Assembly (NCBI GenBank): GCA_029932195.1
Contig: JAOZQN010000001.1
Span: 10,595-54,734 of the forward strand
Length of the DNA stretch: 44,140 nucleotides
Reading direction: 5' to 3'
From: Bacteroidales bacterium
GTDB taxonomy: Bacteria > Bacteroidota > Bacteroidia > Bacteroidales > JAOZQN01
The notes under the pieces were generated by a model. It made no database searches and was not told where the DNA came from. It saw nothing but the letters and a program-made list of their open reading frames with translations. Shown in pieces: positions 1-44,140 of the stretch. Numbering within the stretch: the first letter of the stretch is position 1; the number at the start of each line of letters is the position of its first letter. A program made the translations under genes and the position numbers.

Positions 1-1
1 G

Positions 2-244
2 GAAATTCATGCTGGTTCAACAGCAGGAAGCACAGCAGAAGCCAAAATGGTAATTAAAAATAATGGCAATATAGGTATAGGCACTACAACCCCAGAAACA
101 AAACTTGTAATAAAAGACGGTAGCAGTATGTATGTTCATATAGGAGCAGATGTTCCGGGAATAGCAGGCGATGCACCAACTGTCGCGTTCTCTCGTTATA
201 CAGGGGTAAGCGGATACAACTCTCATTATTACTACCAGACATGA
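2..244 (+). pseudogene. 5' fragment of tail-fibre-like S74 surface protein (cut by window edge and frameshift)
   Basis: The reading frame is open from the window edge and stops at a TGA at 242-244. It contains one copy of the motif NGNIGIGTTTPETKL, typical of beta-helical or tail-fibre-like repeats in Bacteroidota proteins that end in a Peptidase_S74 domain. Protein similarity in style resumes in the next frame immediately after the stop (HDAYTGGYG from base 240), and the sister motif NGNVGINTTTP is in that second frame. A single extra base near 239 would explain the break. It may be a real pseudogene or an assembly error. Confidence 0.6.
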
Positions 245-266
245 TGCTTATACAGGTGGATACGGA

Positions 267-800
267 TTGGCTTTTAATCGAACCGTAGGAGAACACGATA
301 TTTTAGATTGGGACGGAACAGGAACACCAACAACAAGCATGTTTGTTGGGTATAACGGAAATGTGGGTATAAACACAACAACTCCAATATACACACTAGC
401 AGTAAACGGCTCAGCAGGAAAACCAGGTGGAGGTTACTGGACAAACTGGTCTGATAAACAATTAAAAGACATAAATGGAGACTACGAAAAAGGTTTAGAT
501 GAGATAGTTAAATTACACACAGTAAAATATAAATACAAAAAAGACAATACACTTGATTTGCCAAGCAACGAAGAATATGTAGGTTTTATAGCCCAAGAAG
601 TTCAAGCAATATTTCCCGAAGCTGTAAGTAAAAGCGAAAACGGGTATTTAGATTTGAATGTAAATTCAATTAATATTGCAATGGTAAACGCAATAAAAGA
701 GCTAAAAGAAGAAAATGATAATCTAAAAGAAGAGAACGAAACCTTAAAAACAGAGTTTGAAGACTTGAAAATAAGAATAGAAAATTTAGAAAATAAATAA
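267..800 (+). CDS. C-terminal part of S74 (intramolecular chaperone) domain protein
   Basis: This is the C-terminal part of a repetitive fibre-like surface protein. Residues around 55-60 read SDKQLK, the Ser-(x)4-Lys arrangement of the self-cleaving S74 intramolecular chaperone domain (endosialidase/tail-fibre family). It is followed by VGFIAQEVQAIFPEAV and LDLNVNSINIAMVNAIKEL, the family's conserved core. The last ~35 residues are a heptad-rich, Glu/Lys-rich coiled coil (NDNLKEENETLKTEFEDL). In known members the domain drives trimerisation and is then cut off. The first ATG at 267 is probably not the native start: the frame is a continuation of the fragment upstream after a one-base shift. 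Phage and cellular versions look alike; the Bacteroidota context favours a cellular surface protein. Confidence 0.75.
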   Translation: MAFNRTVGEHDILDWDGTGTPTTSMFVGYNGNVGINTTTPIYTLAVNGSAGKPGGGYWTNWSDKQLKDINGDYEKGLDEIVKLHTVKYKYKKDNTLDLPSNEEYVGFIAQEVQAIFPEAVSKSENGYLDLNVNSINIAMVNAIKELKEENDNLKEENETLKTEFEDLKIRIENLENK

Positions 801-804
801 TACC

Positions 805-837
805 AAACCAGACAGGTCTTAAAGACCTGTCTGGTTT
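805..837 (+). terminator. Strong palindromic terminator after the S74 gene
   Basis: An almost perfect inverted repeat with arms at 805-820 (AAACCAGACAGGTCTT) and 822-837 starts four bases after the stop codon and ends in a T run. Because the arms begin with A and end with T runs, it can also work for the gene arriving on the minus strand at 862. Confidence 0.8.
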
Positions 838-861
838 TTATAAAGGGGGGGCTCTAAAAAC

Positions 862-1632
862 TCAATATTTATAAAAACAAGCAGTTATATTATCTTTGCT
901 TCCATTTGCATAAGCCGAATTTACAAGAACTTCTGCTAAATTGCTATTTTTATAATTTGCTTCAATAAGTTCTGTAAGTTCTTTTTTAGAAAGATAGTCA
1001 TGCACTCCGTCAGAAAAAGCGAATAAAATATCACCATGTTCAAGCATATAATGCCCTTCAACATCAATTTTTATTTGGCTAATTTTCTGCCCAATTGCCG
1101 AAGTCATAATATTTCTTTTCGGGTGATTCACAGCTTCTTGTTCCGTAATTTCACCTCGTTCAACCATTCGTTGAACAAGCGAATGGTCTTTTGTAAGCTG
1201 AGTTAATTTTCTTTTGGAGTAAATATAAACTCTACTGTCTCCCACATTCAAAGTATAAAATTTATTTTCTTTGATAAAGAAGCCAGTTATAGTAGTCCCA
1301 CAATTCTTATATTCAGGCTGTTTCGTTACCTTCTCCAAGACAAGAGAAGCTGATTCTCTTGTGTTTTTATGCAAAAAATCAGGAATATCTTTAAATCTAT
1401 TTGTTTCAGAAAATTTATTTTCAAAAAGTTCTGTTATTGTTTTGCTTGCAAAATCGCCATGCCCATGCCCCCCTACTCCATCGGCAACCAAAATCAAACG
1501 GTTTCCATTTTTATCTTCCGAAATATAAAAATCGTCCTCCTGATTTTTTTTACGTCCTTTTATAGAATATGAACCTGTTAAAGATACAGTTTCGATATTA
1601 CTATTTGCTTTTTTTATGATTTTTTTGAGCAT
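862..1632 (-). CDS. PP2C-family serine/threonine protein phosphatase
   Basis: A metal-dependent phosphatase of the Stp1/PrpC type, predicted cytosolic, that would remove phosphate from Ser/Thr. The PPM motifs appear in order: RKKNQEDDFYI (metal-binding Asp), ILVADGVGGHGHGDFAS (DGxGG), NCGTTITGFF, NVGDSRVYIY, LTKDHSLVQRMVERGEIT, GDILFAFSDGVHDYLS and SKDNITACF at the end. I start it at the ATG whose product begins MLKKIIKKANSN. The longer frame up to 1776 adds a Lys/Phe/Asn-rich stretch unlike the family and runs into a long hairpin. No partner kinase or FHA protein lies nearby. It is transcribed alone, upstream of a terminator it shares with the S74 gene. Confidence 0.85.
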   Translation of the reverse strand: MLKKIIKKANSNIETVSLTGSYSIKGRKKNQEDDFYISEDKNGNRLILVADGVGGHGHGDFASKTITELFENKFSETNRFKDIPDFLHKNTRESASLVLEKVTKQPEYKNCGTTITGFFIKENKFYTLNVGDSRVYIYSKRKLTQLTKDHSLVQRMVERGEITEQEAVNHPKRNIMTSAIGQKISQIKIDVEGHYMLEHGDILFAFSDGVHDYLSKKELTELIEANYKNSNLAEVLVNSAYANGSKDNITACFYKY

Positions 1633-1771
1633 AATTTTCTTATTTGTAAAAAATTTAAACAAAAATAAAATAAAAAAATCATTTATACTATTTTTATTAT
1701 TAAAAATAAATTTTTTATGTTTAGAAATGATGATTTTAAATATTTGCAAAAACTCAGGAATTTGAGTTTTT

Positions 1772-1841
1772 AGCATTTTTCTGAAATTAAAGAACCCTCA
1801 TTAATTAATCAATGAGGGTTCTTTAATTTCAAAAAAATGCT
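1772..1841. repeat. Long perfect-stem hairpin between minus-strand genes
   Basis: Arms at 1783-1802 and 1811-1830 are perfectly complementary over 20 bp, and outer arms 1772-1780 and 1833-1841 extend the stem. It lies downstream of the 2006-2903 minus-strand gene pair and upstream of the phosphatase. It is probably a terminator for that pair, but it could also fold in the leader of the phosphatase mRNA. It abuts the degenerate transposon-like element at 1847. Confidence 0.65.
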
Positions 1842-1846
1842 ATAAG

Positions 1847-1965
1847 AGCACTCCTAAAAACTCAAAAATCAAGGCTTTCAAAATTCTTAAAGTTTGAGTT
1901 TACTCCTGTAAATGAGTATTTTACTAATTTTGTATAACGCAGAGTTTTGGTTTTTTAGGAATGCC
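1847..1965. mobile_element. Diverged 119-bp MITE-like element related to the 142-bp family
   Basis: The ends form an imperfect terminal inverted repeat: AGCACTCCTAAAAACTC on the left and, reverse complemented on the right, GGCATTCCTAAAAAACC. The inside shares words with the three 142-bp elements of this window (AAATCAAGGC, GTAAATGAGTATTTTA, AACGCAGAGTTT). The flanks TATAAG (1841-1846) and CATAAG (1966-1971) match in 5 of 6 bases and fit a target-site duplication. I see no coding potential. Confidence 0.55.
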
Positions 1966-2005
1966 CATAAGATAATTGGTTTTCGTAACCATTGATGCTT
2001 AGAAT

Positions 2006-2461
2006 CTATTCAACATCAACTGCTTCTACTGTATTTTTTTCTTCATCTGCTTTTTTGTCTTCTTCTGTTACTTCTTCTTTAAGTTCGTCGTCTGTTGGAA
2101 ACTTTGTTATCATTCTTTTTTCGTGTTTTGTTAATCTCCATACCTGTGGAACTGGCTTTTTTGAATTTGCATTAAAAGCAATAAAAGCGTATCTACGAGC
2201 AATATAGGATTTATTTACCGCCCTACGATATTCTCCTTTTTGATAGTGAGAACGTGCTTCTTTCTGAATAATATTGGCTTTATGCAAGCAACCAGTATAT
2301 ATTTCATTCTTCTTCACCTTAACTCCTGTTTCCAACATCACAATATTTGTTTTGTTGATAAACGCTTTTGTTTCTATTTTTGTTGGTTTATTATTTTGTG
2401 CAAATAATGTTGCAGAAAATAAAAATACAAAACTTAGTGTAAATACGAGTGTTTTTTTCAT
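2006..2461 (-). CDS. Small secreted protein of unknown function
   Basis: Not recognised. It begins with a clear signal peptide (MKKTLVFTLSFVFLFSATLFAQ, cleavage after AQ). The mature part of about 130 residues is Lys-rich, contains one Cys (YTGCLHKAN) and a basic stretch resembling a helical repeat (ARSHYQKGEYRRAVNKSYIARRYAF), and ends in a strongly acidic tail (EEVTEEDKKADEEKN). The QKGEYRRAVNKSYIAR segment resembles one TPR-like helix pair, but that is inference. It starts 31 bp after the end of the Spy/CpxP-like gene on the same strand, so the two are probably co-transcribed and may act together in the periplasm. Confidence 0.7.
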   Translation of the reverse strand: MKKTLVFTLSFVFLFSATLFAQNNKPTKIETKAFINKTNIVMLETGVKVKKNEIYTGCLHKANIIQKEARSHYQKGEYRRAVNKSYIARRYAFIAFNANSKKPVPQVWRLTKHEKRMITKFPTDDELKEEVTEEDKKADEEKNTVEAVDVE

Positions 2462-2492
2462 TGTTTCTAAATATTAATTTGTTAATAATAAA

Positions 2493-2903
2493 TTACTTAT
2501 TTCCTTTTTGTTTACCCTTTCTTTTAGGAATTAATCTATTTTCATTATACCATTTTCGTTGGTCATCATCAAGTAGTGCTTTTACGTCTTGGTGCATTTT
2601 GGCTGTTTTTGTTACTAAATTTAACTTCTTATCTGCACCTTTTTTCAGATTATCATTAATTGCTGTCATATCAGCAGGATAGGTTTTCATTAACTCATTA
2701 TGCTTTTTATTTAGCTCTTTAATTTCTTCTCTTAGTGGTTTAGCTTCTTTTTTGTGAGACTCTCTAATTTTCTGAATATCAGCTTTTTGTGTTTCTGTTA
2801 GGTTAGGAATTGGCTCTAATTTTTTACCGTTTTGAGCATCTACACTAATTGTTAAAAACATAAAACTTGCAATTAAAATACTTAAAATTCCAATTTTTTT
2901 CAT
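2493..2903 (-). CDS. Spy/CpxP-like periplasmic protein (LTxxQ type)
   Basis: A small helical periplasmic protein. After a signal peptide (MKKIGILSILIASFMFLTISVDAQ) it has PNLTETQKADIQKIRE, matching the LTxxQ motif of the Spy/CpxP/zinc-resistance family. Charged helices follow, then a second Q-containing segment (LLDDDQRKWYNENRL) and a very basic tail (PKRKGKQKGNK). Family members act as ATP-independent chaperones or envelope-stress factors; which of these applies here cannot be told. The ATG at 2903 is chosen because it starts the signal peptide; the 23 codons upstream look like untranslated leader. First gene of a two-gene minus-strand unit and divergent from lpxB. Confidence 0.75.
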   Translation of the reverse strand: MKKIGILSILIASFMFLTISVDAQNGKKLEPIPNLTETQKADIQKIRESHKKEAKPLREEIKELNKKHNELMKTYPADMTAINDNLKKGADKKLNLVTKTAKMHQDVKALLDDDQRKWYNENRLIPKRKGKQKGNK

Positions 2904-3101
2904 AATTTTGTGGTTTTTTGACAGGTAAAACTGTCGATGAATAATTAAAAAAATATTTTTGTAAATATACAAATTCTAACAAAATAAACGTAATAAAAAA
3001 ACATTTATTTTTTTCAATAGGTATAAACTGTGAGAATAATACATATTGATTAGATTTTGTGAAAAATATTTCACAAAAAAAATAAATCTTAATTAAAAAC
3101 A

Positions 3102-4217
3102 ATGAAATACTACATAGTTGCAGGTGAGGCATCTGGCGATTTGCATGGAGCAAGTTTGATGCATAGCATAAAAAAACATGATAAAAATGCTGATTTTCGT
3201 TTTTTTGGAGGCAATTTGATGCAAAAAGAAGGTGGAACGCTTGTAAAACATTTTAAATCAATGGCATTTATGGGTGTTTTTATAGTGATTGCAAATATTC
3301 GCACCATCAAAAAAAATATGAATTTTTGTAAAAATGATATTTTAAATTTTCAGCCAGATATGCTAATTCTCATAGATTTTCCTGGATTTAATTTGAGAAT
3401 AGCTGAATTTGCACACAATAATAATTTGAAGGTATATTATTATATTTCGCCAAAAATTTGGGCATGGAATAAAAAACGAGCTAAAAAAATCAAACTTTAT
3501 ATTGATAAATTATTTGTAATTTTTCCTTTCGAAATAGATTTTTATAAGAATCTTGATTATAAAGTTGAATATTTTGGCAATCCAACCGTTGATGTTGTAG
3601 AAAATGAATTGAAAAATAAAATTACTTTTAATGAATTTATAAAAAAACATGAATTAAATAACAAACCAATTATAGCACTTTTACCCGGAAGTAGAAAACA
3701 AGAAATAAAAAAACTGTTGCCAGTAATGCTTCCTTTAATAGATAAATATAAAGATTATCAATTTGTTATAGGAGGAGTATCTTCGCTAGACAAGGAACTT
3801 TACCAGAGTGTTTACAAAGATATGGACATTAAAATAATTTTTGACCAAACTTATAAATTATTACAACATTCTACTGCTGCCATTGTTACTTCTGGAACAG
3901 CAACTTTGGAAACTGCACTTTTTGATGTTCCACAAGTAGTTTGTTATAAAGCAGGAGCTGTAAGCTATTTTATTGCTATAAATTTTGTAGTAAACATAGA
4001 GTTTTTTTCATTAGTAAACATTATTATGAAAAAAGAAATTATAAAAGAACTTTTACAAAAAAAATTACCAGAACGTATTGATAATGAACTAAATAAAATT
4101 TTAAATAATAATGAATATCGTTCTAAAATGTTAGAAAATTATCAAAAATTAAAGAATACACTTGGCAAAAGTGGTTCGCCAGAAAGAACCGCTAAATTTA
4201 TTGTTTTTAGTCTTTAG
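3102..4217 (+). CDS. lpxB: Lipid-A-disaccharide synthase
   Basis: Makes the lipid A disaccharide by joining UDP-2,3-diacylglucosamine to lipid X, at the inner face of the inner membrane (glycosyltransferase family 19). The 371-residue length is normal (about 380 in E. coli). Hallmarks: N-terminal AGEASGDLHGA, ISPKIWAWNKKR near residue 120, LLPGSRKQEIKKLLP near 193, VTSGTATLETALFDVPQVVCYK near 265, and ELLQKKLP close to the end. It stands alone here, without lpxA/D/K neighbours, and is divergent from the Spy-like pair. The start is the first ATG and gives the standard N terminus. It shows that this is a Gram-negative cell with lipid A. Confidence 0.95.
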   Translation: MKYYIVAGEASGDLHGASLMHSIKKHDKNADFRFFGGNLMQKEGGTLVKHFKSMAFMGVFIVIANIRTIKKNMNFCKNDILNFQPDMLILIDFPGFNLRIAEFAHNNNLKVYYYISPKIWAWNKKRAKKIKLYIDKLFVIFPFEIDFYKNLDYKVEYFGNPTVDVVENELKNKITFNEFIKKHELNNKPIIALLPGSRKQEIKKLLPVMLPLIDKYKDYQFVIGGVSSLDKELYQSVYKDMDIKIIFDQTYKLLQHSTAAIVTSGTATLETALFDVPQVVCYKAGAVSYFIAINFVVNIEFFSLVNIIMKKEIIKELLQKKLPERIDNELNKILNNNEYRSKMLENYQKLKNTLGKSGSPERTAKFIVFSL

Positions 4218-4325
4218 CTTTTGGCTTTACGCAAAGCGTTGCAAATAAGTATAAAAAAAACACGATAACACGACAACACGACAACACGATAACTCAAAAA
4301 CACAATAACACGATAACTCAAAAAC
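4209..4325. repeat. Intergenic low-complexity stretch with CGCAAAGCG core
   Basis: The gap between lpxB and metF holds the core TACGCAAAGCGTTGCAAATA (4228-4247), followed by tandem near-repeats of ACACGATA / ACACGACA up to the metF start. The same core occurs at 6591, 23187 and 30903 inside long inverted repeats. Here the matching left arm seems lost, so it may be a truncated member of that group. Confidence 0.5.
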
Positions 4326-4326
4326 C

Positions 4327-5280
4327 ATGAAAATACCAGAAATATTAAATAATTCAAAAAAAACGCTCTTTTCTTTTGAACTTCTACCACCACTTAAAGG
4401 TGGAAGTATCAAAGATATATACGATGTAATTGATCCTTTAATGGAATTTAAGCCACCCTATATAAATGTAACTTATCATCAGCAAGAAATTGTTTTGAAA
4501 AAGCTAAAAAATGGGCTTTTGCAACAAAAAACTGTCAGAAAACGTCCTGGAACTGTGGCAATGGCAGCGGCTATAAAAAATAAATATAAGGTAGAACTTG
4601 TGCCGCATTTAATTTGTGGAGGATTTTCAAAAGAAGAAACCGAAAATGCTCTGATAGACCTTAATTTTCTGGGTATAAATAATATACTTGCTTTGCGGGG
4701 AGATATTCAAGCAGGGCAAAAAAGTTTTATGAAAGACGACGAAGGGCATAACCATGCTTTGGGACTTGTAAATCAGATTTCGGAACTTAATAAAGGTAAA
4801 TATTTGGACGACGAATTACACAACAAACAAGCAACAGATTTTAGTGTAGGAATAGCTGGTTACCCCGAAAAACACCCAGAAGCTCCAAACATGGAAATGG
4901 ATATTATTTACTTAAAGAAAAAAATTGAAGCAGGTGCAGAATTTATTGTAACACAGATGTTTTTTAACAATAAAAAATATTTTGATTTTGTAAAACTCTG
5001 CAGAGAAAATGATATAAATGTTCCAATTATTCCAGGTCTAAAACCAATTTCTACTGAAAGTCAGCTCAGTATTTTGCCACGAATTTTTAGTATAGATATT
5101 CCCAAAGAATTAACTCGTGAAATAATTAATTGCACAGACAAAAAACACATCAAAGAAGTTGGTATTGAATGGGCTATAAAACAATCCAAAGAACTAAAAA
5201 ACGCAGGAGTTCCTGTAATACATTACTACACAATGGGAAAATCTACTAATATTCAAAAAATCGCAGAACAGGTTTTTTAA
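4327..5280 (+). CDS. metF: 5,10-methylenetetrahydrofolate reductase
   Basis: A flavin-dependent TIM-barrel enzyme that reduces 5,10-methylene-THF to 5-methyl-THF, the methyl donor for methionine synthesis. At 317 residues it is the bacterial single-domain form. Visible motifs: FSFELLPPLKGG at residues 15-26, VPHLICGGFSKEE, NNILALRGDIQAG near 118, AGYPEKHPEAPNME near 178, FIVTQMFFNN near 212 and PIIPGLKPIS near 238. It follows lpxB after 109 bp of repetitive sequence and is probably transcribed separately. The cobalamin riboswitch elsewhere in this window suggests this cell responds to B12, the cofactor of MetH, which would consume the product; that link is inference. Confidence 0.95.
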   Translation: MKIPEILNNSKKTLFSFELLPPLKGGSIKDIYDVIDPLMEFKPPYINVTYHQQEIVLKKLKNGLLQQKTVRKRPGTVAMAAAIKNKYKVELVPHLICGGFSKEETENALIDLNFLGINNILALRGDIQAGQKSFMKDDEGHNHALGLVNQISELNKGKYLDDELHNKQATDFSVGIAGYPEKHPEAPNMEMDIIYLKKKIEAGAEFIVTQMFFNNKKYFDFVKLCRENDINVPIIPGLKPISTESQLSILPRIFSIDIPKELTREIINCTDKKHIKEVGIEWAIKQSKELKNAGVPVIHYYTMGKSTNIQKIAEQVF

Positions 5281-5365
5281 TAGTTTTTAGTGAGTTAGGA
5301 AAGAGGTTTTTAGGAGTTAGGAAAATTATTTTAAATATAATTATCATATAATAAAATTTAAAGCA

Positions 5366-5929
5366 ATGAAAATTAATAAATTAGTGGTTTTTCTATTATT
5401 TGTCATGTCGCTTTCTTTTTTTAATTGCAGTAACGAAAAAACAGTTGAATATGATAATGGTATTTATATTGGAGAAATGAAGGGTGATTTGAAAGAAGGA
5501 ATGGGATATTTCATATGGAATGATGGGGAGTATTATAAAGGTGAATGGGAAAATGATAACATAGAAGGGCAAGGAACTTATTCGTATGCAAATGGAGATA
5601 AATATATAGGTAAATTTAAAAATGACAAATTAAATGGATATGGAATTTACAGTTATAAAGATGGAGATAAATATGAAGGTGAATTTATAAATAATTTAAA
5701 AGAAGGTTATGGAAATTATTATTATTCAAATTGGGATATATATGAAGGTGAATGGGAAAAAGGTTTAAAAGAAGGAGATGGTATTTTCTTTTTTGCAAAT
5801 GGAGATAGGTATAATGGAAAATGGGGTAATGATAAACCTAATGGAAAGGGAACTTTCACTTATTCTGATGGAACAATAGAAAAAGGTACTTGGAAAAACG
5901 ATGAGTTAATAAAAGAAATGGATTATTAG
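5366..5929 (+). CDS. MORN-repeat lipoprotein
   Basis: A predicted lipoprotein: a hydrophobic N-terminal helix ends in SLSFFNCSNEK, with Cys21 as the likely lipidated residue. The rest is almost entirely MORN repeats of about 23 residues (GIYIGEMKGDLKEGMGYF, YYKGEWENDNIEGQGTY, YIGKFKNDKLNGYGIY, YEGEFINNLKEGYGNY, YEGEWEKGLKEGDGIF, YNGKWGNDKPNGKGTF, and a partial last one), about seven copies. MORN sheets are usually scaffolds; no catalytic domain is present. It lies only 16 bp before an ECF sigma factor gene, suggesting a shared transcript and possibly an envelope signal to that sigma factor, which is inference. Confidence 0.85.
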   Translation: MKINKLVVFLLFVMSLSFFNCSNEKTVEYDNGIYIGEMKGDLKEGMGYFIWNDGEYYKGEWENDNIEGQGTYSYANGDKYIGKFKNDKLNGYGIYSYKDGDKYEGEFINNLKEGYGNYYYSNWDIYEGEWEKGLKEGDGIFFFANGDRYNGKWGNDKPNGKGTFTYSDGTIEKGTWKNDELIKEMDY

Positions 5930-5945
5930 AAATACAGCATTAAAA

Positions 5946-6554
5946 ATGAAAATAAAATCATCATTTTCAAAAAGCAGAGAGGAAATTGACGATGAGTATA
6001 AAATTATACTTTTGGCAAAACTGAATCCTGACAAATTTGAGATACTTTATAATAGGTATTACAAAGATATTTTTGCCTTTATATATACCCGAACCAGCAA
6101 CGAAAATTTAACCGCAGATATTTGTTCACAAGTTTTTTTGAAAGCAATGCTAAATATAAAAGCATATCAAAATAAAGGTGTTCCTTTTTCTGCGTGGCTG
6201 TATAGAATAGCTATAAATGAGGTTAATACATTTTTCAGAAAGACTAAAAGAATAAGAACCATTAATATTGACGATGCAGCAATTGGCTCTTTGGCAGATG
6301 ATATTGATTTGGAAAATAGGGAGGAAAAATATGATTATATCTTAAAGCAAATCAGTTCTTTGCCTGCAAAATCTATGCAATTGATAGAACTTCGCTTTTT
6401 TGAAAAACGCTCTTACGAAGAGATTGCCAAAATACTTAATATATCAGTTTCAAATGCAAAAGTAAAAGTGCATCGTATTATTAGTAAGTTAAAGAAAAAA
6501 GCACAAAATACAGCCGAAAATTTTGCATTTTTGGTAATATCATTTTTTGCATAA
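5946..6554 (+). CDS. ECF-type RNA polymerase sigma-70 factor
   Basis: A 202-residue sigma factor of the extracytoplasmic-function type, with only regions 2 and 4. Region 2 spans about residues 30-100 (FEILYNRYYKDIFAFIYTRT, then GVPFSAWLYRIAINEVNTFFRK). Region 4 lies at about 140-190: LPAKSMQLIELRFFEKRSYEEIA, with the helix-turn-helix ILNISVSNAKVKVHRIISKL. No classical anti-sigma gene is adjacent. The only candidates are the MORN lipoprotein upstream and the small single-pass membrane protein at 6705. A hydrophobic C-terminal extension (FAFLVISFFA) is unusual. Confidence 0.9.
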   Translation: MKIKSSFSKSREEIDDEYKIILLAKLNPDKFEILYNRYYKDIFAFIYTRTSNENLTADICSQVFLKAMLNIKAYQNKGVPFSAWLYRIAINEVNTFFRKTKRIRTINIDDAAIGSLADDIDLENREEKYDYILKQISSLPAKSMQLIELRFFEKRSYEEIAKILNISVSNAKVKVHRIISKLKKKAQNTAENFAFLVISFFA

Positions 6555-6567
6555 ATAATACATGAAA

Positions 6568-6692
6568 ACAGGTTGCATGTTGCATGTTCCGCAAAGCGAT
6601 TATTAATTGCGTTTCATAATTTTATTCTTTGCAAAAAGAAATTCTTTTTTCGCTTTGCGTAACTTGCAACCTGTAATCTGCAACCTGTAACA
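6568..6692. repeat. Long imperfect inverted repeat with CGCAAAGCG / CGCTTTGCG arms
   Basis: The gap after the sigma factor is filled by an imperfect palindrome. The left arm (6568-6599) is built from repeated AGGTTGCATGTTGCATG words and ends CCGCAAAGCGA; the right arm (6650-6688) begins TCGCTTTGCG and continues with repeated GCAACCTGTAA words. It ends in ACACACTCAAATAAAATG, which is also the start region of the next gene. It could act as a terminator or an RNA structure; no ORF is present. Confidence 0.6.
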
Positions 6693-6704
6693 CACTCAAA
6701 TAAA

Positions 6705-6983
6705 ATGGATAAATACAAATTCAATAGAAAAAGGAAAAAACTTTCTGATAAAGAAATTGAAAAACACAAAAACTTTAAAAAATTAAGGGCAAATTACGAC
6801 ATAGCCACAAAATTATATAAAATTAGATTAACAGATCGTAAAAACAAGCGTATCTTTCTGTGGGTTTTGATATTAGCACTAATTATTTACCTTATTTTTT
6901 CGTCTAGAGAAGCCACAAAAAACAAAGCACCAGAACAAGATAGTGTGAAAATTGAAAAGAGAATACAAGAAAATCCAAATTAA
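6705..6983 (+). CDS. Small single-pass membrane protein, unknown
   Basis: Not recognised. It has 92 residues: a very basic N-terminal half (FNRKRKKLSDKEIEKHKNFKKL), one membrane helix at about residues 49-66 (IFLWVLILALIIYLIF), and a short polar tail. By the positive-inside rule the N-terminal half should be cytoplasmic. It lies 150 bp after the ECF sigma gene on the same strand and is followed by a hairpin, so it may be the last gene of that unit. A role as a regulator of the sigma factor is possible but has no direct sequence support. Confidence 0.6.
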   Translation: MDKYKFNRKRKKLSDKEIEKHKNFKKLRANYDIATKLYKIRLTDRKNKRIFLWVLILALIIYLIFSSREATKNKAPEQDSVKIEKRIQENPN

Positions 6984-6991
6984 TACGATTT

Positions 6992-7024
6992 AGTCAAGGC
7001 TTCACATAAAGTTAAGCCTTGACT
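6992..7024 (+). terminator. Hairpin terminator between convergent genes
   Basis: Perfect 11-bp arms AGTCAAGGCTT (6992-7002) and AAGCCTTGACT (7014-7024) follow the stop codon of the small membrane protein and separate it from the convergent lipoprotein gene. The T run after it is weak. Confidence 0.7.
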
Positions 7025-7059
7025 ATTTAATTTCAAATAACAAAAAAAAATAATATTTT

Positions 7060-7464
7060 TTATTCTCCAAGTTGCATCTTAAGTGCTTCGTCCATAAAGT
7101 CTTTTTTATCCGAAAAAACTACCCATACTCCGTCTGTGTTTTCAAATACTCCATTGCCATTTTTGGAGGTAAATTCCATTGTTTCTGCATTTAATTTAAA
7201 TTTTTCCATATTTTTGAATTCAAATACTTCATCAAACATTTCTGGTGGGGGCAACATTCCTTCTATTTCTGAAAATTTTGCCGTATATACTCCTTCTTCT
7301 GATACTTCTACAAACATAGAATATGATTCATCATGTCCTCCCATTGTGTAATAACCAGCTATTTCAAATTTAGGACTTTTATTTTTAACATTACTGGAAG
7401 TGTTGCATGAATAAATTGTAATAACTGCAAATAGTAATAATAATACGATTGATTTCTTTTTCAT
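7060..7464 (-). CDS. Small lipoprotein of unknown function
   Basis: Not recognised as a named family. MKKKSIVLLLLFAVITIYSCN is a lipoprotein signal with Cys20 as the lipidated residue. The mature 115 residues look like a small beta-rich domain with regular strands (AGYYTMGG, YSMFVEVSEEGVYTAKFSEI, FEFKNMEKFKL, VFENTDGVWVVF), similar in style to lipocalin-like or META-like Bacteroidota lipoproteins; this is impression only. It is a single gene, convergent with the membrane protein at 6705 and divergent from the OmpA-like gene. Confidence 0.65.
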   Translation of the reverse strand: MKKKSIVLLLLFAVITIYSCNTSSNVKNKSPKFEIAGYYTMGGHDESYSMFVEVSEEGVYTAKFSEIEGMLPPPEMFDEVFEFKNMEKFKLNAETMEFTSKNGNGVFENTDGVWVVFSDKKDFMDEALKMQLGE

Positions 7465-7666
7465 TTTATCTTTTATTGGTTAATAATTAAGTGTTTTTTT
7501 CTGCAAAGGTTTACATAAATATGAATCAATGCAGTTGTTAAACAAAGATATAAAAAAAAAAGAAATAATCTAAATTTTATGCAAAGGAAAATAAATATGT
7601 TTTTTTTGTAACCTTTTTTATTTTTTGAGTTATGGTTTTAATTACTAACCCATAAATTTATTTAAG

Positions 7667-8344
7667 ATGAAAAATTTAAGCATTGTTTTAGTATTATTGG
7701 TATTTATTTTAACAAATACAGAGGCACAAAATTCGGAAGTTACTTCTACCGTAAATATCACAGTAACAGACATGCAGAACGTGCCAAGCGAAGGAGATAA
7801 ATTGTATTTTGTGAGCCAAACCACAAACGAAATTTTCACTTGCGTAACAGGAGAAGGTGGAAAATGTGTAATTGAATTGGCAAATGGACAAATTTTTAAC
7901 ATAAAAATAAAAACCTTTGACCAGGCACAAAATTACACCTCCGTAGAAATTGCAAATACCGATTATCACATGAATTTAGAGCTAACAATAAAGTATGAGT
8001 TGCCAAAAACTTACACATTAAACGATGTGAAATTTGCGATGGGTAGTTCTAATTTGGTAGCCAGTTCTTTTGCTTCATTAAATGAGCTTGCAGAGTTGAT
8101 GCTACTAAAAAAAGAACTCAAAATTGAACTCGCTGGGCATACGGATAATGTTGGAAATGATCAATCTAACTTACAACTTTCGCAAGCAAGAGCAAATTCG
8201 GTTAAAAATTACTTGGTGAAAAAAGGCGTGCCTTCTTCACAACTTATTGCAAAAGGCTATGGCGAAACATCTCCAATAGCCAGCAACGACACTCCCGAAG
8301 GTAAACAAAAAAATAGAAGAACAGAAGTGCATATTCTGGAATAA
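7667..8344 (+). CDS. OmpA-family peptidoglycan-binding outer-envelope protein
   Basis: After a signal peptide (cleavage near TEAQ) comes a beta-rich domain of about 100 residues, similar to the Ig-like or prealbumin-like regions often found before OmpA domains. The C-terminal OmpA/MotB domain spans about residues 115-225: IELAGHTDNVGN, LQLSQARANSVKNYLVKKGV, LIAKGYGETSPIASN and GKQKNRRTEVHI. The Asp and Arg of GHTDN and KNRRTEV are the residues that hold diaminopimelate in known structures. No transmembrane beta barrel is obvious, so it probably links the envelope to peptidoglycan from the periplasm. It appears to be transcribed alone. Confidence 0.85.
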   Translation: MKNLSIVLVLLVFILTNTEAQNSEVTSTVNITVTDMQNVPSEGDKLYFVSQTTNEIFTCVTGEGGKCVIELANGQIFNIKIKTFDQAQNYTSVEIANTDYHMNLELTIKYELPKTYTLNDVKFAMGSSNLVASSFASLNELAELMLLKKELKIELAGHTDNVGNDQSNLQLSQARANSVKNYLVKKGVPSSQLIAKGYGETSPIASNDTPEGKQKNRRTEVHILE

Positions 8345-8353
8345 AAATAAAAT

Positions 8354-8515
8354 GAGTGTGTAACATATTAGTGGTGTTACATGTTACATATAATCCGTAG
8401 AGACGTGATTTATCACGTCTTCATGTAGAGGTTTACGTATTTGCAGGGTAAGACGTGATTTATCAAGTCTCTACGAGATTTTTGATATGAACTCCCTCCA
8501 ATATGTTACATACTC
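8354..8515. repeat. Nested inverted repeats after the OmpA-like gene
   Basis: Outer arms GAGTGTGTAACATATTA (8354-8370) and AATATGTTACATACTC (8500-8515) are complementary. Inside are two palindromic motifs of the AGACGTGATTTATCACGTCT type, near 8399-8421 and 8450-8474, the second diverged. A related motif, AGAGACGTGCC, forms the hairpin at 24711. With the element at 8638, this accounts for most of the 509-bp gap before the next gene; no coding ORF was found. Confidence 0.6.
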
Positions 8516-8637
8516 AAATAAGATGTTTGCAGATTGTAAGTTCCGCAAAGTAAAATAGTAAGAACTTTTTCTGAAAAACAAGTTATGTTTTTTTATATTA
8601 TTCTTCGTCTATTAATATTCTTTATATTTTTATCATT

Positions 8638-8779
8638 GAGTCCACTCCGAGAAGTGTATTTTTGCCAAAATCAAGGCGAATACGGATTTTATAAACGAAG
8701 TTTACTTCTTGTAAATGAGTATTTTAAAATTTGTATCCAACGCCGAGTTTGGCAAAAATATGCTTTTTGGAGTGGACTC
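8638..8779. mobile_element. 142-bp MITE, copy 1
   Basis: The element begins GAGTCCACTCCGAGAAG and ends CTTTTTGGAGTGGACTC. The terminal inverted repeats continue inward (TATTTTTGCCAAA) and the rest is also roughly palindromic, so the whole unit can fold as one hairpin. The flanks ATCATT (8632-8637) and ATTATT (8780-8785) match in 5 of 6 bases, as expected for an old target duplication. A 72-codon ORF across it is a by-product of the element. Copies 2 and 3 are at 12019 and 29147, about 90 percent identical by eye. It encodes no transposase. Confidence 0.85.
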
Positions 8780-8853
8780 ATTATTGAAAAAAAACAAAAT
8801 TAATAATAATATTTGAAAAAATATACTTACCTTGCGGAATTAAATAATCTAAA

Positions 8854-11800
8854 TTGAAAAAAGTAATTATATATATAATATTAAGTGTTTTTATCACAGG
8901 AATTTATGCTCAAAAATATAACTTGAGTCAATTTTCTTTAGATAAAGGGCTTTCTCAATCTCAGGTATTTGCAAGCACGCAAGCTCCTGATGGTAGTATG
9001 TGGATTGGAACTCTTGGTGGTGCAATTACAATTTATAATGGAATGGAAACCAACTACATAACAACCGAAGAAGCATTGCCAGATTATAGTATTTGGAAAT
9101 TATTTACTGCAAATGATGGCAAAATTTGGATTGGAACTGCAAGTGGTATAGCATATTACGATGGTTATAAAATTATAAATTTTGACAATAAAGTTGAAAA
9201 CGTCAGAGATATTACAGAAGATGCTTATAATAATATTTGGTTTTCGTCCGACACTGCTATTTTTATTATAAAAAATGATAAGATAGAATTGGTAGAAACA
9301 TTTGCCTATTCAACGCCCGCTGTTTTTTGTGATTCTAAAAATAATATCTGGTATTTCTCTTCAGAAGGAGTAGATAAAATTACTGATAATAAGATAAATA
9401 CAGTTATAAAAAAAGAATATTTGCAAGGAACAATTATTTTTGAGGATAATTCTAATAATATGTGGTTTGGAACAGACGCTGGTTTATATTTTTATGATAA
9501 TAAAAATATAAAATGTTATACCGAAGAAGATGGACTGGCAAGCAATAGGATAGTTGATATAATACAAGACAACAAGTCAAATATTTGGGTTGCCACAGAA
9601 GAGAATGGATTAAGTATTTTTGATGGGCAAAACTTTTTAAATATATCTACAAGTGAAGGTCTTGGAATAGGTTATACCCCTGATTTATACCGAGATAAAC
9701 ATAATAATATTTGGATTGGAACAGATGGAGACGGTGCTTATATGTTTAAAAATTTTAGGTTTAAGCAATTGGATTTTGATACTATTGCAGCTAATAATTT
9801 TATAATGAGCATTTTGATTGAAGAGAATGGAGTAAAATGGTTTGGGACAGACGGTGCAGGAATTGTTGTAGAAAAAAATGGAAATTATGAGAGTTTATCT
9901 ACTGACAATGGGCTTGTTAGTAACTTTATTTATGATATTATTAAAGATAAAAAAGGAAATTATTGGTTTGCTTCTTACGAGGGATTAAGTAAATATGATG
10001 GTGCTAAATTCACAAACTATACAAATGCTACAAACAATTCATTTACAACAGATTATACCATGTCGTTGTTAGATGATGATATGTCTAATATTTGGGTGGG
10101 AACAAACGGCGGTGGGCTTTATAAAATCACTGATAATAAGGTAATTAACTACGATTATTCTAACTCTTTTGAGGCAAATACTGTTTGGGATATTTATCAA
10201 TCTAAAAAAGGTGATATTTATTTTGGAACGGATAATGGCTTAATCGTTTTTTCGGGAAAAGATACTATTCATTACACCGAAAAAGATGGTTTGAATGAGC
10301 TTGGAATTGGAACTATAATTGAAGACAATCAGGGAGTTATATGGCTTGGAACAGACAAAGGAATTAGTAGATTTGATGGCAAAAACTTTATAAATTACAC
10401 TAAAAAAGATGGCTTATCTTCGGATATTTGTTACTTTATACATTTTGATAAGAATAATTATATAATTTCAGGAACAGAAAAAGGAATTGATAAGATAAAA
10501 TTTGATAAGAAAGGACAATTAATATCATTAAAACATTACGGAAAAAATGATGGTTTTTTTGGAATAGAATGTAATTTGAATGCTGTTTCAGAAGATAAAA
10601 ATGGGATTTTATATATAGGAACAATAGATGGAGTAACTATTTATAATCCTATTTTAGAACAAGATACAATATTTGAAGCAATAACAAACATCACAAAAAT
10701 AAAACTATTTTACGAAGACATAGATTGGTTACAATATACAGATTCTATTTTGAGCTGGTCTCACTTGCCTTATAATTTAATATTACCATACAACAAAAAC
10801 AATCTAACTTTTGAATTTATTGGTATAGATTATAAAAATCCCGAAAAAGTGAGCTATAAATTTATGCTTCAGGGTTTTGACGATAATTGGATGCCTATAA
10901 CTGATGCCAGATATGCTACTTACTCAAATATTCCTCCAGGAAAATATACTTTTAAAGTTAAAGCTCTAACGAGTGAGGGTATTTGGAATGAAGAGAGTAG
11001 CAAATTCTATTTTGAGATAAGAAAACCGTTTTGGAAAACAATACTTTTTTATATTATAGTTGGAATTTCATTAATTCTTTCAATAGTTTCCATTATATAT
11101 TTTAGAACAAGGCGACTGCAAAAAGCAAAAATAGAACTTCAAAATAAAGTAATGGAACGCACAGCAGAAATTATGCAACAAAAAGAAGAGATTGAGGCTC
11201 AAAGAGATGAAATAGAAGCCCAGCGAGATGTTGTTACTGCTCATAGAAATGAAATAGAAGAGAAACGAAGAAAAACAACCGACAGTATTATTTATGCTAA
11301 AAGAATCCAAAAAGCATTATTTCCTCAAAATAAGTTATTTGAAGAAAATTTTTCTGAATATTTTATCTTTTTTAAACCCCGAGATATTGTTAGTGGCGAT
11401 TTTTATTGGATAAAAAAAGTAAACAATCATATACTTTTTGCTGTTGCAGATTGCACTGGACATGGAGTTCCAGGAGCTTTTATGAGCTTACTTGGTATTT
11501 CTTTTTTAAACGAAATTGTTATGCGTTCCGAAATAACACAAACAAGTGAAGTGCTTGAAGAACTGAGACGTAGAATTAAAAATACTCTCAAACAAGGCGA
11601 TAGTAGTAATTCAAAAGACGGAATTGATATGGCTTTGTGTTGTATTGATAAAGACACCAATATATTACAATATTCTGGTGCTAATAATCCTTTGTATGTT
11701 ATCAGTGCTGATAAAAAACTATCAGTTTATAAAGCAGATAGACAGCCCGTTGGGATTTATGTAAAAGAAAGGAACTTTAAACAAACTGATATTCAGCTAC

Positions 11801-12099
11801 AAAAAAATGACCTGATATATCTTTTTTCTGATGGAATAACAGACCAATTTGGTGGTGAACGAGATATGAAATTTATGACTAAAAGATTGAAAAAATTGCT
11901 TTTAGATAATTCGCATAAAAATATGAGTGAACAAAATAAAGTAATTGAAACAACTTTTGAAAACTGGAAAAAAGAGAACAACCAGCTTGATGATGTGCTT
12001 CTTATAGGAGCTAAAATTGAGTCCACTCCGAGAAGTGTATTTTTGCCAAAATCAAGGCGGATACAGATTTTAGAAACGGAATTTACTTGTTGTAAATGA
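8854..12099 (+). CDS. Two-component-propeller sensor with SpoIIE-type phosphatase output
   Basis: A membrane sensor phosphatase of 1081 residues. Signal peptide (ends YAQ); about 14 propeller repeats of the IWIGTxxGxxxYDG kind at residues 25-610, enough for two seven-bladed propellers; a Y_Y_Y domain at 645-720; one membrane helix at about 729-750; a coiled coil at 755-815; then a SpoIIE/PP2C phosphatase domain from about 825 with its metal motifs SGDFYW, VADCTGHGVPGAFMS, FSDGITD and LDDVLLIG. The propeller should sense an extracytoplasmic ligand and the phosphatase act on a cytosolic target, perhaps an anti-sigma antagonist. The start is a TTG that opens the signal peptide. The last 26 residues come from an inserted MITE; the native end would have been AKIENK. 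Confidence 0.9.
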   Translation: MKKVIIYIILSVFITGIYAQKYNLSQFSLDKGLSQSQVFASTQAPDGSMWIGTLGGAITIYNGMETNYITTEEALPDYSIWKLFTANDGKIWIGTASGIAYYDGYKIINFDNKVENVRDITEDAYNNIWFSSDTAIFIIKNDKIELVETFAYSTPAVFCDSKNNIWYFSSEGVDKITDNKINTVIKKEYLQGTIIFEDNSNNMWFGTDAGLYFYDNKNIKCYTEEDGLASNRIVDIIQDNKSNIWVATEENGLSIFDGQNFLNISTSEGLGIGYTPDLYRDKHNNIWIGTDGDGAYMFKNFRFKQLDFDTIAANNFIMSILIEENGVKWFGTDGAGIVVEKNGNYESLSTDNGLVSNFIYDIIKDKKGNYWFASYEGLSKYDGAKFTNYTNATNNSFTTDYTMSLLDDDMSNIWVGTNGGGLYKITDNKVINYDYSNSFEANTVWDIYQSKKGDIYFGTDNGLIVFSGKDTIHYTEKDGLNELGIGTIIEDNQGVIWLGTDKGISRFDGKNFINYTKKDGLSSDICYFIHFDKNNYIISGTEKGIDKIKFDKKGQLISLKHYGKNDGFFGIECNLNAVSEDKNGILYIGTIDGVTIYNPILEQDTIFEAITNITKIKLFYEDIDWLQYTDSILSWSHLPYNLILPYNKNNLTFEFIGIDYKNPEKVSYKFMLQGFDDNWMPITDARYATYSNIPPGKYTFKVKALTSEGIWNEESSKFYFEIRKPFWKTILFYIIVGISLILSIVSIIYFRTRRLQKAKIELQNKVMERTAEIMQQKEEIEAQRDEIEAQRDVVTAHRNEIEEKRRKTTDSIIYAKRIQKALFPQNKLFEENFSEYFIFFKPRDIVSGDFYWIKKVNNHILFAVADCTGHGVPGAFMSLLGISFLNEIVMRSEITQTSEVLEELRRRIKNTLKQGDSSNSKDGIDMALCCIDKDTNILQYSGANNPLYVISADKKLSVYKADRQPVGIYVKERNFKQTDIQLQKNDLIYLFSDGITDQFGGERDMKFMTKRLKKLLLDNSHKNMSEQNKVIETTFENWKKENNQLDDVLLIGAKIESTPRSVFLPKSRRIQILETEFTCCK

Positions 12100-12160
12100 G
12101 TATTTTAAAATTTGTATCCAACGCCGAATTTGGCAAAAAGATGCTTTTCGGAGTGGACTC
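12019..12160. mobile_element. 142-bp MITE, copy 2, inserted at the 3' ends of two genes
   Basis: Ends GAGTCCACTCC and GGAGTGGACTC, flanked by a perfect 6-bp target duplication AAAATT (12013-12018 and 12161-12166). It overlaps the last 27 codons, stop included, of the SpoIIE-type gene, and supplies bases of the stop codon of the minus-strand MBOAT gene. Removing the element plus one AAAATT restores a short SpoIIE tail (ENK then TAA) and an intact MBOAT end with a TAG stop. Confidence 0.9.
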
Positions 12161-13586
12161 AAAATTGAAAATAAATAAACTCTGTAAGATTCCAATTTCC
12201 AAGTCCAATAATTAATAAAATAATAATATAATATACCGAAAATCTTACAATAACATGTTTTTCAGAAATGTATTTTACAATATCAACCTTCCTCTCAATA
12301 AAATGAACAATCATTACTATTAAAATTAGCAAAGAATTGATTAATAATGTTTTATTGTCAAAATTAAGTTTTATATCAAAAGTAAACATGTTTTTTATAA
12401 GAGCCATTGCATAGCTAAAATTTTCTGCCCTAAAAAATATAAATGCAAATACCACAACCGAAAATGTTGTTAAAATTCGTAATCCTAAAATAGCTTTATT
12501 TTTTCTTGTAATTTTATATAAACTAGTCTGTTTTTTTACAATTTTTTTTAATACTTTTTCAAGTAAATAAATAAAACCATGTATTGTCCCCCAAATAATA
12601 AAAGTCCATTCGGCACCATGCCAAAAGCCACTGACAATAAAGGTAATAAAGATAATAATAACCCATTTAAAAAGTGAGACACGATTTCCGCCAAGCGAAA
12701 TATACACATAATCTCTAAACCAAGACGAAAGTGAAATATGCCAACGTTTCCAAAAATCATTGATTGAAGTAGCAAGATACGGCTGTTTAAAGTTTTTCAT
12801 TAACTTAATACCCAGCACATTTGCCGCTCCAATAGCAATATTAGTATAGCCCGCAAAATCGCAATATATTTGAAATGCAAAAAATACAGATGCAACTACA
12901 ATGCTTAACCCCTTGTAAGAGTTTGGGTTAGCAAAAACAATATTTACAATTCCCATCAAATTGTCTGCAATAACTACTTTCTGAAAAAAGCCCCAAAGCA
13001 TCAGTTTTAAGCCATAACTAATACGTTCAAAATCCAAAGATTGTTTCTTTTCTAACTGAGGTAAAAGCCTTTCAGCACGTTCAATTGGTCCGGCAACAAG
13101 TTGTGGAAAGAAGGAAACATACAAAGCAAATTTTGCAATATTTCTCTCTGGTTTTATTTTTCTTCGGAAAACATCAATCGTGTAACTCATTGTCTGAAAG
13201 GTATAAAACGAAATTCCAACAGGTAAAATTAATTTCAGATACGGAATCTTTTGATGAGTTCCCCAAATATTTAGTCCCCAGTTAATGTTTTTTATGAAAA
13301 AATCGGCATATTTAAAACTAAATAAAATTAATAAATTCACTAATATACTACTGATTAACAAAATATTACGAATATTTTTTTTCTTGCTTATATAAATATT
13401 TTTTGCAATAAAATAGTCGGTAAGGGTAGATATAATTATTAGAATAATAAATAAAGGATTCCACCACATATAGAATAAGTAGCTGGCAGTCAGCAGTAAA
13501 TATATTCTAAATTTGTGGGGCAAACAGAAATATAGTATTACTACAGTTGGGAAAAATATAAAAAAATCTAATGAATTAAAAATCAT
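12159..13586 (-). CDS. MBOAT-family membrane O-acyltransferase (AlgI/DltB-like)
   Basis: A polytopic membrane enzyme, 475 residues, that moves acyl (often acetyl) groups onto exported polysaccharide or other surface polymers. Signatures: LPVGISFYTFQTMSYTIDVF near residue 125, FPQLVAGPIERAERLLPQL near 172, FWKRWHISLSSWFRDYVYI near 275 with one conserved His, and VSGFWHGAEWTFIIWG near 320 with the catalytic His. About ten hydrophobic helices are visible. AlgI-type proteins usually pair with an SGNH/AlgJ- or DltD-like partner; none is adjacent. It converges on the SpoIIE gene, and the two would overlap at their 3' ends without the MITE. The substrate cannot be told. Confidence 0.9.
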   Translation of the reverse strand: MIFNSLDFFIFFPTVVILYFCLPHKFRIYLLLTASYLFYMWWNPLFIILIIISTLTDYFIAKNIYISKKKNIRNILLISSILVNLLILFSFKYADFFIKNINWGLNIWGTHQKIPYLKLILPVGISFYTFQTMSYTIDVFRRKIKPERNIAKFALYVSFFPQLVAGPIERAERLLPQLEKKQSLDFERISYGLKLMLWGFFQKVVIADNLMGIVNIVFANPNSYKGLSIVVASVFFAFQIYCDFAGYTNIAIGAANVLGIKLMKNFKQPYLATSINDFWKRWHISLSSWFRDYVYISLGGNRVSLFKWVIIIFITFIVSGFWHGAEWTFIIWGTIHGFIYLLEKVLKKIVKKQTSLYKITRKNKAILGLRILTTFSVVVFAFIFFRAENFSYAMALIKNMFTFDIKLNFDNKTLLINSLLILIVMIVHFIERKVDIVKYISEKHVIVRFSVYYIIILLIIGLGNWNLTEFIYFQF

Positions 13587-13664
13587 AAATCAACATAAGT
13601 TATTTTTTACAATTATAGTAAAAATAAAATTTTTCACCAATTTTTATTTTAGATTTATGAGATA

Positions 13665-13836
13665 AAAATTTGGGCGTTTTTCATATTAACCAAAAATAGT
13701 TTACACTTTTTTTATTTGTTTATAAAACCAAAAACACAATAACAATATAAATATCAATTCATTAGCGTAGGGTTTAAAACCCTACGCTAATGAAAAAACA
13801 GAAAGTGTAAAGTAGATATGAAAAACGCCAAAATTT
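13665..13836. repeat. Palindromic intergenic element B, copy 1 (172 bp)
   Basis: Outer arms 13665-13686 and 13816-13836 (ATATGAAAAACGCC core) are complementary apart from one indel; inner arms carry TTTACACTTT / AAAGTGTAAA. The centre is the palindrome TTCATTAGCGTAGGGTTT (13758-13775) with its complement at 13777-13794. Its reverse complement matches 43952-44083 over most of its length, including ATAAACAAATAAAAAAAGTG, so it is a dispersed repeat. It fills much of the 525-bp gap between the divergent MBOAT and T9SS-cargo genes. The remainder, up to about 14030, shows nothing recognisable. Confidence 0.7.
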
Positions 13837-14029
13837 GTTAGCAAGTCTGGATAATAAATTTCGAACAGAGCATTCTCTTTTAATAAAATCCTGATTAATC
13901 AATTTATATTGGAGATAAATTCCTTTCTGTAAAACATATCCATTACTATAATAATCAAATGATTACAAAAACTGTATCTAAAATGTAATGCCTTAATTCC
14001 CTTTGTATCTTTATTGTAATAGATAAAAA

Positions 14030-14060
14030 TTGTTATTGTTTTTTTATAGTTATATATTTG
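14030..14060 (+). promoter_or_regulatory. Bacteroidota-type promoter for the T9SS cargo gene
   Basis: TATATTTG at 14053-14060 matches the Bacteroidota -7 box TAnnTTTG exactly, with TTG at 14030-14032 after a 20-base spacer as the -33 element. It would give a leader of about 45 nt before the ATG at 14112. Confidence 0.6.
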
Positions 14061-14111
14061 AAAATATTATTATTATTCCCTAAAATTATTAATCAAAAAA
14101 CAAATTAAACA

Positions 14112-16553
14112 ATGAAAAATTTTATCACATTATTCTTATCATTAGTATTAGTTGCAAGTATTTCATTTGCACAAAAAACAGACATTTTGAATGAAGGTTT
14201 TGAAGGAGGAACTATTCCTGCTGGCTGGACACAAATAATAGAAGAAGGAAGTGGAGCAGAAGATTACTGGGAAGTTCAAACAGGTGGCTGGTCGGGAGGA
14301 TATTATCCTGCAACAGCACATACAGGAACTTATAATATCTGTTTTGGTGGATTTCCAAATCCTTCAATAACTAAAATTGTAACGCCTGCGTTGGATTTAT
14401 CAAATGGAGGAACACTAAATTTCTGGTGGGCTTCGCACACAGTAAATGGTGTAGGAGATATAGATTTACTAACTGTTTATTACAAAGATGGTTTTATGGG
14501 AGACTGGGTTGAACTGGCTTCCTACCCCGATGGTGCAGACGATTGGACAGAAGCAACTTTTAGTCTTCCTTCTTCAAGCGAAATTTATATTGCCTTTGAA
14601 GGTTCTTACGATGGAGGAACTTATCCTGTTGTAGATGATGTTCATGTATTTACGTCCGATACCGATTTAGGTATTGATAATGTGCAACCAGTTCTTGCTT
14701 TCGGAACAGAAACAAATCCAACAGTAATGGTTCATAATTATGGTTTGATTGATGCAAGTTCTTACGACGTAAATCTCACAATAGCAGGAACTGCTTATGA
14801 TGAGACTGTTACAGATGGTGCAACAATTACTCCTGGCGAAGAAATGATTATTGAATTTCCCGTTTGGACACTTCCTGCCGAAGGAGATTATGAAATTACT
14901 GCTACCGTTACTATTGCAGGAGATGCTGTTACTGAAAATAATACCATGACAACAAATTGTATAGTTGATCAAACTCCAATTGGTAATCCTCTCGGATATT
15001 TTGATATAAATGATGTAGAAGGAAATGATATGAACTATATACATCCTGAAACAGATGGAGATAATATATATGTTGTAGAGTGGCCAACAAGTAATTTTGC
15101 AAAATTTACTATGTCAGGAAGCCCTTCTGGAGAATTTACAATTGGCGATTTTGATGGAGATGATTTAACCTACGATGGACAATATTTTTATACAGGTGCT
15201 TGGGATGGAGGCGATGGTTACTCCACAATACAAAAATTAGACCTTGCAAACCAAACTGTTATTAACACTTTTACCTCCACTGTTTCTGTTAATTCACTTT
15301 CATATAATAACAACGCAAACACTTTTTGGGGAGGTGCTTATAGTTCGGTCTTTCAGGAATTTGATGCCGATGGTATATACACAGGAAATCAGTTTGTAGC
15401 TGAAAATAATGTTTCAGGCACGGCTATTGATATGTTTACAGACCCTGAAAATCCAAAAATATGGTTTTTTACTATGGAAGCTGGAGCTATTGTAGAAAAA
15501 CTTATTGAATATGACTTAAATACAGGAACAGCAACAGGAACAGAAATTCTTGTAAATGAAACAAACTTTCCTGGAATTGTTCATGTAGATGGAAACTCCA
15601 CAGATTTAGCTGGAGGTTTAGCTTGTTATGTTAATGAACAAAATCAAGTAATTTTACTCGTAGGTCTCCAAAAACATGCCGAAGGTTTTTATTGTGGAAG
15701 AATAATGTCTGTTTATCTTGGAGATGCTGCTACAAGTTATCCTGTAACTCTAACAGTTGTGGACGAACAGTCTGCACCAATTCAATATGCAGATGTTCAA
15801 GTTGGCTCTGCAAAAGTTACTGGAACTACAGATGAAAACGGACAAGTAACTTTTAATCTTATTGAGAATTATTATGAATATGCTATTTCAAAAGACTGTT
15901 ATCTAAATTCTTATGGCGACTTTACTGTATCGGGAGCAACTCCTACTATTGATGATATTATTTTAAATTCGGTTGATGCTCCTTCTTTTACAAACGGAGT
16001 TGTGCAAACAAACGGGCAAACAATTGAACTCTCATTTAACAACGAAATGGATTTGAACGGAGCAACTGCTCCCGCAGGTTTTACCGTAGATGGAGAATAT
16101 TATGATTATGTTGTTACTGATATTGAACTTAAAAGTGGAAATAATAATATAGTTGTTCTTACAATTGATGAGATGATACAAGATGGAGAAATTGTAACTT
16201 TCAGCTATGTAGCAGGAAATATCCAGTCTGTTTGTGAAATTTCGCTTGATAATATTACAGATGAGACTCTTACAAACAATTCTACTATTCTTATCTCTGT
16301 AAACGAACTTAGTGGTAATGAGTTTAATATTTATCCTAATCCTTCAAATGGAATTTTTATTATTGAAAATAGTTTAAAAAATGAAACTTTGGAAATTGAA
16401 ATTACAAATTTAACAGGAAAAACAATCTATAATTCAGAAGTTAAAAACATTATAAATTCAGAAATTGATTTATCAAACCAAGCTAAAGGTGTTTATTTTA
16501 TCAATATAAAAACCGAAAATGGTATTTTTACAGATAAATTGATAGTTCAATAA
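14112..16553 (+). CDS. Large T9SS-secreted multidomain surface protein
   Basis: An exported protein of 813 residues. Signal peptide (cleavage at SFAQ); a cleaved-adhesin/MAM-like jelly roll at about 22-180 (GFEGGTIPAGW and later VVDDVHVF); a CARDB-like Ig domain at about 184-281; a propeller-like region at 285-540 with repeated Gly/Asp-rich turns; a carboxypeptidase-regulatory or SpaA-like domain at 542-615 (PIQYADVQVGSAKVTGTTDE); another Ig-like domain at 620-730; and a type A T9SS sorting domain from about 735 (FNIYPNPSNGIF, GVYFINIKTENG, LIVQ). No protease or glycosidase motif is visible, so adhesion or binding is more likely than catalysis. A good promoter lies upstream and a strong terminator region downstream. 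Confidence 0.85.
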   Translation: MKNFITLFLSLVLVASISFAQKTDILNEGFEGGTIPAGWTQIIEEGSGAEDYWEVQTGGWSGGYYPATAHTGTYNICFGGFPNPSITKIVTPALDLSNGGTLNFWWASHTVNGVGDIDLLTVYYKDGFMGDWVELASYPDGADDWTEATFSLPSSSEIYIAFEGSYDGGTYPVVDDVHVFTSDTDLGIDNVQPVLAFGTETNPTVMVHNYGLIDASSYDVNLTIAGTAYDETVTDGATITPGEEMIIEFPVWTLPAEGDYEITATVTIAGDAVTENNTMTTNCIVDQTPIGNPLGYFDINDVEGNDMNYIHPETDGDNIYVVEWPTSNFAKFTMSGSPSGEFTIGDFDGDDLTYDGQYFYTGAWDGGDGYSTIQKLDLANQTVINTFTSTVSVNSLSYNNNANTFWGGAYSSVFQEFDADGIYTGNQFVAENNVSGTAIDMFTDPENPKIWFFTMEAGAIVEKLIEYDLNTGTATGTEILVNETNFPGIVHVDGNSTDLAGGLACYVNEQNQVILLVGLQKHAEGFYCGRIMSVYLGDAATSYPVTLTVVDEQSAPIQYADVQVGSAKVTGTTDENGQVTFNLIENYYEYAISKDCYLNSYGDFTVSGATPTIDDIILNSVDAPSFTNGVVQTNGQTIELSFNNEMDLNGATAPAGFTVDGEYYDYVVTDIELKSGNNNIVVLTIDEMIQDGEIVTFSYVAGNIQSVCEISLDNITDETLTNNSTILISVNELSGNEFNIYPNPSNGIFIIENSLKNETLEIEITNLTGKTIYNSEVKNIINSEIDLSNQAKGVYFINIKTENGIFTDKLIVQ

Positions 16554-16668
16554 GATAATTTTTCAATGAATAATTAATAATGAACAATGAATAATTTTGT
16601 AGACGCTTGACAAATAATATCATACAAAATTATCATTTTACACCAAAGTGAATTAGATTATCGTTTTT

Positions 16669-16760
16669 TTTGCCTCAGTCAGGTGTTTTTCACCTGACTG
16701 CATTTACACACATTTATTTGTGAGTCTGCGTGCAGGTGAAAAACACCTACACGAGGCAAA
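16669..16760. repeat. Imperfect inverted repeat with AGGTGTTTTTCACCT core
   Basis: Outer arms TTTGCCTC (16669-16676) and GAGGCAAA (16753-16760) enclose two self-complementary modules, AGGTGTTTTTCACCT and AGGTGAAAAACACCT, that also pair with each other. It sits in the 407-bp gap between two convergent genes. The gap also holds a terminator at 16814 and mutually inverted AT-rich stretches near 16566-16600 and 16915-16950; no ORF is present. Confidence 0.6.
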
Positions 16761-16813
16761 TATGAATTTGATTAAAAAAAATCCGAAAACCTAATTCTCA
16801 GGAAAAGCAAATA

Positions 16814-16850
16814 AAAAAGGTTACGAAATAATTTATTTCGTAACCTTTTT
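16814..16850. terminator. Bidirectional terminator
   Basis: A perfect 16-bp stem AAAAAGGTTACGAAAT (16814-16829) with its complement at 16835-16850 and a 5-base loop, with A and T runs on both sides. It lies between the convergent T9SS-cargo gene and the minus-strand GTPase gene and suits both. Confidence 0.85.
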
Positions 16851-16960
16851 ATTTTTACACCATTAAAGTCAAATAAACAATAAAAATATAATATTCTGAT
16901 TATAAGGATATAATTATTAATTATTCATTGTTCATTGTTCATTATTAATTAAAATAATTA

Positions 16961-18289
16961 TTATAAGTTAGCAACAAAATCAGCTATAACACCTTCTAAA
17001 TTAGGAGTTCCAATTTCTTGAAGGTCGTAATAAACTCTTGTATTTGGTTTTTTGATGTTTACAATTCTGTTTAAGTCCATTGGAGTTCCAATAATAACAG
17101 AGTCGCAATCAACAGCATTGATAGTAGTTTCAAGGTCTTTAATTTGCTCGTCACCATATCCCATTGCTGGAAGAAGTGTTCCAATATTTGGATAAATTTT
17201 GAAAGTTTCTGCAAGTTTACCAACTGCATATTCTCTTGGGTCAACAAGTTCTGATGCACCATATTTTTGAGCGGCAATAATACCAGCACCAAGTTTCATT
17301 TCACCGTGAGTAAGTGTTGGTCCATCTTCTACAACAAGAACACGTTTTCCTTTAATTAGCTCAGGATTATCAACTTTTACAGGAGAAGCAGCATCAACAA
17401 CGATAGCTGTTGGATTAGATTCTTGGATATTTTTTCTAACAGTTAAAATATCTTCTGGATTAGCTGTTACAACTTTATTAATAACTACTACGTCAGCAAT
17501 TCTTAGCATAGTTTCGCCAGGATAATAGCTTAGTTCGTGTCCAGGTCTGTGTGGATCAACTACTGTTACTGTTAGGTCTGGTTTGTAGAATGGAAAATCG
17601 TTGTTTCCACCGTCCCAAAGGATAATATCGCAACCATCTGGGTCGTTTTCAGCAGCTCTTACGATTGCTTCATAATCAACACCAGCATAAATTACATTTC
17701 CTCTAACTACGTGAGGCTCATATTCTTCCATTTCTTCAATTGTGCATTTGTGAAGTTTAAGATCTTCTACTGTTGCAAATCGTTGAACTTTTTGTGCTAC
17801 AAGGTCGCCATAAGGCATTGGATGTCTGATAGCTACTACTTTTAAGCCCTTAGCCATAAGTAGTTCAATAATTTTACGAGAAGTTTGACTTTTACCACAA
17901 CCTGTTCTTACAGCTCCCACTGCAATTACTGGTTTTGTGCTTTTAATCATAGTGTCGTCTGTTCCCAGCATTGCAAAATTGCAACCTTCTGCGTTTACAA
18001 GTGCAGCTTTGTTCATAACTACGTTGTAAGGAACGTCGCTGTAAGAGAACGTGCAAGTATCAACTTTTAGTTCTTTGATTAATCTTGGTAAATCTTCTTC
18101 TGCGAAAATAGGTATTCCTTCTGGATAAAGGTCTCCTGCAAGTTCTGCTGGATATTTTCTCCCGTCGATGTCTGGAATTTGTGCAGCAGTAAATGCTACT
18201 ACGTTATACTCTGCATTACCTCTATAAAAGGTATTAAAATTGTGAAAATCTCTACCGGCTGCTCCGATAATAATTACATTCTTTGCCAT
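16961..18289 (-). CDS. GTPase of the cyclic 2,3-diphosphoglycerate synthetase-like family
   Basis: A 442-residue cytosolic protein with an N-terminal Rossmann-like segment (NVIIIGAAGRDFHNFNTFYR) and a P-loop at about residues 123-133 (GAVRTGCGKSQTSR). Also visible are AIRHPMPYGDL, DIILWDGGNNDFPFYKPDLTVTVVDPHRPGHE, ADVVVINKV, RVLVVEDGPTLTHGEM and IGTPMDLNRIVNI. This is the family that includes archaeal cyclic 2,3-diphosphoglycerate synthetase; bacterial members are usually annotated only as GTPases and their substrate is unsettled. I start at the ATG giving MAKNVIIIGAAG; the 26 codons upstream look like leader. Its codons are richer in G and C than the neighbours, which suggests high expression or strong conservation. 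A TAnnTTTG box lies upstream. Confidence 0.85.
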   Translation of the reverse strand: MAKNVIIIGAAGRDFHNFNTFYRGNAEYNVVAFTAAQIPDIDGRKYPAELAGDLYPEGIPIFAEEDLPRLIKELKVDTCTFSYSDVPYNVVMNKAALVNAEGCNFAMLGTDDTMIKSTKPVIAVGAVRTGCGKSQTSRKIIELLMAKGLKVVAIRHPMPYGDLVAQKVQRFATVEDLKLHKCTIEEMEEYEPHVVRGNVIYAGVDYEAIVRAAENDPDGCDIILWDGGNNDFPFYKPDLTVTVVDPHRPGHELSYYPGETMLRIADVVVINKVVTANPEDILTVRKNIQESNPTAIVVDAASPVKVDNPELIKGKRVLVVEDGPTLTHGEMKLGAGIIAAQKYGASELVDPREYAVGKLAETFKIYPNIGTLLPAMGYGDEQIKDLETTINAVDCDSVIIGTPMDLNRIVNIKKPNTRVYYDLQEIGTPNLEGVIADFVANL

Positions 18290-18408
18290 AATAATTAAAA
18301 AATTGTTAAAAATTAAACATAAATAATGTTTAATGTTAGAATCAAAAAACAAGAATACCTTATTCAATCATTTTTTAATAATCATTATCCATTTAAAAAA
18401 TTTCAGTG

Positions 18409-18416
18409 CAAAGGTA
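18409..18416 (-). promoter_or_regulatory. -7 promoter box for the GTPase gene
   Basis: On the minus strand this reads TACCTTTG followed by CA, a match to TAnnTTTG, about 120 bases before the chosen ATG. No clear TTG is seen at -33, so support is partial. Confidence 0.4.
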
Positions 18417-18479
18417 ATTTTTTTTAAAGAAATAAAAATTTTAAGCGAAATAAAAATAGAAACAATCAATAATTTAAAA

Positions 18480-20678
18480 TTACTGTATCAAATGATTCTT
18501 GCTATCAGCTTTTGCTTTCTCAATTAGTTCTTGGATTTTGTTGTTGCGAATTGTCCATTTTATTAGTTCGTAAACAACATCTTTTATGTTTTTCACATTT
18601 CCTACAATTTCTGGCAAAGTTAAATCTAATTCATAATCTAAAAAACGTTCAAGATTAGAATATTTTGGATATGCCGCAATAATTGCTTTTTCAAGTTGTT
18701 TTTTGTCTTTGCCATTCAATTTTAAAACTTTATTTTCTAATTGTGAGCTATATTTTTCTTCTTCCAGAAAATTTGTTTTTATGTCCGTAACACCATTCAA
18801 AAGTTCGGTTACAATTACGTCTTTGTAGCTTTTATCACATTGTTTTTCTCTTATGCCTTTTTCTTTTCTTCTCATTAATTCGGAATATTCAAAAAAATGA
18901 GGTTCTTTTTGGTTTTTGCATTCATTGCAAATACACGGCACAAGTTTTTCGTAATTTAGTTTTTTATAAGGGCTCAAAAGTTTGTCAAATTCGTTATTTA
19001 TTATGCCCAATAATTCTTTTTTCCTACTTCCGTATATGCGAATAAGAAATTTATTGCTTTTGTCGTAAGTTTCTTTTATTTCTGCCTGTGTGTTTTCAAA
19101 TTCTATGTTTACACCTCTGCTCCAAACAAGTTTTTGGTTTTGTATTCGGCGATGTAGGGCAACAATAATGCGTGGCATAATTCCACGAGGCATGTATTTG
19201 TCGAACTCGTAGGCAAATTGCAAAATTCCAATTTTATTTTCGTGATGCCATGCTTTGTATGGTTGCTCGGCGGGTAAATGTGCCGGAACAACATATTTTT
19301 TTGTGTTGTCAATTTCATACATCAAACCAAAGCGGTGCATTAAATGACTCAGGTTATCAATTTCTGCAAACATTTTGTCGCTATACCAAATTTCTTTAAT
19401 CTGTGTTTCGGAAAGTCTACCTTTGTTCTCTTTTACAATCTTATGATTCAGCACTTCGTAAACAGTATTAACAAGCCAATTGGAATTTAGATAAATACGA
19501 TTTTTGAGTATTTTATCGTCATAATAATGCGTAAAAACACCTATCCTGTTAAAATAATCGCTCAAATAATCAAGTTTTTTAGTGTCTGTTTTGTTTTTTT
19601 TGCAAATTTTAAAATAATGGTCGTAGCTAATAAATTTATCTTTCAGATTAAATAAATCTTTACGGATATTTACCCAAGAAGCAGGCAAAGGATTGCCAAT
19701 ACCAGGCAGTTCGGGGAGCAAATATTTTAGTTTATTTTGTAGTTTAACAATTCTATTGCTATCATTTTTTAAATCAACAGTAACAAAATCGGTGATTAAA
19801 TTTCCAAAACGACCTTTTAGACCGTTCTTATCAATTTGTGGCACATGCTCATGCTTTTTATTGATAACAATTAACAATTTACTATCCTCACCAGCAAGCT
19901 GTTCTATTGTATTTAACCAATATGCAAAATCGGTTCTCTCTTCACGAGTGTCGTCTATAAGCACATAAAAAGATTTTTTGCTAAAAAAGATTTGATGTGT
20001 TCCATGATACAATTTTTGCCCACCAAAATCCCACAAATTGGCATACATAGTTTGTTTGCCTCGCAAATGGTGCATGACTTCAAAATCCCATTTTGTAACC
20101 TCAATACCAAGAGTTGTGTCTTTGTCTTTTGGTAATTCTGCTGTTTTATCTTTTATTTTTACGGCAAAACTTGTTTTTCCAGCTCCTCCTTCTCCTATAA
20201 TAAGCAACTTAGTTTCAAATAGATACTCAACATTTCCAATTATTAGTTGTTCCAGATAATTTTTTACGGCATTACGCCCTTTTTCTAATATTTCAAAGGG
20301 TGGATTCTTCATAGGATTGTTTGTCAAAACATCGTCCCAGTTTTCTATATTTTTCAAGTTATTGAAAACATTATACGGTAATTCTGAAATATTATTATCA
20401 CTTAAATCGAGACCTCTCAGTCTTTTTAAATCTTTTAAAAATGAAATATCTGAAATTTCATTATCCCTTAAATAAAGACTTGTCAAGCTTTTTAACTCTT
20501 TTAAAAACTCAATAATCCTACCTAAGTCTTTAATTTTACAATTATATAAACTTAATTTGCTTACCTCATTTTTTTCGTTAAAAATATAATTTCTTGTATT
20601 CCATTCAATCTTGTCATTCCGTTCAAGTTCAACACCTAATTTTTGCTCTATTTGTTTTATAATTTGTAAGTTAGTCAT
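18480..20678 (-). CDS. LRR-Roc-COR protein with C-terminal effector-associated domain (EAD1)
   Basis: A bacterial Roco protein of 732 residues. Three or four leucine-rich repeats at about 38-115 (LTSLYLRDNEISDISFLKDL, LRGLDLSDNNISELP); a Roc GTPase with P-loop GEGGAGKTS at 162-170, TTLGIEV, switch motif WDFGGQKLYHGTHQIFF and a G4-like NKKHE; a COR region (LPASWVNIRKDL, YLNSNWLVNTVYEVLNHKIV); then CICNEC plus a later Cys, probably a metal site. Residues 654-732 (LEKAIIAAYPKYSNLERFL, VVYELIKWTIRNNKIQELIEKAKAD) fit the EAD1 adaptor domain known from bacterial STAND/immune proteins. The N terminus and backbone match the Roco protein at 32094. No partner gene carrying EAD1 is in this window. Likely role: conflict signalling. 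Confidence 0.88.
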   Translation of the reverse strand: MTNLQIIKQIEQKLGVELERNDKIEWNTRNYIFNEKNEVSKLSLYNCKIKDLGRIIEFLKELKSLTSLYLRDNEISDISFLKDLKRLRGLDLSDNNISELPYNVFNNLKNIENWDDVLTNNPMKNPPFEILEKGRNAVKNYLEQLIIGNVEYLFETKLLIIGEGGAGKTSFAVKIKDKTAELPKDKDTTLGIEVTKWDFEVMHHLRGKQTMYANLWDFGGQKLYHGTHQIFFSKKSFYVLIDDTREERTDFAYWLNTIEQLAGEDSKLLIVINKKHEHVPQIDKNGLKGRFGNLITDFVTVDLKNDSNRIVKLQNKLKYLLPELPGIGNPLPASWVNIRKDLFNLKDKFISYDHYFKICKKNKTDTKKLDYLSDYFNRIGVFTHYYDDKILKNRIYLNSNWLVNTVYEVLNHKIVKENKGRLSETQIKEIWYSDKMFAEIDNLSHLMHRFGLMYEIDNTKKYVVPAHLPAEQPYKAWHHENKIGILQFAYEFDKYMPRGIMPRIIVALHRRIQNQKLVWSRGVNIEFENTQAEIKETYDKSNKFLIRIYGSRKKELLGIINNEFDKLLSPYKKLNYEKLVPCICNECKNQKEPHFFEYSELMRRKEKGIREKQCDKSYKDVIVTELLNGVTDIKTNFLEEEKYSSQLENKVLKLNGKDKKQLEKAIIAAYPKYSNLERFLDYELDLTLPEIVGNVKNIKDVVYELIKWTIRNNKIQELIEKAKADSKNHLIQ

Positions 20679-20817
20679 AAGTAAGTGCTTAAATTTAAGT
20701 GTTTAGTTTTTAATTAGCTTTCGCCTGATAATAAATATGTTATAAAATTAATGAGTGTCGTTTTTGTAATTTTAATCTTCCTATTAAAAGTAACAATAAT
20801 CTTTCTCACAAAGCAAA

Positions 20818-20970
20818 AATAAGCCCAAAGAACTGAAAGGCAATAATCAGTGCATCGCACTGGGAGAATAAACAAAAATAGTAGTCAAGCATTGTGAGGC
20901 TTAATCCAAAATTTCGCTAAATCACAGAACTACGTCCTATATTATTATGTTTCAGGTCTTTGGGCTTATT
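20818..20970. repeat. Terminal-inverted-repeat element, 153 bp (family D)
   Basis: Arms at 20818-20838 and 20950-20970 (AATAAGCCCAAAG followed by A or C and CTGAAA) match in 20 of 21 bases when one is reverse complemented. They enclose about 110 bp that include a small CAGTGC/GCACTG hairpin. No coding capacity and no clear target duplication. It lies in the 489-bp gap upstream of the Roco-EAD1 gene. The rest of the gap holds the palindrome at 21086 and otherwise nothing recognised. Confidence 0.55.
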
Positions 20971-21085
20971 ATGGTTTTACTTTGGGATCTAATTATAAGG
21001 TGCTTTTTTTTTCTAAGTTAAGTAGTCTCAAAAGTTTCTTTTATGTAATTTCTCGTGTAAAGCGTGGACGATTTACGCATTGTAT

Positions 21086-21118
21086 AACTTTGCCAAAGTT
21101 TAAAACTTTGGCAAAGTT
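21086..21118. terminator. Palindrome AACTTTGCCAAAGTTT downstream of ribBA
   Basis: Arms 21086-21101 and 21103-21118 are perfect complements separated by one base. It lies 50-80 bases after the ribBA stop on the minus strand and could terminate its transcript. A related palindrome (ACTTTGACAAAG) follows cysD at 27482, so it may be a dispersed REP-like repeat used as a terminator. Confidence 0.55.
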
Positions 21119-21167
21119 TGTTACTCGACAATATAAACTTGAAGCAACACTAGGTCGTAAAATGGAA

Positions 21168-22394
21168 TTAAATTTTATCGTAGTTATATTTTTTCAAATT
21201 GTGTCCCATTTTTACCTTTTTAGTTTTCATATAAAAAGCATTGTGTATATTGGGCTTAATCTCTATTGGTGCAATTTCTGTAACTTCCAGACCATAGCCT
21301 TGTAGTCCTATTTTTTTAACAGGATTATTTGTTAATAATTTCATTTTCTGCACACCAACACTTCTAAGTATTTGAGCACCAACCCCATAATCTCGCTCGT
21401 CATCTTCAAAACCAAGTTTATGATTTGCCTCCACAGTGTCGTATCCTTCCTCTTGAAGTTTGTATGCTTTAATTTTATTTGACAAACCAATCCCTCTACC
21501 TTCCTGATTCATATAAATAACTACGCCTTTTCCTGCTCTATCAATTTGTCGCATAGCTTCGTGAAGTTGGTCTCCGCAGTCGCAACGCTTTGAACCAAAA
21601 ATATCACCAGTAACACAAGACGAATGAACTCTCACAAGTATTGACTCATTTTCATTCCATTCACCTTTTATTAGTGCAACATGCTCTAAACCATTTGATT
21701 TCTGTAAAAAAGGTATCAAATTAAAATCACCAAAATCGGTTGGCATTTTTACTTCTACGCCTTTTTTTATTAGACTTTCGGTTTCCAGACGATATTTTAT
21801 CAAATCTTTGATAGAAATTATTTTCAAATCAAATTTTTCTGCTACTTTGTATAGGTCTGGAAGGCGAGCCATTGTGCCGTCGTCGTTCATTATTTCCACC
21901 AAAGTTCCTCCGGCTTTTAGTCCTGCCATAACAGCCAAATCCACAGCCGCCTCTGTATGACCAGCTCTACGAATAACTCCTTGTTTTTGTGCTTTTAGCG
22001 GAAAAATATGACCAGGACGTGCTAAATCGTCTGCTTTAGTTACCTCATCTACAAGAGAATTGATAGTTTTGGCACGGTCGTATGTAGAAATTCCTGTTGT
22101 GCAACCTTGCCCAATTAAATCTACCGAAACGGTAAATGGAGTTTCGTGTAAAGCAGTATTTTTACCTACCATTAGCTCTAAATCAAGCTGTTTGCATCGG
22201 TCTTCTGGAATTGCCAAACAGACTAGCCCCCTACCCTCTTTTATCATAAAATTAACAATTTCGGGAGTAACAAGCTCTGCCGCAGCAATAAAATCGCCTT
22301 CATTTTCTCTGTCTTCGTCATCAACAACAATAATTATTTTACCGTTTTTGATGTCTTCAATTGCTTCTGGTATTGTGTTTAATTTATTTTTCAT
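21168..22394 (-). CDS. ribBA: Bifunctional 3,4-dihydroxy-2-butanone-4-phosphate synthase / GTP cyclohydrolase II
   Basis: Supplies both precursors of riboflavin. The N-terminal RibB domain (about 1-200) has [17 protein letters not shown] (acidic metal-binding residues), ATP-independent motifs [14 protein letters not shown] and [11 protein letters not shown], and [13 protein letters not shown]. The C-terminal RibA domain (about 205-400) has [21 protein letters not shown], the Cys ligands for zinc, then [10 protein letters not shown] and LLTNNP. At 408 residues it is the normal fusion length. No RFN (FMN) riboswitch was recognised upstream. It stands alone, on the minus strand, behind the Roco-EAD1 gene but separated by 489 bp of repeats. 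Confidence 0.95.
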
Positions 22395-22526
22395 TCAACT
22401 CAAGGTAATAATTATTTTAAAACTGATTATCATCTGATAAACAGCATTTTAACAAAACTAAATGTGGAAATTATTTTATCAAATCCTAATTTTTATAATA
22501 AAAATGTAAAAGTAGTTTTTTTTTTG

Positions 22527-22534
22527 TATATTTG
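22527..22534 (+). promoter_or_regulatory. -7 promoter box for the Uma2 gene
   Basis: TATATTTG fits the TAnnTTTG consensus 30 bases before the ATG at 22565. A -33 TTG is not evident, so support is moderate. Confidence 0.4.
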
Positions 22535-22564
22535 TATTTTATACGAAGTTAAATTTACAAAAAC

Positions 22565-23137
22565 ATGGCACAACCACATAAAAAGAAAGAATTACTAACA
22601 TTAAATGAATATCTTGAATTAGAAGAAACATCTGAAATAAAACACGAATTTTATTATGGCGAAATATTTTCTATGGCAGGAACTACACGTGTTCACAACG
22701 AAATTGAAGGAAATATAACTTTTAAGTTAAAAAAAGAATTGAAAAATATTAAAAAAGAACATTTTATATACTCCGAGTCAGTAAAAATAGAAATAACTAA
22801 AAATTATCATTACGCATATCCCGATGTTGTTGTTAGTTGTAGCGAAAAAGAGGACGACCCACTCTCAATAAAACATCCTATTTTAATTGTAGAAGTTTTA
22901 TCCGACAGCACTCGTGAATATGATATGAATAAAAAATTTGAATTTTATAAACAAATTCCAAGCTTGAAACATTATTTACTTATTGAACAAAATCAATATT
23001 TTATAAATTCTTATACAAAACAAAATGATTTTTGGTATCATAAATCTTATTCTAAAAAAGAAGACTTGGTAGAACTTTTGCATTTAGATATAAAAGTATC
23101 AGTAAAAGATATTTACGACAATGTTCAATTTGTTTGA
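22565..23137 (+). CDS. Uma2-family (DUF820) restriction-endonuclease-fold protein
   Basis: A 190-residue protein of the Uma2/DUF820 family, whose fold is PD-(D/E)XK. Visible signature: EYLELEETSEIKHEFYYGEI at the N terminus, HYAYPDVVVSC near residue 87 (catalytic Asp), PILIVEVLSDSTREYDMNKK near 108 (E-x-L form of the active site), and FYKQIPSLKHYLLIEQ after it. The function of the family is unsettled; many copies are scattered singly through bacterial genomes, often associated with mobile DNA. It is a lone gene between divergent ribBA and convergent glycosyltransferase, with a promoter-like box just upstream. Confidence 0.85.
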   Translation: MAQPHKKKELLTLNEYLELEETSEIKHEFYYGEIFSMAGTTRVHNEIEGNITFKLKKELKNIKKEHFIYSESVKIEITKNYHYAYPDVVVSCSEKEDDPLSIKHPILIVEVLSDSTREYDMNKKFEFYKQIPSLKHYLLIEQNQYFINSYTKQNDFWYHKSYSKKEDLVELLHLDIKVSVKDIYDNVQFV

Positions 23138-23140
23138 TTT

Positions 23141-23242
23141 GAGTGTGTAGCATAATGGAGGCTTTTGGTAGTTAGCTTTTGGCTTCGCAAAGCGATAAAA
23201 AATAAGCATATAGCCAAAAGCCAATACCCCCTTTACACACTC
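23141..23242. repeat. Inverted repeat GAGTGTGTA...TACACACTC with CGCAAAGCG core
   Basis: Outer arms GAGTGTGTA (23141-23149) and TACACACTC (23234-23242), inner arms GGCTTTTGG-like and CCAAAAGCC, with TTCGCAAAGCGATAA near the centre (about 23184-23198). The right arm contains the last codons of the convergent glycosyltransferase gene, so the element lies exactly against both 3' ends. Confidence 0.6.
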
Positions 23243-24456
23243 GTTTGATTTCGTTTTGTTGGTTGCCAAATTCCTGATTTTACGCCTTTTGCCCACCTGA
23301 AAAAGCCTATAAATAAAGCAATATTCATGCTATAAAAATGAGTTATAAATCGTAAAATAGAAATGTGAATATTTATTTTTTTCAATAAAATATCCAAAAA
23401 AGGTAAGCTAAAAGAAAGTATTAAGCCCACAAACGAAAGTTGATATAAAATCTTATCTAATAAAAATATATTACTAATTAAAATTGTAACAATAAAAAAT
23501 GGAATTATCCAACGTAAAACTTTATGTGATAAAAAACTAAAAGAAACACCAAATTTACTTATATATCTTTTTGATTTTTTTTCAAAAGGATTTAATCCTA
23601 TAATTCCGAGTAATAATTTTTTAAATTTACTAAGATTTTGAAAATTGCCAGTTGCAATTCTTATTTTTCGTCTAAATTCGTCTTGCAAATTATTGGAAAC
23701 ATCTTCAAAAACAAGTGATCTTAAGTTATTTATAGCTCGATAACCTTTTTGCAGAACTTTCATATTTATATAAAAATCATCTACCAGAAAATTAGCAGGA
23801 ACAGGCTTGTAAAGCTCTCTTTTTATAGAATAACAACCTCCAAAAGGTCCCATCATAGTTCCCCAAATATTACTTTCAGCGTTTTTAATTCCAACTTCTC
23901 TCGAAATATATGCACTCTCCTGAACCGAAATTCCATCTTTAACCAACCCCTTGTTAATCATGTGAGTATCAACAAGTCCTATCTTTTCGTCTTTAAAATA
24001 TTTCACCATTTCAAAAACCGTATTTTCGTGAAAAAATACATTTGCATCGCTCAAAACAATAACACTACCTTTTGATTTATCAAAAATTTGATTAATAACA
24101 CCTGGCTTGCCCTGTCGTTTAGTGAACGGATAAAATTTTATGTTCGGATATTTTTTTGCGTAGGCACTAACAATTTCATTACTTCTATCGGAAGAATTAT
24201 CAGAGCCAATCAAAATCTCAATCTTCTCGGGAGGATAGTTTGATTTTAAAATAGTATCTATTTTTTCTGCAATAACCTCTTCTTCGTTAAATATTGACAT
24301 TAAAATAGATACAACAGGAAGTTCGTCGTTTCTACTAAAAAAAACAGCATTGCTATTTTTCTTATTTAATATTTTTAATATAATTGGATAAAAAATATAG
24401 GAGTGAAAAATAACCAATACTGATATCCAGAATAAAATTTGTAAAGTTATTTCCAT
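23233..24456 (-). CDS. Membrane-anchored family 2 glycosyltransferase
   Basis: An inner-membrane GT2 enzyme of 407 residues. An N-terminal membrane helix (residues 5-25) is followed by the GT-A domain: VSILMSIFNEEEVI, LIGSDNSSDRSNEI, VIVLSDANVFF (the DxD-equivalent site), GPFGGCYSIKREL, LVDDFYINMKVLQKGYR (catalytic Asp) and DEFRRKIRIATGNFQNL (the QxxRW-like region). Three or four C-terminal membrane helices (about 300-385) suggest a processive or polysaccharide-linked enzyme similar to cellulose- or hyaluronan-synthase-like proteins. Substrate unknown. It is on its own, with no other polysaccharide gene nearby except the distant MBOAT. Its last residues are encoded in the right arm of the repeat at 23141. 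Confidence 0.88.
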   Translation of the reverse strand: MEITLQILFWISVLVIFHSYIFYPIILKILNKKNSNAVFFSRNDELPVVSILMSIFNEEEVIAEKIDTILKSNYPPEKIEILIGSDNSSDRSNEIVSAYAKKYPNIKFYPFTKRQGKPGVINQIFDKSKGSVIVLSDANVFFHENTVFEMVKYFKDEKIGLVDTHMINKGLVKDGISVQESAYISREVGIKNAESNIWGTMMGPFGGCYSIKRELYKPVPANFLVDDFYINMKVLQKGYRAINNLRSLVFEDVSNNLQDEFRRKIRIATGNFQNLSKFKKLLLGIIGLNPFEKKSKRYISKFGVSFSFLSHKVLRWIIPFFIVTILISNIFLLDKILYQLSFVGLILSFSLPFLDILLKKINIHISILRFITHFYSMNIALFIGFFRWAKGVKSGIWQPTKRNQTSV

Positions 24457-24710
24457 ATATTTATATTTTTAAAGTCAATATTTTGTATTATTATCTTATT
24501 TTTTTCATTTTAAGATATTCAAAAACTTTTTTTTGTAATATATTTATATTATACTTTGGCATAATAATTCTTTTTAACTTTAGTCTGCAAATTTACTATT
24601 TTTTTTAAAATTCCTACTTATTTATTAATTTATATTTTTATTCGTTAAAATAATGACAATTAAAAAAGCCAAACAGAAATATTTGACTTTTTAATTGTAA
24701 TTTTTGTAAT

Positions 24711-24736
24711 AGAGACGTGCCACATGGCACGTCTCT
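24711..24736 (-). terminator. Palindromic terminator after the DUF4465-like gene
   Basis: A perfect 12-bp stem AGAGACGTGCCA (24711-24722) with its complement at 24725-24736 and a two-base loop, 11 bases after the stop codon of the minus-strand gene. A second AT-rich hairpin (24663-24692, arms AAAAAGCCAAA and TTTGACTTTTT) follows. The GTAGAGACGTG motif also occurs near 8398, so it is a dispersed palindrome. The remaining gap to 24457 is AT-rich with no ORF. Confidence 0.65.
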
Positions 24737-24747
24737 ACGGTAGATTT

Positions 24748-25716
24748 TTAATATTTTATTATTTTTTCAGAAACAACAACATTTTTTGAATTTATTTTTA
24801 AAATATAAATACCTGAATTAAAATTGGTTAAATCTATAATTTCGTTTTCTGAACAATTGTTTTTTTGATAAACAATTTTCCCAGAAATATCTGTTAAAGA
24901 AATTTGCCCCTCTCCCACTCTATTTATATTGATAAAATCTGTAGTTGGATTTGGATATATTTTTATCTCATTTTTAACATTTTCTGATACAGAAGTTATT
25001 GTCTCAAAAATTAAGTTATCAAAACAAAAATAAGTAGGATTTGTTATTCCAGAATCATTATATTTTGTAGAAGCAAATGTAAATGTCAAATTATCAATAG
25101 TTCCAAGAGGTGTTAAATCTACTTGTTGCCAATCATCAATAATAATTCCTTCTATTCCTGTGTAGTCTGCCAACAAAAATTCTACCTCTCCTGTTGAAAC
25201 ATCTCCATTTTTTCCTTCAATAATTAATTTAAAAAAGTCATCATTATCTGTTGTAAAAGCCTCGCTAAAAGTATCTCCATTTAAGATAGTTAGAGCTGCA
25301 TAAGTAGAATTTGTTACCCAAATTTCCGACACATTCACAGGGTTTTCAAAAGAACAGCTTGCCGTTCCTGTCGTCCAAAAACCTGATTGCAAGCCTCCTC
25401 CATAAGCAGGATAAACTATTCCAAAATTATCTCCACTAAATGCTTCTCCTGCATAAGTGCTGTATTGATTTTCGTAGCTATTGGTAGTTTGATCTGTTAA
25501 ATTTGAATAAGAGAAACCGTCCCACGAAAAATAATCTGAATTATAGTTATTCACAAAATTAACATACTCACTACCAAAACCTCCCGACTCATCAGAACCA
25601 TTCCAATAACCTTCGTCTGGCATTGTAAATTGTTCAAAATTAAATACTTGCTGCGAAAAAGCAACCATTGGCACTAACATTATAGATACCAATACAATTC
25701 TCATAAAATTTTTCAT
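24748..25716 (-). CDS. T9SS-secreted DUF4465-like protein under cobalamin control
   Basis: A secreted protein of 322 residues. Signal peptide (cleavage near AFSQQ); a DUF4465-type domain at about 28-240 with characteristic YWNGSDESGGFGSEYVNF, FSWDGFSYSN, NFGIVYPAYG, VSEIWVTNSTYAALTILNGD, VEFLLADY, DWQQVDLTPLG and YFCFDNL; then a type A T9SS sorting domain from about 246 (EIKIYPNPTTDFININ, SGIYILKI, VVSEKIIKY). It lies about 200 bases downstream of a well-formed cobalamin riboswitch on the same strand, so B12 should repress it. From memory, DUF4465 proteins occur in some Bacteroidota B12-uptake loci. The inference is a surface protein that binds cobamide or helps its capture. No BtuB-type receptor is next to it. 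Confidence 0.85.
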   Translation of the reverse strand: MKNFMRIVLVSIMLVPMVAFSQQVFNFEQFTMPDEGYWNGSDESGGFGSEYVNFVNNYNSDYFSWDGFSYSNLTDQTTNSYENQYSTYAGEAFSGDNFGIVYPAYGGGLQSGFWTTGTASCSFENPVNVSEIWVTNSTYAALTILNGDTFSEAFTTDNDDFFKLIIEGKNGDVSTGEVEFLLADYTGIEGIIIDDWQQVDLTPLGTIDNLTFTFASTKYNDSGITNPTYFCFDNLIFETITSVSENVKNEIKIYPNPTTDFININRVGEGQISLTDISGKIVYQKNNCSENEIIDLTNFNSGIYILKINSKNVVVSEKIIKY

Positions 25717-25914
25717 CGTTAAAAAATTTAAAAGTTAATAAATAAAATTGTAAAGTATCAATATGATTAAATTGGTGAGATGTTGAGGGTGATTTATTAA
25801 AGAGTTGGTTATTTGCTTTATTTGATGAGTTGTTGTGTGAAACTCTAAAAAATAACTATTTTCAAATAAACCAATAAACAAATATACGAATAAACCATTC
25901 CCAAGCTATAACTC

Positions 25915-26150
25915 CCGACAGCTTAAAGATATTGAACCACAAAACAGTAGGTTTTCTGACTTATTCCATATTTTAAAAGCCTTCCCATCTTCCAAAATGA
26001 TAAATTAAGAATGAAGTATGTTAAATTTAATTAATCATTCAACATTAAAAATCAACCATTATAAAAAGCAGTGGCACAGATATTTAAAACGTAGAAAATT
26101 ACAGCAGCGGGGACTGTCTAGGATTTTCACCCAGTTCCCTTCCTGTTTTG
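25915..26150 (-). promoter_or_regulatory. Cobalamin (B12) riboswitch
   Basis: Read on the minus strand, the conserved blocks occur in order: GGGAACTGGGTGAAAATCC (26121-26139), GACAGTCCCCGCTGCTGTAA (26099-26118), GCCACTG (26069-26075), GGAAGATGGGAAGG near 25985-26000, and the B12-box equivalent AGTCAGAAAACCTACTGT (25944-25961). These match the AdoCbl/cobalamin aptamer core. The downstream segment to about 25915 can form a hairpin (AAGCT...AGCTT) and may be part of the expression platform. It lies in an 850-bp gap and reads into the DUF4465-like gene, with about 200 nt of further leader that contains another TAnnTTTG box at 25879-25886. Confidence 0.9.
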
Positions 26151-26156
26151 ATGTCG

Positions 26157-26189
26157 CAAAAGTAAAATATTTTTTAAATATTAACGCAA
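26157..26189 (-). promoter_or_regulatory. Promoter of the riboswitch-controlled transcript
   Basis: On the minus strand, TTG at 26187-26189 is followed after 22 bases by TACTTTTG at 26157-26164, an exact TAnnTTTG box. Transcription would begin near 26150, right before the first conserved block of the cobalamin aptamer. Confidence 0.6.
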
Positions 26190-26344
26190 AACAGTTTTTT
26201 TTTTTACTTTTGTAGGAATTTTATTTAGGAAGGAGGAGTTAGGAAGGAAGAGGGAGAAAATTAGGAAGGAGGAAAAAATTAGAAGAACGAAAGTTAGTTT
26301 TTTCTAAAAAATCACCTTCTCCAACCTCCAAACCTCCTTCCTAA

Positions 26345-26504
26345 TACCAAACCGCAATCAAAATAGTGTTTTAGAAAAAGAATTGTTTTTTGTTTATTTG
26401 ATTTATCAAAATTCTTGCATAGCCGTAGCTATGAAACATTTTTTTAAAGAAAAATAAACAAAAAAGAAACGTTTTATATTCATTATTTTGATAACGGTTT
26501 GGTA
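26345..26504. mobile_element. 160-bp palindromic MITE-like element (family C)
   Basis: The ends, starting TACCAAACCG and finishing CGGTTTGGTA, are complementary over 21 bases with two mismatches. Second arms (TTGTTTTTTGTTTATTT and AAATAAACAAAAAAGAA) continue the palindrome, and the centre has CATAGCCGTAGCTATG. It is flanked by TAA on both sides (26342-26344 and 26505-26507), a possible 3-bp target duplication. It is embedded in a second inverted repeat made of GGAAGGAGG-type words (26226-26275) and CCTCCTTCC-type words (26320-26340 and 26510-26530) just before cysD. No ORF. Confidence 0.6.
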
Positions 26505-26566
26505 TAAGAACCTCAAACCTCCCTCCTAACTCACTCACACATAAAACGAATAAACCAATATAAAAT

Positions 26567-27469
26567 ATGAAATACGAATTAAATCATTTACGAGAATTAG
26601 AATCGGAGTCAATATTTATAATGCGAGAGGTTGCGGCACAATTTGAGCGTCCTGCACTGCTTTTTTCGGGCGGAAAGGACTCAATTGTAATGTTTCATCT
26701 TGCTTTAAAAGCCTTTTATCCAGCAACTGTGCCATTTCCATTAGTGCATATTGATACAGGACACAACTTTGGCGAAGCTCTACAATTTAGAGACGACCTT
26801 GTTGCAGAACACGGTGTTCAACTGGTAGTTGGCTCGGTGCAAAAAACTATTGACGACGGTAAAGTGCAAGAAGAAACAGGTTATAATGCAAGCCGTAATA
26901 TGTTGCAGACAACCACTCTACTTGATACAATTGAAGAGGGAAAATTTGATGCAGCACTTGGCGGAGGTCGTCGAGATGAAGAGAAAGCCAGAGCAAAAGA
27001 ACGTTTTTTCTCTCACAGAGACGAGTTTGGACAATGGGACCCAAAAAATCAGCGACCAGAACTTTGGAATATTTTTAACGGTAAAAAACGTATGGGCGAA
27101 CATTTTCGTGTGTTCCCACTAAGCAACTGGACAGAGCTTGACGTTTGGCAATATATTTACATGGAACAAATCAAAATTCCTTCTATCTACTTCACACACA
27201 AGCGAGAAGTTTTTAATAGAGACGGACTTTTGCTTTCCACAGCTCCATTTATGAAACTAAAACCAAACGAAACGGCACAAGTTCTTGATGTTAGATGCCG
27301 AACTATTGGCGATATTACAAATACAGGTCTAACTATTTCAAAAGCGAATAATTTAGAAGATATTATTGAGGAAATTGCTGCAACCCGCACAACAGAACGT
27401 GGTGGCAGATTTGACGACAAACGCTCTGAAACAGCAATGGAAGATCGTAAAAAAGAAGGATATTTTTAA
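26567..27469 (+). CDS. cysD: Sulfate adenylyltransferase subunit 2
   Basis: The catalytic subunit of ATP sulfurylase: with the GTPase CysN it makes adenosine 5'-phosphosulfate from sulfate and ATP. The 300-residue length is typical. PP-loop LLFSGGKDSIVMFHLALKAF at residues 31-50, then FPLVHIDTGHNFGEAL, GGGRRDEEKARAKERFFSHRD, RVFPLSNWTELDVWQYI and LDVRCRTIGDITNTG near 245. The residues that define CysD rather than PAPS reductase (CysH) are present. CysN, normally the next gene, is absent: the next gene is an SPFH protein. Codons are more GC-rich than neighbouring accessory genes. No riboswitch was found for it; the cobalamin switch nearby faces the other way. Confidence 0.92.
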   Translation: MKYELNHLRELESESIFIMREVAAQFERPALLFSGGKDSIVMFHLALKAFYPATVPFPLVHIDTGHNFGEALQFRDDLVAEHGVQLVVGSVQKTIDDGKVQEETGYNASRNMLQTTTLLDTIEEGKFDAALGGGRRDEEKARAKERFFSHRDEFGQWDPKNQRPELWNIFNGKKRMGEHFRVFPLSNWTELDVWQYIYMEQIKIPSIYFTHKREVFNRDGLLLSTAPFMKLKPNETAQVLDVRCRTIGDITNTGLTISKANNLEDIIEEIAATRTTERGGRFDDKRSETAMEDRKKEGYF

Positions 27470-27481
27470 TCTAAATTTTCA

Positions 27482-27512
27482 ACTTTGACAAAGTTTCGAG
27501 CTTTGTCAAAGT
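27482..27512 (+). terminator. Terminator hairpin after cysD
   Basis: ACTTTGACAAAG (27482-27493) and CTTTGTCAAAGT (27501-27512) form a perfect 12-bp stem with a 7-base loop 12 bases after the cysD stop. This supports cysD ending its transcript here, without a following cysN. Confidence 0.65.
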
Positions 27513-27534
27513 AAAACTTCAAAACTTAAACAAA

Positions 27535-28404
27535 ATGACAACTCAAAATTTTACAGAAAAAAAGGCTTTTGCCATTTCTGGCTGGCCAATTATTTTAATA
27601 ATGATAATTTTTATGTCGATTTCGGCATTTATTTTTTTGTTCCCTTATAATAATATAGAGACATTAACTTTGTTAGCACCAATTAATTTTTTTGTATTCA
27701 TACTGACTGTTGGAGGATTATTTATTATTAATCCTAACCAAGCAAAGTTATTTTTATTTTTTGGGCATTATGCAGGAACAGTAAGAAAACATGGTTTACA
27801 ATGGACTATTCCAATTTTTAGCAAACGAACTATTTCTCTGAAATTAAGGAACTTTGAGTCGCAAAAGCTAAAAATAAATGACAACGAAGGAAATCCCGTA
27901 GAAGTAGCAGCAATAATTGTTTGGCGAGTTTTTGATACTGCCCAAGCCTCGTTTGAAGTCCAAGATTTTAATCATTTTGTAAAAGTTCAGAGTGAGTCAG
28001 CTATCCGAAATTTGATTATGCAATATTCCTACGACGACTACAAAAATGAAGAACGGTCTTTAATCAAAAATACGCAAGAAGTTTCGGAAAAATTAAAAGA
28101 GGAAACCCAAGAACGACTTACAATTGCTGGAATAGAAATAATAGAAACAAAAATAAGTCATTTGGCATATTCGCCAGAAATTGCCGCAGCAATGCTCCGA
28201 CGACAACAAGCAAAAGCAGTAGTTGCAGCAAGAACAGAAATTGTATATGGTGCAGTAGAAATGGTTGATATTGCTCTTAAAATGATAAATGAGAAAAAAC
28301 TTGTAGAGTTAGATGAAATTACAAAATCTAAAATGGTATCTAATCTATTAGTCGTTTTGTGTAGCGAACAAAATACTCAACCTACTCTGGAAACAACTTT
28401 TTAA
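27535..28404 (+). CDS. SPFH/band 7 (stomatin-like) membrane protein
   Basis: A 289-residue membrane protein. Two hydrophobic segments at about 16-38 and 44-64 are followed by an SPFH domain: NPNQAKLFLFFGHYAGTVRKHGLQW, NFESQKLKINDNEGNPVEVAAIIVWRVFDTAQA, a helical stretch FNHFVKVQSESAIRNLIMQYSYDD, ERLTIAGIEIIETKISHLAYSPEIAAAMLRRQQAKAV, then a C-terminal helix region. It resembles the Bacteroidota band 7 proteins found alone or with a small DNA-binding partner. Such proteins form membrane microdomain scaffolds. It follows cysD after a hairpin and precedes a possible nuclease gene by 75 bp. No protease (NfeD/HflC-like) partner is adjacent. Confidence 0.85.
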   Translation: MTTQNFTEKKAFAISGWPIILIMIIFMSISAFIFLFPYNNIETLTLLAPINFFVFILTVGGLFIINPNQAKLFLFFGHYAGTVRKHGLQWTIPIFSKRTISLKLRNFESQKLKINDNEGNPVEVAAIIVWRVFDTAQASFEVQDFNHFVKVQSESAIRNLIMQYSYDDYKNEERSLIKNTQEVSEKLKEETQERLTIAGIEIIETKISHLAYSPEIAAAMLRRQQAKAVVAARTEIVYGAVEMVDIALKMINEKKLVELDEITKSKMVSNLLVVLCSEQNTQPTLETTF

Positions 28405-28479
28405 ATTTTGAAGTTGAGAATTTTTGAAAGATAGAACTTCAAAAATTCCTAACTTCAAAAATTCAAAACTTAATTAAAT

Positions 28480-29118
28480 ATGAAAAATGAGTTTTATTTT
28501 CAAATATTGGTTTCGGAAGAGCAAAAAAAATATGCACAAGAACTTGTAGATTATTCGCTTAAAAATCATCCTATCAGCAATATTTGGGATAGCAAAAAGA
28601 AAGACCAAACAGCAAAACTGCGATTTACGGGAACACTTGGAGAAATTATTTTTGCTGATACTTATAAATTGAAACGTCCAACTCGCTCGTTTGGTGCTAT
28701 TGATGGACAAGACTTTGGTAAAGATTTTGAAATAAAATTCAAAGACCGAACAATGAATTTTGACCTCAAAACAATGCACAGAAAATCTAACAAATTTTAT
28801 CAAAATTATGTTCTAAATATTCCTGCTCGCAACATAAAAAGAGTAGATAGTATTACTGATTTTTATTTTTGTATAAGTCTGCATGAGTCTGATAATAAAA
28901 CTATTGCATCATTTTTAGGCTATATTCCAAAACATGTTATTTTAAAAAATAAAATTGGAATTTTATACAAAAAAGGAACAATAAGAACTCGTGCCGATAA
29001 AACAAATTTTGAGTTTTTTGAAGATACCTACGAAGTGTTTTTTAAAAATATTACAACTCCTTTTACAAGTCCAAGAATTAGAAAATTTGTGGATTTTAAA
29101 ATTTTGAAATTAAAATAA
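28480..29118 (+). CDS. Unknown protein, possible PD-(D/E)XK nuclease fold
   Basis: Not recognised as a named family. At 212 residues, the middle has TGTLGEIIFADTYKL, then GAIDGQDFGKDFEI, a beta hairpin and MNFDLKTMHR. An acidic residue in DGQDFGKDFE followed by D-L-K on the next strand matches the PD-(D/E)XK active-site spacing. Later strands (DFYFCISLHES, IASFLGYIPKHVIL) also fit that fold. The function is inference. It lies 75 bp after the SPFH gene, on the same strand, and 28 bp before MITE copy 3, so it may be an accessory gene. Confidence 0.6.
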   Translation: MKNEFYFQILVSEEQKKYAQELVDYSLKNHPISNIWDSKKKDQTAKLRFTGTLGEIIFADTYKLKRPTRSFGAIDGQDFGKDFEIKFKDRTMNFDLKTMHRKSNKFYQNYVLNIPARNIKRVDSITDFYFCISLHESDNKTIASFLGYIPKHVILKNKIGILYKKGTIRTRADKTNFEFFEDTYEVFFKNITTPFTSPRIRKFVDFKILKLK

Positions 29119-29146
29119 TAGACTTATCTTTCAACAAGCAACCAAT

Positions 29147-29288
29147 GAGTCCACTCCGAGAAGTGTATTTTTGCCAAAATCAAGGCGGATATGAATTTCA
29201 CAAACGGAGTTTACTTACTGTAAATGAGTATTTTAAAATTTGTATCCAACGCAGAGTTTGGCAAAAAGATGCTTTTCGGAGTGGACTC
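29147..29288. mobile_element. 142-bp MITE, copy 3
   Basis: Same ends as copies 1 and 2 (GAGTCCACTCCGAGAAG and CTTTTCGGAGTGGACTC). Flanks ACCAAT (29141-29146) and ACCAAC (29289-29294) match in 5 of 6 bases. An ORF through it (from 29145) is translated element sequence and resembles the one in copy 1, but no transposase. It lies in the gap between the possible nuclease gene and nadE. Confidence 0.85.
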
Positions 29289-29370
29289 ACCAACAGTTTT
29301 TTTGGTAAATCTATTTATGATAACACAAATTAAAAACGAACAACTAAACACTTAAAACTAAATACTTTCT

Positions 29371-30180
29371 ATGCTTACGAACTACGAACTTGCCGTTTCC
29401 AACATAAGAATGGAGCTTAAAAATTATATAACAAAAAGCAATTTAAAATCGCTTGTGCTTGGGATTTCTGGCGGAATAGATAGTGCCCTGTGTGCAGCTC
29501 TCGCAAAACCTGTTTGCGACGAATTAAATATTCCCATAATTGGCAGAAGCATAACCATTTCCACCAATAAGGCAGACGAAATTAGTCGTGCAAAAAATGT
29601 AGGAGAATCCTATCTTACAGATTTTAGAGATACTAACCTAACTTCAACTTACGACATGATGCAATTATCTGTTGTAGAAGATGTTGCAACGGCAAATAAA
29701 GACGAAAAGAGCTTTAAGATTCGTATGGGAAATATAAAAGCACGGATAAGAATGATTTATCTTTATGAATTGGCTTCTAAAAATAAAGGAATGGTTTTAT
29801 CCACAGATAATTACACCGAATATTTGCTCGGTTTTTGGACTCTTCATGGAGATGTTGGTGATTATGGAATGATACAAAATTTATGGAAAACAGAGGTTTA
29901 TGAAATGTCTCGTTTTCTTGCAAAAAACAATCCTGATAAAAAACAAGCAAAAGCACTTTTAGACTGCGTAACTGCTGTTCCCACAGATGGCCTGGGAATA
30001 ACAAACAGCGATTTAGACCAAATTCAAGCAGACAGCTACGAGGAAGTTGACCAAATCTTAATTGATTTTATCCTAAATAAAAGTAAAAAATTTGAAAACC
30101 ACCCAGTTATACAGAGAAATAAAGCATCTAATTTTAAAAGAATAAATCCTTATAATATGCCACGAAATAATATTGTTTAA
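29371..30180 (+). CDS. nadE: NH3-dependent NAD+ synthetase
   Basis: Makes NAD+ from deamido-NAD+, ATP and ammonia in the last step of NAD synthesis. At 269 residues it lacks a glutaminase domain, so it is the ammonia-dependent form (E. coli NadE about 275). The ATP pyrophosphatase loop LVLGISGGIDSALCAALA is at about residues 28-45. MGNIKARIRMIYLYELA, GMVLSTDNYTEYLLGFWTLHGD and the C-terminal NKASNFKRINPYNMPR also fit. It is followed 68 bp later by a tsaC-type gene on the same strand, possibly as part of a housekeeping run interrupted upstream by the MITE. Confidence 0.93.
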   Translation: MLTNYELAVSNIRMELKNYITKSNLKSLVLGISGGIDSALCAALAKPVCDELNIPIIGRSITISTNKADEISRAKNVGESYLTDFRDTNLTSTYDMMQLSVVEDVATANKDEKSFKIRMGNIKARIRMIYLYELASKNKGMVLSTDNYTEYLLGFWTLHGDVGDYGMIQNLWKTEVYEMSRFLAKNNPDKKQAKALLDCVTAVPTDGLGITNSDLDQIQADSYEEVDQILIDFILNKSKKFENHPVIQRNKASNFKRINPYNMPRNNIV

Positions 30181-30194
30181 AAAATACACAAATC

Positions 30195-30220
30195 AACACT
30201 CCGAAAAGCATATTTAAACA
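30195..30220. repeat. Solo end-fragment resembling the 142-bp MITE terminus
   Basis: ACTCCGAAAAGCATATTT matches the inner part of the MITE terminal repeat (compare the reverse complement of the right ends at 8779 and 29288). No second end is visible, so this is a possible decayed remnant between nadE and the next gene. Chance similarity cannot be excluded. Confidence 0.35.
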
Positions 30221-30248
30221 AACAGTAAATCTACTATTAACTAATTTT

Positions 30249-30869
30249 ATGAGTCAATTAATAAGAATACACCCAGAAACACCTTCGCCAAAACATATAC
30301 AAAAAATTGTAGATATTTTGCGGAACGGAGGCGTTATAATTTATCCAACCGACTCGGTTTACGGAATTGGTTGTGATATAAACAACAAAAAAGCTGTTGA
30401 ACGAGTAGCTCAAATTAAGGGCGAAAAAGTAAAAAAATCTAATTTCTCGTTTATTTTTAGCGAAATTAGTGAAACTGCCGAGTATATTAAACCAATAAAT
30501 CGGAATTTATTTAAAATAATGAATAAAAACTTGCCTGGTCCGTTCACTTTTATTTTGCCTGCAAGTAAGAAAATTCCTAAAATTTTAGAAAAATCACGGA
30601 AAAATTTAGGAGTGAGAATTCCTGATAATAATATTGTTAGAGATATAGTTAGAGAACTTGGAAATCCAATTATCACAACTTCTGTTCACGACGATGATGA
30701 AATTATAGAATATACAACCGATGCCGAACTAATCTATGAAAAATACGAAAATCAGGTAGATATTGTGATTGATGGAGGAATTGGAAACAACGAAGCCTCA
30801 ACAATAGTAGATTGTAGCGACGGTGAACCAGAAATTACAAGACAAGGAATTAGAGAACTAAGATATTAA
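30249..30869 (+). CDS. tsaC: L-threonylcarbamoyladenylate synthase (YrdC/Sua5 family)
   Basis: Makes threonylcarbamoyl-AMP for the universal t6A37 modification of ANN-decoding tRNAs. 206 residues. Motifs: RNGGVIIYPTDSVYGIGCDI at 27-46, IKGEKVKKSNFSFIFSEISE in place of the usual KxRP-rich loop, LPGPFTFILPASKKIPK near 100, NLGVRIPDNNIVRDIV near 120, NPIITTSVHDDDE near 140, DIVIDGGIGNNEASTIVDC near 176 and REIRQG-like EITRQGIREL at the end. It lacks the Sua5 C-terminal domain. Ends before an inverted repeat that separates it from porQ. Confidence 0.9.
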   Translation: MSQLIRIHPETPSPKHIQKIVDILRNGGVIIYPTDSVYGIGCDINNKKAVERVAQIKGEKVKKSNFSFIFSEISETAEYIKPINRNLFKIMNKNLPGPFTFILPASKKIPKILEKSRKNLGVRIPDNNIVRDIVRELGNPIITTSVHDDDEIIEYTTDAELIYEKYENQVDIVIDGGIGNNEASTIVDCSDGEPEITRQGIRELRY

Positions 30870-30877
30870 AAAAATTA

Positions 30878-30960
30878 GCTGTTGGCTGTTGTCTTTTGGC
30901 ACGCAAAGCGATAAGTCTAAAAACCAATAAGCCAACATCTAAAAGCCAATAACCAACAGC
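30878..30960. repeat. Inverted repeat with CGCAAAGCG core before porQ
   Basis: Left arm GCTGTTGGCTGTTGTCTTTT (30878-30897) pairs imperfectly with the run of AAAAGCCAATAACCAACAGC ending at 30960; GCAAAGCGATAAG is at 30903-30915 near the centre. It has the same organisation as the repeat at 23141 and lies in the 109-bp gap before porQ. Confidence 0.6.
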
Positions 30961-30978
30961 AAAAAACACATAATAAAA

Positions 30979-32028
30979 ATGAAAAAAACGCTCGTAATAA
31001 TATTTCTAATAACCTTTGTTTTAAATAGTTATTCACAAATAGGAGGCACGGCAACCTATAAATTTTTAGACTTACCAACATCTGCAAGAGTTTCGGCACT
31101 TGGCGGAAATAATATTTCTATTGCCGACGACGACTTAAATCTCGTTTACAACAATCCTGCTTTATTGGATAGTTCTATGGCTAATACTCTTACAATGAGT
31201 TATGTAAATTACTTTGCAGATATAAATTGGGGATATGCTTCTTATGCTTTCAAAACAAAAAAACTTGGCACAATTGCCGCAGGAATGCACTATGTAGATT
31301 ACGGAAAATTTACAGGAGCAGATGAGTTTGGAAATAAAAACGGAGATTTTTATGCTTCCGAATATGCACTAAATATCTTTTGGGCGTATCAAATAGATTC
31401 GTTCTGGACAGCGGGAGTAAATTTTAAGCCAATACTTTCTGTATTAGAAAGTTACAACTCTTTTGGGCTTGCTTTTGATTTTGGTATAAATTATAATCGC
31501 CCAGAAAAAGGTTTTTCTGCGGCATTTGTTATTAAAAATCTTGGCTCGCAAATAAAACCCTATTATGGAAAAAACTACGAACCTCTACCTTTTGATTTAC
31601 AAGTCGGTATGACTAAAAAATTGGCTCATGCACCATTTCGCTTTTCACTTTTAGCACAGCACCTTCAAAAACCAAACTTAAATTATACAATTCCTGAAAA
31701 TGAAAACATTGTGCAGTTTGATAGCCAGACAGCCACAAAAGAAAATATTGCTCTAAAATATTCTGATATGGCAATGCGACACCTTATAATAGGATTGGAA
31801 TTTATGCCCGCAAAAGCCTTCACCGCAAATATTGGATACAATCACCAAAGAAGGCAAGAACTACGATTGACAAATAAAGCTGGTTTTTCAGGTTTTTCTT
31901 ATGGTATCGGAATTAATCTAAAAAAATTCTATATCGGATACGGAAGAGCAAATTATCATCTTGCAGGTGCTTCAAATAATTTTTCTGTGAGAATAAATTT
32001 TAACGAGTTTTATAATAAAAAAAATTAG
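30979..32028 (+). CDS. porQ: Type IX secretion system protein PorQ
   Basis: An outer-membrane beta-barrel protein of the PorV/PorQ (FadL-like) family, 349 residues. Signal peptide (cleavage at NSYSQ), then the family start IGGTATYKFLDLPTSARVSALGG. Next come ISIADDDLNLVYNNPALLD, MSYVNYFADINWGYASYA, AGMHYVDYGKFTGADEFGN, and alternating beta strands to the end (FYIGYGRANYHLAGASNNFSVRINF). In known T9SS organisms PorQ works with PorU/PorV/PorZ in the attachment complex that cleaves sorting domains and links cargo to lipopolysaccharide. This supports export of the two sorting-domain proteins in this window. Other T9SS genes are not here. Confidence 0.88.
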   Translation: MKKTLVIIFLITFVLNSYSQIGGTATYKFLDLPTSARVSALGGNNISIADDDLNLVYNNPALLDSSMANTLTMSYVNYFADINWGYASYAFKTKKLGTIAAGMHYVDYGKFTGADEFGNKNGDFYASEYALNIFWAYQIDSFWTAGVNFKPILSVLESYNSFGLAFDFGINYNRPEKGFSAAFVIKNLGSQIKPYYGKNYEPLPFDLQVGMTKKLAHAPFRFSLLAQHLQKPNLNYTIPENENIVQFDSQTATKENIALKYSDMAMRHLIIGLEFMPAKAFTANIGYNHQRRQELRLTNKAGFSGFSYGIGINLKKFYIGYGRANYHLAGASNNFSVRINFNEFYNKKN

Positions 32029-32093
32029 ACAGACTAACTTTTAATGAATTGAAATTTTATAATAAAAACTAATTTTAAAACTTGAAAAATAAA

Positions 32094-34742
32094 ATGACCG
32101 ACGAACAAATTTTAAAGAAATTAGAAAAACAATTAAATATTAAATTTGAAAAAGTTAATAAGATAAATCTTTTTGATAAAAAACCATGTTTTGAAATTAA
32201 TAATGGTAATATTACAGGTCTTCTTATCAGAAATGTAATTATTGAAGATTTAAGTTTGATAAGTAAATTGGTTAATTTAGAAGAACTTTATTTGTCAGAT
32301 AATCAAATAAAAAACATTTCAGATTTAAAAATTTTAAAAAATATTTCAGAACTTGATTTGTCAAATAATCAAATAAAAGATATTTCTATTTTACAAAAAT
32401 TGGAAAAAATTACATTACTTGATTTGTCAAATAATCAAATAAAAGATATTTCTTTTTTAGAAAATTTAAAAAAGATCGAAGTTCTTTTTTTATCAGATAA
32501 TCAAATAAAAGATATTTCGGTTTTGCAAAATTTGAAAAATCTTATGGTATTTTATTTGTCAGATAATCAAATAAAAAACATTTCAGATTTAAAAATTTTA
32601 AAAAATATTTCAGAACTTGATTTGTCAAATAATCAAATAAAAGATATTTCTTTTTTACAAAATTTAAAAAACATTAAACTTCTTGATTTATATAGTAATC
32701 AAATAAAAGATATATCAGTATTAAAAAATTTATTAAAAAAAGAAAATTCTTTTGATAAAGATTTTTTTGATTTTAATTTTAATTTAAAAAACAATCCCTT
32801 AAAAACGCCTCCTAAAGAACTTGCTGAACTTGGCAGAGATGCTATAAACGAATATTTTGAACATATAGAACTTGGTTACACCGTTTTGAAAGAGGCAAAA
32901 TTAATAATAATTGGCGAAGCTGGTGCTGGCAAAACTACTTTTGCCAAAAAACTTATAAACGCTAATGCCAAAATGCCAGAACAAAACGAAACTACACTCG
33001 GCATAGATGTTTATAATTGGCAATTTGAAACAAATTTGAATAATACAGAAAGTCCAAAATTCAATGCTAAATTGTGGGACTTCGGTGGGCAAGATATTTA
33101 TCATGGCACGCATCAGTTCTTTTTTAGTCAAAAATCGCTTTACATTTTAATTTCTGATGCTCGAGACCAAAGAACAGATTTTAATTATTGGCTAAATACG
33201 GTGGAACAATTAACGGGAGAGAATAGTATTCTTCTGGTTTTGTTTAACAAAAGAGAAGGACGAAATTGGAAATTAGAAGATGAATACGGATTAAATAGAC
33301 GTTTTGAAGGAATGATAAAAAAAGTTATTTCAATAGATTTATCAAATATAGATGAAATACCGCATTTGCAACAGCAAATACAAAAAGAAATAACAAATTT
33401 GCCACAAATAGATTATCGCTTACCAACAACTTGGGTAAATATTCGCAAAGAACTTAGCAAGCTGACAGACAGATATATTAGCTACGAAAAATTTAGAGAT
33501 ATTTGTAATCAAAATAATATAACAAATCCCAAAGTTATAGAAATTATTAGCAAATTATTTACAAATATAGGCGTTTTTACTCATTTTATAGAAGAAGAAA
33601 CAAATTTGCAAGATATAATATTTCTTGATTCTAATTGGCTTACAAAAACAGTTTATTCATTGTTAGACAATCAGATAGTAATAGAAAATAAAGGAAAAAT
33701 TACACGCACAGAAGTAAATCAAATATTAAAAACAGAAGAATTATATTTTGATGTAGATAAATTTATAGAACTATTAAAAAAATTTAGTTTAATATATAAA
33801 ATAAATGGTAGTCAAAATTATATTGTTCCATACCATTTGAAAGCCGGGCAGCCTTACAAAAAATGGAAATATATAGATGACAAAAATGTTTATATTTTTC
33901 GTTATTTATTTGATAATTATATGCCAAAAGGAATTATGGTAAAACTTATTGTTGCTTTGCATCAATATATTTACGACCACGAACTTGTGTGGGCAAGAGG
34001 TGTAAATATCTCTAATTCAGTGAATAAACCCGATACTTTTGCGGAAATTATAGAAACTTATGGACGAGAAAATCGTTTTGATATAAGAATTTATGGTAAA
34101 AATCAAAAAGACCTTTTGCAAATAATAATTTATCATTTCGATAAAATATTAAAACCATTCACAAAACTAACTCACGAAAAAGAAGTGCCATGCAATTGTG
34201 AGACTTGCATTACAAGTGATAATCCACATTTTTTTAAATATAAGTCTTTGTTAAAACGAAAAGAAAAAGGAAAAACTACAATTGAATGTGATAAAAGTTT
34301 TGAAGATACTAATATAAAAGAATTGCTTGAAGGAATTGATTTTTCGGAACTGCGAAGTTTATTAATAAATAAAAAATTTGAGGAATTTAAACAACAAATA
34401 TCTCAACGCTTTTCCGATATTTCGTATCAAATACATAAAAAGACTGTTTCGGAAAGTTTTTTTCATAGCAATTTTCATACTATTTTAGCAGAGAATGGTT
34501 TAAAACCAATTTCAGAAGAAAGCACAAACGACGGCAGAATAGATTTACACCTTTCTATTGATAAAACAAAATATTTGTTTGAACTAAAATTAAAAGAAAG
34601 CAAAGATGACGGTATGAAACAAATTCATGAAAAAAAATATTATAACAAATTTTTGGGACAGTTCGATAAAATAATCTTAATAGCTATTAGTTTTAGCACA
34701 AAAACACGAAATATAGATAAAATAGAATATGAAATTTTATAA
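32094..34742 (+). CDS. LRR-Roc-COR protein with C-terminal PD-(D/E)XK nuclease domain
   Basis: A Roco protein of about 882 residues. Seven near-identical 22-residue leucine-rich repeats at about 65-220 (consensus LDLSNNQIKDISxLxxLxxI), a Roc GTPase with P-loop GEAGAGKT at 274-281, TTLGIDV, WDFGGQDIYHGTHQFFF and NKRE, and a COR region (LPTTWVNIRKEL, FLDSNWLTKTVYSLLDNQIV). Next is CNCETC plus a later Cys. C-terminal from about 785: SFFHSNFHTILAENG, GRIDLHLSI (Asp817), YLFELKLKES (Glu830-x-Lys832), then QIHEKKYYNKF, matching the PDDEXK_9 nuclease group. I start at the ATG aligned with the Roco protein at 18480; a TTG lies four codons upstream. Suggested role: GTPase-gated nuclease for conflict or phage defence, inference. 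Confidence 0.88.
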   Translation: MTDEQILKKLEKQLNIKFEKVNKINLFDKKPCFEINNGNITGLLIRNVIIEDLSLISKLVNLEELYLSDNQIKNISDLKILKNISELDLSNNQIKDISILQKLEKITLLDLSNNQIKDISFLENLKKIEVLFLSDNQIKDISVLQNLKNLMVFYLSDNQIKNISDLKILKNISELDLSNNQIKDISFLQNLKNIKLLDLYSNQIKDISVLKNLLKKENSFDKDFFDFNFNLKNNPLKTPPKELAELGRDAINEYFEHIELGYTVLKEAKLIIIGEAGAGKTTFAKKLINANAKMPEQNETTLGIDVYNWQFETNLNNTESPKFNAKLWDFGGQDIYHGTHQFFFSQKSLYILISDARDQRTDFNYWLNTVEQLTGENSILLVLFNKREGRNWKLEDEYGLNRRFEGMIKKVISIDLSNIDEIPHLQQQIQKEITNLPQIDYRLPTTWVNIRKELSKLTDRYISYEKFRDICNQNNITNPKVIEIISKLFTNIGVFTHFIEEETNLQDIIFLDSNWLTKTVYSLLDNQIVIENKGKITRTEVNQILKTEELYFDVDKFIELLKKFSLIYKINGSQNYIVPYHLKAGQPYKKWKYIDDKNVYIFRYLFDNYMPKGIMVKLIVALHQYIYDHELVWARGVNISNSVNKPDTFAEIIETYGRENRFDIRIYGKNQKDLLQIIIYHFDKILKPFTKLTHEKEVPCNCETCITSDNPHFFKYKSLLKRKEKGKTTIECDKSFEDTNIKELLEGIDFSELRSLLINKKFEEFKQQISQRFSDISYQIHKKTVSESFFHSNFHTILAENGLKPISEESTNDGRIDLHLSIDKTKYLFELKLKESKDDGMKQIHEKKYYNKFLGQFDKIILIAISFSTKTRNIDKIEYEIL
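32287..32651 (+). repeat. Tandem 66-bp LRR-coding repeats with a 101-bp exact duplication
   Basis: The LRR array repeats with a 66-bp period. Bases 32287-32387 are identical to 32551-32651, an offset of 264 bp or exactly four units. Synonymous positions are also conserved, which points to recent duplication or gene conversion within the array and not only selection on the protein. Confidence 0.9.
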
Positions 34743-34843
34743 TATTTCAATGTTTTATTTTATGATTGACAAAACACTTGCCAACGTGCTTTTCTACACT
34801 TGACAACGTAAATCTTTTAAATATTTTATTAAAAATAAAAAAC

Positions 34844-37081
34844 ATGAAAAAATTTCTGAAAACAACATTAGTAATTGTAATCCTTGCTGCAATATCTGTA
34901 GGTGGATATTATATTTATAAAACATTTTTCCAAAGTAAAGGAAGCATGGACGCATTTGCTGCAGTGCCAGAAGATGCAATTTTTATTGTGGAAACCACCG
35001 ATTTAATGAAGGCGTGGACAGATATTAGCGAAAGTGATTTATGGAAATATTTAATGCAAACTTCTTATTTTGCAGATGTAAATACGGATATTGAAGGTAT
35101 AGATAAATATCTTAAATCCAACAAAATAGCAAGTGCTTTGATGCACAATCGTAAACTCATAATGTCGGCACACATGATTTCGGCTGTTGGCTGGGATTTT
35201 CTTTTCACAATAGACCTGAAAGATGCAGCAGGAACAGTTGGTTCTTTGGAGGCTGCAATGGGTTTTATTGATGGCTACACTGTTGATAAAAAACAATATA
35301 AGGCAAAATATGACAAAAAAGATTTTGAGATTATCCAGCTCACAAATGAGGAGGATAAAGACGATATAATATTCTTGTCATTTGTTGATAATGTGATACT
35401 TGTGAGTTTTAATGGAGTAATTATAGAACGAGCAATTAATCAACGAAATGATAATCATTGGGATAAAAATGTTAAATTTCAGGAAGTTATGTCGGAGCTT
35501 GGTCCACGAAAATTATTTAAAATTTATTTTAACTTTTCACTTTTAGATAGTTTTTCAAAAAGTTTTCTTACCGAAGAGGACGAAACCATGAAAATGATGT
35601 CAAAATCGCTATCTTTTGCAATATTTGACCTCAATTTAAAAGGCACAAAATTAAATTTTGAAGGACTTGCAAATATTGACAGTGTAGCCTCTTATGTTAA
35701 AGCACTTGGCAGTGTAGAGCCAGGAAAAATTCGTGCTTATGAAATTCTATCAGACCAAACAGCGGCTTACGTATCAATTTGTTTTTCCAGTTTTAACGTA
35801 TTCCATAATAAGCTGTTAGACCAATACAGGAGTGATAGCCCCGAAGACGTGGAGGAAATTGAAGGCTATATTTCTAAAATGAACAAATTGTTAAATATTG
35901 ATATTGATAAAGATTTATTTGGTTGGATTGGACAAGAAATTGCCTTGTTCAAAATAAGACCAATGTCGTCGGAATCTCGTGAGGAAGACGTAGTTATTGC
36001 CATAAATGCTACTGATATTGACAATGCAAAAGCTGGTTTAGACCACATCACACGTCAAGTGCGTCGCAGAACGGGAGTAAAATTTGACGAAATTGATTAT
36101 AAAAATTTCCAAATAAATCATCTTGCAGAAAAAGGACTTATCAACATTATTCTTGGCAAATTAATGAAAGATATTGACAAACCGTATTTTACTTATATTG
36201 AGGATTATGTGATTTTTAGCAATTCGCTCGGAACAATTATGCAAGTTATTGATGATTATATTGCTGGAAAAACTTTATCGCATAACAAAGAATTTCAAAG
36301 TTTTGTAGATAATTTTAATCCAAAAGCAAATATTTCTGTTTTTATACAAATGCCAAAAATGTATACGACACTATATTATTATACACCAGAAAAAAAACGT
36401 GCTGCATTTGACGAAAATAAAGAAATGATTTTGAGTTTTGCACGAATTGGTTTTCAGCTTACAAGCGATGGTAAAATGTTCAAAACCAGATTACTTGCCG
36501 AATACGACGAAAATGCTCTTGTAGATGACGAAGTAAGTAAACTTTTGAAGGATACAGATAAAGATTTATTTAACGAAGAGCTTGATTCTATGAGTTTTAA
36601 AGCAGCAATTCCAATTGGATATTTAGAAACAGACGGGAAATATAAAGAATATTTTGACGAAGACAGCACAGAAGTAAAACTTGAAGGTTCTATTGTAGAT
36701 AATCAGATAAATGGCTTATGGAGAACTTTTTATAAAAATGGAAATCTTCGTAGTTCTGTAAATTACAAAGACGGCAAAGTGGAAGGAATAGCTTATTTTT
36801 ATTACAACGATAAAGTAAATTCTAAAAAAGCAGAAGTTACTTACGAAAACGACCAAATAATTGACTTTTATTTAGAGTTTTATGATAATGGTGCTCAAAA
36901 ATCAAAAATTGAATATGAAAATGGAGAAATGCACGGAGACGCAGAATTTTATTACCGAACAGGCAGACTAAAAATCGCAGGAAAATATAAAAAAGGTAAA
37001 AAAGATGGCAAATGGAAATATCATAACGAGGCAGGTGAAGTGATAAAAAAAGAAAAATATAATAAAGGTGAGTTGAAATAA
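34844..37081 (+). CDS. DUF3352-like membrane-anchored protein with YwqK/MORN-type C-terminal repeats
   Basis: A 745-residue protein with an N-terminal signal anchor (MKKFLKTTLVIVILAAISVGGYYIYKTFF). Most of it resembles the DUF3352 family: AFAAVPEDAIFIVET near the start, later KDLFGWIGQEIALFKI, DYVIFSNSLGTIMQVIDDYIAGKT and a beta-rich core, exposed outside the membrane. From about residue 595 there are MORN-variant repeats of the YwqK kind (INGLWRTFYKNGNLRSSVNY, VEGIAYFYYNDK, DFYLEFYDNGAQKSKIEYENGEMHGDAEFYY, KDGKWKYHNEAGEVIKKEKY). The ATG at 34844 opens the signal anchor; the frame upstream of it looks like leader. Function unknown. It lies 100 bp after the Roco-nuclease gene on the same strand, possibly read-through. 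Confidence 0.75.
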   Translation: MKKFLKTTLVIVILAAISVGGYYIYKTFFQSKGSMDAFAAVPEDAIFIVETTDLMKAWTDISESDLWKYLMQTSYFADVNTDIEGIDKYLKSNKIASALMHNRKLIMSAHMISAVGWDFLFTIDLKDAAGTVGSLEAAMGFIDGYTVDKKQYKAKYDKKDFEIIQLTNEEDKDDIIFLSFVDNVILVSFNGVIIERAINQRNDNHWDKNVKFQEVMSELGPRKLFKIYFNFSLLDSFSKSFLTEEDETMKMMSKSLSFAIFDLNLKGTKLNFEGLANIDSVASYVKALGSVEPGKIRAYEILSDQTAAYVSICFSSFNVFHNKLLDQYRSDSPEDVEEIEGYISKMNKLLNIDIDKDLFGWIGQEIALFKIRPMSSESREEDVVIAINATDIDNAKAGLDHITRQVRRRTGVKFDEIDYKNFQINHLAEKGLINIILGKLMKDIDKPYFTYIEDYVIFSNSLGTIMQVIDDYIAGKTLSHNKEFQSFVDNFNPKANISVFIQMPKMYTTLYYYTPEKKRAAFDENKEMILSFARIGFQLTSDGKMFKTRLLAEYDENALVDDEVSKLLKDTDKDLFNEELDSMSFKAAIPIGYLETDGKYKEYFDEDSTEVKLEGSIVDNQINGLWRTFYKNGNLRSSVNYKDGKVEGIAYFYYNDKVNSKKAEVTYENDQIIDFYLEFYDNGAQKSKIEYENGEMHGDAEFYYRTGRLKIAGKYKKGKKDGKWKYHNEAGEVIKKEKYNKGELK

Positions 37082-37141
37082 TTTACGATTTAAAATTTAC
37101 GAATTACGATTGGTTTACACCAAAGTAAAAAATAAACTAAA

Positions 37142-39709
37142 ATGGAATTTATATCAGGAGCAAAATATATTAGAGCAGATTTTCATTTACACACAAAATC
37201 AGATACTGAATTTAATTATAAAAGTGAAGAAAATGATTTTGTAAAAAACTATGTTCAAAAATTAATAGAGGAAAATATTCAACTTGCGGTTATTACAAAT
37301 CACAATAAATTTGATTTAAAACAATACGATGGCTTAAGAAAAAAAGCAAAGAAAAAAGGCATTTTTCTTTTACCTGGAATTGAATTAAATATAAACGAAG
37401 GAAAAACAGGTTTACATACACTGATTGTGTTTGACAATAAAAAGTGGTTAGTTGGCAACGAGGATTTTATAAATGATTTTATTACAAAAACAGCTCCAAC
37501 AGATAATCATGATTTTAAATATAAAAACGGACTTTCTCAACATAGTTTAATTCAAACTATTGAACTTCTAAATACATTTAAAAAAAAATATTTTATTGTA
37601 TTAGCACATGTTTCGTCTGATAATGGATTATTAAAAGAAGTGAATGGGAAAAAAATTGAACAGCTTGGAAAAGATCCTATTTTCAGGAAAAATGTTCTTG
37701 GATTTCAGGCAGTTAAAAATGGAGATTTTGATAATTTAAAACTATGGCTTAAAAAAAAGCTTCCTGCTTTTGTTGAAGGTTCTGACCCTAAAAGTATTGA
37801 ACAAATAGGAAAAGGAAAGAAATGCTACCTAAAATTAAGCGATTTGAATTTTGATGCTGTTAAATTTGCTTTGCAATATCACGAGAGTAGAGTTGTCCGA
37901 GAAATTCCAAAACAACAAAACGCTTATATTAAATCGGTTGAGTATGTTGGAGGCAAACTTGATGGTAAAATAATCCACCTAAGTCCATCAATGAATAATA
38001 TTATTGGGATACGAGGAAGTGGAAAATCATCAATTTTGGAAACTATACGGTATGCTTTGAATATTAACTTAGATAAGAAAATTACTGCAGACGAGAATTA
38101 TAAAAATTCAATTATAAATAAAACTCTTGGAGGAGGTGGCAAAATTTTACTTAAAATACAAAATAATAATAATATTTATAATATTGAAAAAGGAACAACT
38201 GGAATAGCAAGATGCATTGAAAAACCCGACTTAAATATAAAATCATTAATAAAAAGTTTTTATTTTGGACAAAAAGACTTATCAAGAATAGGTGAGACAA
38301 AACAAAGTAATAAAGAATTTATATATCGTATAATTGGGAAAATTGATAATGATCAAAAACTAAAATCTGATGAGATTTCAAATAAAATAAGAGCGTTATT
38401 ATCAAAAATTATTCAAATTGAAAAAAAGATAGAAATAATACCAGATATAAAAACTCAAATTGCTGATTTAAAACAAGATATTGAAAATATAGAAAAATTT
38501 GGACTTAAAGAAAAATTAGAAAAAGAAATAAATTTTAGTCAAGATATAAATAAAATAAAATATATAAAAAAAGAAATTAAAATAACAATTAATAATTTTG
38601 AAGAGTTCTTAGATAATCAAAATGAAGATTATAATTATTTAAAAGCCTATAAATCAAAAGAAAATAAACCTTTTTTTAACGAAATTTTCACAATACTTGA
38701 TAATATTTCTATTATTCAAAATTCATTTAAAGAAAAAAAGTTAGAAATAGAAAATAAATTTTCAAAAGTAGAAAGTATAGAAAATAAATTATTGGAATTA
38801 ATCGAAAAACTAAACGAGGTATTTGCAAAAAGTCAAAGAGAAAGTAGTATTTCTGCAGAAGATATTAAAAATTATCAAGAATTTCAGACTAAATTGTCTA
38901 ATAAAAAACTTCTCCTAACAGAATTGGAAAAACTAATTCCTAAAAAAAAGTTATTAAGAAAAGAATTAAAGACAAAACTAAACGAGGTTAAAGAAAGCTG
39001 GCAAGAAGAATTTAATATTATAAAATCAAAAATAGATACAGTAAATTCAAAACAAAAAAAACTAAAAATAATTATTAAATTTAAACAAAATAAAAGAGCA
39101 ATAGAAGATTTTATTTTTAATTTTTCACATAATATAAGGAGAGAAAATATAAAAATGTTGATAAAAAACAATAATGATTTAATTGATTTATTTGAAAAAT
39201 TTGAAAATAAATCTGATTTAAAAATCAATCAAATTGATGATATAAAAAATCAATTTTATAAAAACTTACCTAATTTCCTTACTTTCCGAGTTCCAGATAC
39301 TTTTGAAATAGAATACAATAGAAAACCTTTAAAAAATCATTCTCTTGGGCAACGAGCATCTGCATTAATTGTTTTTTTATTTTCGTTACGTAACAACGAT
39401 TTAATTTTAATTGACCAACCAGAAGATGACTTAGACAGTCAAACTGTTTATAATGAAGTAATTACATTAATTAAAAACATGAAAAGCTCAACACAATTTA
39501 TTTTTGCGACACACAACCCTAATATTCCTGTATTGGGCGATTGTGAGCAAGTTTTAGCTTGCGATTATGACAATAAAAACGAAAAAATTAATATTAATTC
39601 AGGTGGTATTGATAAAAAAATAATACAACAAAAAATTATAAATATCATGGAAGGTGGTGAACAAGCTTTTGATGAACGAAAAAATAAATACACACAATGG
39701 AATCATTAG
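37142..39709 (+). CDS. PHP-domain/SMC-like ATPase (TrlF-type)
   Basis: An 855-residue protein that joins a metal-dependent PHP phosphoesterase domain to an ABC/SMC-type ATPase. PHP (about 1-220): DFHLHTKSD, VITNHNKFD, LLPGIELNI, HTLIVFD and VLAHVSSDNG are the metal-ligand motifs. ATPase: Walker A GIRGSGKSS at 289-297, a long Lys/Glu coiled coil at about 385-695, signature NHSLGQRASALIVF, Walker B LILIDQPEDDLDSQTV near 755 and the H-loop ATHNPNIPVLGD. This is the protein kind that automated annotation calls TrlF-family AAA-like ATPase. It overlaps the next gene by 13 bases, so translation is coupled. Architecture suggests a nucleic-acid-processing or defence role, which is inference. Confidence 0.88.
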   Translation: MEFISGAKYIRADFHLHTKSDTEFNYKSEENDFVKNYVQKLIEENIQLAVITNHNKFDLKQYDGLRKKAKKKGIFLLPGIELNINEGKTGLHTLIVFDNKKWLVGNEDFINDFITKTAPTDNHDFKYKNGLSQHSLIQTIELLNTFKKKYFIVLAHVSSDNGLLKEVNGKKIEQLGKDPIFRKNVLGFQAVKNGDFDNLKLWLKKKLPAFVEGSDPKSIEQIGKGKKCYLKLSDLNFDAVKFALQYHESRVVREIPKQQNAYIKSVEYVGGKLDGKIIHLSPSMNNIIGIRGSGKSSILETIRYALNINLDKKITADENYKNSIINKTLGGGGKILLKIQNNNNIYNIEKGTTGIARCIEKPDLNIKSLIKSFYFGQKDLSRIGETKQSNKEFIYRIIGKIDNDQKLKSDEISNKIRALLSKIIQIEKKIEIIPDIKTQIADLKQDIENIEKFGLKEKLEKEINFSQDINKIKYIKKEIKITINNFEEFLDNQNEDYNYLKAYKSKENKPFFNEIFTILDNISIIQNSFKEKKLEIENKFSKVESIENKLLELIEKLNEVFAKSQRESSISAEDIKNYQEFQTKLSNKKLLLTELEKLIPKKKLLRKELKTKLNEVKESWQEEFNIIKSKIDTVNSKQKKLKIIIKFKQNKRAIEDFIFNFSHNIRRENIKMLIKNNNDLIDLFEKFENKSDLKINQIDDIKNQFYKNLPNFLTFRVPDTFEIEYNRKPLKNHSLGQRASALIVFLFSLRNNDLILIDQPEDDLDSQTVYNEVITLIKNMKSSTQFIFATHNPNIPVLGDCEQVLACDYDNKNEKININSGGIDKKIIQQKIINIMEGGEQAFDERKNKYTQWNH

Positions 39710-40929
39710 AATTATTAGAAATAATACAAAAAGGTGAAAATAGTTATGTTCAATTTAAAAGAAGAGTAAAAGATGCTCATTCTATTTCTCAAGAAATGTC
39801 GGCATTTGCAAATTACAAAGGAGGAACAATTATTATTGGAGTGGAGGATAAAACAGGAGAATTAAATGGTTTGACTTTTGCCGAAATAAATGAAAATAAT
39901 AAAACTCTGTCAAATGCGGCAAGTGATAATGTAAAACCAAGTTTATTTATTCATACAGAACAAGTTACAATAAATAATCATACACTTATTGTTGCAAAAA
40001 TACCAGAAGGAATAAATAAACCTTACAAAGACAAAAAAGGAGCTATTTGGTTAAAAAATGGCTCAGACAAAAGACGAGTTACTTCTAATGAGGAACTTGC
40101 AAGATTATTACAAGACAGTAAAAATATTTATGCCGATGAGCAAATAATTATAAATTCTTCTATAAATGATATAGACTATCATAATGTAAAATATTTTATT
40201 TTACAATCTAACCGAAATGATTTTGAAGATATTATAAATAAAATTGAAACTGAAATAACTCCATACAGTTTAAAAAAACACGAACTTGACAATTTTTTAG
40301 AACGAATAAAATTTAATCAACCAATTGTAAAATTGCTTAATAATTTACGAATTTTAGCAAATAATGAATTTACTTTAGCCGGTTTATTATTATTTTCGGA
40401 TAAAACACAATACTATCGTCCTATGTTTACCATAGATTGTGTTACTTTTCCTGAAAATACAACATCTGTAAATACATATTCCGATACAGAAAATCTCACT
40501 GGAAATTATTATGATATTTTTGAAGCAACAATGAATTTTGTAAAAAGAAACCTCAAAAAAATCCCTTCAAATAAAGGTTTTAATAGTAATGCAAAAACTG
40601 AAATTCCCCTTGAAGTATTTGAAGAACTTATTATTAATGCCCTTATTCATCGAAATTATTTTATCAATTCAACAATTAAAATTTTCATATTTCCAAATAG
40701 AATAGAAATAATAAGTCCAGGAGTTTTGCCAAATTCTTTAACTATAGAAAATATTTTAAGTGGCATTGCAATACAAAGAAATCCTAATTTACATTCATTA
40801 GCAAAATATATACTACCATACAAAGGATATGGAAGTGGTATTAAAAGAGCTATAAATTTATATCCCGAGATTGAATTTGAAAATAATTTATCAAAAGAAC
40901 AATTTGTTGCAACAATAAAGCGAAGATAA
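39697..40929 (+). CDS. AlbA_2/Schlafen-type ATP-binding protein
   Basis: A 410-residue protein. An AlbA_2 (divergent AAA/Schlafen-like) domain at about 10-140: ESYVQF-like ENSYVQFKRRV, SQEMSAFANYKGGTIIIGVED, VTINNHTLIVAKIPEG, NKPYKDKKGAIWLKNGSDKRRVTSNEE. A long linker is followed by a C-terminal GHKL-like (HATPase_c_4) domain from about 300: EIPLEVFEELIINALIHRNY, IKIFIFPNRIEIISPGVLP and the Gly-rich KGYGSGIKRAI. Its ATG lies within the end of the PHP-ATPase gene (13-base overlap), so the two form one translational unit. Members are often annotated as transcriptional regulators or helix-turn-helix proteins; in mobile or defence loci they sit beside ATPases. Exact role here unknown. Confidence 0.88.
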   Translation: MESLELLEIIQKGENSYVQFKRRVKDAHSISQEMSAFANYKGGTIIIGVEDKTGELNGLTFAEINENNKTLSNAASDNVKPSLFIHTEQVTINNHTLIVAKIPEGINKPYKDKKGAIWLKNGSDKRRVTSNEELARLLQDSKNIYADEQIIINSSINDIDYHNVKYFILQSNRNDFEDIINKIETEITPYSLKKHELDNFLERIKFNQPIVKLLNNLRILANNEFTLAGLLLFSDKTQYYRPMFTIDCVTFPENTTSVNTYSDTENLTGNYYDIFEATMNFVKRNLKKIPSNKGFNSNAKTEIPLEVFEELIINALIHRNYFINSTIKIFIFPNRIEIISPGVLPNSLTIENILSGIAIQRNPNLHSLAKYILPYKGYGSGIKRAINLYPEIEFENNLSKEQFVATIKRR

Positions 40930-41014
40930 AATAAACATCTTGTTACTTATTCAAAACTTTACTTAATATAAATATTCATTTTACTCTTAATCAAATACTT
41001 AAACCCAAATTTTT

Positions 41015-43894
41015 ATGAATTACAAATCAAATTTTATTACACTATTAATTGTATTTATTAGTGTAATTTCGTTGAATGCTCAAAAATATGTAAATTTTGA
41101 GAGCTATAAGTTAGATAACGGTCTGACTGTTATTTTGAGTGAAGACCACAGTCGCCAAAAAGTTTTTGGAGTGGTGGCAGTTAAAGCAGGAGGAAAAGAT
41201 GATCCAGCAGATGCTACTGGAATGGCTCATTATCAAGAGCATATACTTTTTAAGGGAACAGAAGAACTTGGCACAACAGACTGGGAGGCAGAAAAAGTGC
41301 ATATAGATAAAATTTTTGAACTCTACGACAAACTTGGCAAAACTACCGACGAAATAGAGCGTAAAGAAATTCAAGATGAGATAAATAAAGAATCATTGGA
41401 GGCAAATAAATATGCTATTCCAAATGAATTGAGCAATGTAATAAAGGATATGGGTGGCACAATGCTAAATGCAGGAACTGGAACAGACCAAACAGTTTTT
41501 TATAATGCCTTTCCTCCCAACGAGATAGAGCGTTGGTTGGAGCTTTATAGCCACCGATTTATAAATCCCGTTTTTAGAGGATTTCAAGCAGAATTAGAGG
41601 TTGTTTATGAAGAAAAAAATCTTTATGATGACATGTTTCAGACCAAAATGCTTGATGCTTTTAATTCTAATTTTTATAAAAATCACCCTTATGGACAACA
41701 AACCATAATTGGAACAGCCGAAGACCTTAAAAATCCGTCGCTTACAAAAATGCGTGATTTTTTTAATACTTGGTATGTGGCTAATAATATGGCACTTATA
41801 ATAGTTGGCGATTTTGATATTGAAAAAATAAAACCAATTATTGCCGAAAAATTTGGAAAACTAAAATCGGGTGAAATCCCTGAGCGTAAGGTTTATGAAG
41901 AAAAACCTTTTGAAGGACGTGAATTTTTTGAGCAAAAATTAAGCCCAATAAAACTTGCAATTCTCGGATTTAGAACCGTTCCTGCAGGGCACCCCGACGA
42001 ACTTGCATTAAACATAGCAAATGAAATTCTATCAAACGGCAATCAAACAGGTTTATTAGACGAGTTATCTCTTGATAATGAACTACTTGCTGCATTTTCT
42101 TTTTCTATGACACAAAACGACCATGGCTCTACAATATTTTTTGTTATTCCAAAACTTGTTGGGCAAAAATTGGAAACAGCCGAAAATCTGGTTATCAATA
42201 AAATTGAGATGCTAAAAAAAGGCGAATTTTCTGATGAGATTTTTGAAGCTATAAAACAAAATTCTTACAAAAATTTTCTTCTTGGTCTTGAAGATTTAGA
42301 AATAAAAGCTCTTACTTTTTCGTATATTTTTTCCAGAGGGCAAAAAATTAATGATTATTTGAGTAAACCAGAAAAAATACAACAACTTACAAAACAGGAT
42401 ATTATAGACGTAGCAAATAAATATTATGGAGATAATTATCTTGCTTTTTATTCAAAAATGGGATTTCCTAAAACCGAAAAAATTGACAAGCCTGGATATG
42501 AGCCATTAATTACAAATACGAATAAAAAATCGGCTTTTACCAAACGATTTGATAAAATGAAAGTGGAAAAAGCAAATGTTAAATATGTTGATTTTAAGAA
42601 AGATATAACAGAGACTAATCTTGCAAATGGAAATAAACTATATCTGACAAAAAACCCGATTAACGATATTTTTACTTTTGATATAAAAATAGGAATTGGC
42701 AACGCCAAAGAACCAATGCTGGAATATGCCTCACAACTAATGAATTACAGCGGAACGGAGGATAAAGATATTAAAAAACTGAAGGTAGAATTTAGTAAAC
42801 TTGGCACAAGTTATTATATTTTAAGTGGTGATAACTATCTAACAATCAGCCTTACAGGAATTGATAAGAACTTTGAAAAATCTGTTATTTTATTAAATGA
42901 ATTGCTTACAAAACCAAAATTAGACCCCGAAAAACTTGATATTATTACAGAAGGACTGAAGACCGAACGAAAAATGGAAAAATCAGAACCAGCAAGTGTT
43001 GCTGATGCACTTTTTGAATATATGAAATATAAAGAAAAATCTAAATATCTTGATAGACTTAAATTCAAAGAAATCAAAAAATTAGATACAGACGAACTTG
43101 TTAAAACTTTTCAGAATTCATTAGAATACGAAACAAAATTTCATTATGTTGGCACAAAAGATAATAAATCAATCCAAAATATTATTGATAAAAACTTGAC
43201 TTTTACAAGTAAATCAAAAAAATCTGAATCGCCAGTTATTCTTGATATTCAACAATATACAGAGAACACAATTATCTTTGTAAACAAGCCAAAAGCATTG
43301 CAATCTAAGGTTTATTTTATGATAAATGGAGTTGAATATAAAAAAGAACAACTTCCTGAAATTGAGGCTTTTAATCAGTATTTTGGAGGTGGATTTTCAG
43401 GACTTGTTTTGCAAGAAATAAGAGAATACAGGTCAATGGCTTATAGTGCAGCTGCTTGGTATGTTGCTCCTAAAAAAGAAGGTGCTTCTTCAATTTTCTA
43501 CGGATATGTTGGCACTCAGGCAGATAAAACTTTAAATGCTATTGATATTTTTCACGGATTAGTGAGAGAGATGCCAGAAAAACCCGAACGAATGGATATG
43601 ATAAGGCAATATTTAGAGCAATCTGCCCTCACATCAAGTCCTTCTTTTAGAGGATCTTCTGCAAGTATATCTCGCTGGCAAACAGCTGGTTACACACAAG
43701 ACCCAAGAATTGAAAAAGTGGAAAAATACGAAAGTATGACTTTTGAAAATATTACTAATTTCTATTCAAATAACATAAAAGAAAAACCAATGGTTATCGC
43801 AATTGTTGGCGACGAAAAACGTATTGATATGAAAGAATTAGAAAAATATGGAAAAGTTATTGTTGTAAAAGAGAAAAAATTATTTAAGGACTAA
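41015..43894 (+). CDS. M16-family zinc metallopeptidase (secreted, double-domain)
   Basis: A 959-residue insulinase/pitrilysin-family protease. Signal peptide (cleavage at LNAQ), then YKLDNGLTVILSEDHSRQ. The inverted zinc motif HYQEH is at residues 72-76 within GMAHYQEHILFKGTEELG, with the remote Glu in ELEVVYEEKN near 193-200. The stretch between them is longer than in the classical family because of a helical insert (residues 85-145). A second, catalytically inactive M16 half follows from about 540 (ETNLANGNKLYLTKNPIND, GGGFSGLVLQEIREYRSMAYS). It probably works in the periplasm or at the outer membrane on peptides. It stands alone, with a hairpin at its end. Confidence 0.9.
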   Translation: MNYKSNFITLLIVFISVISLNAQKYVNFESYKLDNGLTVILSEDHSRQKVFGVVAVKAGGKDDPADATGMAHYQEHILFKGTEELGTTDWEAEKVHIDKIFELYDKLGKTTDEIERKEIQDEINKESLEANKYAIPNELSNVIKDMGGTMLNAGTGTDQTVFYNAFPPNEIERWLELYSHRFINPVFRGFQAELEVVYEEKNLYDDMFQTKMLDAFNSNFYKNHPYGQQTIIGTAEDLKNPSLTKMRDFFNTWYVANNMALIIVGDFDIEKIKPIIAEKFGKLKSGEIPERKVYEEKPFEGREFFEQKLSPIKLAILGFRTVPAGHPDELALNIANEILSNGNQTGLLDELSLDNELLAAFSFSMTQNDHGSTIFFVIPKLVGQKLETAENLVINKIEMLKKGEFSDEIFEAIKQNSYKNFLLGLEDLEIKALTFSYIFSRGQKINDYLSKPEKIQQLTKQDIIDVANKYYGDNYLAFYSKMGFPKTEKIDKPGYEPLITNTNKKSAFTKRFDKMKVEKANVKYVDFKKDITETNLANGNKLYLTKNPINDIFTFDIKIGIGNAKEPMLEYASQLMNYSGTEDKDIKKLKVEFSKLGTSYYILSGDNYLTISLTGIDKNFEKSVILLNELLTKPKLDPEKLDIITEGLKTERKMEKSEPASVADALFEYMKYKEKSKYLDRLKFKEIKKLDTDELVKTFQNSLEYETKFHYVGTKDNKSIQNIIDKNLTFTSKSKKSESPVILDIQQYTENTIIFVNKPKALQSKVYFMINGVEYKKEQLPEIEAFNQYFGGGFSGLVLQEIREYRSMAYSAAAWYVAPKKEGASSIFYGYVGTQADKTLNAIDIFHGLVREMPEKPERMDMIRQYLEQSALTSSPSFRGSSASISRWQTAGYTQDPRIEKVEKYESMTFENITNFYSNNIKEKPMVIAIVGDEKRIDMKELEKYGKVIVVKEKKLFKD

Positions 43895-43913
43895 GAATAA
43901 GTGAAAAATTAAG

Positions 43914-43953
43914 AATGAAAGATGAAAAACGCTCCCGTTTTTCATCTTTCATT
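43914..43953 (+). terminator. Terminator hairpin after the M16 gene
   Basis: A perfect 18-bp stem, AATGAAAGATGAAAAACG (43914-43931) with its complement at 43936-43953 and a 4-base loop CTCC, 20 bases after the stop codon. It touches repeat element B copy 2, which starts at about 43952. Confidence 0.75.
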
Positions 43954-44083
43954 TTGGCATTTTTCATATCTACTTTACACTTTCTAAATTTCAATTCATT
44001 AGCGTAGGGTTTAAAACCCTACGCTAATGAATTGAAATTTAGGTTATTATTATATTTTTGAATTTATAAACAAATAAAAAAAG
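43952..44083. repeat. Palindromic intergenic element B, copy 2
   Basis: Core arms at 43986-44012 and 44014-44040 are perfect 27-bp complements around TTCATTAGCGTAGGGTTT. The left flank (GGCATTTTTCATATCTACTTTACACTTTC) and right flank (ATAAACAAATAAAAAAAGTG) match copy 1 at 13665-13836 in reverse orientation. The right end beyond 44083 no longer matches, so it is truncated or diverged. The last 57 bases of the window contain nothing recognised. Confidence 0.7.
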
Positions 44084-44140
44084 TGGGCTCATCACAATTA
44101 TTTACGCACCAAATTTAATTTCATGTTTTACAACAGCAAA

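Follow-up and report, generated by a model that had tools for sequence, protein, structure and literature searches.

A cobalamin riboswitch ahead of a lone gene for a DUF4465 protein with a type IX secretion tail in a Bacteroidales genome

Introduction

The closest described relatives of the protein studied here are DUF4465 proteins, and that members of this family bind vitamin B12 is not new, having been reported in 2025 and 2026 (PMC12751083, PMC13398666). One report describes B12 binding by eight divergent DUF4465 proteins, including some whose identity is as low as 16%, together with the structure of the D5EK51 complex (PMC13398666). The structures of BtuJ1 and BtuJ2 of Bacteroides thetaiotaomicron have also been solved, with Tyr146 and Tyr245 named as conserved contacts, and these lipoproteins were reported to act on extracellular vesicles (PMC12751083). 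BtuH and riboswitch read-outs have been described in B. thetaiotaomicron as well (PMC8941943), and a TonB receptor riboswitch has been reported in Flavobacterium (PMC9723704).

The outline of the idea pursued here, in which the type IX secretion system (T9SS), cobamide capture and control by B12 are joined, has largely been anticipated in print; its regulatory side is familiar, and the delivery route has been studied less. In what follows we take the entry IPR026444 to be the T9SS sorting domain. A count of 824 non-redundant family members gives 229 with IPR026444, 88 with IPR013424 and 275 with a lipoprotein signal, the first two being described as C-terminal extracellular targeting motifs (PMC12751083), which means that DUF4465 proteins of the T9SS type have already been counted in the available text of that paper. 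A search for the terms "T9SS" and "type IX" found neither in the available texts of PMC12751083 and PMC13398666, and "sorting" was also absent from that of the latter. A literature search that combined T9SS or type IX secretion with B12 (or cobalamin) and riboswitches returned only the paper on the Flavobacterium TonB receptor riboswitch, as far as its available text goes (PMC9723704), and one for DUF4465 together with type IX secretion returned nothing. What is added here is an operon survey, the lone form of the gene, trimmed aptamers with compensatory changes, and an unnamed partner protein.

The window, by which we mean the whole stretch of DNA analysed, is 44,140 nt long and comes from a Bacteroidales genome (GCA_029932195.1). 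An earlier note, made from the sequence alone, had proposed that a cobalamin riboswitch in it controls a lone T9SS-exported DUF4465-like protein that binds or scavenges cobamides at the cell surface. This protein has in common with BtuJ1 and BtuJ2 (IPR027828) the DUF4465 domain, the pocket tyrosines as judged by sequence, an upstream riboswitch and a role in secreted B12 capture, which is a prediction in its case. In contrast, BtuJ1 and BtuJ2 are lipoproteins encoded inside btu operons (PMC12751083), whereas the window protein has a T9SS tail, lacks a lipobox and is encoded by a lone gene. It also shares its domain with D5EK51 (9HMU), Fluta of Fluviicola taffensis and others (PMC13398666), and D5EK51 is its best match in the PDB.

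The DUF4465 protein

The protein is encoded by an ORF of 322 aa with exact limits at 24748-25716 on the minus strand, and it starts with a signal peptide, read by eye, that has no lipobox cysteine. Residues 61-235 (25012-25536, minus strand) make up the DUF4465 B12-binding domain (PF14717, 146 bits against a cut-off of 25). They are followed at residues 253-320 (24757-24960, minus strand) by a T9SS type A C-terminal sorting domain that is recognised by both Pfam (Por_Secre_tail, PF18962, 55.7 bits against a cut-off of 27) and NCBIfam (TIGR04183, 55.3 against 23). These matches bear out the description of a secreted DUF4465-like protein with a T9SS sorting domain, read in the same direction as the riboswitch. 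Since the sorting domain scores above the cut-offs for type A cargo and the genome encodes SprA (570 bits), so that the T9SS machinery is present, export by this route is predicted. When genome contigs were searched with the protein as query, the only match was to its T9SS tail, in one Bacteroidales MAG (L035).

Judged from its sequence, the DUF4465 fold of the protein is clear, the closest solved structures being 9HMU (E 1e-21) and BtuJ1, 9FCT (E 7.8e-13). Tyr139 and Tyr229 align with BtuJ1 Tyr146 and Tyr245, the DE-loop and HI-loop tyrosines, so the pocket tyrosines are kept. Among 30 aligned single-domain T9SS-tailed sequences the Tyr229 column is Tyr in 27 and the Tyr139 column in 22, the latter residue not being invariant across relatives. 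The HI-loop motif reads TNPTY in the window protein against NTPxY in most of the others, with Asn226 at a column where 25 of the 30 have Thr. A domain that binds some ligand other than cobamides would fit with an alignment to solved relatives that covers about 175-185 residues at moderate identity, and with the fact that the published binding data come from eight family members other than this one (PMC13398666). We nevertheless regard such a ligand as most improbable, given the retained tyrosines, the upstream riboswitch and the wide range of sequence identity over which all the reported members bind B12 (PMC13398666).

The aptamer and its leader

In a covariance-model scan of the whole window a single RF00174 match reached the gathering threshold, at 25949-26140 on the minus strand (58.6 bits, E 4.1e-12; gathering score 31.5), and the same result was obtained when 25700-26300 was scanned alone. 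On this score the proposal that the leader contains a real cobalamin riboswitch is confirmed. The match corresponds to the aptamer core, model positions 45-169 of 189. The earlier note had counted all main conserved blocks as present, and this holds for L4, L5, GCCACUG, GGGAAGGC and AGUCAG, but positions 1-44 (the outer stem and first hairpin) and 170-189 (the 3′ outer strand) have no counterpart in the match. The place of the outer stem and first hairpin is taken by a plain 8-bp stem, P1, formed by CAAAACAG (26143-26150) and CTGTTTTG (25940-25947), both on the minus strand.

The P5/L5 hairpin (26101-26117, minus strand) carries CCCG at 26108-26111. Its proposed partner is a hairpin 3′ of the core, AAGCTGTCGGGAGTTATAGCTT (25903-25924, minus strand), whose CGGG at 25914-25917 is complementary to it; by sequence this hairpin is L13, and the potential for L5-L13 pairing is evident from the two loop sequences. 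Between them lies the GCCACUG...GGGAAGGC arm (25979-26075, minus strand), which is extended by a long A+T-rich insert; 75 positions are omitted there from the printed Rfam alignment. The window leader therefore shares with RF00174 the core, L5, the GCCACUG/GGGAAGGC arm and an L13-type hairpin 3′ of the core, but it differs in its simple 8-bp stem, in the long insert and in the placement of L13, some 190 nt upstream of the start codon. At that distance, simple masking of the ribosome site by L13 is implausible.

The one other genome of the genus that was examined (G001, the sister species) also has such a gene, preceded by a leader (L034:2977-3110) that keeps an aptamer core but has lost the GCCACUG/GGGAAGGC arm; at 26.7 bits it falls short of the gathering score. 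The CCCG/CGGG kissing-loop complementarity is found in both leaders. When the stems of the two sequences were paired by eye, the 21 pairs compared comprised 6 double compensatory changes, 2 one-sided changes that preserve pairing, 12 unchanged pairs and 1 that is broken, in the L13 stem of the sister species. The six double changes are spread over P1, P3 and P4, and three of them fall among the four inner P1 pairs that could be compared. This pattern is a small but direct sign, at the level of sequence, that the RNA structure has been maintained.

These observations bear on the possibility that the riboswitch in the leader is in decay and that the gene is expressed without B12 control. The restriction of the match to model positions 45-169, the low score and lost arm of the sister leader, the long spacer and an unremarkable folding energy (z -0.66) would all be consistent with decay. 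However, the compensatory changes in three stems and the retention of both L5 and L13 between the two species argue against it, as does the distribution of identity, which is 35/45 and 14/16 in core stretches and 29/33 around L13 but 104/187 in the spacer to the start codon. We consider decay improbable and favour a functional riboswitch. As evidence for the aptamer itself, folding energy was set aside as uninformative, and the minimum-energy fold of the window leader shifts with the choice of ends.

The promoter and the transcript ends

Using the Bacteroidota promoter consensus, a string of the form TTTG-N22-TACTTTTG can be read at 26157-26190 on the minus strand, directly 5′ of the aptamer. 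The promoter that had been placed at 26157-26189 is thus real as a string and adjoins the aptamer, but patterns of the TTTG/TACTTTTG type are no more frequent in the window than chance predicts (8 matches against 6.7 expected), and the pattern was dropped as stand-alone evidence. The location just 5′ of the aptamer is the only argument for this candidate promoter. The stretches upstream of related leaders show a modest excess of TAnnTTTG, with 19 of 105 containing it against 6.8 expected from mononucleotide shuffles.

Were transcription to start 3′ of the aptamer instead, the gene would lie outside riboswitch control. A −7-like box, TATATTTG, does exist near 25879, and the earlier note had named a start from it as one of the cases that would overturn its reading. 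A pattern search of the window, however, found no TTTG 17-23 bases upstream of this box, whereas a full promoter string stands directly 5′ of the aptamer, and L13, which is located between the aptamer and the gene, is conserved. We therefore hold a downstream start to be very unlikely and keep to a transcript that includes the aptamer.

A perfect palindrome with 13-nt arms (24710-24737, no strand assigned), present as a single copy in the window, is found just past the stop codon of the DUF4465 gene and from its sequence and position is the likely end of transcription. An intrinsic terminator was also considered as the switching element; hairpins of this kind follow L13 in 7 of 54 leaders against 1.6 in shuffles (the 54 being those of 74 leaders that have CGGG and a long enough remainder), and in the window itself the terminator-like hairpin after L13 is weak, so this candidate was not retained. 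On the other side of the riboswitch promoter, between it and a divergent gene with a PAPS-reductase domain, nested long inverted repeats occupy 26341-26508. In these, 28-nt arms that are 86% complementary enclose 48-nt arms that are 73% complementary, and the arrangement resembles a small mobile element.

Survey of the order

The survey covered 295 genomes of the order, the window genome included. DUF4465 was found in 120 of them and a cobalamin riboswitch in at least 267, among the best matches listed with at most eight candidates scored per genome. The neighbourhood of every DUF4465 match was taken, giving 138 ORFs, and leaders were searched with an nhmmer model built from 22 of the order's riboswitches. 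Because the window's own sequence is among the 22, its nhmmer match follows by construction and the Rfam result is the independent one.

For 77 of the 138 DUF4465 ORFs the 1 kb upstream holds a riboswitch-like match on the strand of the ORF, while the controls gave 0 upstream on the opposite strand and 1 and 0 downstream. In the same loci such a match lies upstream of 36 of 1155 other ORFs of at least 200 aa and of 6 of 93 other T9SS-tailed ORFs. Nine ORFs cut by contig ends were omitted from the counts of architecture, which leaves 129 complete ones. Eighty of these are T9SS-tailed (53 with a riboswitch-like match within 1 kb upstream), 36 have the lipobox pattern only (17 with a riboswitch) and 13 have neither (4 with a riboswitch). 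The lipobox call is a rough pattern that also flagged 5 of the 80 T9SS-tailed ORFs; the tail model agrees with Pfam in that 29 of 30 aligned members score with PF18962. With 53 of 80 so preceded, a riboswitch before a T9SS-tailed DUF4465 gene is the rule in this order and not the exception. Four very large proteins as read (2309-3024 aa; L037, L039, L041 and L045) each contain one DUF4465 domain, and the three of them that are complete (L039, L041 and L045) have riboswitch-like matches upstream.

The L5-L13 relationship is seen in most other leaders too. Of 74 leaders, 59 have CGGG in the 90 nt that follow the aptamer match on its 3′ side, against 7.7 expected from shuffles, typically in the context GCTTTCGGG...AAAGC, while the reverse-complement word CCCG is found in the same 90 nt in 15 of the 74. 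In the 63 of 77 leaders that could be parsed, the two loops covary: most have CCCG/CGGG, two have CCTG/CAGG (G135 and G231) and one has CCAG/CTGG (G126). Automatic extraction of L5 was wrong in some rows, and the three variants were therefore read by eye.

Operons, lone genes and a partner family

The commonest fuller arrangement is a riboswitch followed by a T9SS-tailed DUF4465 gene, a gene for a T9SS-tailed protein of about 330 aa, one for a BtuB-like TonB receptor and one for a BtuG-like (DUF5074) protein, as in L055, L057, L063, L067, L123 and L147. The second of these genes defines a family of 24 ORFs of 305-353 aa directly 3′ of T9SS-tailed DUF4465 genes (L055:9825-10835 on the plus strand and 23 others). 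Its members are 36-56% identical to the first, have a conserved core (DFAVFENxF, FLELAFVEVSSDG) and bear a T9SS tail in all 24 cases. Across the 24 members Pfam gave no shared domain beyond the tail, with two single, weak matches, and a search of the PDB gave matches to the tail plus two insignificant ones at E 0.54 and 1.1. Seven ORFs carry the partner domain and DUF4465 fused together, and the genomic setting of the family makes it a candidate for a second component in the capture of B12 at the cell surface. A conserved, unnamed T9SS-tailed family encoded beside a B12-binding domain, and sometimes fused to it, is of interest in its own right.

A BtuB-like receptor is encoded in the fetched locus of 24 of the 53 riboswitch-led T9SS-tailed genes. 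Of the remaining 29, 15 are flanked by at least 6 kb on each side, and six of those 15 are lone in that no co-directional ORF of at least 90 aa follows within 200 bp downstream. The lone form thus occurs in six surveyed genomes (the window's, G159, G258, G203, G037 and G182), and the window gene is one of several of its kind.

Type A cargo of the T9SS can be released from the cell. The window protein might accordingly be released, free or on vesicles, and serve as an extracellular B12 sponge and not as a surface-bound protein that feeds a BtuB-like receptor. The window has no transporter gene 3′ of the DUF4465 gene, and the lipoprotein relatives BtuJ1 and BtuJ2 act on extracellular vesicles in B. 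thetaiotaomicron (PMC12751083), both of which are in line with release. Against this, the receptor genes in 24 of the 53 loci suggest hand-over at the membrane. We think release unlikely and tentatively prefer retention at the cell surface.

The genome of the window

The genome assembly measures 6.73 Mb in 944 contigs and is 97.6% complete; with so many contigs, absences are provisional. One cobalamin riboswitch and one DUF4465 domain were found in it, and both are those of the window. Neither a TonB receptor nor a B12 transporter was found among 31 ORFs of the window scanned with Pfam, and a local BtuB-type HMM found no BtuB there, in agreement with the statement that no btuB, btuF or tonB gene is adjacent. 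No BtuG-like ORF was found in the window and four other stretches of the genome. Compared with a btu uptake operon, then, the window gene is without adjacent BtuB, BtuG or transporter genes.

The gene had also been called lone, and this is correct in so far as the window has no btu gene, but a BtuB-like receptor and a T9SS-tailed partner are encoded on other contigs. The receptor gene is on contig C34, where it was matched in two pieces at 49% and 42% identity, and its best NCBIfam match is TIGR01779, below the cut-off; the partner (402 bits; L190:2280-3290, minus strand) is on contig C881, which also carries metH. No riboswitch was found on either contig. With 150 of 317 candidates scored, the partner profile matched 150 genomic places, and at just one of these did the match reach beyond the tail and its surroundings. 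In the sister species the BtuB query gave weak matches only (best E 1.1e-7).

B12-binding domains gave 12 matches in the genome, 9 of them over the cut-off, and the tetrapyrrole-methylase family (TP_methylase) gave one. Synthesis of the corrin ring requires several tetrapyrrole methylases. With a B12-dependent metH and only one TP_methylase, the organism probably depends on corrinoids from outside.

Proposed mechanism

We consider it likely that the DUF4465 gene is monocistronic, is repressed by B12 and encodes a secreted protein that captures cobamides and feeds a BtuB-like receptor. That the product is exported by the T9SS, binds cobamides and is repressed by B12 is the best-supported reading of the gene. 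It is supported by the 9HMU and 9FCT relatives, the kept tyrosines, SprA, the many T9SS tails, metH with the B12-binding domains, and the btu-type operons of related genes. Transcription would start just 5′ of the aptamer. At low intracellular cobalamin the leader would permit expression, whereas at high cobalamin ligand binding together with the L5-L13 contact would turn the gene off, a direction of switching that we infer by analogy with known cobalamin riboswitches. The signal peptide would take the protein across the inner membrane, and its type A tail with the T9SS across the outer membrane, after which it would be held on the cell surface. There, to judge from its homologues, cobamides would be bound in the DUF4465 pocket and presumably passed to the BtuB-like receptor encoded on another contig. 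The lone gene may be seen as a scattered version of the relatives' operon of riboswitch, DUF4465-T9SS, partner-T9SS, BtuB-like and BtuG-like genes.

A wider proposal is tentative, and on balance we would not yet expect all of it to hold. According to it, the pared-down riboswitch of this genus, which has no outer layer and in the sister species no peripheral arm, would work through its core and the L5-L13 contact. The T9SS-delivered capture protein would be the genome's only riboswitch-controlled B12 gene, the receptor and partner having no riboswitch, so that B12 would be sensed mainly to set the export of the capture protein. In many families of the order, a two-protein B12-capture pair made up of DUF4465 and the unnamed partner, in some cases fused, would be delivered by the T9SS. 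Cells would then have a second export route, T9SS as against lipoprotein sorting, for proteins that capture B12 at their surface, with the RNA control unchanged, and the trimmed aptamers of the genus would offer a natural test of a minimal cobalamin riboswitch.

Some other genes of the window deserve mention. Two encode LRR-Roc-COR GTPases (18480-20678, minus strand, and 32082-34742, plus strand), one with the effector-associated domain EAD1 and one with a PD-(D/E)XK nuclease domain. Further along, a gene for a PHP/AAA-type protein (37142-39709; SMC_N and AAA_21 matches) overlaps a Schlafen AlbA_2 gene on the same strand (39697-40929), and the two may possibly form a defence pair.
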